Under the pieces are notes generated by a model. The model saw nothing but the letters and a program-made list of their open reading frames with translations, made no database searches and was not told the DNA's origin. This document shows positions 1 through 64,000 of a stretch of DNA of 64,000 bases, piece by piece (the first letter of the stretch is position 1; every line of letters begins with the position of its first letter). The stretch comes from Nipponacmea schrenckii (taxonomy: Eukaryota; Mollusca; Gastropoda; Lottiidae): assembly GCA_030562195.1 (NCBI GenBank), contig CM060200.1, positions 23,289,023 through 23,353,022 of the forward strand. The letters are read 5' to 3'. A program made the position numbers and the translations under genes.

Positions 1-2329
1 CCCTTCTTTGCGTAAGAATGTCTTAATGTACTCATTGATTGACTAACTTTATACCAGTACCAAATTTTAAGAGACTTCTGAAACGACCTACAAATTCAGG
101 GTAAAACATTATATCGTTGTTTGTTTCTTTGACCCTAACCCAGCGAATAACCTTAAAAATGTTTATCAGGGGCTGGTAATGGTCAGCAAGTACAGCAATT
201 TCATCATTTTCAAAAAAGAATTCTGTCAAGCTTCATGTGAAAGCAATTAAAGGAAAAAAATATCAGCAATCGCAATTATCGCTGTATAATTGGAATCTTA
301 TTCGGGGACTCCTATTGGAGTTTCGGTGGTGACAGTCGCTTTAATACTGAAACTGTTTGAATCGTTCAAAAATATCTAAGATCCATTTTCACAGATCTAC
401 GAAATCACGACGATTTATAAACGCAATTTAGATGCAATCAGTCTCAGTTTGTATCCGAACGATGATCTCGATCGACAATTCGCCGTTTTGATTGTAGATG
501 TACGGCAATTGACACAACTGACTTTATGATCTGATCAGGATTGGTTATTGATGAACGCATCGAACGTATCCTTTTTATCAGAAAGTGCCGACTCTGGAAC
601 CGAATACTGTTGATCGTATCAGATCGAGACCTAATCGGGAATCAAACCTAACCGAACGTATCTAATTCGATCATTCAATTCAGATTTGTGAATACAGTAG
701 TTCAGATCGTATGCAAATGCCCAATTATGATGCTGAAAACGGATCGCACGATAGTGGTAACTTCGCATGATATAAAAAATTTTTTTTAAGAATAGTGTTT
801 AATCTACTTGTACATAATCTATTGCATTGTGGCGTTAAATCTGATAATCCAGGCTAAATGAATGTCATTTTTGTTTTAAGTTGGTAGGAGATCGTGCGTG
901 TTACTCGAATTAAAAAAGTTTACGTTAAACACAATCACACGATCTATGACAGAAAGGTTTATATGAACAAAAGCAGTAGTGTGTCTGTGAAAAAAAGATG
1001 TGAAACTTTTTATATGAATCGCAGGCTACGTTTAAGACGACATTTAATCTTGTATTTTTGCTGATTCTAGTAGAAAAAATGATTTTGCTTCACATCGGAA
1101 CTTGGTGTAGCTCTACCCTTTTTGGACAAACACACTATTAGATATTCACGTATATAAGCATTGTCAGTTTAAAATATTTATAATAGAGCCCATGTGTGCC
1201 CTAACCAGATCCCCCAGAAGTTAACTGTCTGTGCATTGGTTCTTGAGACGATTGTCGTAAAATTTCAAGTTAAAATTTTGAAATTGTATTTCAGTGAATA
1301 CACAACATAACAATTAGAAATACAGATGCAAACTTTTAAATTTCAAAGGCGAAAACGAGTGTGAATTTTCAGGAATGTAAAACATGTATTGTAAATAAGT
1401 AATTCCTGCATTTTGTCTGAGCTGATGGAAATTTTTCCCAACAACAACACATACATAATGCCATTTGGTCGTACTAAATACACTAATAGTGACAATAATA
1501 ATTCAATGTGACATTTTCCATACCATGATTATTGGATATGGATTTGTTCGACTAGCTTGAGAAGTACATGTATGTTTATGACTGCAAATATCACCTTCAA
1601 CAATATCGAAGAATAGTATGTATATAATGTATCCATAGTAACTCTGCTTTCTGTGAATAAGTATTGTATTCTCCTTATTCTGAAAACAGCTGTGTTTCTA
1701 TCATTGTTAATATCTGCTTTTTTTTTTAACATTGCTCACAGCATAGTTTTACTTAATATGCTTCAATAGAAAAAAAAGAAATTCAATCTACAGTTATACA
1801 TTATGTAATGTTGACAACAACAATAAACGCGTGCCTTATCGTATAAATTAATATTTGTGAACCCAGAAACCGTCCAAGTGCATATAAATCAAAAATGTCA
1901 TAAGACGGATTATTATCCATAACAACCAAAACTTAAGACCTAACAGATTGTGCACACACCTGCCAATCACCTTGACATTAAATATGCAATTCATATTAAC
2001 CTTTTTAAATGAAAGTCGATTTATAACGCGTGATATTTGATTATTTGAATCATCAAACTTTGTATTTCGTCATACTGACCCGTTTACAAACTCTTTGCAT
2101 CTCGTTTTCAGCTTATTTGATGATGCTTTATGTATATTACTTTACTAATAATGTAAACACTTTCCAAAAACCTCAAATGAGCGATACTAACGACACATTA
2201 TTTCACTATCATTCCGAGAATCTTCTTAAGTTGGTTGCCTTTTTGCTAGATTCGTATTAATAGCGGTTTTAAGTTTCCAGAAAGCCTTATTTTACATTTT
2301 GAAAGAATTGCCTTTTTGGCTCCCCTTGA
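1..2329. other. Spacer DNA, no gene seen
   Basis: AT-rich sequence. The open frames here are short, lack recognisable domains and lack plausible splice context. I see no RNA gene or clear transposon end. Confidence 0.6.
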
Positions 2330-2567
2330 ACCTATCAGTGATGCAGGTCGGAGTGGTTGACACAGAAAAGTGTCTAGATATTCGAGGCCCGAGAACTACA
2401 GGAACTGCACGATAAAGATCCCTCGACAGTTCGAAATCGCAAATCAAGTAGGTTAATGCCACTGTACTAGCAAACTTTCTTTCATTGCATCCTACATGGC
2501 GTTGTCCGTCTTCATTATCCCATTAGACGCAAGAGAATAGGACGTTAAACCCCATTCATTTCATTTT
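2330..2567 (+). repeat. tRNA-like SINE (putative)
   Basis: Near its left end is a stretch resembling a tRNA-Leu/Ser A box (GGTCGGAGTGGTTGAC, ~2347). About 80 bp on is a degenerate B box (CAGTTCGAAATC, ~2429). The right end is a gacgttaaaccc sequence followed by a CATTTCATTT-type simple tail. That is the layout of a tRNA-derived SINE with a short repeated tail. The same 3' tail in inverted orientation occurs at 5279-5311, which supports a dispersed repeat. No target duplication was identified. The tRNA parentage is an inference from the two boxes. Confidence 0.5.
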
Positions 2568-5500
2568 TGGAAAACTTCTTGGCCTTTGCTCGGCCTTTCA
2601 CCTGTTTCCTAGATCGACAATTACATATAAAGTAATCGCACATTTCTATTTAAATTCATTTAAATTTACCAGTGTTTTCTCTCTCGATTTAACCGAACGT
2701 CAGACCAATGAACTCGAAGAATATCTACTAGGTACTCTGCTCTTCGATTGTACTTTTTAATAAAAAAATTAAAAAAAACTTACTGTATTTTACTCATAAT
2801 CCATATCTATTAGAATATGTTGACATATGTAACACCAGGTACATCTTGTTGACTCAATGAAATTGACTATCTGAAGTTAATACAAACTAGTCCGCTCTGT
2901 GAAGAACATAGGATTACATTAAGCCAAAAAGGTGTCATGGATTTCAGTAATCCTATCTATTCATACCTTGCATAGATCTCTTCATATTAAATTTGACCAC
3001 ATAGTGGGACTAAGTAGGTCATTATGTCAGGTTAAAACGGATTCGTATCAGTCCCAGATGTATAATCAGATAATTAAAGCTATGACATGATAGTTAGTAT
3101 TTTCAAAGTTTTGATTCACTTTTTAAATTTTAAATGAAAATAATAAAATTGGATCTTGAATAATGTACCAAATAACGTATCTGCAAAAAGAAATCGAATA
3201 TGGACTGTTGGTTAGTCTATGAACAACATTTCAGCATAAAAAAGCACGAGAGTTACTCCCCTTTAAAGTAAATGTTTAGTATGTCAGTATTTTAATTAAT
3301 CCTATATTCGAGGGTAAAGAAGATTAACGAAAGTACAGTTTAGGATTACAAGCTCTATATATAATAGTAGATAACATCGCATGGTGATATTTAGGTTAAA
3401 TATATATTAAAATATTAATTCTTTTATCAGATTATATGTTGACAAACGACGAGGACATCTCACTCTTAGTAAGGCGAAAAAAAATAATGTAGTGGAGGAC
3501 TAAAACGGACACTATAACACTGGTGCATATTTTTCCTACCAACTTCTTGTACTATCAACATTTGCCTAGTTAGCGATATCACCATCCACTGAAGCGCACG
3601 TTAACTATTCAGCTACCAACCAATCGTGCATAAAAGTACATGTATACTTTAATCAAGCTTTGGCAAATAACATCTCGACGACAAGACAACATCTATCTGC
3701 GAAGACAACCTTTTGATGATTTAACTGGTATTGGTAGACTTCCAAAGTTCAAGACGCCTAAATGTTGACCTTTACATCAACACTCTACATCAAAAAGCCA
3801 TTCCAGAGCGTTTCGTTTCAATTCGTTCTCATTAGTTCTTGAGAATTTGTCGCTCAGATCGTCAAAATTATAATTCACATAGTAGAATACTCTTCGTTAT
3901 TATGGTCTTGTGTACATATAGATGTCCATCTACATGAAATTATTTCAAAAGTTGTACAAAAAAATGAAGTACAAAAAATAGAAAATAAAAATAGAAAAAA
4001 AGAAGGAAAAAAAAATTGGTAAATCACAACATTTTATTGTATTTTTTTTTTCAATATGAATTTTCTATGAATTGCATTTCAAATTGCATTTCCTATGTTC
4101 AGGAAAGGATGTAATTGAATTTTGTTGGTACGCTAAAGTAAGTGGTAACATGAATCATTGAGCAAGAAATAATAAACATATCAAAGGATCTGAAGAACAC
4201 AAAATTATCTCCCAGAATAAATATCGAAGACAATTCTCGTGTCAATTGTCATCCATTTAAAATCGCTTAATGGAGGAAAACCATTATTGATTCACTTAAA
4301 CATCGTAAGAAAATATCTAATCTTAAAAAACATGGATTTTAAAGATATAGCCAATGAATCATAAAAACAATAAGCTCTATTATGTAATTTGTTCAATGGA
4401 TTGTTGAAGCCAAGCAGAGGTGCAGGGTTTCAGTATCTAAACTACCGAAAGAAAGGTTCCAATTTAGTAGACTAGGAAATCTGTTACTGTCGTGAATGAT
4501 GTTTTCCCAATATTTGTTATACGTCTGGAACAATATCCACATTAATGGAATACTATTGAAAGTGCCACATGGTACCTAAATATCTCTATGTTCAGAGCGT
4601 ATTTAAGGCGATGCGCCTTTCACTGAATGATCATACTTCCTCCTCATAGATATGGACTCAACCTCAAAATCTTACGCTAATGATTGTATACGAGTTTATT
4701 CCGTCCTATTTTTAGAAATCCTCTTTCTTCCTTCCTTTTGCATGCCCTTTTTTGACTAATTTTTTGTTAATATTTGGAATTTGATACCTGAAATAGCAGT
4801 TTCTTTCAGAATTTCTGAGATAATTAGAAATTTAATTGGCGGAAGGTTATTTCTAAAAATAGTGTATTTGTGTGCAGTGACAGTCAATCGGACTTTGATA
4901 CAATGTAATGGTTTACTTTCATTTTGTTTAGTTCAAAATTTTCATGGTCATGCTATATTGAATTTTTGTACAGAAACCAAGCATTGGCCAGGCCTCTCAT
5001 GTGACATATTGGAACTTTCTCGCGGAAGAGTTATCACCCTTACATTCGTAAAACTTCAACAATTAATGGCTTCACTATATTTTTACCAACTCTTCAATCT
5101 TCGTTCGCATTGAAATTATCAACTCTCAAAGGGAAATATTTTTGTTTACGAAAAAGCTAGGCCATTGTGTCATTTTGAAACACTTCGAAACTTAATTCAG
5201 ACATGCAAAATTCCTTATCAAATTAGATATTTTTAACGTCAGCAAAATGTTTTGATGATCTATTTTTAATGAAAGTTAAATGAAATGAAATGAAGAGATT
5301 AACGTCCTATTTTTCTGCACCTTAAAGGATAATAAAAACGGTCAACTACATGCAGAGTGCCACGAGGAAATTTCTTTTTCCTGACCGGAATATATCGAAC
5401 TGTTCAAAACATGGAAACATCATTGAAATATCTGTTTGTTTCAGTAAATTTTACGAATTTGTGTTTGTGCTGGTGGCAATCATCTGTTCCGCCTGCATAG

Positions 5501-5834
5501 TAAATCTGGCTTTCTTCTATTGCCACTATAAAATCTTTAATGAAATTATCCTGGCTACATATAGCTGTTTCTGGCTAAGTATTTTATCTGTTATTCCTTA
5601 TATGGAATCCACGATCAGGTGAACTTAGGTCAGGTGCATTGTGGCAGTTACCCCATTGGGCACATAGCAATGGTTACTATCATATGAGAGACTGTATTAG
5701 TTGTTGCATGGATAGAAATAAGCTACAACATCTAGAAATTAGGGATTCGAAGTTTAGGTGGGTAGATAGAATAAAATTGATAGATTTTCGGGGAATTAAG
5801 TGACACAGTTAATAATAGTAAGTTTTGCGAAAAT
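2568..5834. other. Spacer DNA, no gene seen
   Basis: Apart from the short SINE tail at 5279-5311 I see only AT-rich spacer. An open frame at 4781-5113 has no recognisable domain and no coding signature, and I do not call it a gene. Confidence 0.55.
5279..5311 (-). repeat. 3' tail fragment of the same SINE
   Basis: Reading the minus strand gives aggacgttaatctcttcatt followed by repeated TTCAT. This matches the tail of the SINE at 2330-2567. Only the terminal part is recognisable. Confidence 0.4.
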
Positions 5835-6215
5835 GAGGTGCACTTCTTCTGAGATCTTGGATATTGTGTAAATATCATCATGTTAAGATGTATTTTCATT
5901 TGTTAAATTATTTTTTAACTCCGCTACATTTTTTTTTAAATATGATAATTGTTTACATATATTTTCATTTTGAGAATCATATGTATTTATGTATTGTGGA
6001 CTGGAGGCCTTTCATACCGAATAAACATTGTTATACTCTTTTTCCTACACTTTTCCCCTTATTTTATCACCCTTTTCCCAGCCGTTCAGCCTTTTTCGTC
6101 AAAATTTCCTCGAATAGTTATTTCCCTCGGTTTCTCAGCATTTTCCTTGTCTTTATTTGCTATCATGAACAAACTTATAAGATTATTTCATAATATCCTA
6201 GAATTCTTTAATACC
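5835..6215 (+). repeat. Duplicated segment, uninterrupted copy
   Basis: The stretch from 'cttcttctgagatcttgg' (about 5845) to 'cataatatcc' (about 6199) recurs in two pieces. Its first half is at 7475-7663 (same order, about 85-90% by eye) and its second half at 36987-37170. Landmarks present in both halves include the 'ggactggaggcctttcata' region and, further on, 'tttccctcggtttctc' and 'gctatcatgaacaaac'. Because this copy is continuous across the point where the other is interrupted, it serves as an empty-site reference for the 29.3-kb insertion. Confidence 0.85.
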
Positions 6216-6399
6216 GATTAAACAGATTGATATACATATTATAAAAAATATATCTCGTATCAACGTTATTTTTAAGAATTTAAAAAAGACCAAAATATTT
6301 TTTACATCATGTCTAGGCCTTTCAAAGGGTTTCTTTCAATATTAAATATCTATTTACACTTTCAGTTAATGTCATTTTAAACTTCTTGTTCAATTTTTT

Positions 6400-7066
6400 T
6401 TTTATAATGTGGTCGTATATTGTCGTCACCCCTGTCCGTCGGTCCGTCCGTCCACAATTGCTTGTGAACGCGATAGAGACTACAGTTTTCATTGGATTTG
6501 AATGAAACTTGCTGTGATGATTTATATTGATGAGATCTCGTACAAGTCGATGAACGGTTTTTTAGTTATTGCACTTGACTTAGTCAAAATGTGTCAAAAT
6601 TGGCTTGCGAACTACAGAGACTACAATTTTCATCGGATTTGAGTGTTATTTGCTTTGATCATATATATTGATGAGATCTTGGACAAGTTTGATAGTGACG
6701 ATTTTTCGGTTAATGTTTTTTGAGTTATTGCCCTTGACTTAGTAAAAACGCATCTAAATAGAGCTATGAACATGATAGATTCAAAATATTTCATTTGATT
6801 TGAATGAAAATTTGTGTGAACATTTATATTGATGAGATGTTTGATAAGTTCAATAGTGACGACATTTCGGTGAACTTAGTCCAAACACATGAAAATTAGC
6901 TAGTAAATGCAATAGGGACTAGGTTTCATTTGATTTGAATGAAATTTGGTGTGAACATTTATATTGATAAGAACTTGGATTAGACCTAAATAATGTTAAG
7001 AGTTTCTGCCCTTGTTCAAAAAGAAAATTTATTATAGAGTGGGCGTATCTTGCTAGGTAACAGCTT
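6400..7066 (+). mobile_element. 160-bp-monomer element, copy 1 (Helentron-like, non-coding)
   Basis: Begins with ggtcgtatattgtcg and a run of gtccgtccgtcc. It then has about four degenerate monomers of ~140-160 bp, each with a 'tttgaatgaaactt' box, a 'gatgagatct' box and a 'gttattgcccttgact' box. It ends gtgggcgtatcttgctagg. Related copies lie at 11736-13287, 40510-41530 and 61755-62140. It has no coding capacity. Tandem monomers between conserved ends resemble bivalve 'pearl'/Helentron-type non-autonomous elements. That assignment is inference. Confidence 0.7.
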
Positions 7067-7474
7067 ATTACTGACTGGTGCACTATTCTTTTTATTAAAG
7101 GTGTGTAACCAATGTCATTAGCTCCATATATAAACCGTACGCAGACTGTCTTGTCGCAATTAATACAATTGATTAAATACTAAGATCTTAACTGTCAAGG
7201 GTATCAATAAGATTAAGGTACGGATATGGTCATATATTTTGTCATGAATGTTGGTGTTTAACTCCTTTTCCTATTCGCTATTATGAAACAAAGCACTACC
7301 TAGCTCTCCTTTCTCCAATTGATAAATTCTTTATAACCATTTAATACCATCGAAGGATTAACGACCAAGATAATGTTTTGTTTTCTTCGTTTTCTTAAAG
7401 TTTACATCTTTCACTTACTGCAAACAAGTATTACAGTTGACCATTTGCAGATTGAGTGATTGGCAGGCTTTCAA
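7067..7474. other. Spacer DNA, no gene seen
   Basis: AT-rich sequence between the 160-bp-monomer element and the second duplicated segment. Nothing is recognised. Confidence 0.5.
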
Positions 7475-7663
7475 ATAGGTAAACTTCTTCTTAGATCTTG
7501 GATATTTGTGTAATGTTTAGATGTATTTTCATTTACTAAATTATTTTTTAACTTCGCTACATTTTTTTTTTAAATATGATTATTGTTTACTTATAGTTTC
7601 ATTTTGAGAATCATTTGTTTTTATGTATTGTGGACTGGAGGCCTTTAACATCGAATAAACATT
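7475..7663 (+). repeat. Duplicated segment, second copy, left half
   Basis: Matches 5845-6030. It ends at TAAACATT (7656-7663), after which LINE-B sequence begins. The same TAAACATT reappears at 36987-36994, where the second half of the duplicated segment resumes. So an 8-bp direct repeat flanks the whole nested transposon block. Confidence 0.8.
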
Positions 7664-8150
7664 ACAAAATTAACATGCACTAAGATGGCTGCCAGGTGGT
7701 AGTAGTGGGCAATGACGTTATTTATAGACGTCATTGGTAGTGGGTCTTGCTCTCTGCATTTTTTGTGGAATTTTATTTTTTTTGAAAGCTGTTTCATCTT
7801 AATTTTTAAACTGTTGGTTTTGTGGCAACTTACAGAATTCAGTTTTTTATTTGACGTTTTATTTGGACTTGTGATTTTTGCAGTTGTTTGTGATATTTGT
7901 AAATTTTCCGTGAGTACAATTCTGGTGATGATTAATTACAGCAGAGACCAACTTTTAAACCTCAACAGTGATTTTTATTCAACCAGTTTTGATCAAAGTA
8001 TTTTAAATCTCTTTCCTGAACTTCTTATTAATACTTACTACATTTTTAACCCTGAGGTCAGATTAACTTACAAAAGAAAAGTTAAGAAGTGCAGAAAAGT
8101 GAACTCACATAATCAAATTAACATACCAATTGTCAATTCTCTACCTGTTG
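7664..8150 (+). pseudogene. LINE-B, 5' segment (ORF start)
   Basis: Starts with an aagatggctgcc-type 5' end. A frame is open from the ATG at 7712 through the LINE-A insertion point. It contains a 'YSRDQLLNLN' stretch and a basic 'KRKVKKCRK' patch, like the N-terminal leader found before the endonuclease in many L2/CR1-type ORFs. The frame runs into CTACCTGTTG (8141-8150). If LINE-A is removed it continues at 31768 for 35-40 more codons without a stop and approaches the endonuclease. The frame does not stop naturally here; the run of Asn codons after 8151 is only the AAT tail of LINE-A. Confidence 0.75.
8140..8150 (+). repeat. LINE-A target-site duplication, left
   Basis: TCTACCTGTTG. The identical 11 bp is at 31757-31767. 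The two copies flank the minus-strand LINE-A together with everything nested in it. Confidence 0.85.
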
Positions 8151-11100
8151 ATAATAATAATAATAATAATAATATTGTTTATTTCCAGTAAATGACGGTC
8201 TTATAGACCAATGTTACAAATATAAATACATTGCAGCAACGATGATGGTATTACATAGATACATACATACTCTTTGGGAGAGGCAGTGTTATCATGAAAT
8301 TCCACTTTCTCTTAGTTTTAAGGCACAATGAACAAATTTAGCAATGCCGACAAGATATGATTCAAACCTCTCACAACAAAAACTTTTGATACATCTATAC
8401 TTGGTATGAATTAATTTTGTCCTAAGCTCTTCAGTAAATGGACAATGGAGCATGAAGTGTTCAATATCCTCAGTACTGTTGAGACAAAGAGGGCAAAGAT
8501 CATTTCTACTCAAGTTTCTTCTGAAAAGATTTGCACTCAAAGGCAGAAGGTTAAGACGAACTCTAACAATATTTCTTTTCTGTGTAAATGTCAACTTGCC
8601 TGAGAGATATAACTCTTGAGTAACACACTGTTTAAAATTTGCATATTCACATAAACTCTCACTGAGGCTGAGTTTAGCAGACCATTCCTGGAAATCTATG
8701 TCTTTCAGTCTTTGTTTAACTAAATACATAAATGCTTTAATGTTTCCTATGCTGTCCATATGCCAGACATAACCTAGACCAATTGAGAATAATAAAAGTC
8801 TTAATTTTGTAGCCCATGTGGTGCGCCCTGCTTCATCCAAATTTTTCAACATTTGAAATACTTGCTTTGGATATCTACTAAGAGACATATTAACAAGTTT
8901 ACTAAAGTACTTAATACATGAGCTAAAATATAGAATACTTAAACTTTGTCGCCCACATTCTCCCCGGGCCCCAACACTGCTGCTTGATTTGTGAATACCT
9001 AAAGCAAATTTACAAAACCCATTATGGACTTTTTCAATTTCTGGACGGTATTGATAACCCCAAATTTGAGCACCATACAATAAAACAGGTTGTATAATGG
9101 CATCAAAAATTTTGAACAAAGTTGCCATACTAGGGTGACCTATTTTGTATACCAATGACCTAATTGGAAGTAGAGCTCTTTCTGCTTTAAGTGACAATTC
9201 TGATATGCATTTCGACCAATTAAGTCTTGATGAGAAACTAAGACCAAGGTAATCATAATATGTCACATTTTCCAACTTAACATTTTCGAAATAGAACTGT
9301 TCCCTTCGTTTTATAATGCCTCCATTTCGAAAAACCACGACCTTAGTCTTATCTTTGTTGACTTTCAGGTTATATTCATTGCAAAATTTTTCTAGAACTT
9401 TAATCTTTTTTTTCAAATCGCCAACAGTGTCTGCAACTAAACTAAGGTCATCTGCGTGCAGTAAAAGCAAAATGTCCTCTACTCTCTGGCATGTGAAATT
9501 CCATTGACATTAGCATTTTTCATCATGTATATTAATTCATTGATATATAGAACAAAAGTGGGCTTAATATACAGCCCTGCCTAACCCCACAACTACAAGA
9601 GAAATACGGTGTGATGCGATTGTTAAGTTTCACACTGGAAGTGACAGATACATGCATTGATTGTAATGTTTTCATCATTTTGCCATTTATATCTTTTGAG
9701 AGCATAGTTCTCATTAATTTTTGCCCGTCAAGGGAATCGAATGCTTTGGAAAGGTCTACAAATAAAGTGTAGAATCTGCCCTTAGTCTTCGAAAGATATT
9801 TCTCCACTAAACCTGATAGAGTGAATATATGGTCTGCTGTAGAATATCCAGTGCGATAGATTTTACTCAGACTATCTAGTAAAGAGATTACCCTATAATT
9901 ATTCAAGTCATTTAATTGACCTTTCTTATGAATTAGGCTTATAAGAGCTTTAGACCATGATTGTGGAAATACTATTAAATAGCTGGGTAAGATAGGGCAA
10001 TAACATGTCAGCTTTATGCAAGAAGTCTACCATAATGCCATCTGGACCCGGAGCTTTACCAGCTTTGGCCTTACACAGACATTGACTTACTTCCTCATTT
10101 GTGATTGGGCAGTTTAGTATATCAATCTCTGTATTATTTGTAGTCTGGGTATCTATTGGCTCATTACTTGATAATGAAGGGATATGAGAATTGAATAAAC
10201 CTTCAAAATATGTTGCCCATTTTTGTGGTGTAATACCACTTCTAAAATTAACCTTTCGGTGACGATTTTGTAGAAGAGTTGACCAGAAAGTGTTTGGATT
10301 TTCAAGATTGTCAAGTAATTTCGAGTAGAGCTTTTGCTGATGATCATGTTTCTTGTAATGGCATAGAGTTTTGAAGCTGTTTCTACATTTGTTAAATGCT
10401 TCCACTAGATTATCATCATAGCAGATGCGTAAGTTATTTAAGGCTTCATACTTTAAACGTTTACTTTGCCGACACTCAAACCATATTGGCTGTTTCCGAA
10501 TTTCAAAATACTTAGATTCATATTTAACTTGTGAAAAATTTGCACAATTTAGAACATATTTCTTTAACAAGTAAAGTGCAGCGTCTATGTTTTTTTGATT
10601 TATGAAGCTATTGAATGCCTGATTAAATTCTACCAAATGATCTTGTAAATTGAAAACATAGATATCTGCCTTTTCCTTATTCCAGTTTAACTTTATGTAA
10701 GGTGCAGTGGTATCTTCTTGGCCATTGTCTTCGAAGTGTTCATTGTTTCTACATTCAAATCTGAAAGCAAGTGGGAGGTGATCTGACTCTGTTCTTGCTT
10801 CGATGTCAAACTTTTTTACATTGCAGAAAAATTCTGAGGAAACAATGAGGTAGTCAACAACAGATGCCCCGTTGTATTGTATTGGATATTGAATATTAAT
10901 TGTTAGTGTCCTTATCTTGTGAGCATCTTGGCACGCTAAAACTATCTGTTATATAATCTGCTCCTTCCAAAGAGGGTAAATGTTTTATTGTATCATCTGC
11001 GAGAAAATCTTTCAAATATGCAGTTCGGCGTTAAAGTCGCTACACAAAGCAATATGTGAGTTGGGATTATCACTGAGTAAGTTGTTCTTCTAATCTGGCA

Positions 11101-11357
11101 ATTCTACTGCAGTCTTTGTGTATATTTGAATATTCTGGAGCAAAATACACACATCCAAATATAAGTTCTTGTCTATATCTCAGAAAAATACATTCTTGAA
11201 AACTATTAAAGATCCCCTGACAGCTTTTACCCAGCCCACGTTTGATTAGAATGATAATTCCACCTCTTTGTTTACTATTTCCTTTGACACAGTTGAATAA
11301 TATATACTCAGATGGCAAATTACTTAGGTCCACATCTCCACACCAAGTTTCAGTTAA
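8151..11357 (-). pseudogene. LINE-A, 3' segment: endonuclease C-part, RT, Zn knuckle
   Basis: Minus-strand APE-type non-LTR retrotransposon. From 11357 downward it reads an endonuclease piece (LTETWCGD, GGIIILIKRG, FGCVYFAPEY, CSDFNA), then SDHLPL near 10.79 kb with the endonuclease catalytic His. The reverse transcriptase follows: KAGKAPGPDG (~10.05 kb), VDLSKAFDS (~9.75 kb), GVRQGCILSP (~9.58 kb) and a polymerase box LLHADDL (~9.46 kb). The usual first Tyr/Phe of that box is His here. The C-terminal domain ends in CPLC...HFMLHC (~8.48 kb), a zinc-knuckle pattern. The stop is at 8292, and the 3' end is an (ATT)n tail at ~8151-8175. Frameshifts near 9.55, 9.48, 9.93 and 10.9-11.1 kb make it dead. 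Clade uncertain (L1/I-like). Confidence 0.85.
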
Positions 11358-11735
11358 GGTGCTTCGGAACCTTGCAAAATAAGTTGAAAATGTTTGAAGT
11401 CAACTTTTTAATTAGACCTTTATCATTTCATATTTTGTGTTATATGGATGTCCTATTATGTTTAATTACCTAAATAAAACTTTATCAAAAAAAATGTTTT
11501 TGAAAGGTGTAATTACCATTTATTTGAAAAAATTGAGACATTCACTAACAACAGAAATTCACCTGTAAAATGTCCATTAAAATAACTATTTCTTATGTCA
11601 ACAAAAGCTCTGATATGTAAACTACAGCACTCCAATCGTAAAATTTTGAAAAAATAAATGATATTTTAATAAAAGGCCTTTAAATTTCTTCTAAATTCAG
11701 TAAAGAAAAGCGGCCATTTTTTTTCTGTACTACTT
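11358..11735. other. Left subterminal region of the TTAA transposon
   Basis: AT-rich, no gene seen. The inverted repeat occupies about the first 25 bp. The rest runs up to the start of the 160-bp-monomer element. Confidence 0.5.
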
Positions 11736-13287
11736 TTTATACGCCCACATGGAAATGTGGACCTATATTGCCGACGCCCCTGTCCGTCCGTCCGTCCGTC
11801 GGTCCGTCCACATTTGTTGTATCCACGATAGAGGCTACAGTTTTTATCGCATGAACGGTTTTTGAGTTATTGCCCTTGACTTAGTAAAAACGCGTCAAAT
11901 TTGGTTTGTATCCACAATAGAGGCTACAGTTTATATCCGATATTAATGAAACTTAGTAAACATGTATATATTGATGATATCTCGGTCAAGTTCGAAAATG
12001 GAAATTATCGCATGAACGGTTTTTGAGTTATTGCCCTTGACTTAGAAAAAACGCGTCAAATTTGGGTTGTATCCACAATAGAGGCTACCGTTTTTATCCG
12101 ATCTTAATGAAACTTGGTATACATGTATATATAAAGGAATCTCGGTCAAGTTCGAAAATGGAAATTATCGCATGAACGGTTTTTGAGTTATTGCCCTTGA
12201 CTTAGTAAAAACGCGTCAAATTTGGGTTGTATCCACGATTGAAGCTACAGTTTTTATCCGATCTTAATGAAACTTGGTATACATGTATATATTAAGAATC
12301 TCGGTCAAGTTCAAAATAGAAATAATCGCATGACGGTTTTTGAGTTATTGCCCTTGACTTAGTAAAAACGCGTCAAATTTGGGTTGTATCCACGATTGAA
12401 GCTACAGTTTTTATCCGATCTTAATGAAACTTGGTATACATGTATATATTGATGATATCTCGGTCAAGTTCAAAAATAGAAATAATTGCATGAGCGGTTT
12501 TTGAGTTATTGCCCTTGACTTAGTAAAAACGCGTCAAATTTGGGTTGTATCCACAATAGAGGCTACAGTTTTTATCCGATCTTAATGAAACTTGGTATAC
12601 ATGTATATATTGGTGATATCTCGGTCAGGTTCGAAAATGGAAATTATCGCATGAACGGTTTTTGAGTTATTGCCCTTGACTTAGTAAAAACGCGTCAAAT
12701 TTGGGTTGTATCCACATTTGAAGCTACAGTTTTTATCCGATCTTAAAGAAACTTGGTATAAATGTATATATTGATGATATCTCAAGTTCGAAAATGGAAA
12801 TTATCGCATGAACGATTTTTGAGTTATTGCCCTTGACTTAGTAAAAACGCGTCAAATTTGGGTTGTATCCACATTTGAAGCTACAGTTTTTATCCGATCT
12901 TAAAAAAACTTGGTATAAATGTATATATTGATGATATCTCCTTGACCTTGACTTAGCAAAATCTTGTCAAAATTTTAGTTTCGATGCAATAAATCCTCCA
13001 ATTTTCAGAGGATGTTGATGAAACTTGGTGTGAGCATTGGAATTGATTAGGCCTCAGTCAAGTTTGAATTTGACAGTTTTTCAATGAATTGTTTTAGTTA
13101 TTACCCTTGACTTAGTAAAATTGCGTCAAGTTCTAAATTAACAATTTTCCATGAACAGTTTTTGAGTTTTTGCCCTTAACTTCAATATTAATTCAATGAA
13201 TGTTTTTTGAGTTATTTCTCTATTTATCTTTCAAATTCAATGCTGCCAGTTGGCGTATGTTACCTTGCCTGGCAAGCTATCTTTTTA
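11736..13287 (+). mobile_element. 160-bp-monomer element, copy 2
   Basis: Opens with tttatacgcccacatgg and a gtccgtccgtccg run. It then has about seven monomers whose 'ttgggttgtatccac' boxes sit at 11901, 12062, 12222, 12379, 12540, 12701 and 12858, giving periods of 157-161 bp. A degenerate tail and the terminus ggcgtatgttaccttg follow. Just before the end is CTTGCC-T-GGCAAG (13264-13276), a perfect 6-bp hairpin such as Helitron/Helentron 3' ends carry. The last two monomers and the terminus were copied again in the 1.92-kb tandem duplication (the second 3' hairpin is at 15189-15201). Confidence 0.75.
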
Positions 13288-14630
13288 TAGTATGGTGGTG
13301 GGTATTGGCACTAGTCAGTCCAGTAAGATAATTTAGTGGTCTCACTTTTTGCAAGAGATATTACGTTCTCCATATAAATTTCTAGCAAAAAATCTGAATT
13401 TACGGCAATACAAAGATTTCCAAATAAGAACATACCACCATTTACCAATTTCATGTTCTATGGACGAAAAAGTATGCTAGGAATTCCCATTGTTCCCAAC
13501 ATTCACTCAAATGGTTGTTGCCACTTCCTGTCGCCATACTTCCCCATACAGCACAGAGGTTTATGTTGTACGACTTTGAACCAGATGATGTGGTTGTCTT
13601 AGGTGGTCAATTTAAAGCTCTGAATCTCTTTCCTCAGTTGATAGCCATGATGCTTTTTGGTCTAATTCAGGATAAACTAGATAGTAACCAAAACAGGAGT
13701 TGTACAATCAAATTGCTATTTTCAAAATCCTGCTAGGGGCTTATATCCAGTCTCAGTATTTATTGATATATTTATCAGAAATTTTGATTTCCACTTCATT
13801 GACCAATGCAGGAGTGAAAGTAATAAACAACCACACCAGCGAAGAACGCCCTCACAGTATGATTGCAGTTTCAAACACCCTACGAGTGGTAAAAAAAATC
13901 TAGATCCAGCAGTCTTTGGTAGCCTGATCTGCGATTTTCTTCATCCAAACTTTACCAATTAAATTGCCTGGGTGAATACCATCCTTGTACAGTTAATAGC
14001 TGTAATACCGGCCAGTTGTTGGTTGAGCAGATTCTGCACTGGTACTTCTTTTTCTGCACGCTTTAGACACCCTGTAAAGATCCACGCAAAAATAATGAGA
14101 ATGACTTCCAAAGTAATTATTTATAGATCTGAGAAATGTGTCCAGTTCAGAAATTTGAGCTACCAGTTGGCGGTCTTGGTCTTCGAAAACTGATGGATCT
14201 TTATGGTACCTCTTCTGGTTCCACAGAAATATGGAGAAGTAAGGGTACTTGAACAATCTACTGATATTTGTCAGCTATATCCCTGACTAATGAATTGTCA
14301 TGAGATACAAGACTGATAAAGCCAGATTTGTCCTTGGATGTCAAGTCACAGGTTCCAAGCCAAACATACACAGGGGGCCCGGAACCTAATCTCCTCTGCA
14401 AGATTATCTCAGATAGTCAAGGGCATGGGAGTCCTTCCTCCTTTAGAATTAATGAAAACTTGTCTTTTAACATCATTACTGCCATTAGGCCTAGCAATAG
14501 CAGATCTGGGCCTAGATCACTAGTACTAAACTCTAAATGATTCCACTTGCTATCTGCGAAAAGTAAGGGTGTGTAAACCTTATTTTCCTTCGGAATGCAG
14601 CTTTCCTTGGTCAAAAATTTATGAAGTTAT
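12708..14630 (+). repeat. 1.92-kb tandem duplication, unit 1
   Basis: Runs from within a 160-bp monomer (gtatccacatttgaagc) to atttatgaagtt. Unit 2 follows directly. The junction at ~14630 puts the SGNH-like gene straight against monomer sequence. By eye the two units differ by about ten substitutions and a few 1-3-nt indels, so the duplication is recent relative to the surrounding transposon decay. Confidence 0.9.
13900..14630 (-). pseudogene. SGNH-like gene, truncated copy in unit 1
   Basis: Minus-strand reading. LFADSKWNHLEF (near 14.55 kb) is a block-I-like site. VYVWLGTCDLTSK (near 14.37 kb) is a block-III-like stretch. Then come FSIFLWNQKRYH and YKDGIHPGN (near 13.98 kb), where DGIH fits the D-x-x-H catalytic dyad of SGNH/GDSL hydrolases. 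The stop is at 13900-13902. The frame shifts at least twice, near 14.42 and 14.25 kb. The 5' end is lost at the duplication junction. The enzymatic role is inferred from motif order only. Confidence 0.55.
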
Positions 14631-16552
14631 GTATCCACATTTGAAGCTACAGTTTTTATCCGATCTTAAAGAAACTTGGTATAAATGTATATATTGATGA
14701 TATCTCAAGTTCGAAAATGGAAATTATCGCATGAACGATTTTTGAGTTATTGCCCTTGACTTAGTAAAAACGCGTCAAATTTGGGTTGTATCCACATTTG
14801 AAGCTACAGTTTTATCCGATCTTAAAAAAAACTTGGTATAAATGTATATATTGATGATATCTCCTTGACCTTGACTTAGCAAAATCTTGTCAAAATTTTA
14901 GTTTCGATGCAATAAATCCTCCAATTTTCAGAGGATGTTGATGAAACTTGGTGTGAGCATTGGAATTGATTAGGCCTCAGTCAAGTTTGAATTTGACAGT
15001 TTTTCAATGAATTTGTTTTAAGTTATTACCCTTGACTTAGTAAAATTGCGTCAAGTTCTAAATTAACAATTTTCCATGAACAGTTTTTGAGTTTTTGCCC
15101 TTAACTTCAATATTAATTCAGTGAATGTTTTTTGAGTTATTTCTCTATTTATCTTTCAAATTCAATGCTGCCAGTGGGCGTATGTTACCTTGCCTGGCAA
15201 GCTATCTTTTTTATAGTATGGTGGTGGGTATTGGCACTAGTCAGTCCAGTAAGATAATTTAGTGGTCTCACTTTTTGCAAGAGATATTACGTTCTCCATA
15301 TAAATTTCTAGCAAAAAATCTGAATTTACGGCAATACAAAGATTTCCAAATAAGAACATACCACCATTTACCAATTTCATGTTCTATGGACGAAAAAGTA
15401 TGCTAGGAATTCCCATTGTTCCCATACATTCACTCAAATGGTTGTTGCCACTTCCTGTCGCCATACTTCCCCATACAGCACGGAGGTTTATGTTGTACGA
15501 CTTTGAACCAGATGATGTGGTTGTCTTAGGTGGTCAATTTAAAGCTCTGTATCTCTTTCCTCAGTTGATAGCCATGATGCTTTTTGGTCTAATTCAGGAT
15601 AAACTAGATAGTAACCAAAACAGGAGTTGTACAATCAAATTGCTATTTTCAAAATCCTGCTAGGGGCTTATATCCAGTCTCAGTATTTATTGATATATTT
15701 ATCAGCAATTTTGATTTCCACTTCATTGACCAATGCAGGAGTGAAAGTAATAAACCACACCAGCGAAGAACGCCCTCACAGTATGATTGCAGTTTCAAAC
15801 TCCCTACGAGTGGTAAAAAAAATCTAGATCCAGCAGTCTTTGGTAGCCTGATCTGCGATTTTCTTCATCCAAACTTTACCAATTAAATTGCCTGGGTGAA
15901 TACCATCCTTGTACAGTTAATAGCTGTAATACCGGCCAGTTGTTGGTTGAGCAGATTCTGCACTGGTACTTCTTTTTCTGCACACTTTAGACACCCTGTA
16001 AAGATCCACGCAAAAATAATGAGAATGACTTCCAAAGTAATTATTTATAGATCTGAGAAATGCGTCCAGTTCAGAAATTTGAGCTACCAGTTGGCGGTCT
16101 TGGTCTTCGAAAACTGATGGATCTTTATGGTACCTCTTCTGGTTCCACAGAAATATGGAGAAGTAAGGGTACTTGAACAATCTACTGATATTTGTCAGCT
16201 ATATCCCTGACTAATGAATTGTCATGAGATACAAGACTGATAAAGCCAGATTTGTCCTTGGATGTCAAGTCACAGGTTCCAAGCCAAACATACACAGGGG
16301 GCCCGGAACCTAATCTCCTCTGCAAGATTATCTCAGATAGTCAAGGGCATGGGAGTCCTTCCTCCTTTAGAATTAATGAAAACTTGTCTTTTAACATCAT
16401 TACTGCCATTAGGCCTAGCAATAGCAGATCTGGGCCTAGATCACTAGTACTAAACTCTAAATGATTCCCCTTGCTATCTGCGAAAAGTAAGGGTGTGTAA
16501 ACCTTATTTTCCTTCGGAATGCAGCTTTCCTTGGTCAAAAATTTATGAAGTT
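14631..16552 (+). repeat. 1.92-kb tandem duplication, unit 2
   Basis: Near-identical to 12708-14630 (offset 1924-1927 bp). Differences include a 3-bp deletion near 15753 and single-base changes near 15482, 15550 and 16469. Unit 2 continues at its right end into the native 5' part of the SGNH-like gene, so unit 2 carries the original right junction. Confidence 0.9.
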
Positions 16553-16797
16553 TCCTTTCCATTTTTGAATAGCAATCCTCACCTGTAAAGAGATGCGAGC
16601 TCTAAGACACTATCCTGCTGACTGCCTGGTAGGCCTACGTAGGTATGGTGTAAAAACCATATCACAGACGTTGAGTAAGGATCGACCTGCTATGGCTTCT
16701 TCTGTGTATTAATTCTTCGTTCTTCATCTGTAACTGTCCTTCTTCTGTGATTCTTCTTGGCCTTTTTGCCGAAGACTGAGTCCACGTTCATACGCTG
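15824..16797 (-). pseudogene. SGNH-hydrolase-like gene of the TTAA transposon
   Basis: The fuller copy. A possible first exon begins at 16797 with MNVDSVFGKKAKKNHRRR, a basic, nuclear-signal-like start, and runs to about 16690. A second exon appears to start after ctctttacag near 16584 (GEDCYSKMERKLHKF). It then gives VYTPLLFADSKGNHLE (block I-like, with Ser in ADS), VYVWLGTCDLTSK (block III-like), FSIFLWNQKRYH and YKDGIHPGN (D-x-x-H), ending at the stop 15824-15826. Frameshifts near 16.35 and 16.17 kb break it. SGNH folds act as esterases/lipases or acyl-group hydrolases; the substrate is unknown. It lies inside the TTAA element and could be its own gene or captured cargo. The hAT-like MITE sits 52 bp upstream of the start codon. 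Confidence 0.55.
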
Positions 16798-16848
16798 TGG
16801 CGCGCCGTTTTGTTGCACGGAGAAATCGTGTTACTTCGGTCACGTGGT

Positions 16849-17886
16849 CAGGAGCGTAGCGTGACCATTTTGACTGGGGGGGGGGGGGTGTAACGTCTAA
16901 GTTTTACCGACGAACACGTGTAACGTCAAAGTTTTACCGACGAACACGTGTACTTCCCGGGGCAAAAATAACTTACTCGCACTTTTAAGTATATACATTA
17001 TACACGAACGAAATCCATCGTTAAAGCAAATCCTAAACCTTAGAAAACCATATCAATCAGGGGTGTATCTAGAATATGGCTGAGAGGGGGGGACTGAAAG
17101 GTGATTTTTCCAAGGCAAGCCCTGCAGGCCAAAGGCCTTCGTATTCGGCCCTTGCAGTGGCGGGGGGTTCGGGGGTCCTTCCCCGGAAAATTTTACATAC
17201 TTGGAAACCCGGAGAATACATCTGACGCGATTTTGGAAGTCTTTTCCACTGGTCCAAATTATCAATTTTCATCAGAAAACCATATGTTTTCTATGTCCTT
17301 TTTCGACCTATTCTGCGTTTTACCGACATGGGGGGGGGGGGGGGGGTTCGGCTGTTCTCCCCCTGAAAATTTTACAAACTACGAAACCCGGAAAATACAT
17401 CTGACGCGATTTTGGAAGTCGTTTCCACCGGTCAAAATTATCAATTTTCGTCGGACAACCATATGTTTTCTATAGCCTTTTTCGACCTATTCTGCGGTTT
17501 ACCGACAAGTTCAGTAAAAATCACTTTTTATGTAGACGAACAGTTTTCCGATAACATCATAACTGACACAAGGTTTCCACACTTTCGGTCAGCCAATCGG
17601 TTTTACTGAAGGCTCTATTTCCCATCCATGACCGTCTATTATCGACCGATTCCGCGTTTTATCGACAAGTTTAGTAAAAATCACTTTAATGTAGACGAAC
17701 GGTTTACCGATAACATCTTAAGAGACACAAGGTTTTCACTCTTTCGGTTAACAAATCGGTTTTACCGACGGCTCCATCTATGACCTTCTTCTATCGGCCA
17801 ATTCCGCGTTTTACCGACGAGTTCAGTAAAACTGGGGGGTGTGACACCCCCCCCCCCCACCCCCCCCCCCGGTAGCTACGCCCCTG
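16849..17886. mobile_element. hAT-like MITE
   Basis: Flanked by CACGTGGT at 16841-16848 and 17887-17894, an 8-bp target duplication. Ends: CAGGAGCGTAGCGTGACC and, reverse-complemented, CAGGGGCGTAGCTACC. A CAGGGG-type terminus with 8-bp duplication is typical of hAT elements. The interior is non-coding. It has a G run near 16877, another near 17331 and a C run near 17848-17871. Two or more imperfect ~180-bp repeats start at 17217 and 17397 with 'catctgacgcgattttgg'. Open frames across these repeats are by-products of the repeat. Confidence 0.75.
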
Positions 17887-17894
17887 CACGTGGT

Positions 17895-18849
17895 CAAAGA
17901 GGTGACGTAATAACCATCACTATGGAAGACTCTGGAAGTAAAAATTTCTCTCATTGTCATATTCGTAACTGAAGAAGAAATCCTTCATTTCTTGTGTTGG
18001 AGAAATATTCATATTACATTGGTCCGTATTTACTTATTGAGTTAATGGTGGACTCAAAAGTCACTTTTATAGATAGGCCCCTAGCCTAGGCCACACATTT
18101 TATAGTTCCCATCGTAGGGGCCTAGCACCTGATTCCACATGATTCCAAAACTTGCAAGAACTGATGTTTCGAAAACTTGTTGTGAAATAGAGTTAATAAC
18201 TGAATATAACTTATAACTTGACTGTAATTTGGGTTCGTTTACAGGAGTAACTCATTGGCAAGGATGTAAACCTAATCTGTCAACTCAAGGCTTAAGTGTT
18301 ACATATTTTTTATGACCTCTTTGGACTGCCGTAAACACATGACATTTATGGTAAATATTGTGGTAAATACTAAAACATTTTTTTTTAATATACAATGACA
18401 TAGAAATGTTTTATTCGGTAAATTATCGCCGTTTATATAAAAATATGTCAATAAAATATTTTTGGTGAATAATTTCGAAACTTTATAAACAAAACTTGTG
18501 AGACTTGCACCATCACGTGGTCTGTATGTTTACATTGACGGTTTCCTGTTTGAAGGTAAATTTCTTTTATTTTCGGGATATTTATTTCCTTTTTATGCTG
18601 ATTGTATTATTCCATGTACATCAAAGTTAAAGGATTGCATAATGTAACCTCATGTCAGTTTCCCGATCTTTCACATTTCATCAATGTTGACATTTTTCTT
18701 GAGAAATACCGATTGACTCCCTATGAACGAAGACCTACGCACATCAAAGATTTCTGTGTGGTTTTGATGTTTTCAAATGAAGTTTTCGTTTCAGTCAGTT
18801 TTTAAATGCATCAATTAATCAATTATTCTCAACGCTTATTTTTCAGCGT
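17895..18849. other. TTAA-transposon residual sequence
   Basis: Between the hAT-like MITE and the P element. I recognise no transposase motif. A 67-codon frame from 18602 has no known domain. The sequence just before the P-element insertion (cttatttttcag) would be a good splice acceptor for an exon that resumes at 30116, so a split host-transposon exon is possible. Confidence 0.4.
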
Positions 18850-18857
18850 AATAAGAT

Positions 18858-18937
18858 CACAGGCACCAGATTCTGATAAAAAAAAAATTCGTATATGTAT
18901 TAAGAATAGAAAGGTACCTAAGGCGCCATCTTGTTCT
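18858..18937 (+). repeat. P element left terminal inverted repeat
   Basis: Starts CACAGGCACCAGATTC and includes attcgtatatgtattaagaa and gtacctaaggcgccatc. Complementary to 30012-30115 apart from A/T-run length and the duplicated 12-mer on the right. Confidence 0.9.
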
Positions 18938-19071
18938 AAAAAGTACTGGTAACGGAAGTAGGCAAAGATTACGTCATAGTACGGATTGAATAAATTCCTG
19001 TCCATTGATTGGTCAGACTTATTTGCGAGGTTTCTTCAAAACAAACCCTTTGTTGTGATTTTATCTGAGCG

Positions 19072-20706
19072 ATGTTCTTGACATCTGAGCAGTGTCGTGC
19101 GCTGGAATACGCCGAAAAGGGACACAATTTGGTTATAATAGGTCAGTCTGGAACTGGAAAGAGCTTTTTTTTATTAAAGAATGTGTTAAAAAATTGTCAG
19201 AAAATTGTGGAAAACGTATCGCAATTACCGCCAGCACTGGAATTGCTGCGAAGCAATTTCAGAACGGTACCACTGTTCATCACTGGGCAGGTTTACGTGA
19301 TGGCAGGTACAACCAACACGAACTGTTGAATATACTACAGAAAGAAGAAGGCTGTACCACCTCATCAAGAATTAAAGACACCGATGTCTTATTAATTGAT
19401 GAAATTAGTATGATTAGTATATGAGCAAGTAAGAACAATATTTTCTTATGAACCATATATATAATAGGCACAAAATAAATGCAGGCTTAAATGAAAAATA
19501 ATTCACGATTTCAATTACCAAGATTTGTCATTATCTTAAACAGTTCTATCTAGTGTATTATGTCCAACCTGGATATAAATGCCCCCAGACATTACTTTCG
19601 CTTACATGTACTCTATTTTGTTCAAAGGCAGGTGGCCTATTATAAAATATAGTATATCTAACTTATGAAGTTCTGTCCCACACAGGCCTAGCTAATATGA
19701 AACTTCTGCACTGATCATAAATTTTTGGTTCTGTCAAATTGATTCAATTTAGTATTGTGCTATTTAATTTAAGTATTGTTTCAATCGTATCTTTGCAGCT
19801 TGAGTTTGTATGCAGGAAGATAAGAGAACCAAGTATGATCTTTGGAACCTCCAACTTATTTTAGTGGGAGACTTTTTTCAACTACCTCCCGTTCCAGACA
19901 ACTGAAATTACGACCCAGGAATATATGCGTTCAACTCAGAAATCTGGTCAAAATGCATGACACATAAAATTGAATTCACTCAAGTTCTTCGTCAAGGTGA
20001 CCATGCCTTAATACATGCTATTAATGAGCTAGAAAGAGGACAGCCTTCCTCCGCAACAAACGATTTGATGTCTTCGCTTTCTAGACGGTTACAAGATTGA
20101 GGCACCCCAGTTTATCTATAAGGTACCAATTTCGAAGTGGATTGTTTTAATGCATCTGAGTTAACAAAGTTCCCAGGACATCAAATGGTGTATATGTCTG
20201 AAGATATCGGAAATAATCGAGAGCTCAAAAGAATAATTTCGAAAAAAATTCTTATGCTCAAAGTAAACTGCCCGGTCATTCTCCTTAGAAACATTTCAAA
20301 AACTCTTGTGAATGGACTTATGGGAAAAGTTGTTTTATTAGACGCTAATGGTCCTACCGTACAGTTTGATGACATAGTTATTAGATTACCCAAAATGTCA
20401 TTTACAGTTTATAGTTCTTCTGAACAAAATGTGGTAGCAGAAAGACATCAGTATCCGATTTCTTTAGCGTTTGCTATGACAGTACATAAGTCACAAAGTT
20501 TGACAATACCAACGTTGGTTATTGACTGCAAAAATATTCACCTTGCAGGTCAACTCGGTGTTGCTGTTGGACGTGCTGTCAGTGTTCATGGACTCCGCAT
20601 ACTCAATTACCACCCCTCTTGTTGCAGAAAACACAAACCTGAGGTGTTGGAATACTCTGATAAAGCTTCGCAACTACTTTCCGAAGATCTATCGTGTTGT
20701 AAAAAG
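19072..20706 (+). pseudogene. PIF1-like DNA helicase of the P element (broken)
   Basis: SF1B helicase related to PIF1, which unwinds DNA 5'-3' using ATP. Exon 1 from ATG 19072 encodes MFLTSEQCRALEYAEKGHN, Walker A GQSGTGKS (~19.14 kb), ASTGIAAKQF (motif Ia) and LLIDEISM (Walker B, ~19.39 kb). A likely intron lies between donor ~19429 (CAA|gtaaga) and acceptor 19798 (tttgcag). Exon 2 gives LEFVCRKIREPS, LVGDFFQLPPVP (motif III), RQGDHALI, CPVILLRN, FAMTVHKSQSLT (motif V) and LGVAVGRAVS (motif VI). Breaks: a one-base change in the T run after Walker A, a shift near 19.42 kb, a shift in the 'GLQL'-type region, and stops near 19904 and 20097. It lies inside the P terminal repeats, head-on toward the transposase. 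It may be one gene with the PHD-bearing frame that follows. Confidence 0.85.
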
Positions 20707-20913
20707 GTATGTTACAAATACTGCAGCATTAATGATTAAATATATCACAGATAAGATCATAATATATTGATAATTTCCCTAACATAGACAGTTGTTGGGA
20801 GCTTGGTATTTTCATATTACACATAGTATATATAGGCAGAGATATTTAAAAAACACATTTTTATCACCCAAATTGCCTCTCTGGATATATTATATTTTTT
20901 TATATATTTGTAG

Positions 20914-23014
20914 ATAGCGGATGATACAATTACTGATGTTTCTGGAGAAATGATCTTACATGTAGAATATAGTGATGAGTCCGAATTTGAAGAAGATGTT
21001 GAAAAAAATATTATTCTTTTTGAAACCAAGAAACGTGGTGACTCAGTAGTGATAGGTAACCTTAATATCCAGGTTTCAATACCTGTCAGTAATTCAGGTC
21101 AGAGGGACTGACATGATAAAAAGTGTCTTGTCGTTTGGATGGAGCAATAAACTGAGGCTCTGTGTACTAAAGTATATGCATGCTTAAGATATCCCTGCAG
21201 TTGGAAATCGAAAAATGAGTTGGCTAATGTCACAAAATTGCCCTCATTGTGCACTGTATTAGCCCAAACAAGTGAAAAAAGTTGAACGAAAAATGTCATA
21301 AAACTTTATTTTTTTCAGAAACCTAAGACAGTAGAAGAGCAATATACAGAATCTGATACGATTGAAATATTACAAAGCATTCATGTCAGCAATCCTATTA
21401 GCCCCTCTCAACTGGTATTAAATTCCTGCATTGAAAATCTTCTGAAACATCCATGGAAAGTTCAAACATAATTTACCAAAAAGTCAAAGAATTTCAAGCT
21501 TCACCAATCCCAGTTATTACGACAAAACAATGGACAGAATTTTATAAATCATTCCATGGTTATCTCTCCTCAAGAGAATACAGCAATTTGTTCGAAAATT
21601 TATTCAAACCAAATCCTGTAAACATGTTATTGGCAAGAAGTTTACAGGCACGAATCAGGAAAGATTTTGTGACTGGAACAAACAATAAACTGGAGTCTGA
21701 ATCGACAGTACAAACACCTGTGTCTATAGCAAAGTCTGGTTATGGTAAAATTCGGTATGTGGGTGGACGATCAAAGGTTAAACATCATTATGCAAACTTA
21801 GTGCGAAATGACATTCAATCATCAGGAGTTTTTATGGACCCTAGTTTGCAAATTATGGTGAATTTACTACAATCCCTTACAATTTCTCAAGGAGAGACAA
21901 TAGAAAATACAAAGTATCCTGAAAGTGTTCTTGACACATTAAGAAAACAATATTTTTCATGTGGTTTAACAAACATATCAGATAACACATTTGAATTTTT
22001 CTTGGAAGTAGAGAAAAAACGTTTACCATTTTGTAAAAAGTCTGTGTTAGCGGAACACGGAGAAAAAAACTCTAACCCATATTCATAAAGAGGTTCTTCT
22101 TGACAAATACTTATACAACAGATGGGTAATGCTATTTTCGAAAGTTAATACCGGTACAGTATGTTTTAGAGATAATGACAATGATTGTGATTCTGTAAAT
22201 TTACTTCTAGAAGACATTGTAGATACAAGTGGGGCTATTGTAAATTTATTTGAAAAGGTTGTGATATCTTATCTGAATGTGACAGATGCAGAATATCGAC
22301 GAAAAATGTTGGAAAAACTTGGGAAAACAAAAACAATGGAACATCGTAAACTAGTTTTGTCAAAGAGTGGAAAATCAGTAAATAAGCTTGTACAAATTTC
22401 CATTGAGGATATTAAAACGGATAAATCAATTGGAAAAGAAGCTTCTCACTTACAATTAAAGGGCAGTTTGCTTAGAGACTCAACAAAATTGTCTATATTA
22501 ACTAAACCAGATATTATGCGACTGGGAAAATGCTATGGTTTAAATTTGAATAAATCAAGTAAAGGAACTTTTAGCAAAATATCTGGCAACAGCTGTATTG
22601 AACAGTGATAAGATGACTTATCCAGATGCTCTTAATGAAGGCAATGTAATAACCAGTTCACAGTTGGATACAGAATTCCAGGCCAATCCGGTTGCTGGTC
22701 CCAGTAATGTAAAAGGAACTATTGACAGCACAACAAAAAAAAATAAACACACAGAAAAGAGTATGGGTACGGGTAAAGGTAAAGGTAAAGGAAAGAAGAG
22801 AGAAGGAAAAGAAATGTGGAAGAATATATAGATGAAACGATTTGTATTTTGTGTAAAGAAATGTGGTGTAATGCTAATGAATAACCATGGATTGGATGCA
22901 GTGTTTGTGATGGTTGGTGGCATAAATCATGTGCAGGAATAACAGAAGATGAGTGGGCTGTAGTTTCTCAAGAAGATACAGTATGGCAGTGTCCTAAATG
23001 CAATAGAACTACAG
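20914..23014 (+). pseudogene. Accessory coding region with C-terminal PHD finger
   Basis: Continues in helicase orientation after introns 20707-20913 and 21056-21318, with usable donors and acceptors. An acidic exon (DESEFEEDVEKN) is followed by a long frame starting KPKTVEEQYTESDT. It runs through IPVITTKQWTEFYKSFHG, YGKIRYVGGRSKVKHHYA, FFLEVEKKRLPFCKKS, EYRRKMLEKLGKTKTMEH and LTKPDIMRLGKCYGL into a Gly/Lys-rich linker (GKGKGKGKKREGK, ~22.78 kb). It ends in a C4HC3 zinc finger at 22.84-23.00 kb: CILC, then CSVC, WWHKSC and CPKC, the spacing of a PHD finger. PHD fingers usually read histone tails. Frameshifts near 21.45, 22.06, 22.58 and 22.82 kb and a stop at ~22880, between the first two Cys pairs, break it. 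I do not recognise the central part. Confidence 0.7.
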
Positions 23015-23208
23015 GTATCTACAAACTTATCATATTTCAATTTGGCAGTATGAAACCTCTTAACTTAATGAGGTATGGCAAATTAATCTGAGGAAAAATT
23101 TGCAAAAACCCTTTCAAATTGTTAATAACTTAAAATACCGGTAACAGTTTAATATTAAACAAATAATTATCAAGTTTAACTTATAATTTTAACTCTTTGC
23201 ACAAAGAT

Positions 23209-25020
23209 TTATAATGGAAGAGCACCACTACTGACTGTCCTTCTTCTCCGAGCAGCATTTGCTTTTTTTGAAATTACTCCTTGGCAGAGAGTGATGCTGT
23301 TTGTTGCATAACTGTATTGGAAATAATTGGGATTAGTTCCAGCACCATGGTGCAGACCTCTTTGTTGACTAAAATTATTTTCTATCGCATCACTGTTGAC
23401 AAATAAAGGTGTGACATGGTGTTTTATTTTGAGTGTCACATTAGTTGCTAATTGTCTAAAACCAAGAATTAGAAATCTGAGATCTTCTCTTGTTTCTTGA
23501 GACATTAGTTCTTTTGGTGATTTGGTATCTGTTTCCCAATTAATGAACCATTCATATATAGCTTGCAGCTTCTCCAACCGATAGTCATTTGTATCATATA
23601 GAGGCCTGCGGTCTGAAATATTTGAATAAGATTACTAGTCTGTTGTAGGAAATCAATTACCCCATCACATTGCAAGTCTCCATTGGGTATCCTCGCCTTA
23701 TATTGAGAAAATAAATGGAGCATATCATGATTTAGTACCTCTTCAGCAAGATGATTTCGCATTTTGTCGGCTTGATTTGGATATAAGTGATCATGTGTCA
23801 ATTAATGGTGTATAGATAGTCCATGATGTTTATCCCATTCATATGCAGCCCTGAATGTTCTCCATGTTATATATCTTCCTTGATGTGTAAGTAATCTTGT
23901 GTGATATTTTTCAGAACCACTTTTCAGAATGTTGTTACGTATCTTCTTGATAAAATGGGAAGGGTCAGGAAGAAAAATTATTGGCAGTGAATTAAATGGA
24001 TTAAATGCTGACATATTGTTTTCTTCAGGTGATAGCTGAAAGTGAAATTTAATGAATACTCGGTTATTTGAGGCACCATCAAGACAAGAGTAAATTGTGT
24101 GAAATCCCCAGTTCTCCAAGGCCTTTACAACATCCCAGAATGTACAATAAATTTGAGGACCATTTAGCTGTACAGTTGGATAGTGTGCTACAAGAAAACG
24201 AAAACCAGTTAACCCTTGAAACATATATTGCATTACATGATTGGCTGCAGTATCTTTCCCTTTTGAAGACAACACACCTGCCTCAGGACCCACATCTACA
24301 AATCCTACTAGTGTGGATTCTTTATTTGATTTTGACAATTGGATGTCCTCCTGAATTGCCATCTCATCCAATATTACACCACCATAGAACCCCTCAGGTG
24401 GTATTTTGTCATGGAGGGCTTGCATGTACATCCACTGAAGCATCTGATCATTTATACCCGCTTTCGGTTTAACTGAATTTTTTAAACCAGATAATGTACA
24501 AGTTGATGGCAAAATAATTGCGTTACTATGAAGTATTTGTTCATAAACACGGGGACTTCTGGTCCATATTGACATGGCAAGTTGCATAGTATCATCATCC
24601 CATCTTCTGGATCGGGGTTCAGCAACACTTGAATTAATTATTTGTGATTTTAATAAATTTATTTGAGCCTCTTTTAGATATGGAGCTTTACATTCGATAA
24701 GTTTAATTAGTTGTAATGGTGTTAGAGAATCAGATGTTTGGTCAGAATGTGTTTGGATATGAGCTTCATTATTTGTTGAATTCTGTACCTGTATTTTGTT
24801 GTGAGCATTTACACTAGATTTTTCAGAGCTGCACTTCTTACATGCTAATGTTTTTTTGTATGATGTTATAGGAATAATTTTCTCACACTGTGTTGAATTA
24901 TGCCTGAAGAAGCTAACATTGCGAAATCCGGATTGCATATATTGAGGAGTGCCCTGTATCTTATTTGTTGTAAGTTGATTTGTATTAAATATTTTTATAT
25001 CCATACCAACTCTGTTTTGT
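23209..25020 (-). pseudogene. P/THAP9-type transposase, central and C-terminal part
   Basis: Minus strand, ending at 23209. Recognisable P-superfamily landmarks in order: RRWDDDTMQLAMSIW, YGGVILDEMAIQEDI (first acidic residue), GFVDVG, FRFLVAHYP, IYSCLDGASNNR (second acidic residue), FLPDPSHFIKKIRNN, then DHLYPNQADKMRNHLAEEV. Further on are YRLEKLQAIYEWFINW, REDLRFLILGFRQL and VNSDAIENNFSQQRGLHHG, with NTNPxYxQY-like sequence next to the last acidic residues. The family cuts and pastes DNA with an RNase H-like core that uses GTP. An in-frame TAA at 23799-23801 and a frameshift near 23.60 kb inactivate it. The N-terminal part lies beyond the Penelope insertion at 28795-29068. I do not see a THAP zinc finger. 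Confidence 0.88.
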
Positions 25021-25024
25021 GATA

Positions 25025-26417
25025 ATGGATCCGAGATATAATTGGTTATACCACAGACGCAATGCATATCATCGCCATATTCCATACTATGAGAGACATC
25101 CAGCTCAGTTTCACCAGCATCACTACAGGCCTAATTCTAGATCGAACCCACAACCCTATCATCAAAGGCAGAGACAAGATACTACAAGTCCGATTGTGAA
25201 GATGCTCTTTCAGCTCGTTCAGTGTCTTCACCACGCTTCCATCATTTCAAAACAAGCTAATGGTTCACCAACTCTTGGGTTTACATACAAAATAAATGAT
25301 CTTAACCGGTTTGTAAAACCAGCTCTTAAAACCCACCAGATTTCTTCGGCTATTGAAGAGGTCAATAAATCTTGGGCAATAAATGTGGCATTGGCACTTA
25401 AGAACCATTACGATTCACAGCTGGCCACCAAAAAAATTAAAAACAAATTTTTAATTCACAAAATATTCCGCGGAAGCGATCAATTGGGCTAAAAAGTCAT
25501 ATCGACGACTACAAAAAGAAACATTAGATCATTTTAAAAGAATCATTGCTAATTTGAAATGTGGAAGTGTGCAGGAGGAAATGGATGTTCCTCCAAGCCC
25601 GCCTACCAGCCTGCTTTCTAACAGAATCGTCGCCACACCAAAACGGAAACGTACTCCATCACCGTCACAGTTACCCAGCACCTCAACATTTTTGCCGACA
25701 CCAAACAAGAGACCTAATACAAATACTATTCCAACCATTGTCTCTCCAAATCGATTCTCTCTACTACCATCAACACCACAGAATTCCAGTCAACGTTCGA
25801 ATCCAGAAACTCCACAATCCACAACCAAGACCACATCCCGTCGTCGTTTGAGTTTGGGAAACTCTCCATCTCCTAATAAACCTAGACGCCATGATAACCA
25901 AAAGGATAAAACCAAATGGTCTCTTCCTGCCTTCGTCAAGCCAGTTCTTATCTTAGGATCATCCAACATAAGTAATATTCCTACTGTAAATCCTGATACG
26001 CAAGCTGAATCCTTCCCTGGTGCCCGTGTCCAACACATTAGCCATTTACTATCAAAGATTTCCCCATCTACAGTTCCAAAGAAGATAGTGTTCCACATAG
26101 GTTTGAATAACAGAGACGAGTCAGGTGAATCCATCCACAGGCGGATGATGGACTTGATCAAGTTAGCTAAATCGAAGTTTCCTGCAGCTTCCCTATTTGT
26201 GACTCAAATTCCCTTCTCTAAAAATCTTCAACTTTCAGATCCCCAAGCAGCTACTAATCTTAGAAGATTCAATGACCTGTTATACCATAAACCTTCATCG
26301 GATGCGAAAACCAATCCCCGTTTCAATGGAATGATTGGTGTCATTTCGGACCCCATCCACTGGTTGGCCCCCACTGCCAAAGCTATTTATTCTCAATGGG
26401 TCTCCCATTTAAACTGA
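25025..26417 (+). pseudogene. Penelope-like element ORF1 with SGNH-like domain (one frameshift)
   Basis: Starts ATG 25025 (MDPRYNWLYHRRNAYHRH), His/Tyr/Arg-rich. A one-base shift near 25.48 kb separates this from the following frame, which reads EAINWAKKSYRRLQKETL. Next is a ~110-residue Ser/Pro/Thr-rich linker with basic patches (TPKRKRTPSPS, TSRRRLSL). The C-terminal ~160 residues look like an SGNH hydrolase: PVLILGSSNIS (block I, ~25.95 kb), IVFHIGLNNRDES (block III with Asn, ~26.09 kb) and GVISDPIHWL (block V, Asp and His, ~26.35 kb). The ORF ends at 26417, overlapping the RT ORF by 22 nt in another frame. CR1-type LINEs have an esterase in ORF1, so an RNA-binding or membrane-targeting helper role is possible by analogy. 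Confidence 0.7.
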
Positions 26418-28735
26418 ACGCGGGGGGAAGCAACGTCAAACTAGGCCAGACCATCGTGAATCTGAGCTCGCGCAAACTTTCTCCCCTTGAAGAAAAAGTT
26501 TTAGATAGAGGGTTGACTTTCATCCCTTCATTTAAACCTCTTTCACGTGTACCAATTTTGTCGTCGGTTGAGCATGTCATTAGGACTTTTAAGCTAAATT
26601 ATTTCTTTCGCGAAAAATTAGGTCGAGGAAAACGAACTCCATTTGTAGAAAAGTCTGGCTGGAATCCACCAGACGATGCGATTGACTATAATATTTTGCG
26701 TAAATGCGAAAATCTGTACGAAGAAGTCTCCCATTTACCTCTGGTAAATGAAAAGAAAAACCTTACTAATTTTGAACGCTCCGTTTTGAACACCCTGAAG
26801 AATGATCAGACAATAATCCCAAAGAGTGACAAGAGCAATTGCTGTGTCATTCAAAACCGCGATGACTATATTTTTGAAATAGAATCTCAATTAAATAATG
26901 CAAATCATTACCGCGAACTAGACCAACCAATTTTCATGGAAACTGCTAAACAAATCAATAATATTTTGAAAATTTTGGTACAAAAAGGTTTTTTATCTAA
27001 TTCCCAATATGATTATCTTTGTGCAAAACCGAAAGTCCGTCAACGTCACATTTATACATTACCGAAAATTCATAAAAATCCTGAAACCGAATGGCGCGTT
27101 GCAAATAGAATACCCAAGGGCAGGCCGATTATATCTGACTGTTCCAGCGAATCCTACCAAGTTTCCGAATATATTGACCATTTTCTACTACCATTGGCTT
27201 GCAAACATCCGTCCTACTTAAAAGACACTACCGACTTTATAGAAAAAATAAAAAAATTAGATATTCCAGACAATGCGTTATTTATTTCTTTAGATGTTAC
27301 GAGTATGTACACGAATATCGATAATAAATCCGGTTTAGACGCGGTGCGAAAGGCCTTTTTTAAAAACCCTGATCCTGATCGTCCTGACAGAGAAATTTTA
27401 GATTTATTAGACATATACCTCACGCGAAATGACTTTACTTTCAATGGAAAAATTTATCTTCAAACTTCTGGTACTGCAATGGGAAAACGTTTTGCGCCGA
27501 GTTATGCAAACATCTTTATGGCTGAATGGGAACGCGAAATCTCATCTATTTCACCTTTCAAACCTTTATTCTATGGAAGATTTTTAGACGACATTTTTAT
27601 TATTTGGACAGAGTCATTGGCTAACTTTTGGGAGTATTTCGAAATTCTAAATAATCACCATCCTTCTATAAAACTTACAGCAAATATTTCTGAAAACAGC
27701 ATGAATTTCTTGGATACGACTGTATTCAAAGGACCTAGTTTCAGTCAAACAAAAAAACTTGATATCAAAGTATATTTTAAAGAAACTGACACTCACCAAC
27801 TTTTGTTCAAAACTTCGTTCCATCCGAAGCATACCTTTTCTGGCATAATAAAATCGCAAATTCTGAGATTCAACAGAATTTGCACTAGAAAAACCGACTT
27901 TGATTTGGCTTGCGAACTTGTATTTGAAAAACTGAGGGAACGGGGGTACTCGAAACGTTATTTGCGGAAAATTAAAAACGACACTCTTTTGGCCATTGAG
28001 AAGAAAAGCAACCCCCCTCCTCTACCTAACGGTTTTGGTTCTGTTCCATGTGGAGGTTCTAGGTGTCGTACCTGCGATTATATCCATGTTTCTCATAATT
28101 TTGAAAATAAGAAAAACGGTAAAATTTTCGAATTAACGGGAGTCCTTTCATGTATCGATAAAAACATTATTTACCTAATTTCTTGTAAAAAATGCGACGC
28201 ACAGTATGTTGGCGAAACTCAAAACGCGTTGCGTACTCGTTTAAGCGGTCATCGCTTTGACATTCTTCATAAAAAAGATAGACCAATCGCAAATCATTTT
28301 AACTCAGCCAATCATTCCATTGAAGATCTTTTTGTTATGCCCATTGAAAAAGTTCCAGTCTCTACAACTATCAAACCTAAAACAAAGCGACTACAAAGGG
28401 AGAGCTTCTGGATAGACCAATTAGAAACAGTTGTACCTAACGGCCTAAACATCCAGCATGACAATCAAATTATACCTTTTGTAGCAACCTACAATTCTAC
28501 AGCCAAAAGTGCGGCGGTGATTGTGAAACGGTTTTATAAAGAACTCCAGGATGAATTCCCTAACATATATACCAAACGTTTAGTGACTGCTTACAAAAGG
28601 AATAAAAATCTCAGTAATATCCTTGTACGTGGATACCTCCCTGAAGTAATCGCTTTGAAAAAATTCTCTTTGAAAATTAATCAATTGTGTAAATCTCTCC
28701 AGAAGAAGACAATTTCTTATCAAACTGATGTGTGA
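26396..28735 (+). CDS. Penelope-like reverse transcriptase with GIY-YIG endonuclease
   Basis: A 779-codon uninterrupted frame from ATG 26396. The N-terminus has the Penelope-type NLSSRKLSPLEEKVLDRG. The RT core has HIYTLPKIHKNPE, GRPIISDCSSESY, LDVTSMYTNI (motif A Asp, residue ~299), TSGTAMGKRFAPSYANIF (motif B) and GRFLDDIFIIW (catalytic DD, ~396). A Cys-rich linker (CGGSRCRTCDYI, ~560) leads to the GIY-YIG nuclease: IYLISCKKC (~590), QYVGETQNALRTRLSGHR with the catalytic Arg region, and ERESFW-like QRESFWIDQLE (~668). Such enzymes copy the element's RNA at a nicked target. The frame is intact although ORF1 has one frameshift, so this is a young insertion. The start codon lies inside ORF1's last codons, suggesting reinitiation or a fused ancestral ORF. 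Confidence 0.93.
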   Translation: MGLPFKLNAGGSNVKLGQTIVNLSSRKLSPLEEKVLDRGLTFIPSFKPLSRVPILSSVEHVIRTFKLNYFFREKLGRGKRTPFVEKSGWNPPDDAIDYNILRKCENLYEEVSHLPLVNEKKNLTNFERSVLNTLKNDQTIIPKSDKSNCCVIQNRDDYIFEIESQLNNANHYRELDQPIFMETAKQINNILKILVQKGFLSNSQYDYLCAKPKVRQRHIYTLPKIHKNPETEWRVANRIPKGRPIISDCSSESYQVSEYIDHFLLPLACKHPSYLKDTTDFIEKIKKLDIPDNALFISLDVTSMYTNIDNKSGLDAVRKAFFKNPDPDRPDREILDLLDIYLTRNDFTFNGKIYLQTSGTAMGKRFAPSYANIFMAEWEREISSISPFKPLFYGRFLDDIFIIWTESLANFWEYFEILNNHHPSIKLTANISENSMNFLDTTVFKGPSFSQTKKLDIKVYFKETDTHQLLFKTSFHPKHTFSGIIKSQILRFNRICTRKTDFDLACELVFEKLRERGYSKRYLRKIKNDTLLAIEKKSNPPPLPNGFGSVPCGGSRCRTCDYIHVSHNFENKKNGKIFELTGVLSCIDKNIIYLISCKKCDAQYVGETQNALRTRLSGHRFDILHKKDRPIANHFNSANHSIEDLFVMPIEKVPVSTTIKPKTKRLQRESFWIDQLETVVPNGLNIQHDNQIIPFVATYNSTAKSAAVIVKRFYKELQDEFPNIYTKRLVTAYKRNKNLSNILVRGYLPEVIALKKFSLKINQLCKSLQKKTISYQTDV

Positions 28736-28794
28736 TGTAGTCTCTACTTGTAACCTAGGCCAGTGCTTCTGTAAGAGATTATCTCTTATAACAC

Positions 28795-29068
28795 CCTAAA
28801 CTATAAATTTATCAGGTAGATTATTTATTATTTCTTCAAATTTAATTAGTTTAGAATATTCAGATGTGTGTATCTCTCGTATGCCAGAATAAACTTTTAT
28901 GAATTTGCACCAATCTGTCTGATCTCTTCTTCTGTTTTTTTTTACTGTAGGAAAATCATTCCCTAATTTCTTCAAAACGTTTTTAAATACACTTTTAGTG
29001 GTTACAAAAGAAGCCTCATCTTGTATGTATAGTTCATGTAGGCTGAAATATACAGAAGCAAGAAGCAA
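28795..29068 (-). pseudogene. P transposase, N-terminal fragment
   Basis: A minus-strand frame reading FKNVLKKLGNDFPTVKKN, DQTDWCKFIKVYSGIREI and FEEIINNLPDKFIV up to the Penelope 3' end. It lies on the same strand as the rest of the transposase, on the other side of the nested retroelement, and has the Lys-rich character of a linker after a DNA-binding domain. I assign it by position; its sequence alone would not identify it. No start codon or THAP finger is visible upstream, so a further 5' exon may be lost or unrecognised. Confidence 0.55.
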
Positions 29069-30011
29069 TGTTTATATTAGGTTGAATAGAACATTGCAGA
29101 ATATAAGCTTATCTAGCTTTGGAATATTCCAAATCAAAAATGCAAAAAAATATCATTCCTCTTATATGGTCTATATTTTCTAGATCTATAGGCCTAGGCC
29201 TACTATAATAGATGGTATTTTTGTTTTTAAAAAAACATAATCTGGTGCCTGTGTTAAATATATTCAGGGTTTAATTTAGAATTAATAATATGCTATTCTT
29301 TTGTGCATCAGGAAAATGTCTAAATAATTAGTTTTAAATACAATAGGCCTGACCTAGGCTCAATAGGCCTGACCTAGGCTCAATAGGCTAGCTTAGGCCT
29401 AAATAAAATTTAGAGAGATATTGAAATTAATATTAATTCTTGTAGCCTATTTCTAATGTATATTTTTTAGACAGACACCCGAATTTGGTCCAAAAAAAAA
29501 ATTAATCATTAAATCAGGTGCTTATTATTTTTTTAGTAAACTTAAATCTAAATGACATATTTTTTTTTTTTAATCAGGAATTAATTTTTTTTTAGAAATA
29601 TATTTATATTTTTAAATATAAGCCTGCCTAATAATTATTAGATATCAAATAAGGACATTTACCATGCTAAAGTAGCCTCTTTGGACATCATTATTATTTT
29701 TTTTAATTCTGTGCTTGAATTTCCCGCATTATTTAATACAATATTTATGACCAATCAAACAAAAGCAATTTAAACAACTGCGGAGAATGACGTCATCTTT
29801 GTTTATCTTCCGAACCCCATACTTTTATTTGGAGTAAGAATTAATGTATTTCGATAAAATACAACATTTTATACAGTTGTTATCATGTAAAAGGTTTTTT
29901 TTTAGTTTAAGAAATATTTAACAATACTGTTTGAATGTCAAAGCATGTGAAAAACGGTATGAATTATGAAGATATAACGAGAAACATCGCCGAGGATCAG
30001 CAACTAATGTA
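29069..30011. other. P element right internal region
   Basis: AT-rich, no gene recognised. It contains ATCTGGTGCCTGTG (29240-29253), identical to the outermost 14 bp of the right terminus and in the same orientation. It also has a short tandem repeat of 'caataggcctgacctaggct' at about 29341-29382. Confidence 0.55.
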
Positions 30012-30115
30012 AGAACAAGATGGCGCCTTAGGTACCTTTCTATTCTTAATACATATACGAATTTTTTTTTTTTTTTCTATCAGAATCTGGTTTTTATCAG
30101 AATCTGGTGCCTGTG
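30012..30115 (-). repeat. P element right terminal inverted repeat
   Basis: Contains agaacaagatggcgcc at its inner edge and ends CTGGTGCCTGTG. The 12-mer ATCAGAATCTGG occurs twice in the last 40 bp, making this arm longer than the left one. Confidence 0.9.
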
Positions 30116-30123
30116 AATAAGAT

Positions 30124-30759
30124 GGACTGTTTAGGTTGTATTGCCATGCACAAGGATATGTGATGCATCGAGCACGAAGCTTCGTGTCAACAAATGTGAA
30201 CCGTGATGTGAAAATTGGTATTAGTGACCGATAATCGTTGAATCCATTTAAGGCACTTATGTACTACCGAAGAGAAGAGAGTCCCAGCTTCAATCTTGTG
30301 TTTATGGATGTATGTGTTCTGGAAATCAGTGGGATTAGTGTACATTTTAGTCATTTTTGACAGACAGAAGAGCCGCCATATTGTCCGCCATTTTCTTTAC
30401 CATGTGTTGCACTTGCCATAAAATCAAGGAAGTGTGGCTTATAGGTGCCTATTATTGGAAAACTGAGGTTGGAGTGATGTACCTATAACATGTGAGCTAC
30501 CTTCTTTGTATCTTTTAAGGATAATGTATGTGTATTTGTGAAGAATTATTGTAGTTAGAGATTTCTTATTTTCAGACTAATAAGCTGGGGTCATTCAGTG
30601 CATTTGATGATGTAAAGGGAAACGTTCACAAAATTTGGTTTTTGGTGTTTATGTGCATATTTTGAGCTTTTGTATCCAAGGTGGCCACTTGTTGCAACTG
30701 AAATAGCTTTTTCAATATTTGTGGACTCAGCCCATTTATTGCAAGGTTTCCGAAGCACC
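30124..30759. other. Right subterminal region of the TTAA transposon
   Basis: Lies between the P element and the right TTAA end. A plus-strand 86-codon frame at 30670-30930 crosses the inverted repeat and runs into LINE-A on its antisense side, so I do not treat it as a gene. No transposase motif is seen. Confidence 0.5.
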
Positions 30760-30763
30760 TTAA

Positions 30764-31756
30764 GCAGATTACATCATAAGTCTTTAGATATAATATTAGT
30801 TTTATATTTTAGTTTACTTTTGAGGCCATGGATATTCAAGCACAAAACATTTAAATTACTGGGTGAATTTTCACATCGACAGCCATTGTTGTTTACACTG
30901 AGGTCACATGATACGTGTGCTACTTTATGAAAGGTCTGACCTGGCTTTCAGTTACTGAAGTCTAAATCTTGTAGTGAATATAGTTTACCATTTAATAACA
31001 ATTTATCGAATTTCAGTGAGGCAGTTTGACCCTCCTCTCTTGCCGCTAACATATGTTGTACCAGTTTCTTCCTCTTTTGTCGTACGTTGTAAGAATAATC
31101 ATTTGCAATTCTTACTGTCTTGTCTTTCATCTGTAAAACAGCCTTGAACATAGTGTTCTTCTCTCTCATGGTTCCAAAACTTAGAAATATCGACTTAGTA
31201 TCTGAATCTTTCCCTTTATTGTTCAGTGTATAACATTTTTCAATCTGAATCTTGCTGTTATCTAAATGGAGCTAGTTGGTAATAAAGTCTCTCACTGCTT
31301 TTTCACACCTCTCATCGTCTGCTATTGACCCAGTTTTCAACCCGTGCAAAATGGCGTTCTTCCCTTTCGTTCTGTTTTCCAATCTATCCATTTTGCTTTG
31401 TAAATCGTTTACTTCTCTGTCTTTTTCCTGTAGTTTTTCCTCTCATTTTTGCGTTCTCTTCTTTTAATTCATGTATGTTAGTTGTCAGGTCTTTCACTGT
31501 TGCACTTAGATTTTCAACCTGTTGATTGAGACCCGCTAAATCTTCGAGACTCAATTTGATGTCACACACCTCACTGAACAATTTTGTCAGCAAATCCGAT
31601 GTATCACCATCGTGCTTCCTCGGGGTTGTTGGTATCTGGCCCTGGGTTTGATTCTATAATATAAGTAGGTTAAAAAGTATTCTAAACCACTTAAAGGTGA
31701 ATCTCATACAGCTACCCAAATACACGTGCATATCTGCCGCCATCTTCCGATCATCA
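30764..31756 (-). pseudogene. LINE-A, 5' segment: ORF1 and start of endonuclease
   Basis: From 31756 downward: aagatggcggc 5' end, then an ORF1 reading HDGDTSDLLTKLFSEVCD. A heptad-rich coiled coil (LAGLNQQVENLSATVKDL) follows, then MDRLENRTKGKNAILHGL and FLSFGTMREKNTMFKAV. A C-terminal domain (QKRKKLVQHMLAAREEG, LLLNGKLYSLQ) ends near 30955. The order of coiled coil, RRM-like part and C-terminal domain is L1-type ORF1, an RNA-binding chaperone. One in-frame TAG (~31291) breaks it. ORF2 starts near 30900 with the endonuclease motif LNVLCLNIHGLKSKL and reaches DVICL at 30764, where the TTAA transposon interrupts it. It resumes at 11357. Confidence 0.8.
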
Positions 31757-31767
31757 TCTACCTGTTG
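31757..31767 (+). repeat. LINE-A target-site duplication, right
   Basis: TCTACCTGTTG, identical to 8140-8150. LINE-B's leader frame resumes directly after it (VNINLRVETNHHNLSDLIAK). Confidence 0.85.
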
Positions 31768-32167
31768 TTAATATTAATCTTCGTGTGGAAACCAATCATC
31801 ACAATCTCAGCGATTTGATTGCAAAACCTATCTGTACTTATATTAGTCGAGTAAGACAGTCAGAGAAACGATAAAAGTAAGGAAAATAATCAGAATCTAG
31901 CGAAGTTACAAAAGATAAAACAAGAGCTTTTACAATTCTCAGAATGTATGAATGTTTGTGTTTTGAATGTCAGATCAGTCAAAAACAAAAACAACTTTAC
32001 TTTTTGACTACCTCCTTGAAAACGATTTTGATATGTGCAATAACAGAGACTTAGCTTAAACCAACAACAGATTCCCCTATTATCTCTGCTCTACTTCCAC
32101 CTGGTTACTCAATTAAACATGTGCCACGTGATGGTCGAAGTGGTGGGGGTGTTGCAATCTATAAACT
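31768..32167 (+). pseudogene. LINE-B, leader end and endonuclease N-part
   Basis: Continues the frame from 8150 and, after a shift near 31.87 kb, reads NVCVLNVRSVKNKNNFT. It then gives ICAITET and LLPPGYSIKHVPRDGRSGGG, the start of an APE-type endonuclease. It is cut at ~32167 by LINE-C. Confidence 0.75.
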
Positions 32168-33137
32168 ATTTATTTAATAAAGCGCTAATTTTGATAAAAA
32201 TCTTCAATGGCGCAGTACAAATTGTTAAAAACGAATTGCGTTAAAAGCAGTATACGCATAGACACACATATTATTACTCTGTATAAAGATGAGTCTTGAG
32301 TGCTTGTTTGAACAAAGCGGCTGTGCTGCATTGTTTGATACTGTTCGGAAGTGAGTTCCACCAGATTGACCCTGTAACATAGAATGCTCTGTGAGCAAAT
32401 GTCTCACGGAACTTAAAGTTTGAGTACTTGCCTGTGTGAGCGCATATTCTATCTCCGAGGCTGTTCAAGTGTTAAAAGATTACGTAGGTATTGCGGTAGC
32501 TGTTCGTGGAGATATTTCCAGTAAGGACTTTGTGTTTAATACGAAGTCTGATATAGGAGCCAGTGGATTATCTGTCAGCCTTGAGAATGAGTTTAGCTGC
32601 GTAGTTCCGAACGCGTTGTAATTTCCTTATCTGTGTTTCAGGTATACCAATGAATATTGCATTTAAATAATCAAGGTGGGAGAAAACAGTTCCTATCACA
32701 AGTGTCTCACATGCTTCTTGTGTTAATAGGTGTCGGATGTGCTGATCCTCTGCAGTCCATACATGGCCTTGTTGCATTTGCTGGTGATGTGGTCAAATAG
32801 TGTTAGGGTTTCATCCAGAGTTGCGCCGAGGTATTTTATATTATTTGATCGAATTATGTTGTCACCGTTGATGTTAATAGGGTCTACAATGCATTTATCT
32901 AACTGTTGCCTTGAACCGAAATAAATGAATTTATAAATGAATAATGTTTTTGAAGTGTTCATTTTGAGGTGGTTGCTATCCATCCCGTGTTTGACGACCT
33001 TAGCAAGTTGTTGTTGCTGCTCTTGAAACTGTAGCTCAGACTCTGTATCACAGGTGTCAAACGTATTCCTCAGTGCATGGTCGTCTGCATAGCCATATAT
33101 GTGATATACAAATCGTCCATCGAGATCATCTGCAAAC
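32168..33137 (-). pseudogene. LINE-C, 5'-truncated LINE nested in LINE-B
   Basis: Minus strand. It starts within the RT catalytic region (VYHIYGYADDHALRN, ~33.1 kb), then NHLKMNTSKTLFIYFG-like sequence, NIKYLGATLDETLTLFDH, TVFSHLDYLNAIFIGIP, RKLQRVRNYAAKLI and a C-terminal GSIWWNSLPNSIKQ...LKTHL (~32.3 kb). Its 3' end holds a GCGC/GCGC stem (32182-32185 with 32210-32213), an inner TTGA/TCAA stem, and an AT tail. Frameshifts make it dead. It is in the L2/CR1 group with LINE-B and LINE-D but diverged. Confidence 0.75.
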
Positions 33138-35812
33138 CAAACAAAGAACTCGATTCCTTTGAATACATTGACTGCACCATAACAAATAAGAACATATTAC
33201 GAACAGTTGTTATTTATCGACCACCTTCAAATTCAGTTTATAGATGAATTCTCTGCCATGTTGGATAATCTCGCTTCATGTAAATTTTCACTACTAATCG
33301 TCGGCGATTTTAACTACCATGTAAAACCCTGCAAACCTAGAATCGTGTAGATTAAGCTCTCTGTTCTATACACATTCTCTCAAGCAACACGTTTACAAGG
33401 AGGTATTCAAGATCTAGTCATTACGAGAAAAGGGCAGCTTTACCCTAACCAACTTCTCATTAGTGACCAGAAATATCTGACCATTTCCAATAACTTTTAA
33501 GCTTGATGTTAAAAAACCTCCACCACTCCGTAAAACAATATTTTACCGGAAGTTCAAGTCTCTGAATATTGAAGAAATTAAACAGAGTATCACCCAATCT
33601 AACATATCCGCTATTGTTGATGGCTCTATAACAGATCCAGATGAACAAGTTCAAATTTTCAATGAGGTGCTTAGTTCTCTGTTAAAAAATAATGCTCCCT
33701 TGAAAACAAAATGGTTGACAGTTAAAGCTGAGACCCAATGGTTCAATGATGATGTGCGCCGAGTCAAAGCTGAACGCACGAAAGCTGAACGTAGGGCCTA
33801 TATGGCGTGGAACTCGTCTCGTCATCCATAGAGATATTTATAATGCTGCAAAATTAAAAGTGGTGCGAACAATCGAAAAAACAAAAAAGGACTTTTACTC
33901 CAATAAAATTGAACTAAGTGACAACAAACAAAGAGATCTCTACAAAATAAAAAATGCCCTTCTTGATCACAATTACAATGTTGCTAGATTACCTACAGAC
34001 GACACCTCAAATCTTGAGGAGAAATTCTCTCAGTTCTACACTAACAGAATTCTGATCAAACGTGAGAACCTGGAGAGATGTTTAGATTCTGTAACTCTTT
34101 ATCTTATCCTTAAGAATGCTATGATCAGAGCCCCGTAGAGTGTTTGAATACTTTCAGACGGTTACTGAAGACTTCATCAAGAATCTTGTGTCTGAATCAA
34201 AACCGAAATCCTGTATCCTGGACCCAATTATCTCGGCGATAGCAAACACAACTTTATGCTCAGGCAAATTTCCCACAATCTATTAAACTGATGTTGTTAC
34301 ACCCTTAATAAAAATGCCATCTTTAGATCCTGAAATCCTTAAAAATTACAGACCGGTCTGTAATCTGAGCTTTGTTTCTAAACTGATAGAAAAATGCATT
34401 TCTTAACAGCTTAAAAACCATTTCCATGCGACCAACCTTCCCGAACCACTTCAGAGTGTATATCGCCAACATCATAAAACTGAAACGCGCTTATATGTGT
34501 TCAAAATGATATTCTGTGTTCCCTTGACATCCGCAGACCAGTGATTCTTGTACTGCTGGACCTGTCCGCAGCTTTTGACACCGTTGACATAGAAATATTG
34601 CTTAATCGATTACAAACTGATTTCAGAGTTTCTGGATCTGCTCTTAATTATTGGACTCATACCTATCTAACCGGAAGCATTCAGTTTTAGTGCACCAATT
34701 AAGATCAGACGAACAGGAACTAGTCTATGGTGTGCCTCAAGGCTCAGTGCTTGGACCCATTCTTTTCTGTATTTATACTTCTCCACTTGCAAAGATAATT
34801 CGGAATATTCAGTGTCACCTCTATGCCGACGACACTCAATTATACCTATCTTTTAAACCAGTCCATGGCTTCGAAATGTGTAAGCGTAGGTTGGAAGCAT
34901 GCATTAACGATATACGGCAGTGGATGGCTGCAAATTTCTTAAAACTAAATGATGAAAAAACTGAATATCTGCTGATCCGGTCCAAAAACTGTGATATTAC
35001 TCAACTACCTGATACTAACATATCTATTGGTTATGTTTCAATGTCACCCTCTAACTCGGCCAGAAATATTGGTGTCATATTTGATGAATTCTTAAACTTT
35101 GAAAACCATGTTAACAACATCTGTAAAACCTGTTACTTGTCGAATATATCGAAAATTCGCTCGTTTCTGTCTGAAGATAGTGTTAAAACATTGGTTAATA
35201 GTTTAGTTACCTCACGTCTGGATAATTGTAATTCACATCTGATTGGTCTCCCAAGTAGTCTTATTGAAAACCTCCAAAAAGTACAAATTTCAGCTACAAG
35301 ATTAATAACCCACACCAAATTTCGGAATCATATAACACCTGTTCTATTCAAATTACACTGGCTACCAATTACATTTAGAATTAAATACATGATACTTCTT
35401 CTAACTTTTAAGTGTATTAATAATATGGCTCCTACTTATTTGTCCTGCCTTTTAGAATTATATGTACCTGCTCGTGCTTTAAGATCTTCCAATGACACAC
35501 ATAAATTAGTAGAAAGGAAAGTAAATTTAGTACACTATGGCGATAGAAGTTTTTATTATCAGGCACCTACACTTTGGAACTCTTTATATTTTAATATTCC
35601 ATCTCTTACATCTTATGATTCTTTTAAAAAAGAATTAAAAACATATCTCTTTAAGGCAGCTTTTGTCGATGTTGTTAAGTTTTAATATTTAATTGATTTT
35701 TAATATTTTTTTCTTTTTGTACTCTTTTATTTATGTATTTGTAAAGTGCACATGAACACTACTGTAGTGGAGGGTAGCACTCTAAATATGTGTTTATTAT
35801 TTATTATTATTA
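33138..35812 (+). pseudogene. LINE-B, endonuclease C-part, RT and 3' end
   Basis: Resumes with ELDSFEYIDCTITNKN, TVVIYRPPSNSVY and IVGDFNYHV (endonuclease). A linker and RT follow: NYRPVCNLSFVSKLIEKC (~34.35 kb), [13 protein letters not shown] (~34.57 kb), VYGVPQGSVLGPILF (~34.73 kb) and HLYADDTQLYLSF (catalytic DD, ~34.83 kb). Then come FLKLNDEKTEYLLI, FKLHWLPITFRIKYM and TLWNSL to the stop at 35685. The last 344 codons are open; upstream parts have several shifts and stops. The 3' UTR ends in a two-tier hairpin (35745-35781) and a TTATT tail. L2/CR1-type by its 3' stem and RT motifs. Confidence 0.85.
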
Positions 35813-36986
35813 CATGCCCCTGCTTTTTATTATGTGGTTACTTTCCTTTACTTTCTTTTCTAAACTGGAGCTACCGAGACGACAACTCTCCAGTTTGATC
35901 AATGATAACGTATTTGTACTTGATATACAAAATTACAAGAGCGGTGAACAGCACCGAGCGTGACCCTAATACTTTTCGATGAGCTTATAATTCCTGAAGT
36001 TGATATTTTTGACCCAATATCAGAATATCTATAGATAGCATAGGTCAAGGTCATTGTAAGCTGAAAATCCTTGGGTCATTGTATAGCGGGGTCGCTATAT
36101 ATACAGTGATACATTCACTGTGACTTGTTATAAATAATCCAATTCCTATGTACAAGTTTAATACAACGGACAAAGTTAATCAATACAATAATAATAGCAA
36201 CTGGCAGGTACTTTAATTGCTTAGATGTGACCGTCTGAATAATTGTAATTGTAGTTAAGGGAAATTACCATTCCCGTAACAATTGAAGGCCAAGGTCATA
36301 AGAAAGAGATTTTAAAATTTTCCAAACATTCAAACGTGTCTATAAAACATTAAAATTTGAATTTCAAAATTCTGTTCCAACAACATTTTGATAAAGTAAC
36401 AAGGCCTCTATAGAGGCTAAAATCATACAAATCGGATGAAAAAATAGCAAAGAAATTAAAATTTCGCTAAAATGTGTGACTGTAAGGTAACGGATCATGT
36501 ATCACTTCTTCGACGTTCTTTTCACCGGAACTGGAGGCAATAGGCGGGATTTTCAAAAACCGGAAGCCCTCACCCCTAAAAATTGGGTTCCAGATATTCG
36601 TTTTGCATTCCAGCCCATTTACAATTGTTTGTTAAACAAAAATAAAGATTACCGGCATTAAAATATTTCAGGAAAAGTAAGTAGCCTAGATGTTTGAACA
36701 GTGCGATTGGATTGGAACTGATTCTTAGTCTTTCTAATGCCGGAGCAAGAAGTGTCGACAGATTTGGATATTGTTAGAGGATTGATTTTAGGTTGACTTT
36801 CCATGATATGTAACCAGGTAAATAGCGGATTGGCATTTTTTGATCGGAGAAGCAGGAACATTTATTATATTGTTGTCTGTTGCTCAAACATGATGTGGTA
36901 TGTCCTCTCAGATACATTTCGATGTTCTAGTGGGAAAGGAACGTCAAGGTATCGACGAAAAGGGCAATAAATAAGGGAAATTCCTG
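35813..36986. other. Unassigned sequence between LINE-B and the empty-site junction
   Basis: Not present in the uninterrupted duplicated copy, so it belongs to the inserted block. No gene seen. It has a short inverted repeat AAACTGGAG/CTCCAGTTT at about 35861-35896. It could be a 3' transduction carried by LINE-B or a separate insertion. Confidence 0.45.
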
Positions 36987-37170
36987 TAAACATTTATTCC
37001 TACTCTTTCGATTATTTTATCACCCTTTCCTCGCCTTTCAGCCTTTATCGTCACATTTTCCCTGAATAAATATTTCCCTCGGTTTCTCGGTATCTTCCTT
37101 TTCTTTATTTGCTATCATGAACAAACATTTCAGATTATTTCGTAATATCCCTGAAAAATGTCTTGTACTT
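36987..37170 (+). repeat. Duplicated segment, second copy, right half
   Basis: Starts at TAAACATT (36987-36994) and matches 6027-6200, including ttattttatcaccctttc, tttccctcggtttctc and gctatcatgaacaaac. Joined to 7475-7663 it reconstitutes the copy at 5835-6215. Confidence 0.85.
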
Positions 37171-38156
37171 CTAATCAGATTGAAAATATTATAGACTATT
37201 TGTCATTTATGTTCTGTTGTAGCCTTTATTTTAAATTCCATCATTTATTACGTAGTTCAATGACTGGTTATAAATGTAAATTTTATCACAATAAGCTTTA
37301 TTACAACAACACAAATTATAGGAAATGAGGCAAAATCGATATAAAGCCGTAATAAAACAATTTCATTCGTAATAGCATTACAGGTGGTATTATCAGATAA
37401 TAAAACGCCAGTCTTCCAATGCATCGTCGAACTGATTTAAATCTCCTGAAAAAAAAAAGTTTTAAGATGATCGAATCGAGGTTTTTGCAAAAAAATAAAA
37501 AATGTAAACCACGTAAAATGTGTCAAAAATCCATTAATGACAATGAATCTATCGATCTCGCCTTACACTCCTTATCTTCTACTAACACAACATTTTAGCA
37601 GAATTTCCTTAATTATTGCCTGAAGTTGCGTCGAAACCGTTATACGAACATTTTTGATATTTTAATTTCTAAAGAACTAGCAAATAATAACATATTTCCT
37701 GTCTACCATTGCAATTTTAAGTGCATTATCCCTTCGGGTGATAAAACCACGTTTCTGTTGGACCTAAAGCTAAAGGGTTGGTAAGTCGAAATTCATAAAA
37801 TTGGCCAATAGATAGTCCTAATTTAACATTAAAATTTTAATGAATGCACCTAAGAGATTGTAAAGAGGTAGTCTAATCTATTTGTGTGCACAGGGAATGC
37901 TATTAGCATCAATTCTGACGTCGTTGGTTATCCTTTATCACATAATAAAGCCTTTAAGGTTAGAGATTTTAGTGGAAATGGAGGATTCATAGACGCAGAT
38001 TGCATTGGTAAAAATTGAAACTCTATGTTCTCCCGATACACATGAAAAACCTTATTACACACTTTATTAAACTAATGTTTTTATCATAATTGCCGTCTGA
38101 CATAATAGAAAAAATACATCATAAATACTTTGATACATTATATTTTTTTATTTACC
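37171..38156. other. Spacer DNA, no gene seen
   Basis: AT-rich, nothing recognised. Confidence 0.5.
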
Positions 38157-40345
38157 GTGAATAACGAATAACAAATAACCAACAAACTTCACATGTTATT
38201 CGTTATTCGTTTTTAACGACAAACGAAAAGCTAAAAACGAATAACAAATAACGAATAACGAAAAACAAAAGAATTTTATTCATTTTTACAAAGAGGTTTA
38301 TGTTTATCCAGCTTATTCCCCAAAACGACTAAAAAAAATAATAGCAAAATAAAAAAAAACAAAGAAAAAATGAATAACAGATAGGTTATCCAGGTTTAGA
38401 AGAACTTCACAGAGGCTATTATGTATGCTATACACTCTTTTGTAAGCACCAAGAGGGGAATATATGCTATTCGTTTTCTCGTTATTCGTTTCTCGTTATT
38501 CGTTTTTCGTTTTTCGCTTTTCGTTTTTCGTTATTCGTTCTTTTGCAAACACCAAGAGGAGGATATTCGCTATTCGTTTTTTGGCTATTCGTTTTTGGTT
38601 ATTCATTTTTGGTTATTAGTTTTCCGTTATTCGTTTTTCGTTATTCGTTATTCGTTTTTCCTTATTCGTTTTTCGTTATTGGCTTTTCGTTTTTCGCTAT
38701 TCGTTATTGTAGCACTTCTAGATGTTTAAATAACTTTGACTTCGAAAATTGGTATTCATAAGAAGAAACAGATGCTATGATATTTGTTATTCATTTTTTT
38801 GTAAGCACCACGAATGGGATATTCGCTATACTTTTTCGTTATTCGTTTTTTTTTATTTGTTATTCGTTTTTCATTATTTGTTCTTTTGCAAGCACCAAGA
38901 GGAGGATTTTCGCTATTCGTTATTCGTTATTAGTTTTTCGTTATTCGTTATTGTTGCATTTCTAGATGTTTAAATGACTTTGACTTTGGAAATTGGGATT
39001 TATAAGAAGAAACAGAGGCTATGATATTTGTTAATCGTTCTTTTTGTAAGCACCCACAAAGAGAGGGATATTCTCTATTCGTAATCGATATTAGTTTTTC
39101 GTTATTCGTTTTTCGTTTTTCTTTATTCGTTATTGTAGCACTTCTAAATGTTTAAATGACCTTGACTTTGAAAATTGGGATTTATAAGAAGAAACAGATG
39201 CTATGATATTTTTTATTCATATTTTTGTAAGCACCACGACGGGGATATTCGCTATACATTTTCGTTATTCGTTATTCGTTTTTCGCTTTTCGTTTTTCGT
39301 TATTGTAGCACTTCTGGATATTTAAATGACTTTTACCTTAGAAATTGGGATTTATAACAAGAAACAGAGGCTATGATATTTGTTAATCGTTCTTTTGTAA
39401 GCACCCGCAAAGAGAGGGATATTCTCTATTCGTAATCGTTATTCGTTTTTCTTTATTCGTTTTTCGTTATTCGTCCTTTTGTAAGCACCAAGAGGGGCTT
39501 ATTCGCTATTCGTTTTCGTTATTCGTTATTTGTTTTTCGCTTTTCGTTTTTCGTTCTTTTGCAAGCACCAAGAGGAGGATATTATTCGCTATTCGTTATT
39601 CGGTATTCGTTTTTCGTTATACCTTATTGTAGCACTTCTAGATGTTTAAATGACTTTGACTTTAGAAATTGGGATTTATAAGAAGAAACAGAGACTATGA
39701 AATTTGTTATTCGTTTCTTTTGTAAACACCAAGACGGGGGTAATCGTTTTTCGTTATTTCGTTGTATTTGTTTTCGTTATTCGTTTTTTTGTTTTTCGTT
39801 ATTCGTTTATTGGCTATTCGCTTTTCGCCTTTCGTTATTCGTTATTGTAATACATGTACTTCTAGATGTTTAAATGACTTCACGTTGTGTTTTACATTGT
39901 TTTATTAGGTATAGATCTTCTAAAAGGTAGTGAGAGAAAGATATCGGGGATTGGTGGCGGCAAATCCTCCTCTGTTCTGACTCCCGGCCAGGCTTGACAG
40001 GCTCTGGCGGCGAATCCTCCTCTGTTCTGACTCCAGACCAGGCTTGACAGGCTCTCTTATACCACGACCTGAACCCTGGATGCCCAACATGCAGGCTATT
40101 GGTTGACGTAGCTCGATGCAAGCTGTCCAGTTCAAACATGCATGCACAGTCAGCACTAGATTTATAATCCAGGACACTCTCTCATCCCCTTTTACAATGG
40201 AAACAATAATACAATATATCAAATAAATTGTAGCTAGATTAAAGGGACTACACCTTTCATCAAAAACGAATAACGAATAAAATGTGAGGTTTGTTCGTTA
40301 TTCGTTATTCGTTATTCACGAATAACGAATAACAAACTAACTTCA
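38157..40345 (+). repeat. TTCGTTA-rich tandem array with inverted and direct terminal blocks
   Basis: Dominated by irregular TTCGTTATTCG/TTTTTCG units. Superimposed is a longer unit of roughly 180-350 bp containing tagcacttctagatgttt, a 'gggatttataagaagaaaca' box and 'tgtaagcaccaag'. These boxes recur near 38.75, 39.00, 39.18, 39.35 and 39.67 kb. The first ~110 bp (38157-38275) is in the opposite orientation to the main array. Both ends carry a GAATAACGAATAAC...CTTCACA block. Short Phe/Ser/Arg/Tyr-rich frames inside are translations of the repeat. Confidence 0.8.
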
Positions 40346-40509
40346 CACTGCCGTTTAATAACCTCTATGAAGACTTAGAATGTCGCCGGTAGTTTCAAAT
40401 AGCGAAAATACAGTAACCTCTGTGGTTTTCAACTGATATTCTCGATATCTTAGTATGTATCATCAAAATATGAAGATTAAGCCCTGTATTGACCCTCTTG
40501 ATCCGGAAT

Positions 40510-41530
40510 TTTTATACGCCCACAAATCCATTAAGGTGTATATTGTAATCGGTCCGTCGGTCTGTCCGTCCGTCGGTCCGTTCACATTTGTTTGCTTACT
40601 CTACAGGCTACAATTCTTTATGGATTTTTTTTGTGGGTCAGTGGCATTATGAAGATGATCCCTATCGATTTTCGCGATGATCCGATAATTTTTCACCGAT
40701 ATATTATATTTTCTGACTTATCGTTTTTCACTCAATTAGCTATAGGGTGCAATTCGTGTTCACTCTACAATTCTTTATGGATTCTTTTGATTTTTATTTT
40801 GTGGGTCAGTGTCATTATGAAGATGATCCATATCATTTTCGTGATGATTCAATAGATTTTCACCGAAATATTGTGTCTGATTAAGTGTTTTCGCCCCAAT
40901 ACCCAAAGGGTGCAACTCGTCTTCACTCTACAGGCTACAATTCTTTACGGATTCTTTTGATTTTGATTTTGTGGGTCAGTGTCATTATAAGGACGATCCC
41001 TAATGATTTTCGTGAGATTTTTCATCGAAATATTGTGTCTGACTTAGCGTCTTTCGCCCCATTACCCATAAGGTGCAATTAGTGCTTACTCTACAGTCTA
41101 TAATTTGTTATGTATTATTTTTATTTTTATTTTATGGGTCTGTCTTTACGAAGAAGATCCCTATCGATTTTCATTATGATCCTGGTGATATTTCTCCGAT
41201 TTATGGCGTCTGTCATAGCCTTTTTTTTTCTATTTGCTGTAGGGTGCAACTCGTGCTCACTCTACAATTCTCTATGGATACTTTTATAAATTCTATTTTG
41301 TAAGTTATTTGCATTATGTACACGATCCCTATTGATTTTCATAATGATCTGATAATTTTTCACCGTTTTCAAAGTGCAAGTCTGTTCACTCTACAGACAG
41401 CAATTACGGATTCTTTTGATTTTTATTTTATCTGCTCACAATTCTCTATAGAATAGACATGAAGCAAATGTGAAATTGTTTGTACTTTGCAATCAAAGCT
41501 GCTGGTGCTTCTCAAGGCTATCTTTCTCGG
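40510..41530 (+). mobile_element. 160-bp-monomer element, copy 3
   Basis: Starts tttatacgcccacaaatcc with a gtccgtccgtcggtcc run. Its monomers have 'ctctaca' boxes near 40600, 40762, 40926, 41090, 41260 and 41390, a period of about 164 bp. It ends near the ctcaaggctatctttc stretch. The monomer sequence differs from copies 1 and 2, so only the ends and period are shared. Confidence 0.7.
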
Positions 41531-41555
41531 AATTTAGTGTATAATGGGCGTGAAC

Positions 41556-44227
41556 CATTATGTTTAGATATTTTTTCCTTGTAGGCATCTTTAATGAGGC
41601 CAATGACCATATTTTGTGTATTAACGTTAACATTTTAATTTAATTTTCAAAAAAGAAAAAAAAAATGTCGATCTCTTACCATGTTTTAAATGTTGACAAC
41701 TTACCATTAATTTTTATTTCCTAATTAAACCGATGAACTGGTTGTGCCTCTATTGTAAAACTTATCAAACAAATCTGAAATATATCAATCCTGATGAAAT
41801 TTTGTTGAAGCCCATGAATTTAATCTACCGATTTTTGTCAAATACATGTTACTGTATATTTGGTATAGGGCCATCCACGTGCTGAAATGTGACAAATTTA
41901 ATAACCTTGACTATTTCGGTCTTTTCTCCCGTTAGTGAAAATCGTGTTAAAAACCGTTGTCTTGGCTTTGTGTCCAATATATAGAGTATAGTAAACAACA
42001 TCAAGTACGGCGCAAGGTCCGTTTCCGAAGAAATGCTAAAGTAAATGCGAAAATTCCGTCTCATTTTCGCTTCCGATTGGTGCGCTCAGGTTACATGAAG
42101 GTATAATTAATCATGTATCAAATTTTCTTCGTTTCCTTTTTCCATCCTACATTATTAATTATCGTTTTATATTTCTTATTAAATATCACTTCAAAGATAA
42201 TACCAATGACTATTTTCTCTCAGTTTTTCATTATATCCTAGAGATCTAAAACCCGGAAGGAAAATAAGTACACTACTATGACCGTGGAAGGGTTAAATTG
42301 TGTATAAATGTTTCAATATTCTGCGATTTAGGCTGTCAAGGTAATTGCCTACGTGACTTTGGAACAATGGTAAGCAGTCAATTGGGCACAAATAAAAGTC
42401 AAAGTACAATACAAAGTCAGTTACACACGGTACTTTTTTTTAGACACGCGTAAGAAATTGGCAAAGTGATTTTGGGCACATGTTCATTTAGCCACATATT
42501 CATTTAATCACACACTTCTTAGGCATCATTATATTCGACACATTAATGTCATTTAAACGGAAGAGAAAGTTGAAAGACCAATATCAGTCATATTTTCTTA
42601 TGTTTAGGTCTCCCGACAAATCTGACCCTACAGATTCTTCAAACGCGATATCTTACGTCATTTATAGATGATCTTAAACTAATGCTAAAGAACTGTGAAA
42701 TTTTTAAGAAGCGTTTCCGGATTTAATAATGTACGAGTTAAGGATTTTATTTATCATACAACTACTTATAGAACCGGGAATCCTTGTATTTAAGCCCTGT
42801 CGTCATTAAGCCCGTGTAATAATGAGTTTGTACTTACGAGTATAAGCTCATAGCTTAAATTCAAAATAGCCTAGTAGGGCCGAATTTATCGGAATAAGAT
42901 AAAAGAAGAGTCAATGTGATTCACGGGCAAAAACATAGCGATTGATAGATGCAAACTGTTGACACATTCATGCAATAATATAACAATATAGTTTATTAAA
43001 CCCAAAAGCATGGGATATTAAATTTGTATCATCTTGTTTCATAATTAGTAAATGATATTTCTGAAGTCATTGAAGTTATGTTGTTAAAAGAGACTAATTT
43101 TCAATATTTATATCTTGTTTCGTGGGAGGAATAAGTGGCCGTAAACATAATTGGTGGTAATTTAATTTCAGACACATGAAATGGTTCGCGATATACATTA
43201 CTTACTATTAAGGTAATGATTGCTTTATTACTAACTATTTTGACTCATCTGTCGATTTCAGCTCATTATAAGACTCACTTTCACATCGTTTGAGTCATCA
43301 GGTATGAAAATTAAGCTCGAATATTGTGTCATGTATACTGTCTTCCCTTTCAGCGACCTGGTGAAATATCAACTCCTACTATATTATATAAATGAATAAG
43401 GAATTTACTTTAAATCTTTTAAAATTATAATTTCTCTTATTCTCTTTCATTTTTTGACCCACTTTAGTATCAAGATTGATCGAGAATGAAGCACTCGAAA
43501 TAAAAACCCCTTAAAAATCGATATTACTTATCACCCCAAACAGACCCATTGGAACAAGCTTACACGAAAAATTATTTATCAATGAGACGTTTCGTTGAAA
43601 AGTAACAATTCTCTTAAATGTTGACTTACCTAAAACGGACTTGTACTCCTATGTAGTAAATAGACTCACAAATTGCTCGTTATTGAGTATACAGACTCAT
43701 CTGTAAATGAGTCCTAAACCAGAAGTTTTCTTGAAAATTCATAAACAAGCTTAAATGAGTATTCTGTGTATAGCAATAGCCAATATTCGAAATAAGATCA
43801 GAAAGGAAAACTCACAGACTTGAGGCTTTAGTAATTAGCAACTGGTTAATGTAATACTTTACAGGAACATGAATATTCAAATTGATAAAACATCTCGATA
43901 TGATAAATAGCATAGATGAATTCTTAAAGTTTATGGTTCACCTTTTTTATGTTAATTTGGAACTTAAATATATGAAAGTAGTCCTCAGAAGTACAAGAAC
44001 TGCACGGAAATCGCACAATATCCTTTTCTTTATATTATGTTTTTCTAAAAATTATTATGGCTCAATCGAAGTTATTTTATTTTTCAAAAAGCGGACAATT
44101 CTAGACACACAGGAATTTGAAAGCTCATATTTTAACGATTAATATTAATAGGATTAGTAAATATAAATATAATCTTCATAATTTATAACTTGATCATGTC
44201 TTCATATGATAGACATTGTGTAAACAT
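41556..44227. other. Spacer DNA downstream of the GPCR, no gene seen
   Basis: AT-rich; no domain-bearing frame or transposon end recognised. Confidence 0.5.
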
Positions 44228-44231
44228 TTAA

Positions 44232-44700
44232 AGGGGCCCAGGCTTTATTTGTTTCGGACAATCATCCGACAGCCTCAAACACATGAAATCTTTTGGTTAG
44301 CTAATCAGAAATAGTCTACAGAGTTTACCTTTGAAATCCATGTGTATCCATAATTATCCGTGTTTGAAAAATCATAATGTCTTAAGAAATAACGAACGTC
44401 CCGCCATATTGGAAAACGGTTCGTCTTGATAATCAAAGAGTTATCCTTGTGCAATAGCGGTCATCTATATAAATAGACTACATCGCATTTTCAATTGTAG
44501 ACTTTGTCAACAGGGCACACAATTTCAGACTTACTGGAGACCAGCCGCGTACAGCTAGGAAAAAAATATGAAAAGTGAAATTTTTTGTTTGAGGTATATT
44601 TCAAGGTATTTTGCGATTTTCTTAGAGCTTGAGTATTTCTGAGGACTGTTTAAATGTAACAAAGGCCCAAAACACCCCTAAAAATCAAGCCTGAGCCCCT
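44232..44700. mobile_element. TTAA-type MITE
   Basis: Inverted ends AGGGGCCCAGGCTT and AGGGGCTCAGGCTT (13 of 14 match), flanked by TTAA at 44228-44231 and 44701-44704. It is 469 bp and non-coding. Such TTAA/AGGGG termini suit a piggyBac- or Kolobok-type non-autonomous element. Its left end supplies, on the minus strand, the first AATAAA (44244-44249) I find after the GPCR stop codon. Confidence 0.8.
44244..44249 (-). promoter_or_regulatory. Candidate poly(A) signal for the GPCR
   Basis: AATAAA on the minus strand, ~810 bp after the stop codon, inside the terminal region of the TTAA-type MITE. I found no AATAAA or ATTAAA nearer. Usage is untested. Confidence 0.35.
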
Positions 44701-45054
44701 TTAAGTAAAATAGTTTTATAGATAGATAAATGATGATTTTGAAGCGTCATATTTCCATAAAATCGACCTGGCCATCATTATCAGAGTTAATAGTTATGGA
44801 CTATTAGTCTGAACATAATCCTTCAACTCAAAGTATTAGACAAAATATTATGAAACTTAATTGAACAATAGAAAGGAGAACATTACAAAGGATTAATAGC
44901 CAATTAAAAATGATTATTTCATATTCTAAGAATTTAAATACGTATATGTTATGTACTTTAAAACAAATATCGAAAGTGTTGTCTCAATCCATTAAGAAAT
45001 TGAGGACAGAGGTGTTTGATGGCAATATAAGTTTCGCTAATAAACAAATGAAGA

Positions 45055-45158
45055 CTACATGATAAAGAGTGACTCACGGCTCGCAGAGTGATGTTCTGGA
45101 ATTCTTCTTCTTTTCAAACAACAGAAACAAAGACTTCGAAATTCCTTTCTAAATTTAC
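45055..45158 (-). CDS. GPCR exon 5 (helix 8 and C-tail)
   Basis: Acceptor tttttttag|GTAAATTT. Encodes CKFRKEFRSLCFCCLKRRR and a short Ser-containing tail ending SLFIM, with stop TAG at 45055-45057. The split Cys codon at the junction restores the frame. Confidence 0.9.
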
Positions 45159-48100
45159 CTAAAAAAATAATGATAATGCTATCAGAAGGGAAGTTGTAAC
45201 CCCCATGGTATATCATGTCTGGTTAGAATCGATTTTTAACTTCCTGTTGTTTTTACATCATTATCTAGGCATCATGCAACTGAAAATGCTTAAATACTTC
45301 ACACTGAGGACTGGACGTAGATACCAGAAAGATAATCAATAATTTATTTGAAGAACGGGCGTCATTATATTATTTTGCTTAACATGACAGAAACGTCGTT
45401 CTATGTTAAGTCGACGAGTAAAAAACGACTAAATTAATGTAAGTCGCCCAAGCTGTAACTGTATACGGACGATCCAGAAATGATTAATACCCCGAGGGCT
45501 GATATATAACCAATAGTAGAACGCATCTTAGAGAAATTGTTATCCGTGTAAGAAATACAGCATGAATTAGCAGGATATAGCATTAGTTCTCTTTTTTCAA
45601 TCACACTTTGATGTCTTTATATCGCTGTCCAATGACATTAGGAGTCTAAAAGCAAATTATCATCGATTTCTATCTGCTGTGTCTATTAAAAAGATTAAAA
45701 TGAATTATTAATAAAAAAAAAAGAAAACAGAAAATTTGACAATGTTTTCTTATATAGTAAAGCCTAGGTTGATTTCCTTTTATCAAACAAACAGTGTGTG
45801 GCATTAGTATGTATTGTGGTAAAACAATAGTTAATATCGTTTGATAAAGTTCAAAATAGTAATTTGTCTTTTTCTGATTCACGATTTCGACCTCATTTTT
45901 GACCGAATTCTTGTTGATCTATTGAAAATCGTATATTTTCCTTGTCCGCCTTAATGTTTCTTTATAACAAGATAAGGATTGACCTAATAAAAGTTAACAC
46001 AGGACTGTCATTGAAAAAAATCATACAAAACACCAAGTGATTCTAGTACCGGTATTAGATGACGTCCATGTTATCCGAATATAACGACCGCTAACACGGT
46101 TCTTCAGAGTTCTTCACTATAAAACAATTACGACTGTTTTTTCCATCACCTTTACTTGCCTTCTTTGGGCAAAGAAGTATACCTTTTTGCCAGCCCTAAC
46201 TTTTATCGAATCATAAATGACCCTAGACCAATGTAGTTTTCGAACCAGGGAGTTATGTTAAGTTATAAAGCTAATCAAAATAAATTAAACGGTAAAACGT
46301 TCAACTAATACATGAAAGGTTTGAATAACATTTAGTTATTCTTAATTTATCCGATTATGGGATTACTAGCAACGTAATTCATACTTGTTTAATAAATATG
46401 TCTGATGACAGACTTAATGATACTTTAAAACTTAGATTTGGAGTCTCTCGATGTTTTATTATGCCATAATTGACTATTTATCATTTATTTATTATGAGCT
46501 TGTGTGTCCATAATCAAGATTTGACTCTCTTCGGCATTTTGGTCACACATCTAATCAATACATGGAGTACAGTCATCGTAAATAATTTGTCTCAACGGGC
46601 CCTCTTTTTGTACATTGGATTTATTACAAGATTATATTTGAAAAGTAAACCCACGCACGTCTGGTATTATGCTTTAAGGGGAAACATGAAATAAACTAGA
46701 CAGGCTGTCGTATAGCCATACTTTATTTGGGTTTCACCAAAGTTTTCCGTGGTATCAAGAAACGGGTCCCTCACCCTTTGAAAAAAATAATAATGAGATC
46801 TTTATCATCAGTTATATTTCTGTTTCTAGCATGGAAAAATATTTTATTTAGTGTAGCTATTTTTCAAAGATGAATTCGTTTTAGATCAATACATTTCTTT
46901 TTATCACTTTTAAGGTCGTCAAATAGGAATAAACATTTTGAAAAAAAAAAGCATTTTATAGTGTCAAGAATTCGTACAACTGCCTTTCCGTTTTATCCAA
47001 ACCAATTCACAAATAGGTCGACTGGAAGAATTAGTAACAGTGGAAAAAGCTAACTTAAGAATGCCACGATGCCAACATTCTAAACAACCTATTTCAGCCT
47101 GTATTCTACGAAATTCTTAATGGTCAATCAATGGTTAGTTTTATTATTATGTGGGCTGCCTGGAATAAAATGTGAGTAATTAAAATTATAAAGTAACCAA
47201 AAGAAGTCACAAGATTACCAATAATCAGGAAACGTCACGGAAAGAGATACTTACAGCTCATAAAGTTGTATATAAGTGGATTAATTGAGCTATTTATATA
47301 AATGAGTAGATGAACAGTAAGACCAACTGCTGATGGTGTGACGTCTATAATGGGATGATTCGTTAATCTGTAAAAAAAATGGAAATAATCTCAGTATACC
47401 CAACCATAAATTAGTTGTAAATAGTTAATCAGAATCAACTTCATTAGAAACTGGTTCAAGCTGAACAGAATGAGTCGGTCCATCGACAAAATATCTCGAC
47501 ACAGTCTAATTAAAATATAGACCTAACTATCGTTCGTAATTTATTAGTTTCGTTTCGTGTGTTTTTATTAGATATTGGCTTTGAAAGTAACCCATACAGT
47601 AAGGTCAAACACTGTCCTCGTTTGATGTATACTGGAATTCGTAGCATAGTCTCTTCTTGTGACCAAGGCCAGTGCTTCTATAGGAGAGCATCTCTTATAA
47701 CACGAACTGTTTGAACGACCTTTGACCTAACTCAGTTTTAACCAATCACGTCGCTTCCATTCCCTGCGAATGGATAATGTGACGCGAACAATTGGTGCAT
47801 TCTGAGACGTATTAGACTAGCTTATCAAGTCCGCTCAAATAGAAAGTAAAACAATCTGGCTGTTTCTCCACCGCTGATAGAATATAATTATCTTTATTAT
47901 GGATTCACCGAAGAAGTTTATACTAAAACTAAGTTCAAATTAAGTGAATCGGTTAAAAGAGAGTTCATTAGGTTAAAACTTAGTTCGGTCAAAGGTCGTT
48001 CGAACAGTCCGTACTGAAGGGCAGTGTTAGACCTTACTGTAATGGTTACGTACAAAGCCAATAGCTAATAAAAACATTCCAAACAAAAACTAATAAGACA

Positions 48101-51100
48101 CGAACGAAAGTTAGGTCTATATTTTAATTAGACTGATCTTGACAATGAATGGAGCGAATCCTGGGCTGTGTCTTTTGAGTGGTTCAATTATCGAGGCGAG
48201 CTGTGTGCAAATGATTAAACAATATGCATGTGTCTATTCGCAACTCCGGACTACAAACAAAATAACAGTCTTTAAGTCATTTTTGGTCCTATTCCAGTCT
48301 CTTCCATATTAGAAAAAGATGAAACATTTTACAGCCTTAGCGTACCAAGTGGTCGTTTGGGATCCTGTACCGTCAAGAATAAAGAGAATGGACATTGCTC
48401 AGGAAATTAATATCAAATGTAATACATGTACATCAAAGTGAATGCTAAATTCATGGTTTTCTATCGAAAAGAACAATCTAATATCAGGTAAAAGTGTGTT
48501 TTGTCCACCAGTAGCTCGAACAACAGATAGCTGGATAGAAGATATAAATTTGCTGATATTCTTGATGGTTTAATCCATCGTTTTTGCCTCAGGGTATGTG
48601 AAACACGTTAGAGAGGGATACCGGTTAAAATCATTAGTACCAATGTAAACAGGCAGTAAGACATCAAAATTAAACATTAAAATACATAATTTGACATTAT
48701 TAATCGAAATATATCATCGGCTAGTTCAACCAACCGCACCACTATTAAAATTGGATGTTGTGTCTGGTTCCAGGGTCCCCTACAAATAAACACAAACCTA
48801 CATGTTGTAGGCTGTTGAGTTTATACCAAAGGCGTTTAACTATTTGAAATAACATCAAGTAAGGCTGTTGCCTGAAATTAATGATCAAATTGCCAAAGGA
48901 ACGGGCGAAAGATGATAATTCTGGAAACCAATACTGATAGTTGATTAATATTTATCAGGCATTTTTTGATCATTGTTTTTTAAAACAAATAATTTGTCCT
49001 ATTAAGATCGCGATGTTCATGCACTCTTTGAGCCATTGCTAAGTAAAACGGTGAACCACAACTGATCCTAGTGAAGTTATATTTTTTGATAAATAGGAGC
49101 AAGTAAAAATCAATAGACATACCTCAAAATGTTCCACACATAACCAGGCAGAAAGCACAAAATAAAGCAGATGACAACCACTATCAACATTTTTGCGATT
49201 CTCCTTCGAGCTTGAAGCTGATACGACATATTCTGACAACTGCGTTCTAAAATTAATGCAATATGATATCAGCTTCTTTAAAACACGGGGGTCAAATTTC
49301 AATTAGTTCTTTTTATAATTTTGTCACTGGAGAGTTTTTGTTAACATTTAAGATTAATCCGGACTGTGAACGTGATAATAGATATGTTAATATTTAACCA
49401 TATACTTTGGGCAGCAAGTGGGAATTACAAATTGGACTTGCCTAAATAATTCTGATCAGATAATAGTACAAAAAATCACAACTATTGTATTTGGAAGATA
49501 ATTCGGTGACATCAACGTTATTGATATACGAAAGATGACCCACATGATCAATTATTCCTCGAAATTAAATAATTGCGGCTAATCATATATGATTATTATT
49601 TTACATTTCTTATAATAATCAGTTATAATATTAGATATTTGGGGGTGATTCAACAATATGCTATCTATATGGGTGCAAGATCAAAAGAAACAGTTTGCGC
49701 ACATTTTTAGATCCTCTTTCGTGGATGTAACATCTCTATGTTTTGGGTTTCACAAAAGATTGGGTACAACCTTTGAGTTGTGTTCATGACGTGTGATCAT
49801 ATAACGTTAATTGTGCCAATCATGGCCACAAACTTACCATTTAAAAATTCCCCGTCCTTTATACTCGACCATAAACTGAAGGCAACAGAGAGGTACGTAA
49901 ACCCCATGATAGTAATAGGAAGAAGAAAAAATAATGTCAAGCACACTATCTCATTCACTAAGGCGGCTTGTCTGTGTTCATATGGCGTACATGCTGACAT
50001 CAGTATCGTCAAATTATCAGGAATCAGAGAGTCTGTTGTCACAGAAAAAATAATAAGACGTGGAATCGATGCCACGTGACCAATAATCCATATAGTTATG
50101 ATAGCAACAACAACGTGGTTTCTGTTCTCTTGAAATTTCACAGAATGACAAATGGCCAGCCATCTTTCAATTGAAATAGATGTTAATGTTAACACTGACA
50201 CTATTACTGACACGCTCTGAAAGTAGAAAAAAGGCTTCAGTAACATGATTAGTATGGATCTGATTAAGGTCGCCACTTCCTAATAAATAACGGTTAAGGA
50301 GAATGTGAATCGTGCACTGTTATTTGCGAAACGAAGATATCATAAAATTTATAACTGTACATGTAATTATTATAAATATGACATTATTGCTGATATTTAC
50401 TTCATTTACCCTTTTATTTCGAAATACTTAACGGATATTTTTTAATTATACAGTTGCTGTCTTAAATAAAAGATGTCGCAATCAGTCATTTTTTTTAACG
50501 CAATGTACAAAATATAAGCGTTTTATTTGACTGCTAGGTCATTTTGACTAAAACAATTCTAAAGAGAGAATGAACATTAATTTATATCATTAAAATGTTT
50601 CAAACACTAACTGATTAATCTTGAATCCAATCTTGTATTGTAAGGATTCTATAACATTTTTTTCTGAACACATTTGTTAACATTACTTTGGTCTCTTAAT
50701 TCCCGTTTTACTTCACCGGAAATTGATATTTTCCATTGTCATCAATGAAGCTGTTGACAGAATAACGGTAATGCGAACCGTCATTATTATCAAACATAAG
50801 GCTAGCATTATGAAAACAAAATATTATTATAGTTTATGAAGATGTCCTCGGGGAAACAGATTGACTAGAGATGATAATATTGGCGTAATCAAAAGTGTAG
50901 TTGATAGAATATGAAATTGTTTTCATCGAGAGTACTGATTTACAATTCTAGATTAATAAATGGTTTGAAAGTCAGTAAAATGAATAAAAGACATACATAA
51001 TTTGCAACGTGGTAACTGATGAACGTCCGCCAAGAGTGACAGTCTTATCATGAAACGGATATATTTCCGTTTTAGATTCAATTACTGGGTAGTGAGAGAA

Positions 51101-54100
51101 ATCACTTCGAACAGCTGTCGGACTCGATAAAGAGATAAAAAAAAAACCCAATAAATGACTATTTGAAAATGCTGTCCTTCACGCAGACACCATTTCTGTT
51201 CTGTGATCTGTTCCGAAATTGGTTAATCCAAAGCCAGTATATAGTTAGAAACCATAGAAACTATTGGAGTACCTCACCAACTGATCAGTTATGTCTGGAT
51301 TGAAGATAATGGATATCCTTTAGTCTAAAATATGCCAATGGTAGTAGAAAACAACATATTTGTCTGAATTTACTTAAAAATACAGGATGCTTGTGCTTTC
51401 CCAATTAGTTTGATGACAATGAGATCTTCATTGAAATGCTTTTCAGATAATGTATACGTAGTTTATGAAGAAATAATAATTGATAATTTTTTCTTCATGC
51501 AAATTTCGAAGCACTTTATCCATGTAAATTACAATTTAGCTGAAGACTTTTACATAACCATCAAATACAGACAAGAATTAATTTAATTTGTAGCTTAGTA
51601 GTTAAAAGTTACTCTTTCCAAGACAAGCAATTTCCAGTCTGTATCTTTATGCAGATTTATTTATTACATTTTTATGGTTAAATCTAGAATTAAGTCCAAA
51701 GTTAATTGAATTGTGGATCAATCATTGTATTTTAAACGATAGAAAGTATGGCTATCAGAATGTCTCTTTTAAGCTCATCGTCGTTTTACGATTTAACTTA
51801 ACAGAACGTGGGTACAAAAATAATTGCCGTGCATATCTGAATTATTTGCTCATCGAACTATGTTGCGCTGAAGTTCAGAAATCATTACAATATGGTTCCG
51901 AATGAACCACTCTTAAAAGTCATTCTGTCAACAAGTTAAGTCTCGGCTTTTCTGGAAATTGGTATAAGGGGGATGCTAGTCAAAGACTGTAGTTTTAACG
52001 AAAAAAGTAGATTTTTTATTACGAGAAACCAGAGCTCTGATTGGACCACTGAAAGTGAACCATTTCGGGCTATGTTTATTTCTTAACTTGTTAAAAGGGG
52101 GTTTTCCCCAGGTTAATGTATGTATTATACTTAAAAAATACCTAAAATTAAAAGGTTTTCTCCATTTTTTAATTTAAATGGAAATTTATACAAAAAAAAA
52201 TTTTAACAAAATTTGAAAAAATAAAAGCAATTCTATTTTTCTTAGATTAGATCAAAAATTTATATCAAAATCCATAAAGAGGCCTATTAAAATTTTAATT
52301 TGAATTGAATTTTCTGTCAAATGACCGAACTGAAACTAACATATGCCAGTAGGTGTATTGCCTACGCCTCCGAGATGGACTTGAAGGTATTTGTGCTGTT
52401 AATTAAGCGGATGGGCACTCAAAAGTTTTTTACATGACATGATAAAGTGGTAGGGTGAACAGTGAACAGATTCTGGAAGAGAAACTTTCTATTTTCACCA
52501 TCAATGAATATCAAATTGAACCGAATGGACATTAACTAAAATTTAACGAGAGATTTGGGAAGTGTTGTTGCTGATGTTCAAGTTCAAAGATTGACCTTTT
52601 TGTTACGTTGATCTTTATTAACACTTTATCCACCATATCTACTTCTGGTCTTACACGTGTACCAGCCAATTAACCTACATAATTACTTTTCTATTGTATA
52701 GCATATTCTATTGATGTGCAATGGCGATGTTTCGTATCTTTACAATTTCCATATCAAGTAATGTTTATTAGTTCTGAAGTTGTAAAAAAAAATTTATTTT
52801 ATGAATATTTAATCTTCAATCAATAAATCTCGAGAAAAAAGTTTTTAAAAATTCTCTTAGGAAAAATTAATTCCCACTTTTTAAGATGTAATGCGTAACA
52901 TTCTGTCACTGAAATGTCACAAAATGAATTGAAACAATAATAGATAGCTTTTAAATGAAAATTTTCTAACAGATATACTGAGAGTCTCGGAAGTCTTTTT
53001 TTTTTTTCCTCATGACGTTTCATGATTTATTTATAAAAAAAATTAAAAACATGATCCAACGTCGATTATTTCTGCTCCTCTTCTCTCTTTCTCTTCTCCA
53101 CAATGGTAAGTAAAGGCTATATAGACTACCTTGTGCATAGACGAACATAACCCGATTCTAGATTTGAATATAATATTCCAATACTATGATTAGATTCATT
53201 TCTAAAATCTGCAGGATGATAATAAAAATGTATGTTTTTCAAATAGATTAACTGATTAAATTTATAAAATGGTCATTATATACATAGTTAAAATAGCTGC
53301 TGACAGACAATAAAGTGTGTCTGCTTGGATATAACTTATCCTGTCTTATGCGTTCCACGACCCAAAGAAGCATAATATGCGAAAACCCTGCTTAACCAAT
53401 TAAACAGGTATTTCAAAGCTCCGCTTAACTCGAAGTCTGTGCGCTATCCCGGCTTATAAAAAATACGTTTATCTCGAATTCGTGTAAGTCAGATCACTGG
53501 ATATGTCAAACTAATATCACGGTCTCAATTATAAATTAGATTTCGTTGTTTCTTTGGGGCGAGTCTCTGTATTTCCCATATTTAACTGAATTGACATATT
53601 GCTATTATAAGAGGAACAAAATAAAAACGAAAAATATTGAAATATATATTAGCAACGAATTGTCCATTTTGATATTATCGCTACTATCGCTAATCGGTAT
53701 AATTGTCAATATTTTTAATATATGTAAAGAGAATCTGATAATCTTAACGATTATATTGTCAAACCATTTCAGATTACTCTGTAATATATATCCCTTTAGT
53801 GTCTATTTATATGAAATATGAAAAAATCCAGGATAATCTTCCAGAGTGCTCTACGTGCACATCCACGGAGCTTTATAGATGATTAGAAAACGAACAATTT
53901 CACATAAACATTAAGTTTTCTCAACAGTCTGTTTCGTAGTAGGTTTCCGTCTTGTTCTCCTGACGAGTGGTAGCAAATCTACTACGAAACAGACTGTTGA
54001 GAAAACTTAATGTTTATGTGAAATTGTTCGTTTTCTAATCATCCCTTTAGTGTCTATATATATTGTGTGTAAAACTCATTTCATAATGTTTTACTTGATT

Positions 54101-57100
54101 AAAAAAATAGACTATGTTCATAAGCTGTTATTAATCGGAAAATATCCAGACAAAACTGCCCTTTCCAGTAAAAAATAGATAATAAATTGAGTTTTCTAAC
54201 ATGCCACTTTGTTGAACATCATATATTTTTCCAATAATGTAGAACAGATAAAAAAGTTAAAAATTAAGGGATGTCGAATGGAAAGCACTGATTCTCCTTT
54301 CTGGTCCATTCAAAAGGTCGTATGTGTGAATCCATGAAAAGTTCCGATGATTCCGTTCTACAATTTAATCTAAAAAGGAATCACTTATTAGTCTCACTTA
54401 AATAATAGCCTTCCTTGGTTGATTGAGCCGGTTTATTGAATGATTACACGTTAAAAAGCAAGTATGAGCCAGCTGCAGAATAAAACAAATTTTTTTTTAA
54501 AGTTTTTTACGTTTCTCAATTAAGGTTAATACTTGTACATATTTCGTCCAATCATATAACATAACAACCAAGAGATCACCAGTGTTGTAGCTGACCATAA
54601 ACATTACTATCCAAAGAGTATATATACTGTACACAGACGTATAGTTAACAATACTACTTCATTATGAGAGAATCAAAAAAATAAAAAATGAAATAGATAA
54701 TAATAATAAAAATCATACTTAATGTTACAGAGACCATGGAATTAACCTCACAATTAGATGGAAAGTTGGATGAATGGATTAACTTTGTAATCACCCTGTT
54801 AATTAATCACCACTGCTATATATTCTCTTTGCTTTGTTATCTTGTATCATAACGTCGTAAGTTAATTCGTTTTATATACACAAAGTTCTATAAAGTCGCA
54901 ATTTATTATCCTAACATTTTATATTGCTCTAGTTGTAATCCTTAATTCCCAGCTTTCTTATGTCCCAGCTACCCTTCCATCTTGTATGACTGGTAGATTA
55001 AGTTTATGTTCTCTTTCAGGGGATGCTAGACAAACTATTATCAAATCAGATGATTCTGTGTTACGAATTTAGTAGTTGAAAAACCTTTTCATCTCTTATC
55101 ATACCAATTTATTCTAGCCTTAAAATTTACTTTCCAACTTCTGTGTGTTCATGAAGTTCTGGTAATCTTTGATGCTTCAATTATCTGGTCTATTTCTATT
55201 ATTCGAGTCTTATCCCTTGACTGTTTATTGCAACCGCCACTGTTCTCCGATTAATAAAGGTTATTATATATTTCTATAAAGATATGTGCGTCTTCTGTTT
55301 AATAAATATGATATGAATAATCTTTCTGTTTCCTCAAAATTATCAGTAAATACTTTAGTGGTGGTCAGATTAGTCTAGTCAATTAGGAGCTGAATAAGAC
55401 ACGTAGTTAACATATCAGTCATAGTGTGAATAAAAAAGATGGACTTATGTCATAATAAGACATTCGGTTGTGTCAATGCATAATATGCCGTAAACTATTT
55501 TATTTTGTATTCTATTTTAAGAGAAATTATACAATTTACATCAAAGAAACCCATAGTTTATTTTCCTGAACTAGACGGAAGATCTGTATATACCTTATTT
55601 ATACCATATTTATACCATAAGGTGTAGACAATTTATTCACGTACAGTCCAAGAGAACCACGACCATTGTTGTAGAGGTATGACGCCACTAATTAAGACCA
55701 GTCTTTCTTATTATTCTAGCTATGCCAGGAAATGGCGTCTTCGTCGGAGTCAAATTGGCCGTGACGTCATGGCAATCAATCACTTCATTACTCCAATTAA
55801 ACGATGGTTTTCAGTTGCTATAACCAAGTTTCTTCGGGACTGTGATATCAAGAAAATGCCATTTATCTATAAATGAACGCCAGATCAATTCTATTAATGA
55901 TTGTAACATCAACATTCCATTCCAAAAGTATGTGGCCTTTTAAGATGTTAAATCCACTTTCATAGTTATGTCAGCAACTGTTGACAGACGAATAAATTTA
56001 TAGGGGCGTAAAAAAATATCAAAAACTTCGTAATTTATACCTGACAAACCTGACAATAGTTTTGAAGTATGCTCTTCACAATTAGGTTTCCACTAGATCA
56101 ATCTGGAGCTTCGAAAAAAAGAGAATGCCCATTTGATTGGTTGAACGGTCCCGTCGATAGATTGGCACTTTCTGTGCTTAAAATAATGGCCGATTTCTGT
56201 TATTGACATACTGACAGTATTCAGTGCGTAAAATAATGGCCGATTTGTGTGCTTGACATAATTACAGTTTTCTATGCTTGTCATAATGGCCGATTTGTGT
56301 GATTCCTGACCGATTTTGACGAAACTTGGCACGATAATTTGTTATCACCTTAGGATGAACCCTAATGAAAATCAGATAAATCGAAAAATATTTAGTATCA
56401 GTTTTTACCCTTTTTTTCAAAAATCGTCAAAATTTTACCTTGTAACCCTCTAGAAGGCACAATGCTTTACAAATTTTTACTGAACTTGCTGGTTTTTGGA
56501 TCGTAAACACTTTTCAAGACACAATACCTTACTGATTTTGATGGATTATTGCCTTGTTATTGGGTATAATTAGGATTTTAATCAAACTTGTTGCGCTTGG
56601 CCTATTGACAGTTTTTTTTTTTTTGTGCATGGCTTAATGATAGTTTTTGTGCTTGGCTTAATGATAGTTTTCTGTGCTTTGTTTATTAACAGTTATCTAC
56701 ATATGCTTGGCTTTATGACAATTTTCTGTGCTTGGCTTAATGGCAGTTTTAAGTGCTTCGGTTAATATCAGTTTTTATTGCTTGGCTCAGTAACAGCAGT
56801 TTTCTGTGCTTGGCTTAATAACAGCAGTTTTCTGTGCTTTGCTTATTGACATTTGTCTATTCTATATCTAGTCGCTGGCCTATTTCAATCAAACAACTTT
56901 TTAATAAAGGAAAAAAGATAACCTTGTTTATTTTTACAGTAATTTCTTTCATTTACAAGATTTCTACTTCTAAGAATGGACGTTGCACTTTACCGGACAC
57001 CATGACTAAAGTAAAGATTATGCGACGATAAAAAATTTAATAATTATTGAAAAAGGCTTCTGTGCCAATATCAATTATTTCATTATTACATTCCCTGCTA

Positions 57101-60100
57101 AAGCTGTATTAATTTCGTCTATTTAACAAAATACACCGCTTAAGGAGCATCGTGACTGTCTCAAAAGTATAATTCTTACATGTCCATTATGGTCTAAAAT
57201 CACTGCTTTTCATTCAAATACCATATCATACATTCGATAACCTTACCCAGGTACATGATCTTTGTACACTGTATTTATTTCAACAATCCGACAATATAGA
57301 CAGAAATCATTTGTTTAATCGTTTAAAATTACTCTCTCAATAATGTTAACATAAGAACAAGATAAGAAAATATTGCTTTTGCATGAGAGGTCAGGCTTGT
57401 ACATGTTCTCTAAAGAAATATAACCATCAGCATGATTATCATCTACCTGTATTTTTTGGCATAAGTGTTTGAAAACTTAAAGATGGGTTGCCTTATTTTC
57501 ATATATATATATATATACCATAAGTGGACCGGTAATACTTATATCAATAGAAAGTAGAGGTGTTCTAATGACTGGGCAAAATGTCAGATGGTCCCACATG
57601 TCATTAATTAACTCGTAAATAGGCTAATTATGACCGGAATTCCCACGGTAATGTACCAACATAGGTATGTACGTCAAGTCTCAAATGTCGTCCAAATGTC
57701 GTTGATCTTTTCTTTGATCATCCAGTCTGTCAATTCGGTACATAAATCATGACGTAACCGGATGTAGTTGTTATTGCCCACATTCCTTAATATTTTCCAC
57801 AACAACAATTGCATTTTGGTATTACATTTATTATCTCTGCAAAAGGCAATAAACGGTTAAATATCACTTTGTAAAAACATTATGGATGAATCTAATTAAG
57901 TTTTAACTCACTAATAATAAAATACAAAATCAATTTTTAGACGCCTTCATTCATATGACGTCATTTGGTCACGTGAACAAACATAGAGTCTAAGTTTAGT
58001 CAAATGGATTCCACAAGCATTTCTACGTCCACATAGGTCTTTTGAACTTGAGAATACATGGATTATTCATTAGAAACCCCAATTAATCAATTAGTAAGCT
58101 GACTTTGGCTCTAATTAAAGGGACAAAAAGCATACGACGTCGAGCTGAACTCAATTGGCGCAACACCAGTCTTACTATTCATAAAGAAATCTATCGACAG
58201 GAAAAAAATAATGTAAATAGACTTATTAACAATGCCAAATCCCAATTCTACTGTAACAAAATAGAAACTAGTTGTAACAAACAAAAGGAACTTTTTCAAA
58301 TAGTCAACAAACTTTTAAACCCGGACTCGTCAAGAACTATTCTTCCAGATTGCAACAGCAATCTCGAACTGACTGAAAGGTTTGCTCACTTCTTTTCTGA
58401 TAAAATATCAATAATTCGGCAGAAACTGTGTGATTTTAATATCTCATCTGATTACACCTAAGATGATGAACCTACGTCAGCTTCCTTTCACAATTTTGAA
58501 CCAGTAAATGAAGGAATTGTTTCATCTATCAAAAAATCAACAGCTCCAAAATTGTGCGCATTGGATCCCCTCCCCTCATCACTGATCAAAGACAATTTAG
58601 ATCTTTTTCTGCCCGCTATAATTTACATAATCAATTCAAGTTTTTCTGAATCTAAGATGCCAGATAGTTTTAAACTTGCCAACGTGATACCTGCCATAAA
58701 AAAGTCAAATCTTGATCGAAACTTACTTAAGAATTACCGCCCTATTTCGAATCTAAGCTTTGTTTTAAAAAGTCTAGAGAAATGTATTGCTAAGCAACTT
58801 ATCTCATATATCGACCAGAATGATCTTCGTGAAAATCTTCCAAGTGCATACCGTAAATTTTACAGTACAGAAACGGCTCTTGTCAAAGTTCATGATGACA
58901 TTTTACGCTATCTGGACAATAACAACTGCGTATTTTAAATACTCTTGGATTTGTCAGCAGCTTTTGACACCATTGACCCCAACCATTTTAAAGAGACTAC
59001 AAAAATGAATTTGGTATTAAAGGATCAGCACTCAAACTCTTGGAATGTTATCTTACTGGTCGAAAACAAAGAATAATTATTGATGGTGTAATCTCTAGTG
59101 ATCATGACATTCTTTACGGCGTAACCCAAGGATCGGTTTTAGGACCAATTTTATTTACTCTTTACACCACCCCTGTTGCAAACATTGTTAAAAAACATGG
59201 CCTTAAGTATCACATCTATGCTGATGATACACAATTATATATGTCATTTAACCCCCATACTAAAGTTAATTTTATTAATAGTAAAGACAATGTCGAAAAT
59301 TGCATAAAAGAGATAAAAATTTGGATGTCGAAATATTTCTTAAAACTTAATGGTGATAAAACTGAATACATGTTAATTGGTTCAAAATATAATTTAAAAA
59401 CTGTAGATAATTCATTATCTCTCCATATTGAAAATTGAGACATTTCCCCTGTAGCCTCAGCCAGAAACATAGGTGCACACTTTGATACTGGTATGACGAT
59501 GTCAGTTCAGATTAATAATATTTGTAAAACTTGTTACTTTCACATCCATAATATTGGAAAAATTCGTAAATACCTGACCACTGACCATACAAAAACACTG
59601 GTTAATGCTTTTATTACCTCCAGATTAGATATGTTCAATTCTCTATTAGCTGGCTTGCCAAATAAATTGTTAAATAAATTACAAAAGTTCAAAATACTGC
59701 CGCTAGACTTATCACAACTACCAAAAGACTGGAATATATTACCCCTTTTTAATGCAGTTACACTGGCTTCCCATACATTATAGAATTGAATTTAAAATAT
59801 TATTACTTACTTATAAATGTTATAATCAAATTGCCCCAAAATATTTATGTGATGTCATATCCAAGCAAACAAATTCTCGCAACCTACGTAGCCCTAATGA
59901 TATTTACAAATTGAAACCTATCACCAATTATTTTAATTATGGTGAACGTTCCTTCTCCTATCTTGCTCCAAAACTCTGGAATAATCTTAAACCAAATAAA
60001 AAAAATGAAATGGATATTAGATCATGTTCTTCAGTGGCATCTTTTAAATCAGCTTTAACGTTTTTATAAAAAAAAATCTTTCATTAACTAATTAGTTTTT

Positions 60101-60314
60101 AATTAGATTTTAATCTTTGTTTTTTACCTGATATTTTAATATTTTATATTTATTCATCTTAAGTAATTGCAATATTTTAATTTAATCATTCACTTTATTT
60201 GAAATGGATTTTTAACTGTATGTTTTTTAATATTAGCAAATTTAATCCTATATGTGTACTAAGTTTTGTAAAGCGCCACTGAACACCTTCGTGTGATAAA
60301 TAGCGCTATATATG

Positions 60315-60379
<65 letters not shown>

Positions 60380-63300
60380 CAGTGACTTAACCTTGAGGTA
60401 CAAATACGGACAGAGTGACAAAATCTTGGAACAACTGCTGAATTTGAGATTCGAAATTCAGCAGTTTTGTGGAAAACCATCGTAACAAACATTTCCAAAA
60501 AGCGTCTGGGCGAATTGATAATGTGAATTTGGACAATTTGGATTTTTGTGAAATATTTTTGGGCAAATAACTTATTAAATTCCAATTTTCAAATTTGTTT
60601 GATATAAAATGGGGAACAATTTAGGTACAAACTCTGTTTCCAAATGACACCAGCCACATGCACACCTACACCCATTTCATTTTTTGTCAAAAGTAAATCC
60701 CGACAATTAGACGTTAGTAAACATATGGCACGTGGATTTAGACTGATAACCTACAGTTATTGCTAATGGCATCAAACTGTCGGTATTATTGTCAAGTTGT
60801 CTTTTGATCTTCACTATATAAGAGGCTTTAAGGAGAATTTCCTAAACGTTTTCGCATCATTACACATAATTGCTCAATATGACTGGTTTTCTTTTTTGTT
60901 ATTTCATCTCTAAATGTTAGCATTCATCTTCTCTAAAGACAAAGGTCATAGTTTTCTTTCTACATTTGAGATATCCAAACCATCAAGCGGGACATCAGAA
61001 GACACAAACGAGACGCACTCCGAAAGGACCCTGCCATTTGGACAACCACGGGTTGGAACTACCCCTGGCATTGCAACTGCTATTCCATTTCCAGTCTTTA
61101 ATCAGGTATATGGATTGTACATTCATCATAGCACCCCACATATAAAGCCAGATGTATAACATGTATAACATCGTTCTACAGTGGTATCCTGCATCTTTCC
61201 CCTTCTTTCGGGTAAACATCAGTCAGTTTATAGGGGGATGTTTACACGGAGCCATAGGTCTAAAAATCCATATAAACAAAAATTAAATATTTTAAAATGT
61301 TTGGTTAGCTATTGTCGTCTTCTGAATATCCTGGGTGAGCAAACGTCCTGCTGTTATGCTGATGACGTCATACTACGCCAGAATGCCTCGAGGTCCAAGC
61401 TTTGACAATATTCTTGAGCAAAAACAGGATATTCCATGCCAGGTTGTAATTTAATACGAATAGCCGACCTGGAAATACTGATGAAGCATATAATTATGTT
61501 GATGATCATATAAAGACATGGAGAGACTAGTAGGCCCTAACTGGTATTTTTAGTCTGTTTTATTTTGTTAAAAACAACGTAATTAATCTATATAAAACTT
61601 TTTTTGATACCCACACACTATTTTCTTTTGGTCCCTTTTCTTTACAATTTCATCAGGCACGCACGAATAAGCAGGACGAGTAGGACGAGGTGATCTGAAG
61701 GACTTTCTTGGAGTATACGAATGGAAACATATTGAGCAGTAACATTGAAGATCTTCAAAGCTAGCTTGCCAGCCAAGGTAATATACGCCTATGACAGCAT
61801 GGAATTTGAATAATAAAATCGGGCAATAACCCACAAAACATTCACTGAAAAATTCAATTCCAGTGCTCACATGCTCATGATTCATCAAATCCATTGAAAA
61901 CTGTAACTTATATTGCACTCACAATTTTGATACGAAGCCAATGGCAATAACTCGTAAACCGTTCATCGAAAAAAAATTCAAAATTCGAACTTGACTACCG
62001 TCTTATCAATTCCAATGCTTACACCCAGTTTTATTAAAATTTATTGAAAATTGTGGCTACTACAGTGTCTAAAACATACGTTGACGGACCGACAGACCGA
62101 TAGATCGACTGACAGGAGCGACGACAATATATAGAAAGTATCTATCGATATTTAGTTTCCTTTGATCAATTTTGTTGTTAATGGATTTACTTATGCCAGA
62201 AAGAGAAATTATCAACTATTGTTCTTTTCCATTATTTCAAGGGAGAAAAACAGAAGAATAATTTATGATTATAGAAATCCGATCACCCCATCGATCAATT
62301 ACAAGAAAACGATTATGAATAGCTTTATTAGCCAGGCAAATTCCAGGAATGCCATAATCACACAATTATTTATTACGATAATGGTAAATTTCTCTTTAAG
62401 GGATATTGCGTCTTAAATTTTAGTTTTCAAGAATGGTCAATATGAGTATATAGGTCATCAGAGAAGTAACATGGTGTCATAAAGTAACAGATTCTCTAAA
62501 ATCTGGATTTTGAATCTGAAGTAATTTTTGAAAAACGCTAAATCAATTTATTGAAGATTTTCAATAATCAAATGTATCTAAATGGATTATTTCTTATTTC
62601 ATTTATATTTATTTATCTTATATGTTATTTTTGGCAGCAGGTATATTTACTGATGAATAAGGCCCTTATTAGCCAAATTTTCAAATTTAATGTTCATTCT
62701 CAGGCCTATTTCCCTTTAAGAAATTGAATAGGAGAGACAGAACCTAATCGAGATGTCGAAATAGAAATTTTCACATGATAATAATCTTTAATTAAAGTAT
62801 CTTTAAAATGATTAAATGTTTTTTCTTGAAAGAGGTGCTTACAGTACGCTATGTTGTATAATTATTTACTATTTTACTGAATGACGGTGATCTATCTACA
62901 TGTATACCGTAAATACCCATGCGTTCTTGATTTATGGAGGTCATTTTAAAGGATATTTAAGAATACCAAGAATACAAAAGGTACATACCTGGTATAATTC
63001 AACCACTTTGCACATAACATTACCTAGAAACCAGGTTTCCCAAATAGTTTGAGCGTACGATGGTGGCAAACACAAGATTAAAACTAACAAATCAGCGACA
63101 GCCAAATTTACTAAAAATAAATTAGTTGTCGTTCGCAGTCTTAAAGTTCTCCAAACTACAAAACAAACCAACGAATTTCCAGTTAGGCCAAATATAAAAA
63201 CTATGATATACAACACCGTAAAGAACCATTCATGTATCTGGGGTTTTAAAAAGGCGTATATTTCATCTAGTAGATGTTTATCTGAATAGTAACATTGGCC

Positions 63301-63405
63301 CTCGCCTTCATATTTGCAAGGTGTACTGTACACTGTTAAATTCTGTATGACAGAATAGTTGATGTCGCCATCACCAAGTACCGTTATTTTGTCTTCATAT
63401 GTCAT
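45055..63405 (-). CDS. Orexin/allatotropin-receptor-like GPCR (5 coding exons)
   Basis: Join of 62989-63405, 49838-50216, 49123-49246, 47255-47367 and 45055-45158 gives 378 codons with matching phases and GT-AG introns. It is a seven-pass plasma-membrane neuropeptide receptor that signals through G proteins. The N-terminus has two N-glycosylation sites (NYS, NLT) and an orexin-receptor-like pre-TM1 segment ending HEW. Landmarks: GLTGNSLVC (TM1), NLAVADLLVL (TM2), ETWFLGNVMC with the disulfide Cys (TM3 start), ERW in place of DRY, IIGHVASIP (TM4), ECL2 Cys in SACTPYE, FFLLPITIMG (TM5), CFILCFLPGYVWN (TM6), SSINPLIYNF (TM7 NPxxY), then KFRKEF helix 8 and a CFCC palmitoylation-type cluster. ETWFLG and the pre-TM1 motif point to the orexin/allatotropin group; related peptide receptors remain possible. 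It appears intact. Confidence 0.92.
45159..47254 (-). other. GPCR intron 4
   Basis: 2.1 kb, AT-rich, no embedded gene or transposon end recognised. Confidence 0.7.
47255..47367 (-). CDS. GPCR exon 4 (TM7)
   Basis: Acceptor tttttttacag|ATTAACG. Encodes LTNHPIIDVTPSAVGLTV and the NPLIY motif (INSSINPLIYNFMS). Donor GAGCT|gtaagt. Confidence 0.93.
47502..48135. mobile_element. Mutator-like (MULE) MITE in GPCR intron 3
   Basis: Long inverted arms: CAGTCTAATTAAAATATAG starts the left arm and its complement ends the right. About 120 bp of outer arm (~85% match) and ~45 bp of inner arm (aactgtttgaacgaccttt / complement) pair. It is flanked by ATCTCGACA (47493-47501) and ATCTTGACA (48136-48144), a 9-bp duplication with one mismatch. 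Long arms plus 9-bp duplication fit MULEs. The left arm is lengthened by an insert of about 70 bp including 47646-47703. Confidence 0.75.
47646..47703 (+). repeat. Penelope 3'-end fragment inside the MULE-like MITE
   Basis: tagtctcttcttgtgacc then GGCCAGTGCTTCT and, at its end, CATCTCTTATAACAC. It matches 28738-28794 (about 50 of 57 bp). It is absent from the opposite arm of the MITE, so it was inserted after the MITE formed. Confidence 0.7.
48136..49122 (-). other. GPCR intron 3, remaining part
   Basis: No gene or further transposon recognised. Confidence 0.6.
49123..49246 (-). CDS. GPCR exon 3 (third loop and TM6)
   Basis: Acceptor aattttag|AACGC. Encodes RSCQNMSYQLQARRRIAKML and on to VICFILCFLPGYVWNIL. 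Donor TTGAG|gtatgt. The phase matches both neighbours. Confidence 0.93.
49247..49837 (-). other. GPCR intron 2
   Basis: 591 bp, AT-rich. Ends are a usable donor (gtaagt) and acceptor (attttag). Confidence 0.85.
49838..50216 (-). CDS. GPCR exon 2 (TM3-TM5)
   Basis: Acceptor tactttcag|AGC, phase 0. Encodes SVSVIVSVLTLTSISIERW through SLWSSIKDGEFLN. Donor AATG|gtaagt leaves one base. Confidence 0.93.
50217..53877 (-). other. GPCR intron 1, 3' part
   Basis: AT-rich, no gene recognised. Frames at 51711-51905 and 53546-53821 lack domains. Confidence 0.6.
53878..54043. repeat. Perfect 65-bp inverted repeat with 36-nt loop
   Basis: Arm 53878-53942 (GATGATTAGAAAACG... to ...TTTCGTAGTAG) is exactly complementary to 53979-54043. 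The spacer is 53943-53978. Sequence just left of the hairpin (atccctttagtgtctat, ~53789) is repeated directly after it (54041). A primary transcript of the GPCR would fold here into a 65-bp double-stranded stem. Confidence 0.95.
54044..56144 (-). other. GPCR intron 1, middle part
   Basis: AT-rich, no gene recognised. The 65-codon frame at 55679-55876 lacks a domain. Confidence 0.55.
56150..56310 (+). repeat. ~50-bp minisatellite
   Basis: Three imperfect copies of ataatggccgatttgtgt plus flanking tgcttgacataatt-type sequence, within GPCR intron 1. Confidence 0.65.
56585..56850 (+). repeat. ~30-bp minisatellite
   Basis: About nine imperfect copies of a unit like tgtgcttggcttaatgacag plus tttt. 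Some copies carry an extra 'cag'. Within GPCR intron 1. Confidence 0.75.
57501..57520. repeat. (AT)n microsatellite
   Basis: A run of alternating AT in otherwise unremarkable intron sequence. Confidence 0.8.
58105..60380 (+). pseudogene. LINE-D, 5'-truncated, in GPCR intron 1 (antisense to the gene)
   Basis: Begins within the endonuclease-RT linker (SIRRRAELNWRNTSLTIHKE). It then reads PSSLIKDNLDLFLPAII, KNYRPISNLSFVLKSLEK (~58.75 kb), [13 protein letters not shown] (~58.95 kb), YGVTQGSVLGPILF (~59.12 kb) and HIYADDTQLYMSF (catalytic DD, ~59.22 kb). Next are FLKLNGDKTEYMLIG, QLHWLPIHYRIEFK and APKLWNNL to ~60069. Stops near 58460, 58936 and 59436 and several shifts inactivate it. Its 3' end has AGCGC/GCGCT (60272-60276 with 60303-60307), an inner ACAC/GTGT stem, and a long (ATT)n tail to ~60380. 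Same family as LINE-B. Confidence 0.88.
60310..60380 (+). repeat. (ATT)n tail of LINE-D
   Basis: About 20 uninterrupted TTA/ATT units following the LINE 3' hairpin, the simple-repeat tail typical of this LINE group. Confidence 0.85.
60433..60466. repeat. 13-bp inverted repeat
   Basis: AACTGCTGAATTT, then 8 nt, then AAATTCAGCAGTT. It lies just beyond the LINE-D tail. No transposon boundary is identifiable. Confidence 0.6.
60467..61754 (-). other. GPCR intron 1, no gene seen
   Basis: Open frames at 60914-61159 and 61181-61405 carry no recognisable domain or coding context. Confidence 0.5.
61755..62140 (-). mobile_element. 160-bp-monomer element, copy 4 (short)
   Basis: On the minus strand it opens near a gtcgtcgctcctgtc / ggtctgtcggtccgtc region. 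It has two to three degenerate monomers with gttattgcc boxes, and ends ggcgtatattaccttgg plus CTTGGC-T-GGCAAG (the terminal hairpin with one mismatch) and ctagcttt. Within GPCR intron 1. Confidence 0.7.
62141..62988 (-). other. GPCR intron 1, 5' end
   Basis: AT-rich, nothing recognised. Confidence 0.6.
62989..63405 (-). CDS. GPCR exon 1 (N-terminus, TM1, TM2, start of TM3)
   Basis: 139 codons from ATG 63403-63405 (MTYEDKITVLG) to ...CKVVELYQ. Donor CAG|gtatgt, phase 0. I chose this ATG because the next in-frame Met lies after TM2. Confidence 0.92.
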
Positions 63406-64000
63406 AGTTTATGAAATTGACAAACTCTTTTGGTCTTAATTGGTCAAAAATGTTAATGAAATGAAATCAAAGATTTTTTAAAAAAACATTTTCACAAACG
63501 AAAGCGCGCCTTAACCATCACAATTAGGTAGAATCAGGAAAAATATTAGTTTATAATGCAGATTATATCACAAAGGTACAATATATAATTTAATCGTTTT
63601 GCATAAACCACTACAGTTGGAGCACAAACATATCCAAAAGTTCATTATAATTTAAATAAATGAAGTTTGCCACAGAACTGTTAGTCTCAAATGAAGTATT
63701 AATATATGAATTGTATATCATAGTTTACACAAGACTACTCTATTGTCAGTATATGTCATCGAATCACAACAGAATGAAACTATTGCACGCTGATCTTCTG
63801 TGACGAGAAATTGACTGAATGGTACGTCAAGTAGTTTCATCTATTACCTACATTAGCTTAGTATTCTCGATAAGAGAATGTCTTCTAGTCATTTCCGTAG
63901 AGATGTCCGTACCATCCATTAAGACTTCGTTCCAAATAACCAACATTACTTATCAATTACCTTCTTTATAAATAAGAAAACCAGTACCCTATAATGATGC
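63406..64000 (-). other. 5' flank of the GPCR coding region
   Basis: Expected to hold the 5' UTR, possibly an upstream non-coding exon, and the promoter. I see no convincing TATA box or splice pair that fixes a transcription start. Confidence 0.4.

Follow-up and report, generated by a model that had tools for sequence, protein, structure and literature searches.

Does a transposon of the P superfamily carry, besides its transposase, a PIF1-type helicase of its own, and what might such a helicase do for the element? This question is raised by a stretch of 64,000 nucleotides (C9:23289023-23353022, hereafter the window) in the 399-Mb genome of the mollusc Nipponacmea schrenckii. The original prediction for this stretch, made from the letters alone, proposed a P-type transposon with a THAP9-like transposase, carrying a PIF1-like helicase and a PHD-finger protein as cargo.

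Termini and transposase

The transposon occupies positions 18858-30115 of the window; as had been proposed, its ends are inverted repeats, and an exact 8-bp duplication flanks them. The left terminal inverted repeat lies at 18858-18937 on the plus strand, as located by a repeat search and by a genome search with the left end, and the right one at 30012-30115 on the minus strand, which contains two tandem occurrences of an end-like motif. The arms at 18878-18937 and 30012-30071 are 100% complementary over 60 nt, with matching that continues outward to the ends, and AATAAGAT is present on both sides as the target-site duplication (18850-18857 and 30116-30123). These termini are more than a chance pairing, because the left-end search of the same genome gives at least 40 matches, namely 27 left ends and 13 right ends matched in the terminal repeat only, a lower bound with 40 of 99 candidates scored. 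Both ends are matched in 16 copies within the sequence analysed around them, when the end motif is allowed at most 2 substitutions and the outermost pair of each copy is taken, leaving out internal end-like pairings, none of which had fewer than 3 mismatches, as well as the repeat loci L037 and L038. Among these copies, the 8-bp duplication is perfect in 15 and has a single mismatch in the remaining one. Inverted ends with duplications of about 8 bp are a combination by which the P superfamily is recognised.

Reading from the left end, a PIF1 helicase and a stretch that closes with a PHD finger lie on the plus strand of the element, and the transposase, convergent to them, on the minus strand. 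The part of the transposase from the RNase H core to the C-terminus is at 23209-24898 (minus strand) and the N-terminal part at 28800-29068 (minus strand, limits approximate), to the right of a 3.9-kb Penelope-like retroelement with RT and GIY-YIG (24899-28799, plus strand) that sits inside the transposase gene. This retroelement is not part of the transposon; it occupies the place of about 305 bp that are kept in the outer of two copies at C9:28.12 Mb (hereafter the outer copy). The span in the window is inflated by it, and the element itself measures about 7.7 kb (555+7106 bp in the outer copy). With its transposase gene split by the retroelement, and with stops and frame breaks in its helicase gene, the window copy is dead.

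The convergent gene pair of the original prediction is recovered by the domain profile scan, with PF21787 at 23802-25130 on the minus strand (E=3.1e-12) for the transposase and PF05970 (E=3.4e-8) for the helicase. In the outer copy, the transposase has an open frame of 755 aa, whose start codon is not pinpointed. A profile of the transposase relatives matches the Drosophila P transposase 6p5a with E=6.2e-6, and the predicted structure of the relative P0002 (mean pLDDT 71) is matched by Foldseek to 6pe2 (E=1.3e-19, TMt 0.75) and to 6p5a (also about 1e-19), far ahead of ISCth4 and Hermes, whose best E is 2e-5. The transposase, which served as query A2, contains the motifs DEM, LDGAS, DPSH and NSD.IEN, which we take to be the DDE and D(2)H residues by an eye match to the comparison in PMC4168063 and from general knowledge. 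The GTP-binding insertion region aligns weakly with 6p5a; its domain PF21788 appears below threshold in P0007 only, among 10 homologs scanned, and is annotated (precomputed) in P0011, P0024 and P0025. An RNase H core of P type is found, with a putative insertion and presumed DDE and D(2)H residues, and the element is, by sequence profile and predicted fold, a member of the P superfamily.

The THAP9-like label holds for the catalytic part of the transposase, with its matches to 6p5a and 6pe2, and not for the THAP domain. PF05485 is absent from the outer copy's open frame of 755 aa and from 10 homologs, and a THAP motif scan of the outer and window elements yields one overlapping C2CH-spaced stretch, which is not THAP-like by eye; on these grounds a THAP9-type transposase is rejected. 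No THAP is detected, an upstream exon before the start possibly having been missed, and we file the element by its core in a THAP-less branch of the P superfamily.

The Drosophila P element shares with the window element the inverted ends, the 8-bp duplications, and the sequence and fold of a DDE transposase. It differs in its length of 2.9 kb and its N-terminal THAP (PMC7776569), whereas the window element has about 7.7 kb, a second gene and no detected THAP. Internally deleted derivatives, which are also seen in the family of the window element, are known for Drosophila P from that source, and the two occurrences of the word "helicase" in its main text refer to the Bloom's helicase of the host. 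The zebrafish THAP9 transposon and Galileo likewise have a P-type transposase and deleted derivatives, with duplications of 8 bp in the former and 7 or 8 bp in the latter; unlike the window element, they are described with a THAP-bearing transposase, and a helicase gene is unmentioned in the accessible parts of PMC7776569 and PMC4168063.

The putative helicase-PHD gene

We read the helicase gene as a series of four plus-strand exons followed by the PHD finger. Exon 1 (19072-19424, deduced limits) starts with ATG 19072, which is element position 215, and by eye has the Walker A motif GTGKS and DEIS, in a frame that is broken in the window copy; the PF05970 match at 19089-19424 covers the exon-1 part of the domain. 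Exon 2 (19796-20709, limits likewise deduced) has GDFFQLPPV, Pif1_2B, TVHKSQS and VAVGRA, and contains stops in the window copy; in the inner of the two C9:28.12 Mb copies it is uninterrupted, as a single open frame of 339 aa. The Pif1_2B match (20122-20739) is slightly below the cut-off, and PF05970 reaches E=1.9e-36 in the homolog P0027; both the PF05970 core and the 2B domain, by which the PIF1 family is defined, are therefore present. Exon 3 (20914-21097, limits placed from frame and homologs) would encode an acidic linker, and exon 4 (21319-22840, frame-shifted in the window copy) a predicted all-helical domain, here called KIRYVGG, with a basic GKGKGKK linker. At 22843-23001 (plus strand) stands the PHD finger, the C-terminus of the helicase protein, where the C4HC3 spacing claimed by the original prediction is read from the window sequence with one in-frame stop. 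PF00628 gives E=7.3e-5 in the outer copy, slightly below the cut-off, 4.3e-6 in P0029, and 0.0014, below the cut-off, in P0026, and the C4HC3 zinc ligands of a PHD finger are found. A SAP-like motif seen by eye between the KIRYVGG domain and the PHD finger is rejected, as a SAP search of 3 pieces yielded nothing at E<=10.

The helicase and the PHD finger had been described as separate cargo genes, and this view is not borne out. When the exons are read in turn, the helicase, the uncharacterised stretch and the PHD finger are consecutive save for stops and frame breaks in the window copy, and they appear to be one spliced gene for one protein of about 1050 aa, because P0026 (938 aa) unites the C-terminal half of the helicase, the KIRYVGG domain and the PHD finger in one open protein. 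P0027 (914 aa, from Saccostrea cucullata) and P0028 have the helicase with the KIRYVGG domain, the former without a PHD finger; P0029 has the KIRYVGG domain and the PHD finger in a predicted protein without helicase; and P0030, a Mytilus edulis protein carrying the name PIF1, combines a portion of the helicase with the KIRYVGG domain. The PHD finger is thus present in two of five homologs (P0026 and P0029), some of which may be incomplete, and the named animal homologs of the element proteins are from bivalves. The structure model of P0026 has a mean pLDDT of 49, with block means of 25-87 over residues 340-780, and its middle part is predicted to be all helices. By Foldseek, this model matches PIF1 structures with a best E=5e-4 and TMt 0.16 from a poorly predicted region, and MLL-type PHD fingers with E of 0.2-0.9, matches that we count for little; for the KIRYVGG domain Foldseek gave no trusted match among solved structures.

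Helitrons also carry a PIF1-family helicase, in a single long Rep-helicase protein, and are not known to have inverted ends or a target duplication. The window element differs from them in that its helicase protein is about 1050 aa with its own domain and a PHD finger, in a transposon with terminal inverted repeats. Other PIF1 frames in this genome, of about 2500 aa, presumably resemble Helitron proteins. A Helitron is rejected here, as inverted ends and duplication are present, no Rep domain is found in the scanned pieces, and the helicase protein is unlike those 2500-aa frames. The Academ DNA transposons have been reported to carry a helicase besides a nuclease, and belong to another transposase superfamily, with another helicase class than that of the window element. 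PIF1 is just listed among transposon-related domains in the accessible part of PMC9646362, and no report of a helicase gene in an element of the P superfamily was found in one open-access library, as covered by the titles and abstract starts listed, with Repbase outside this scope.

Copies, deletion derivatives and a second family

The helicase-PHD block is present in at least four copies, with 40 of 1233 candidates scored: the window, the outer and inner copies at C9:28.12 Mb, and one cut short where contig C866 ends. In the outer copy both ends are preserved, flanked by a separate duplication ATTTTAAC; the gene order equals that of the window, no gene is missing, and the retroelement is absent. 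Nested inside it is an inverted copy that includes an assembly gap (about 500 N), with about 147 bp lost at one junction. The original prediction had asked whether intact copies of about 7.5 kb hold all genes between the termini; the outer copy does so at about 7.7 kb, except that its helicase frames are broken; no intact helicase gene is seen among the copies found. Matches to P0027 beyond residue 420, i.e. in the KIRYVGG domain, are confined to the window and the C9:28.12 Mb copies, with 50 of 159 candidates scored. Between copies, both genes are similarly diverged, at about 97-98% identity. The pooled pN/pS within the genome is 0.78 for the helicase gene (6 synonymous changes, with single stretches exceeding 1) and 0.42 for the transposase (9 synonymous changes), too few changes for selection to show.

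As for the 27 left ends, 26 continue past element position 300 and so include the helicase ATG at position 215, the exception being L035; L012/L013 and L028/L029 are apparently the same C3 place assembled twice, and the collapsed count is 24 of 25. The original prediction had named copies with the same termini and without the helicase-PHD region as evidence against it, and literally such copies exist, at 24 of the 27 left ends (all but L009, L021 and L030). They can for the most part be read as deletions: 23 of the 24 pass position 300 and so keep at least about 30 helicase codons, and a right-hand junction point at 10749 is common to 20 of the 27, with 19 of these at left position 379. The copies with the shared 379/10749 junction represent one deletion derivative that spread, with about 890 bp (866-912 bp in 12 copies measured). 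Nor did the helicase block prove to have termini of its own, the other finding named as adverse: no long inverted repeats bound it, the longest measuring 31 nt at 71%. Because another copy has all genes and the small derivatives retain the helicase start, it is supported that the helicase and transposase genes are one mobile unit, and the claim that all genes belong to one element stands.

In the whole genome there are 131 matches to PF21787 and at least 43 to P0002 (61 of 93 candidates scored), which together give 109 P-like transposase clusters, four of them lying no more than 10 kb from a PIF1 match. Under random placement (2000 trials) such clusters number 0.43 on average and 4 at most, which makes the count by itself suggestive without being compelling. 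They are found in the window and at C9:28.12 Mb, C9:15.30 Mb and C1:12.07 Mb; since the last two loci are about 98% identical to each other, the four represent two independent families. The transposase of the second family has 28-30% identity to that of the window and about 30-40% to P0002 and P0003 over the main stretches; its helicase has 50-51% identity to P0027 residues 31-140, compared with 31-36% for long PIF1 frames elsewhere. Its genes are head-to-head and its copies broken, and element ends, looked for at its loci, were not found. By these identities, the second family is a pairing of the same two gene branches. So the helicase-transposase pairing marks one branch and not the superfamily, which overall needs no PIF1. 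A helicase exon-1 fragment is also observed at C3:23.41 Mb and in its C3 double (57%), with no transposase match nearby, and a short PIF1 match at C8:42.59 Mb (42%). No relatives were found in prokaryote genome contigs with A2 or A3, nor in IMG/VR viral contigs with A2; query A1 has 22 loci in IMG/VR, matching residues 1-266, the helicase part, only.

A possible role in donor-gap repair

We consider it probable that this locus is a dead two-gene transposon of the P superfamily, in which the element's own PIF1-PHD helicase promotes copy-back at the donor gap after cut-and-paste. The transposase would cut and paste the element through the P pathway, and the helicase protein would be anchored to chromatin through its PHD finger, from which we infer the chromatin targeting. 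There the helicase would favour long DNA synthesis, filling the donor excision gap from the sister or homologous copy. Gap filling would restore the donor element, and the copy number would go up; interrupted filling would leave internally deleted copies, e.g. the derivatives of about 890 bp. Copy-back repair is known to raise P copy number. The double-strand break left behind by P excision is mended through homologous recombination or end-joining (PMC7776569), and PIF1 of Drosophila is needed for efficient repair of P-excision gaps when POL32 is absent (PMC8951532). The internal deletions fit incomplete copying, yet they occur in helicase-less P elements too and are not proof.

The helicase-PHD gene could instead be captured cargo, a passenger with no contribution to movement, which we regard as unlikely. 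A passenger would agree with the 105 of 109 P-like clusters that have no PIF1 match within 10 kb, and with a within-genome selection that could not be shown. It agrees poorly with the KIRYVGG domain, which is matched only in element copies among the candidates scored and so leaves no host source in view, and with the relatives covering most or part of the protein in bivalves (P0027, P0030) and elsewhere (P0026, P0028 and P0029); moreover, the recurrence of the pairing with so divergent a transposase in the second family argues for long retention. It is decidedly improbable that the helicase unwinds and copies the element during transposition itself, and not in later gap repair: PIF1-family helicases do form part of the rolling-circle proteins of Helitrons, but the 8-bp duplications and the DDE core of P type agree with cut-and-paste, and no HUH nuclease or polymerase is recognised in 6 transposon pieces, the RT being that of the nested retroelement. 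The C-terminal PHD finger would also suit a protein that mainly counters host silencing, by displacing chromatin or RNA-DNA structures, and does not act in repair, a role to which we give very little credence. Chance nesting of a helicase-PHD element in a P element, for which the long PIF1 frames common in the genome, probably Helitrons, might speak, is rejected as scarcely credible, since copies inserted at different sites have the block at the identical position, the helicase start is kept in 26 of 27 left ends, both genes have diverged to a similar degree, no long inverted repeats of its own surround the block, and the KIRYVGG domain is unmatched elsewhere among the candidates scored.

Donor-gap copy-back by the PIF1-PHD helicase thus remains our preferred reading. 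Its extension is put forward with considerable doubt: within the P superfamily, an old branch lacking THAP would rely on a transposase together with a chromatin-anchored PIF1-PHD helicase that replicates the element in the course of transposition or directly afterwards, so that the element sets its own copy number. Our analysis shows that a transposase-only content is not universal across the P superfamily. A PIF1 of its own could help an element of 7-8 kb to maintain full-length copies, and because PIF1 is linked to P-gap repair in Drosophila (PMC8951532), a P-type element with its own PIF1 may have taken over the step that decides its copy number. The system offers a direct route to asking whether a transposon can control copy-back after its excision.

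Retroelements and repeats in the window

The transposase gene harbours a Penelope-like retroelement at 24899-28799, which has replaced about 305 bp of the target rather than being simply inserted into it. It carries two overlapping frames, namely an upstream frame at 25455-26417, for which no Pfam match was found, and the RT/GIY-YIG frame at 26291-28735. Elsewhere in the window, two long frames, at 8292-10948 on the minus strand and 34648-35685 on the plus strand, look by eye like reverse transcriptases of non-LTR retrotransposons. An intron of the helicase gene also contains a short repeat (21084-21259), which has at least 36 further matches with 75-82% identity, 40 of 1233 candidates having been scored.

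Further copies of the transposon

At C9:28.12 Mb, the helicase gene of an outer copy is interrupted by a nearly identical inverted copy (L040/L041), the two having no differences across 204 helicase codons and two across 198 codons of the domain after the helicase. An assembly gap (about 500 N) accompanies the nested copy, and some sequence is missing where it joins the outer copy on the left. Another locus, L042, is a deletion derivative of 5.1 kb, which retains transposase sequence in two stretches and is flanked by a near-perfect target duplication, AAGAGAAT/AAAAGAAT. In the Nipponacmea schrenckii assembly (G000), many matches on contig C3 are paired at a spacing of about 29.63 Mb, as if two haplotypes had been merged into a single contig.

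Internal copy of the terminus sequence

The terminus sequence recurs within the transposon at 29239-29254, about 860 bp inward of the right end, and likewise inside the outer copy at C9:28.12 Mb. The copy at 29239-29254 is possibly a subterminal transposase site.
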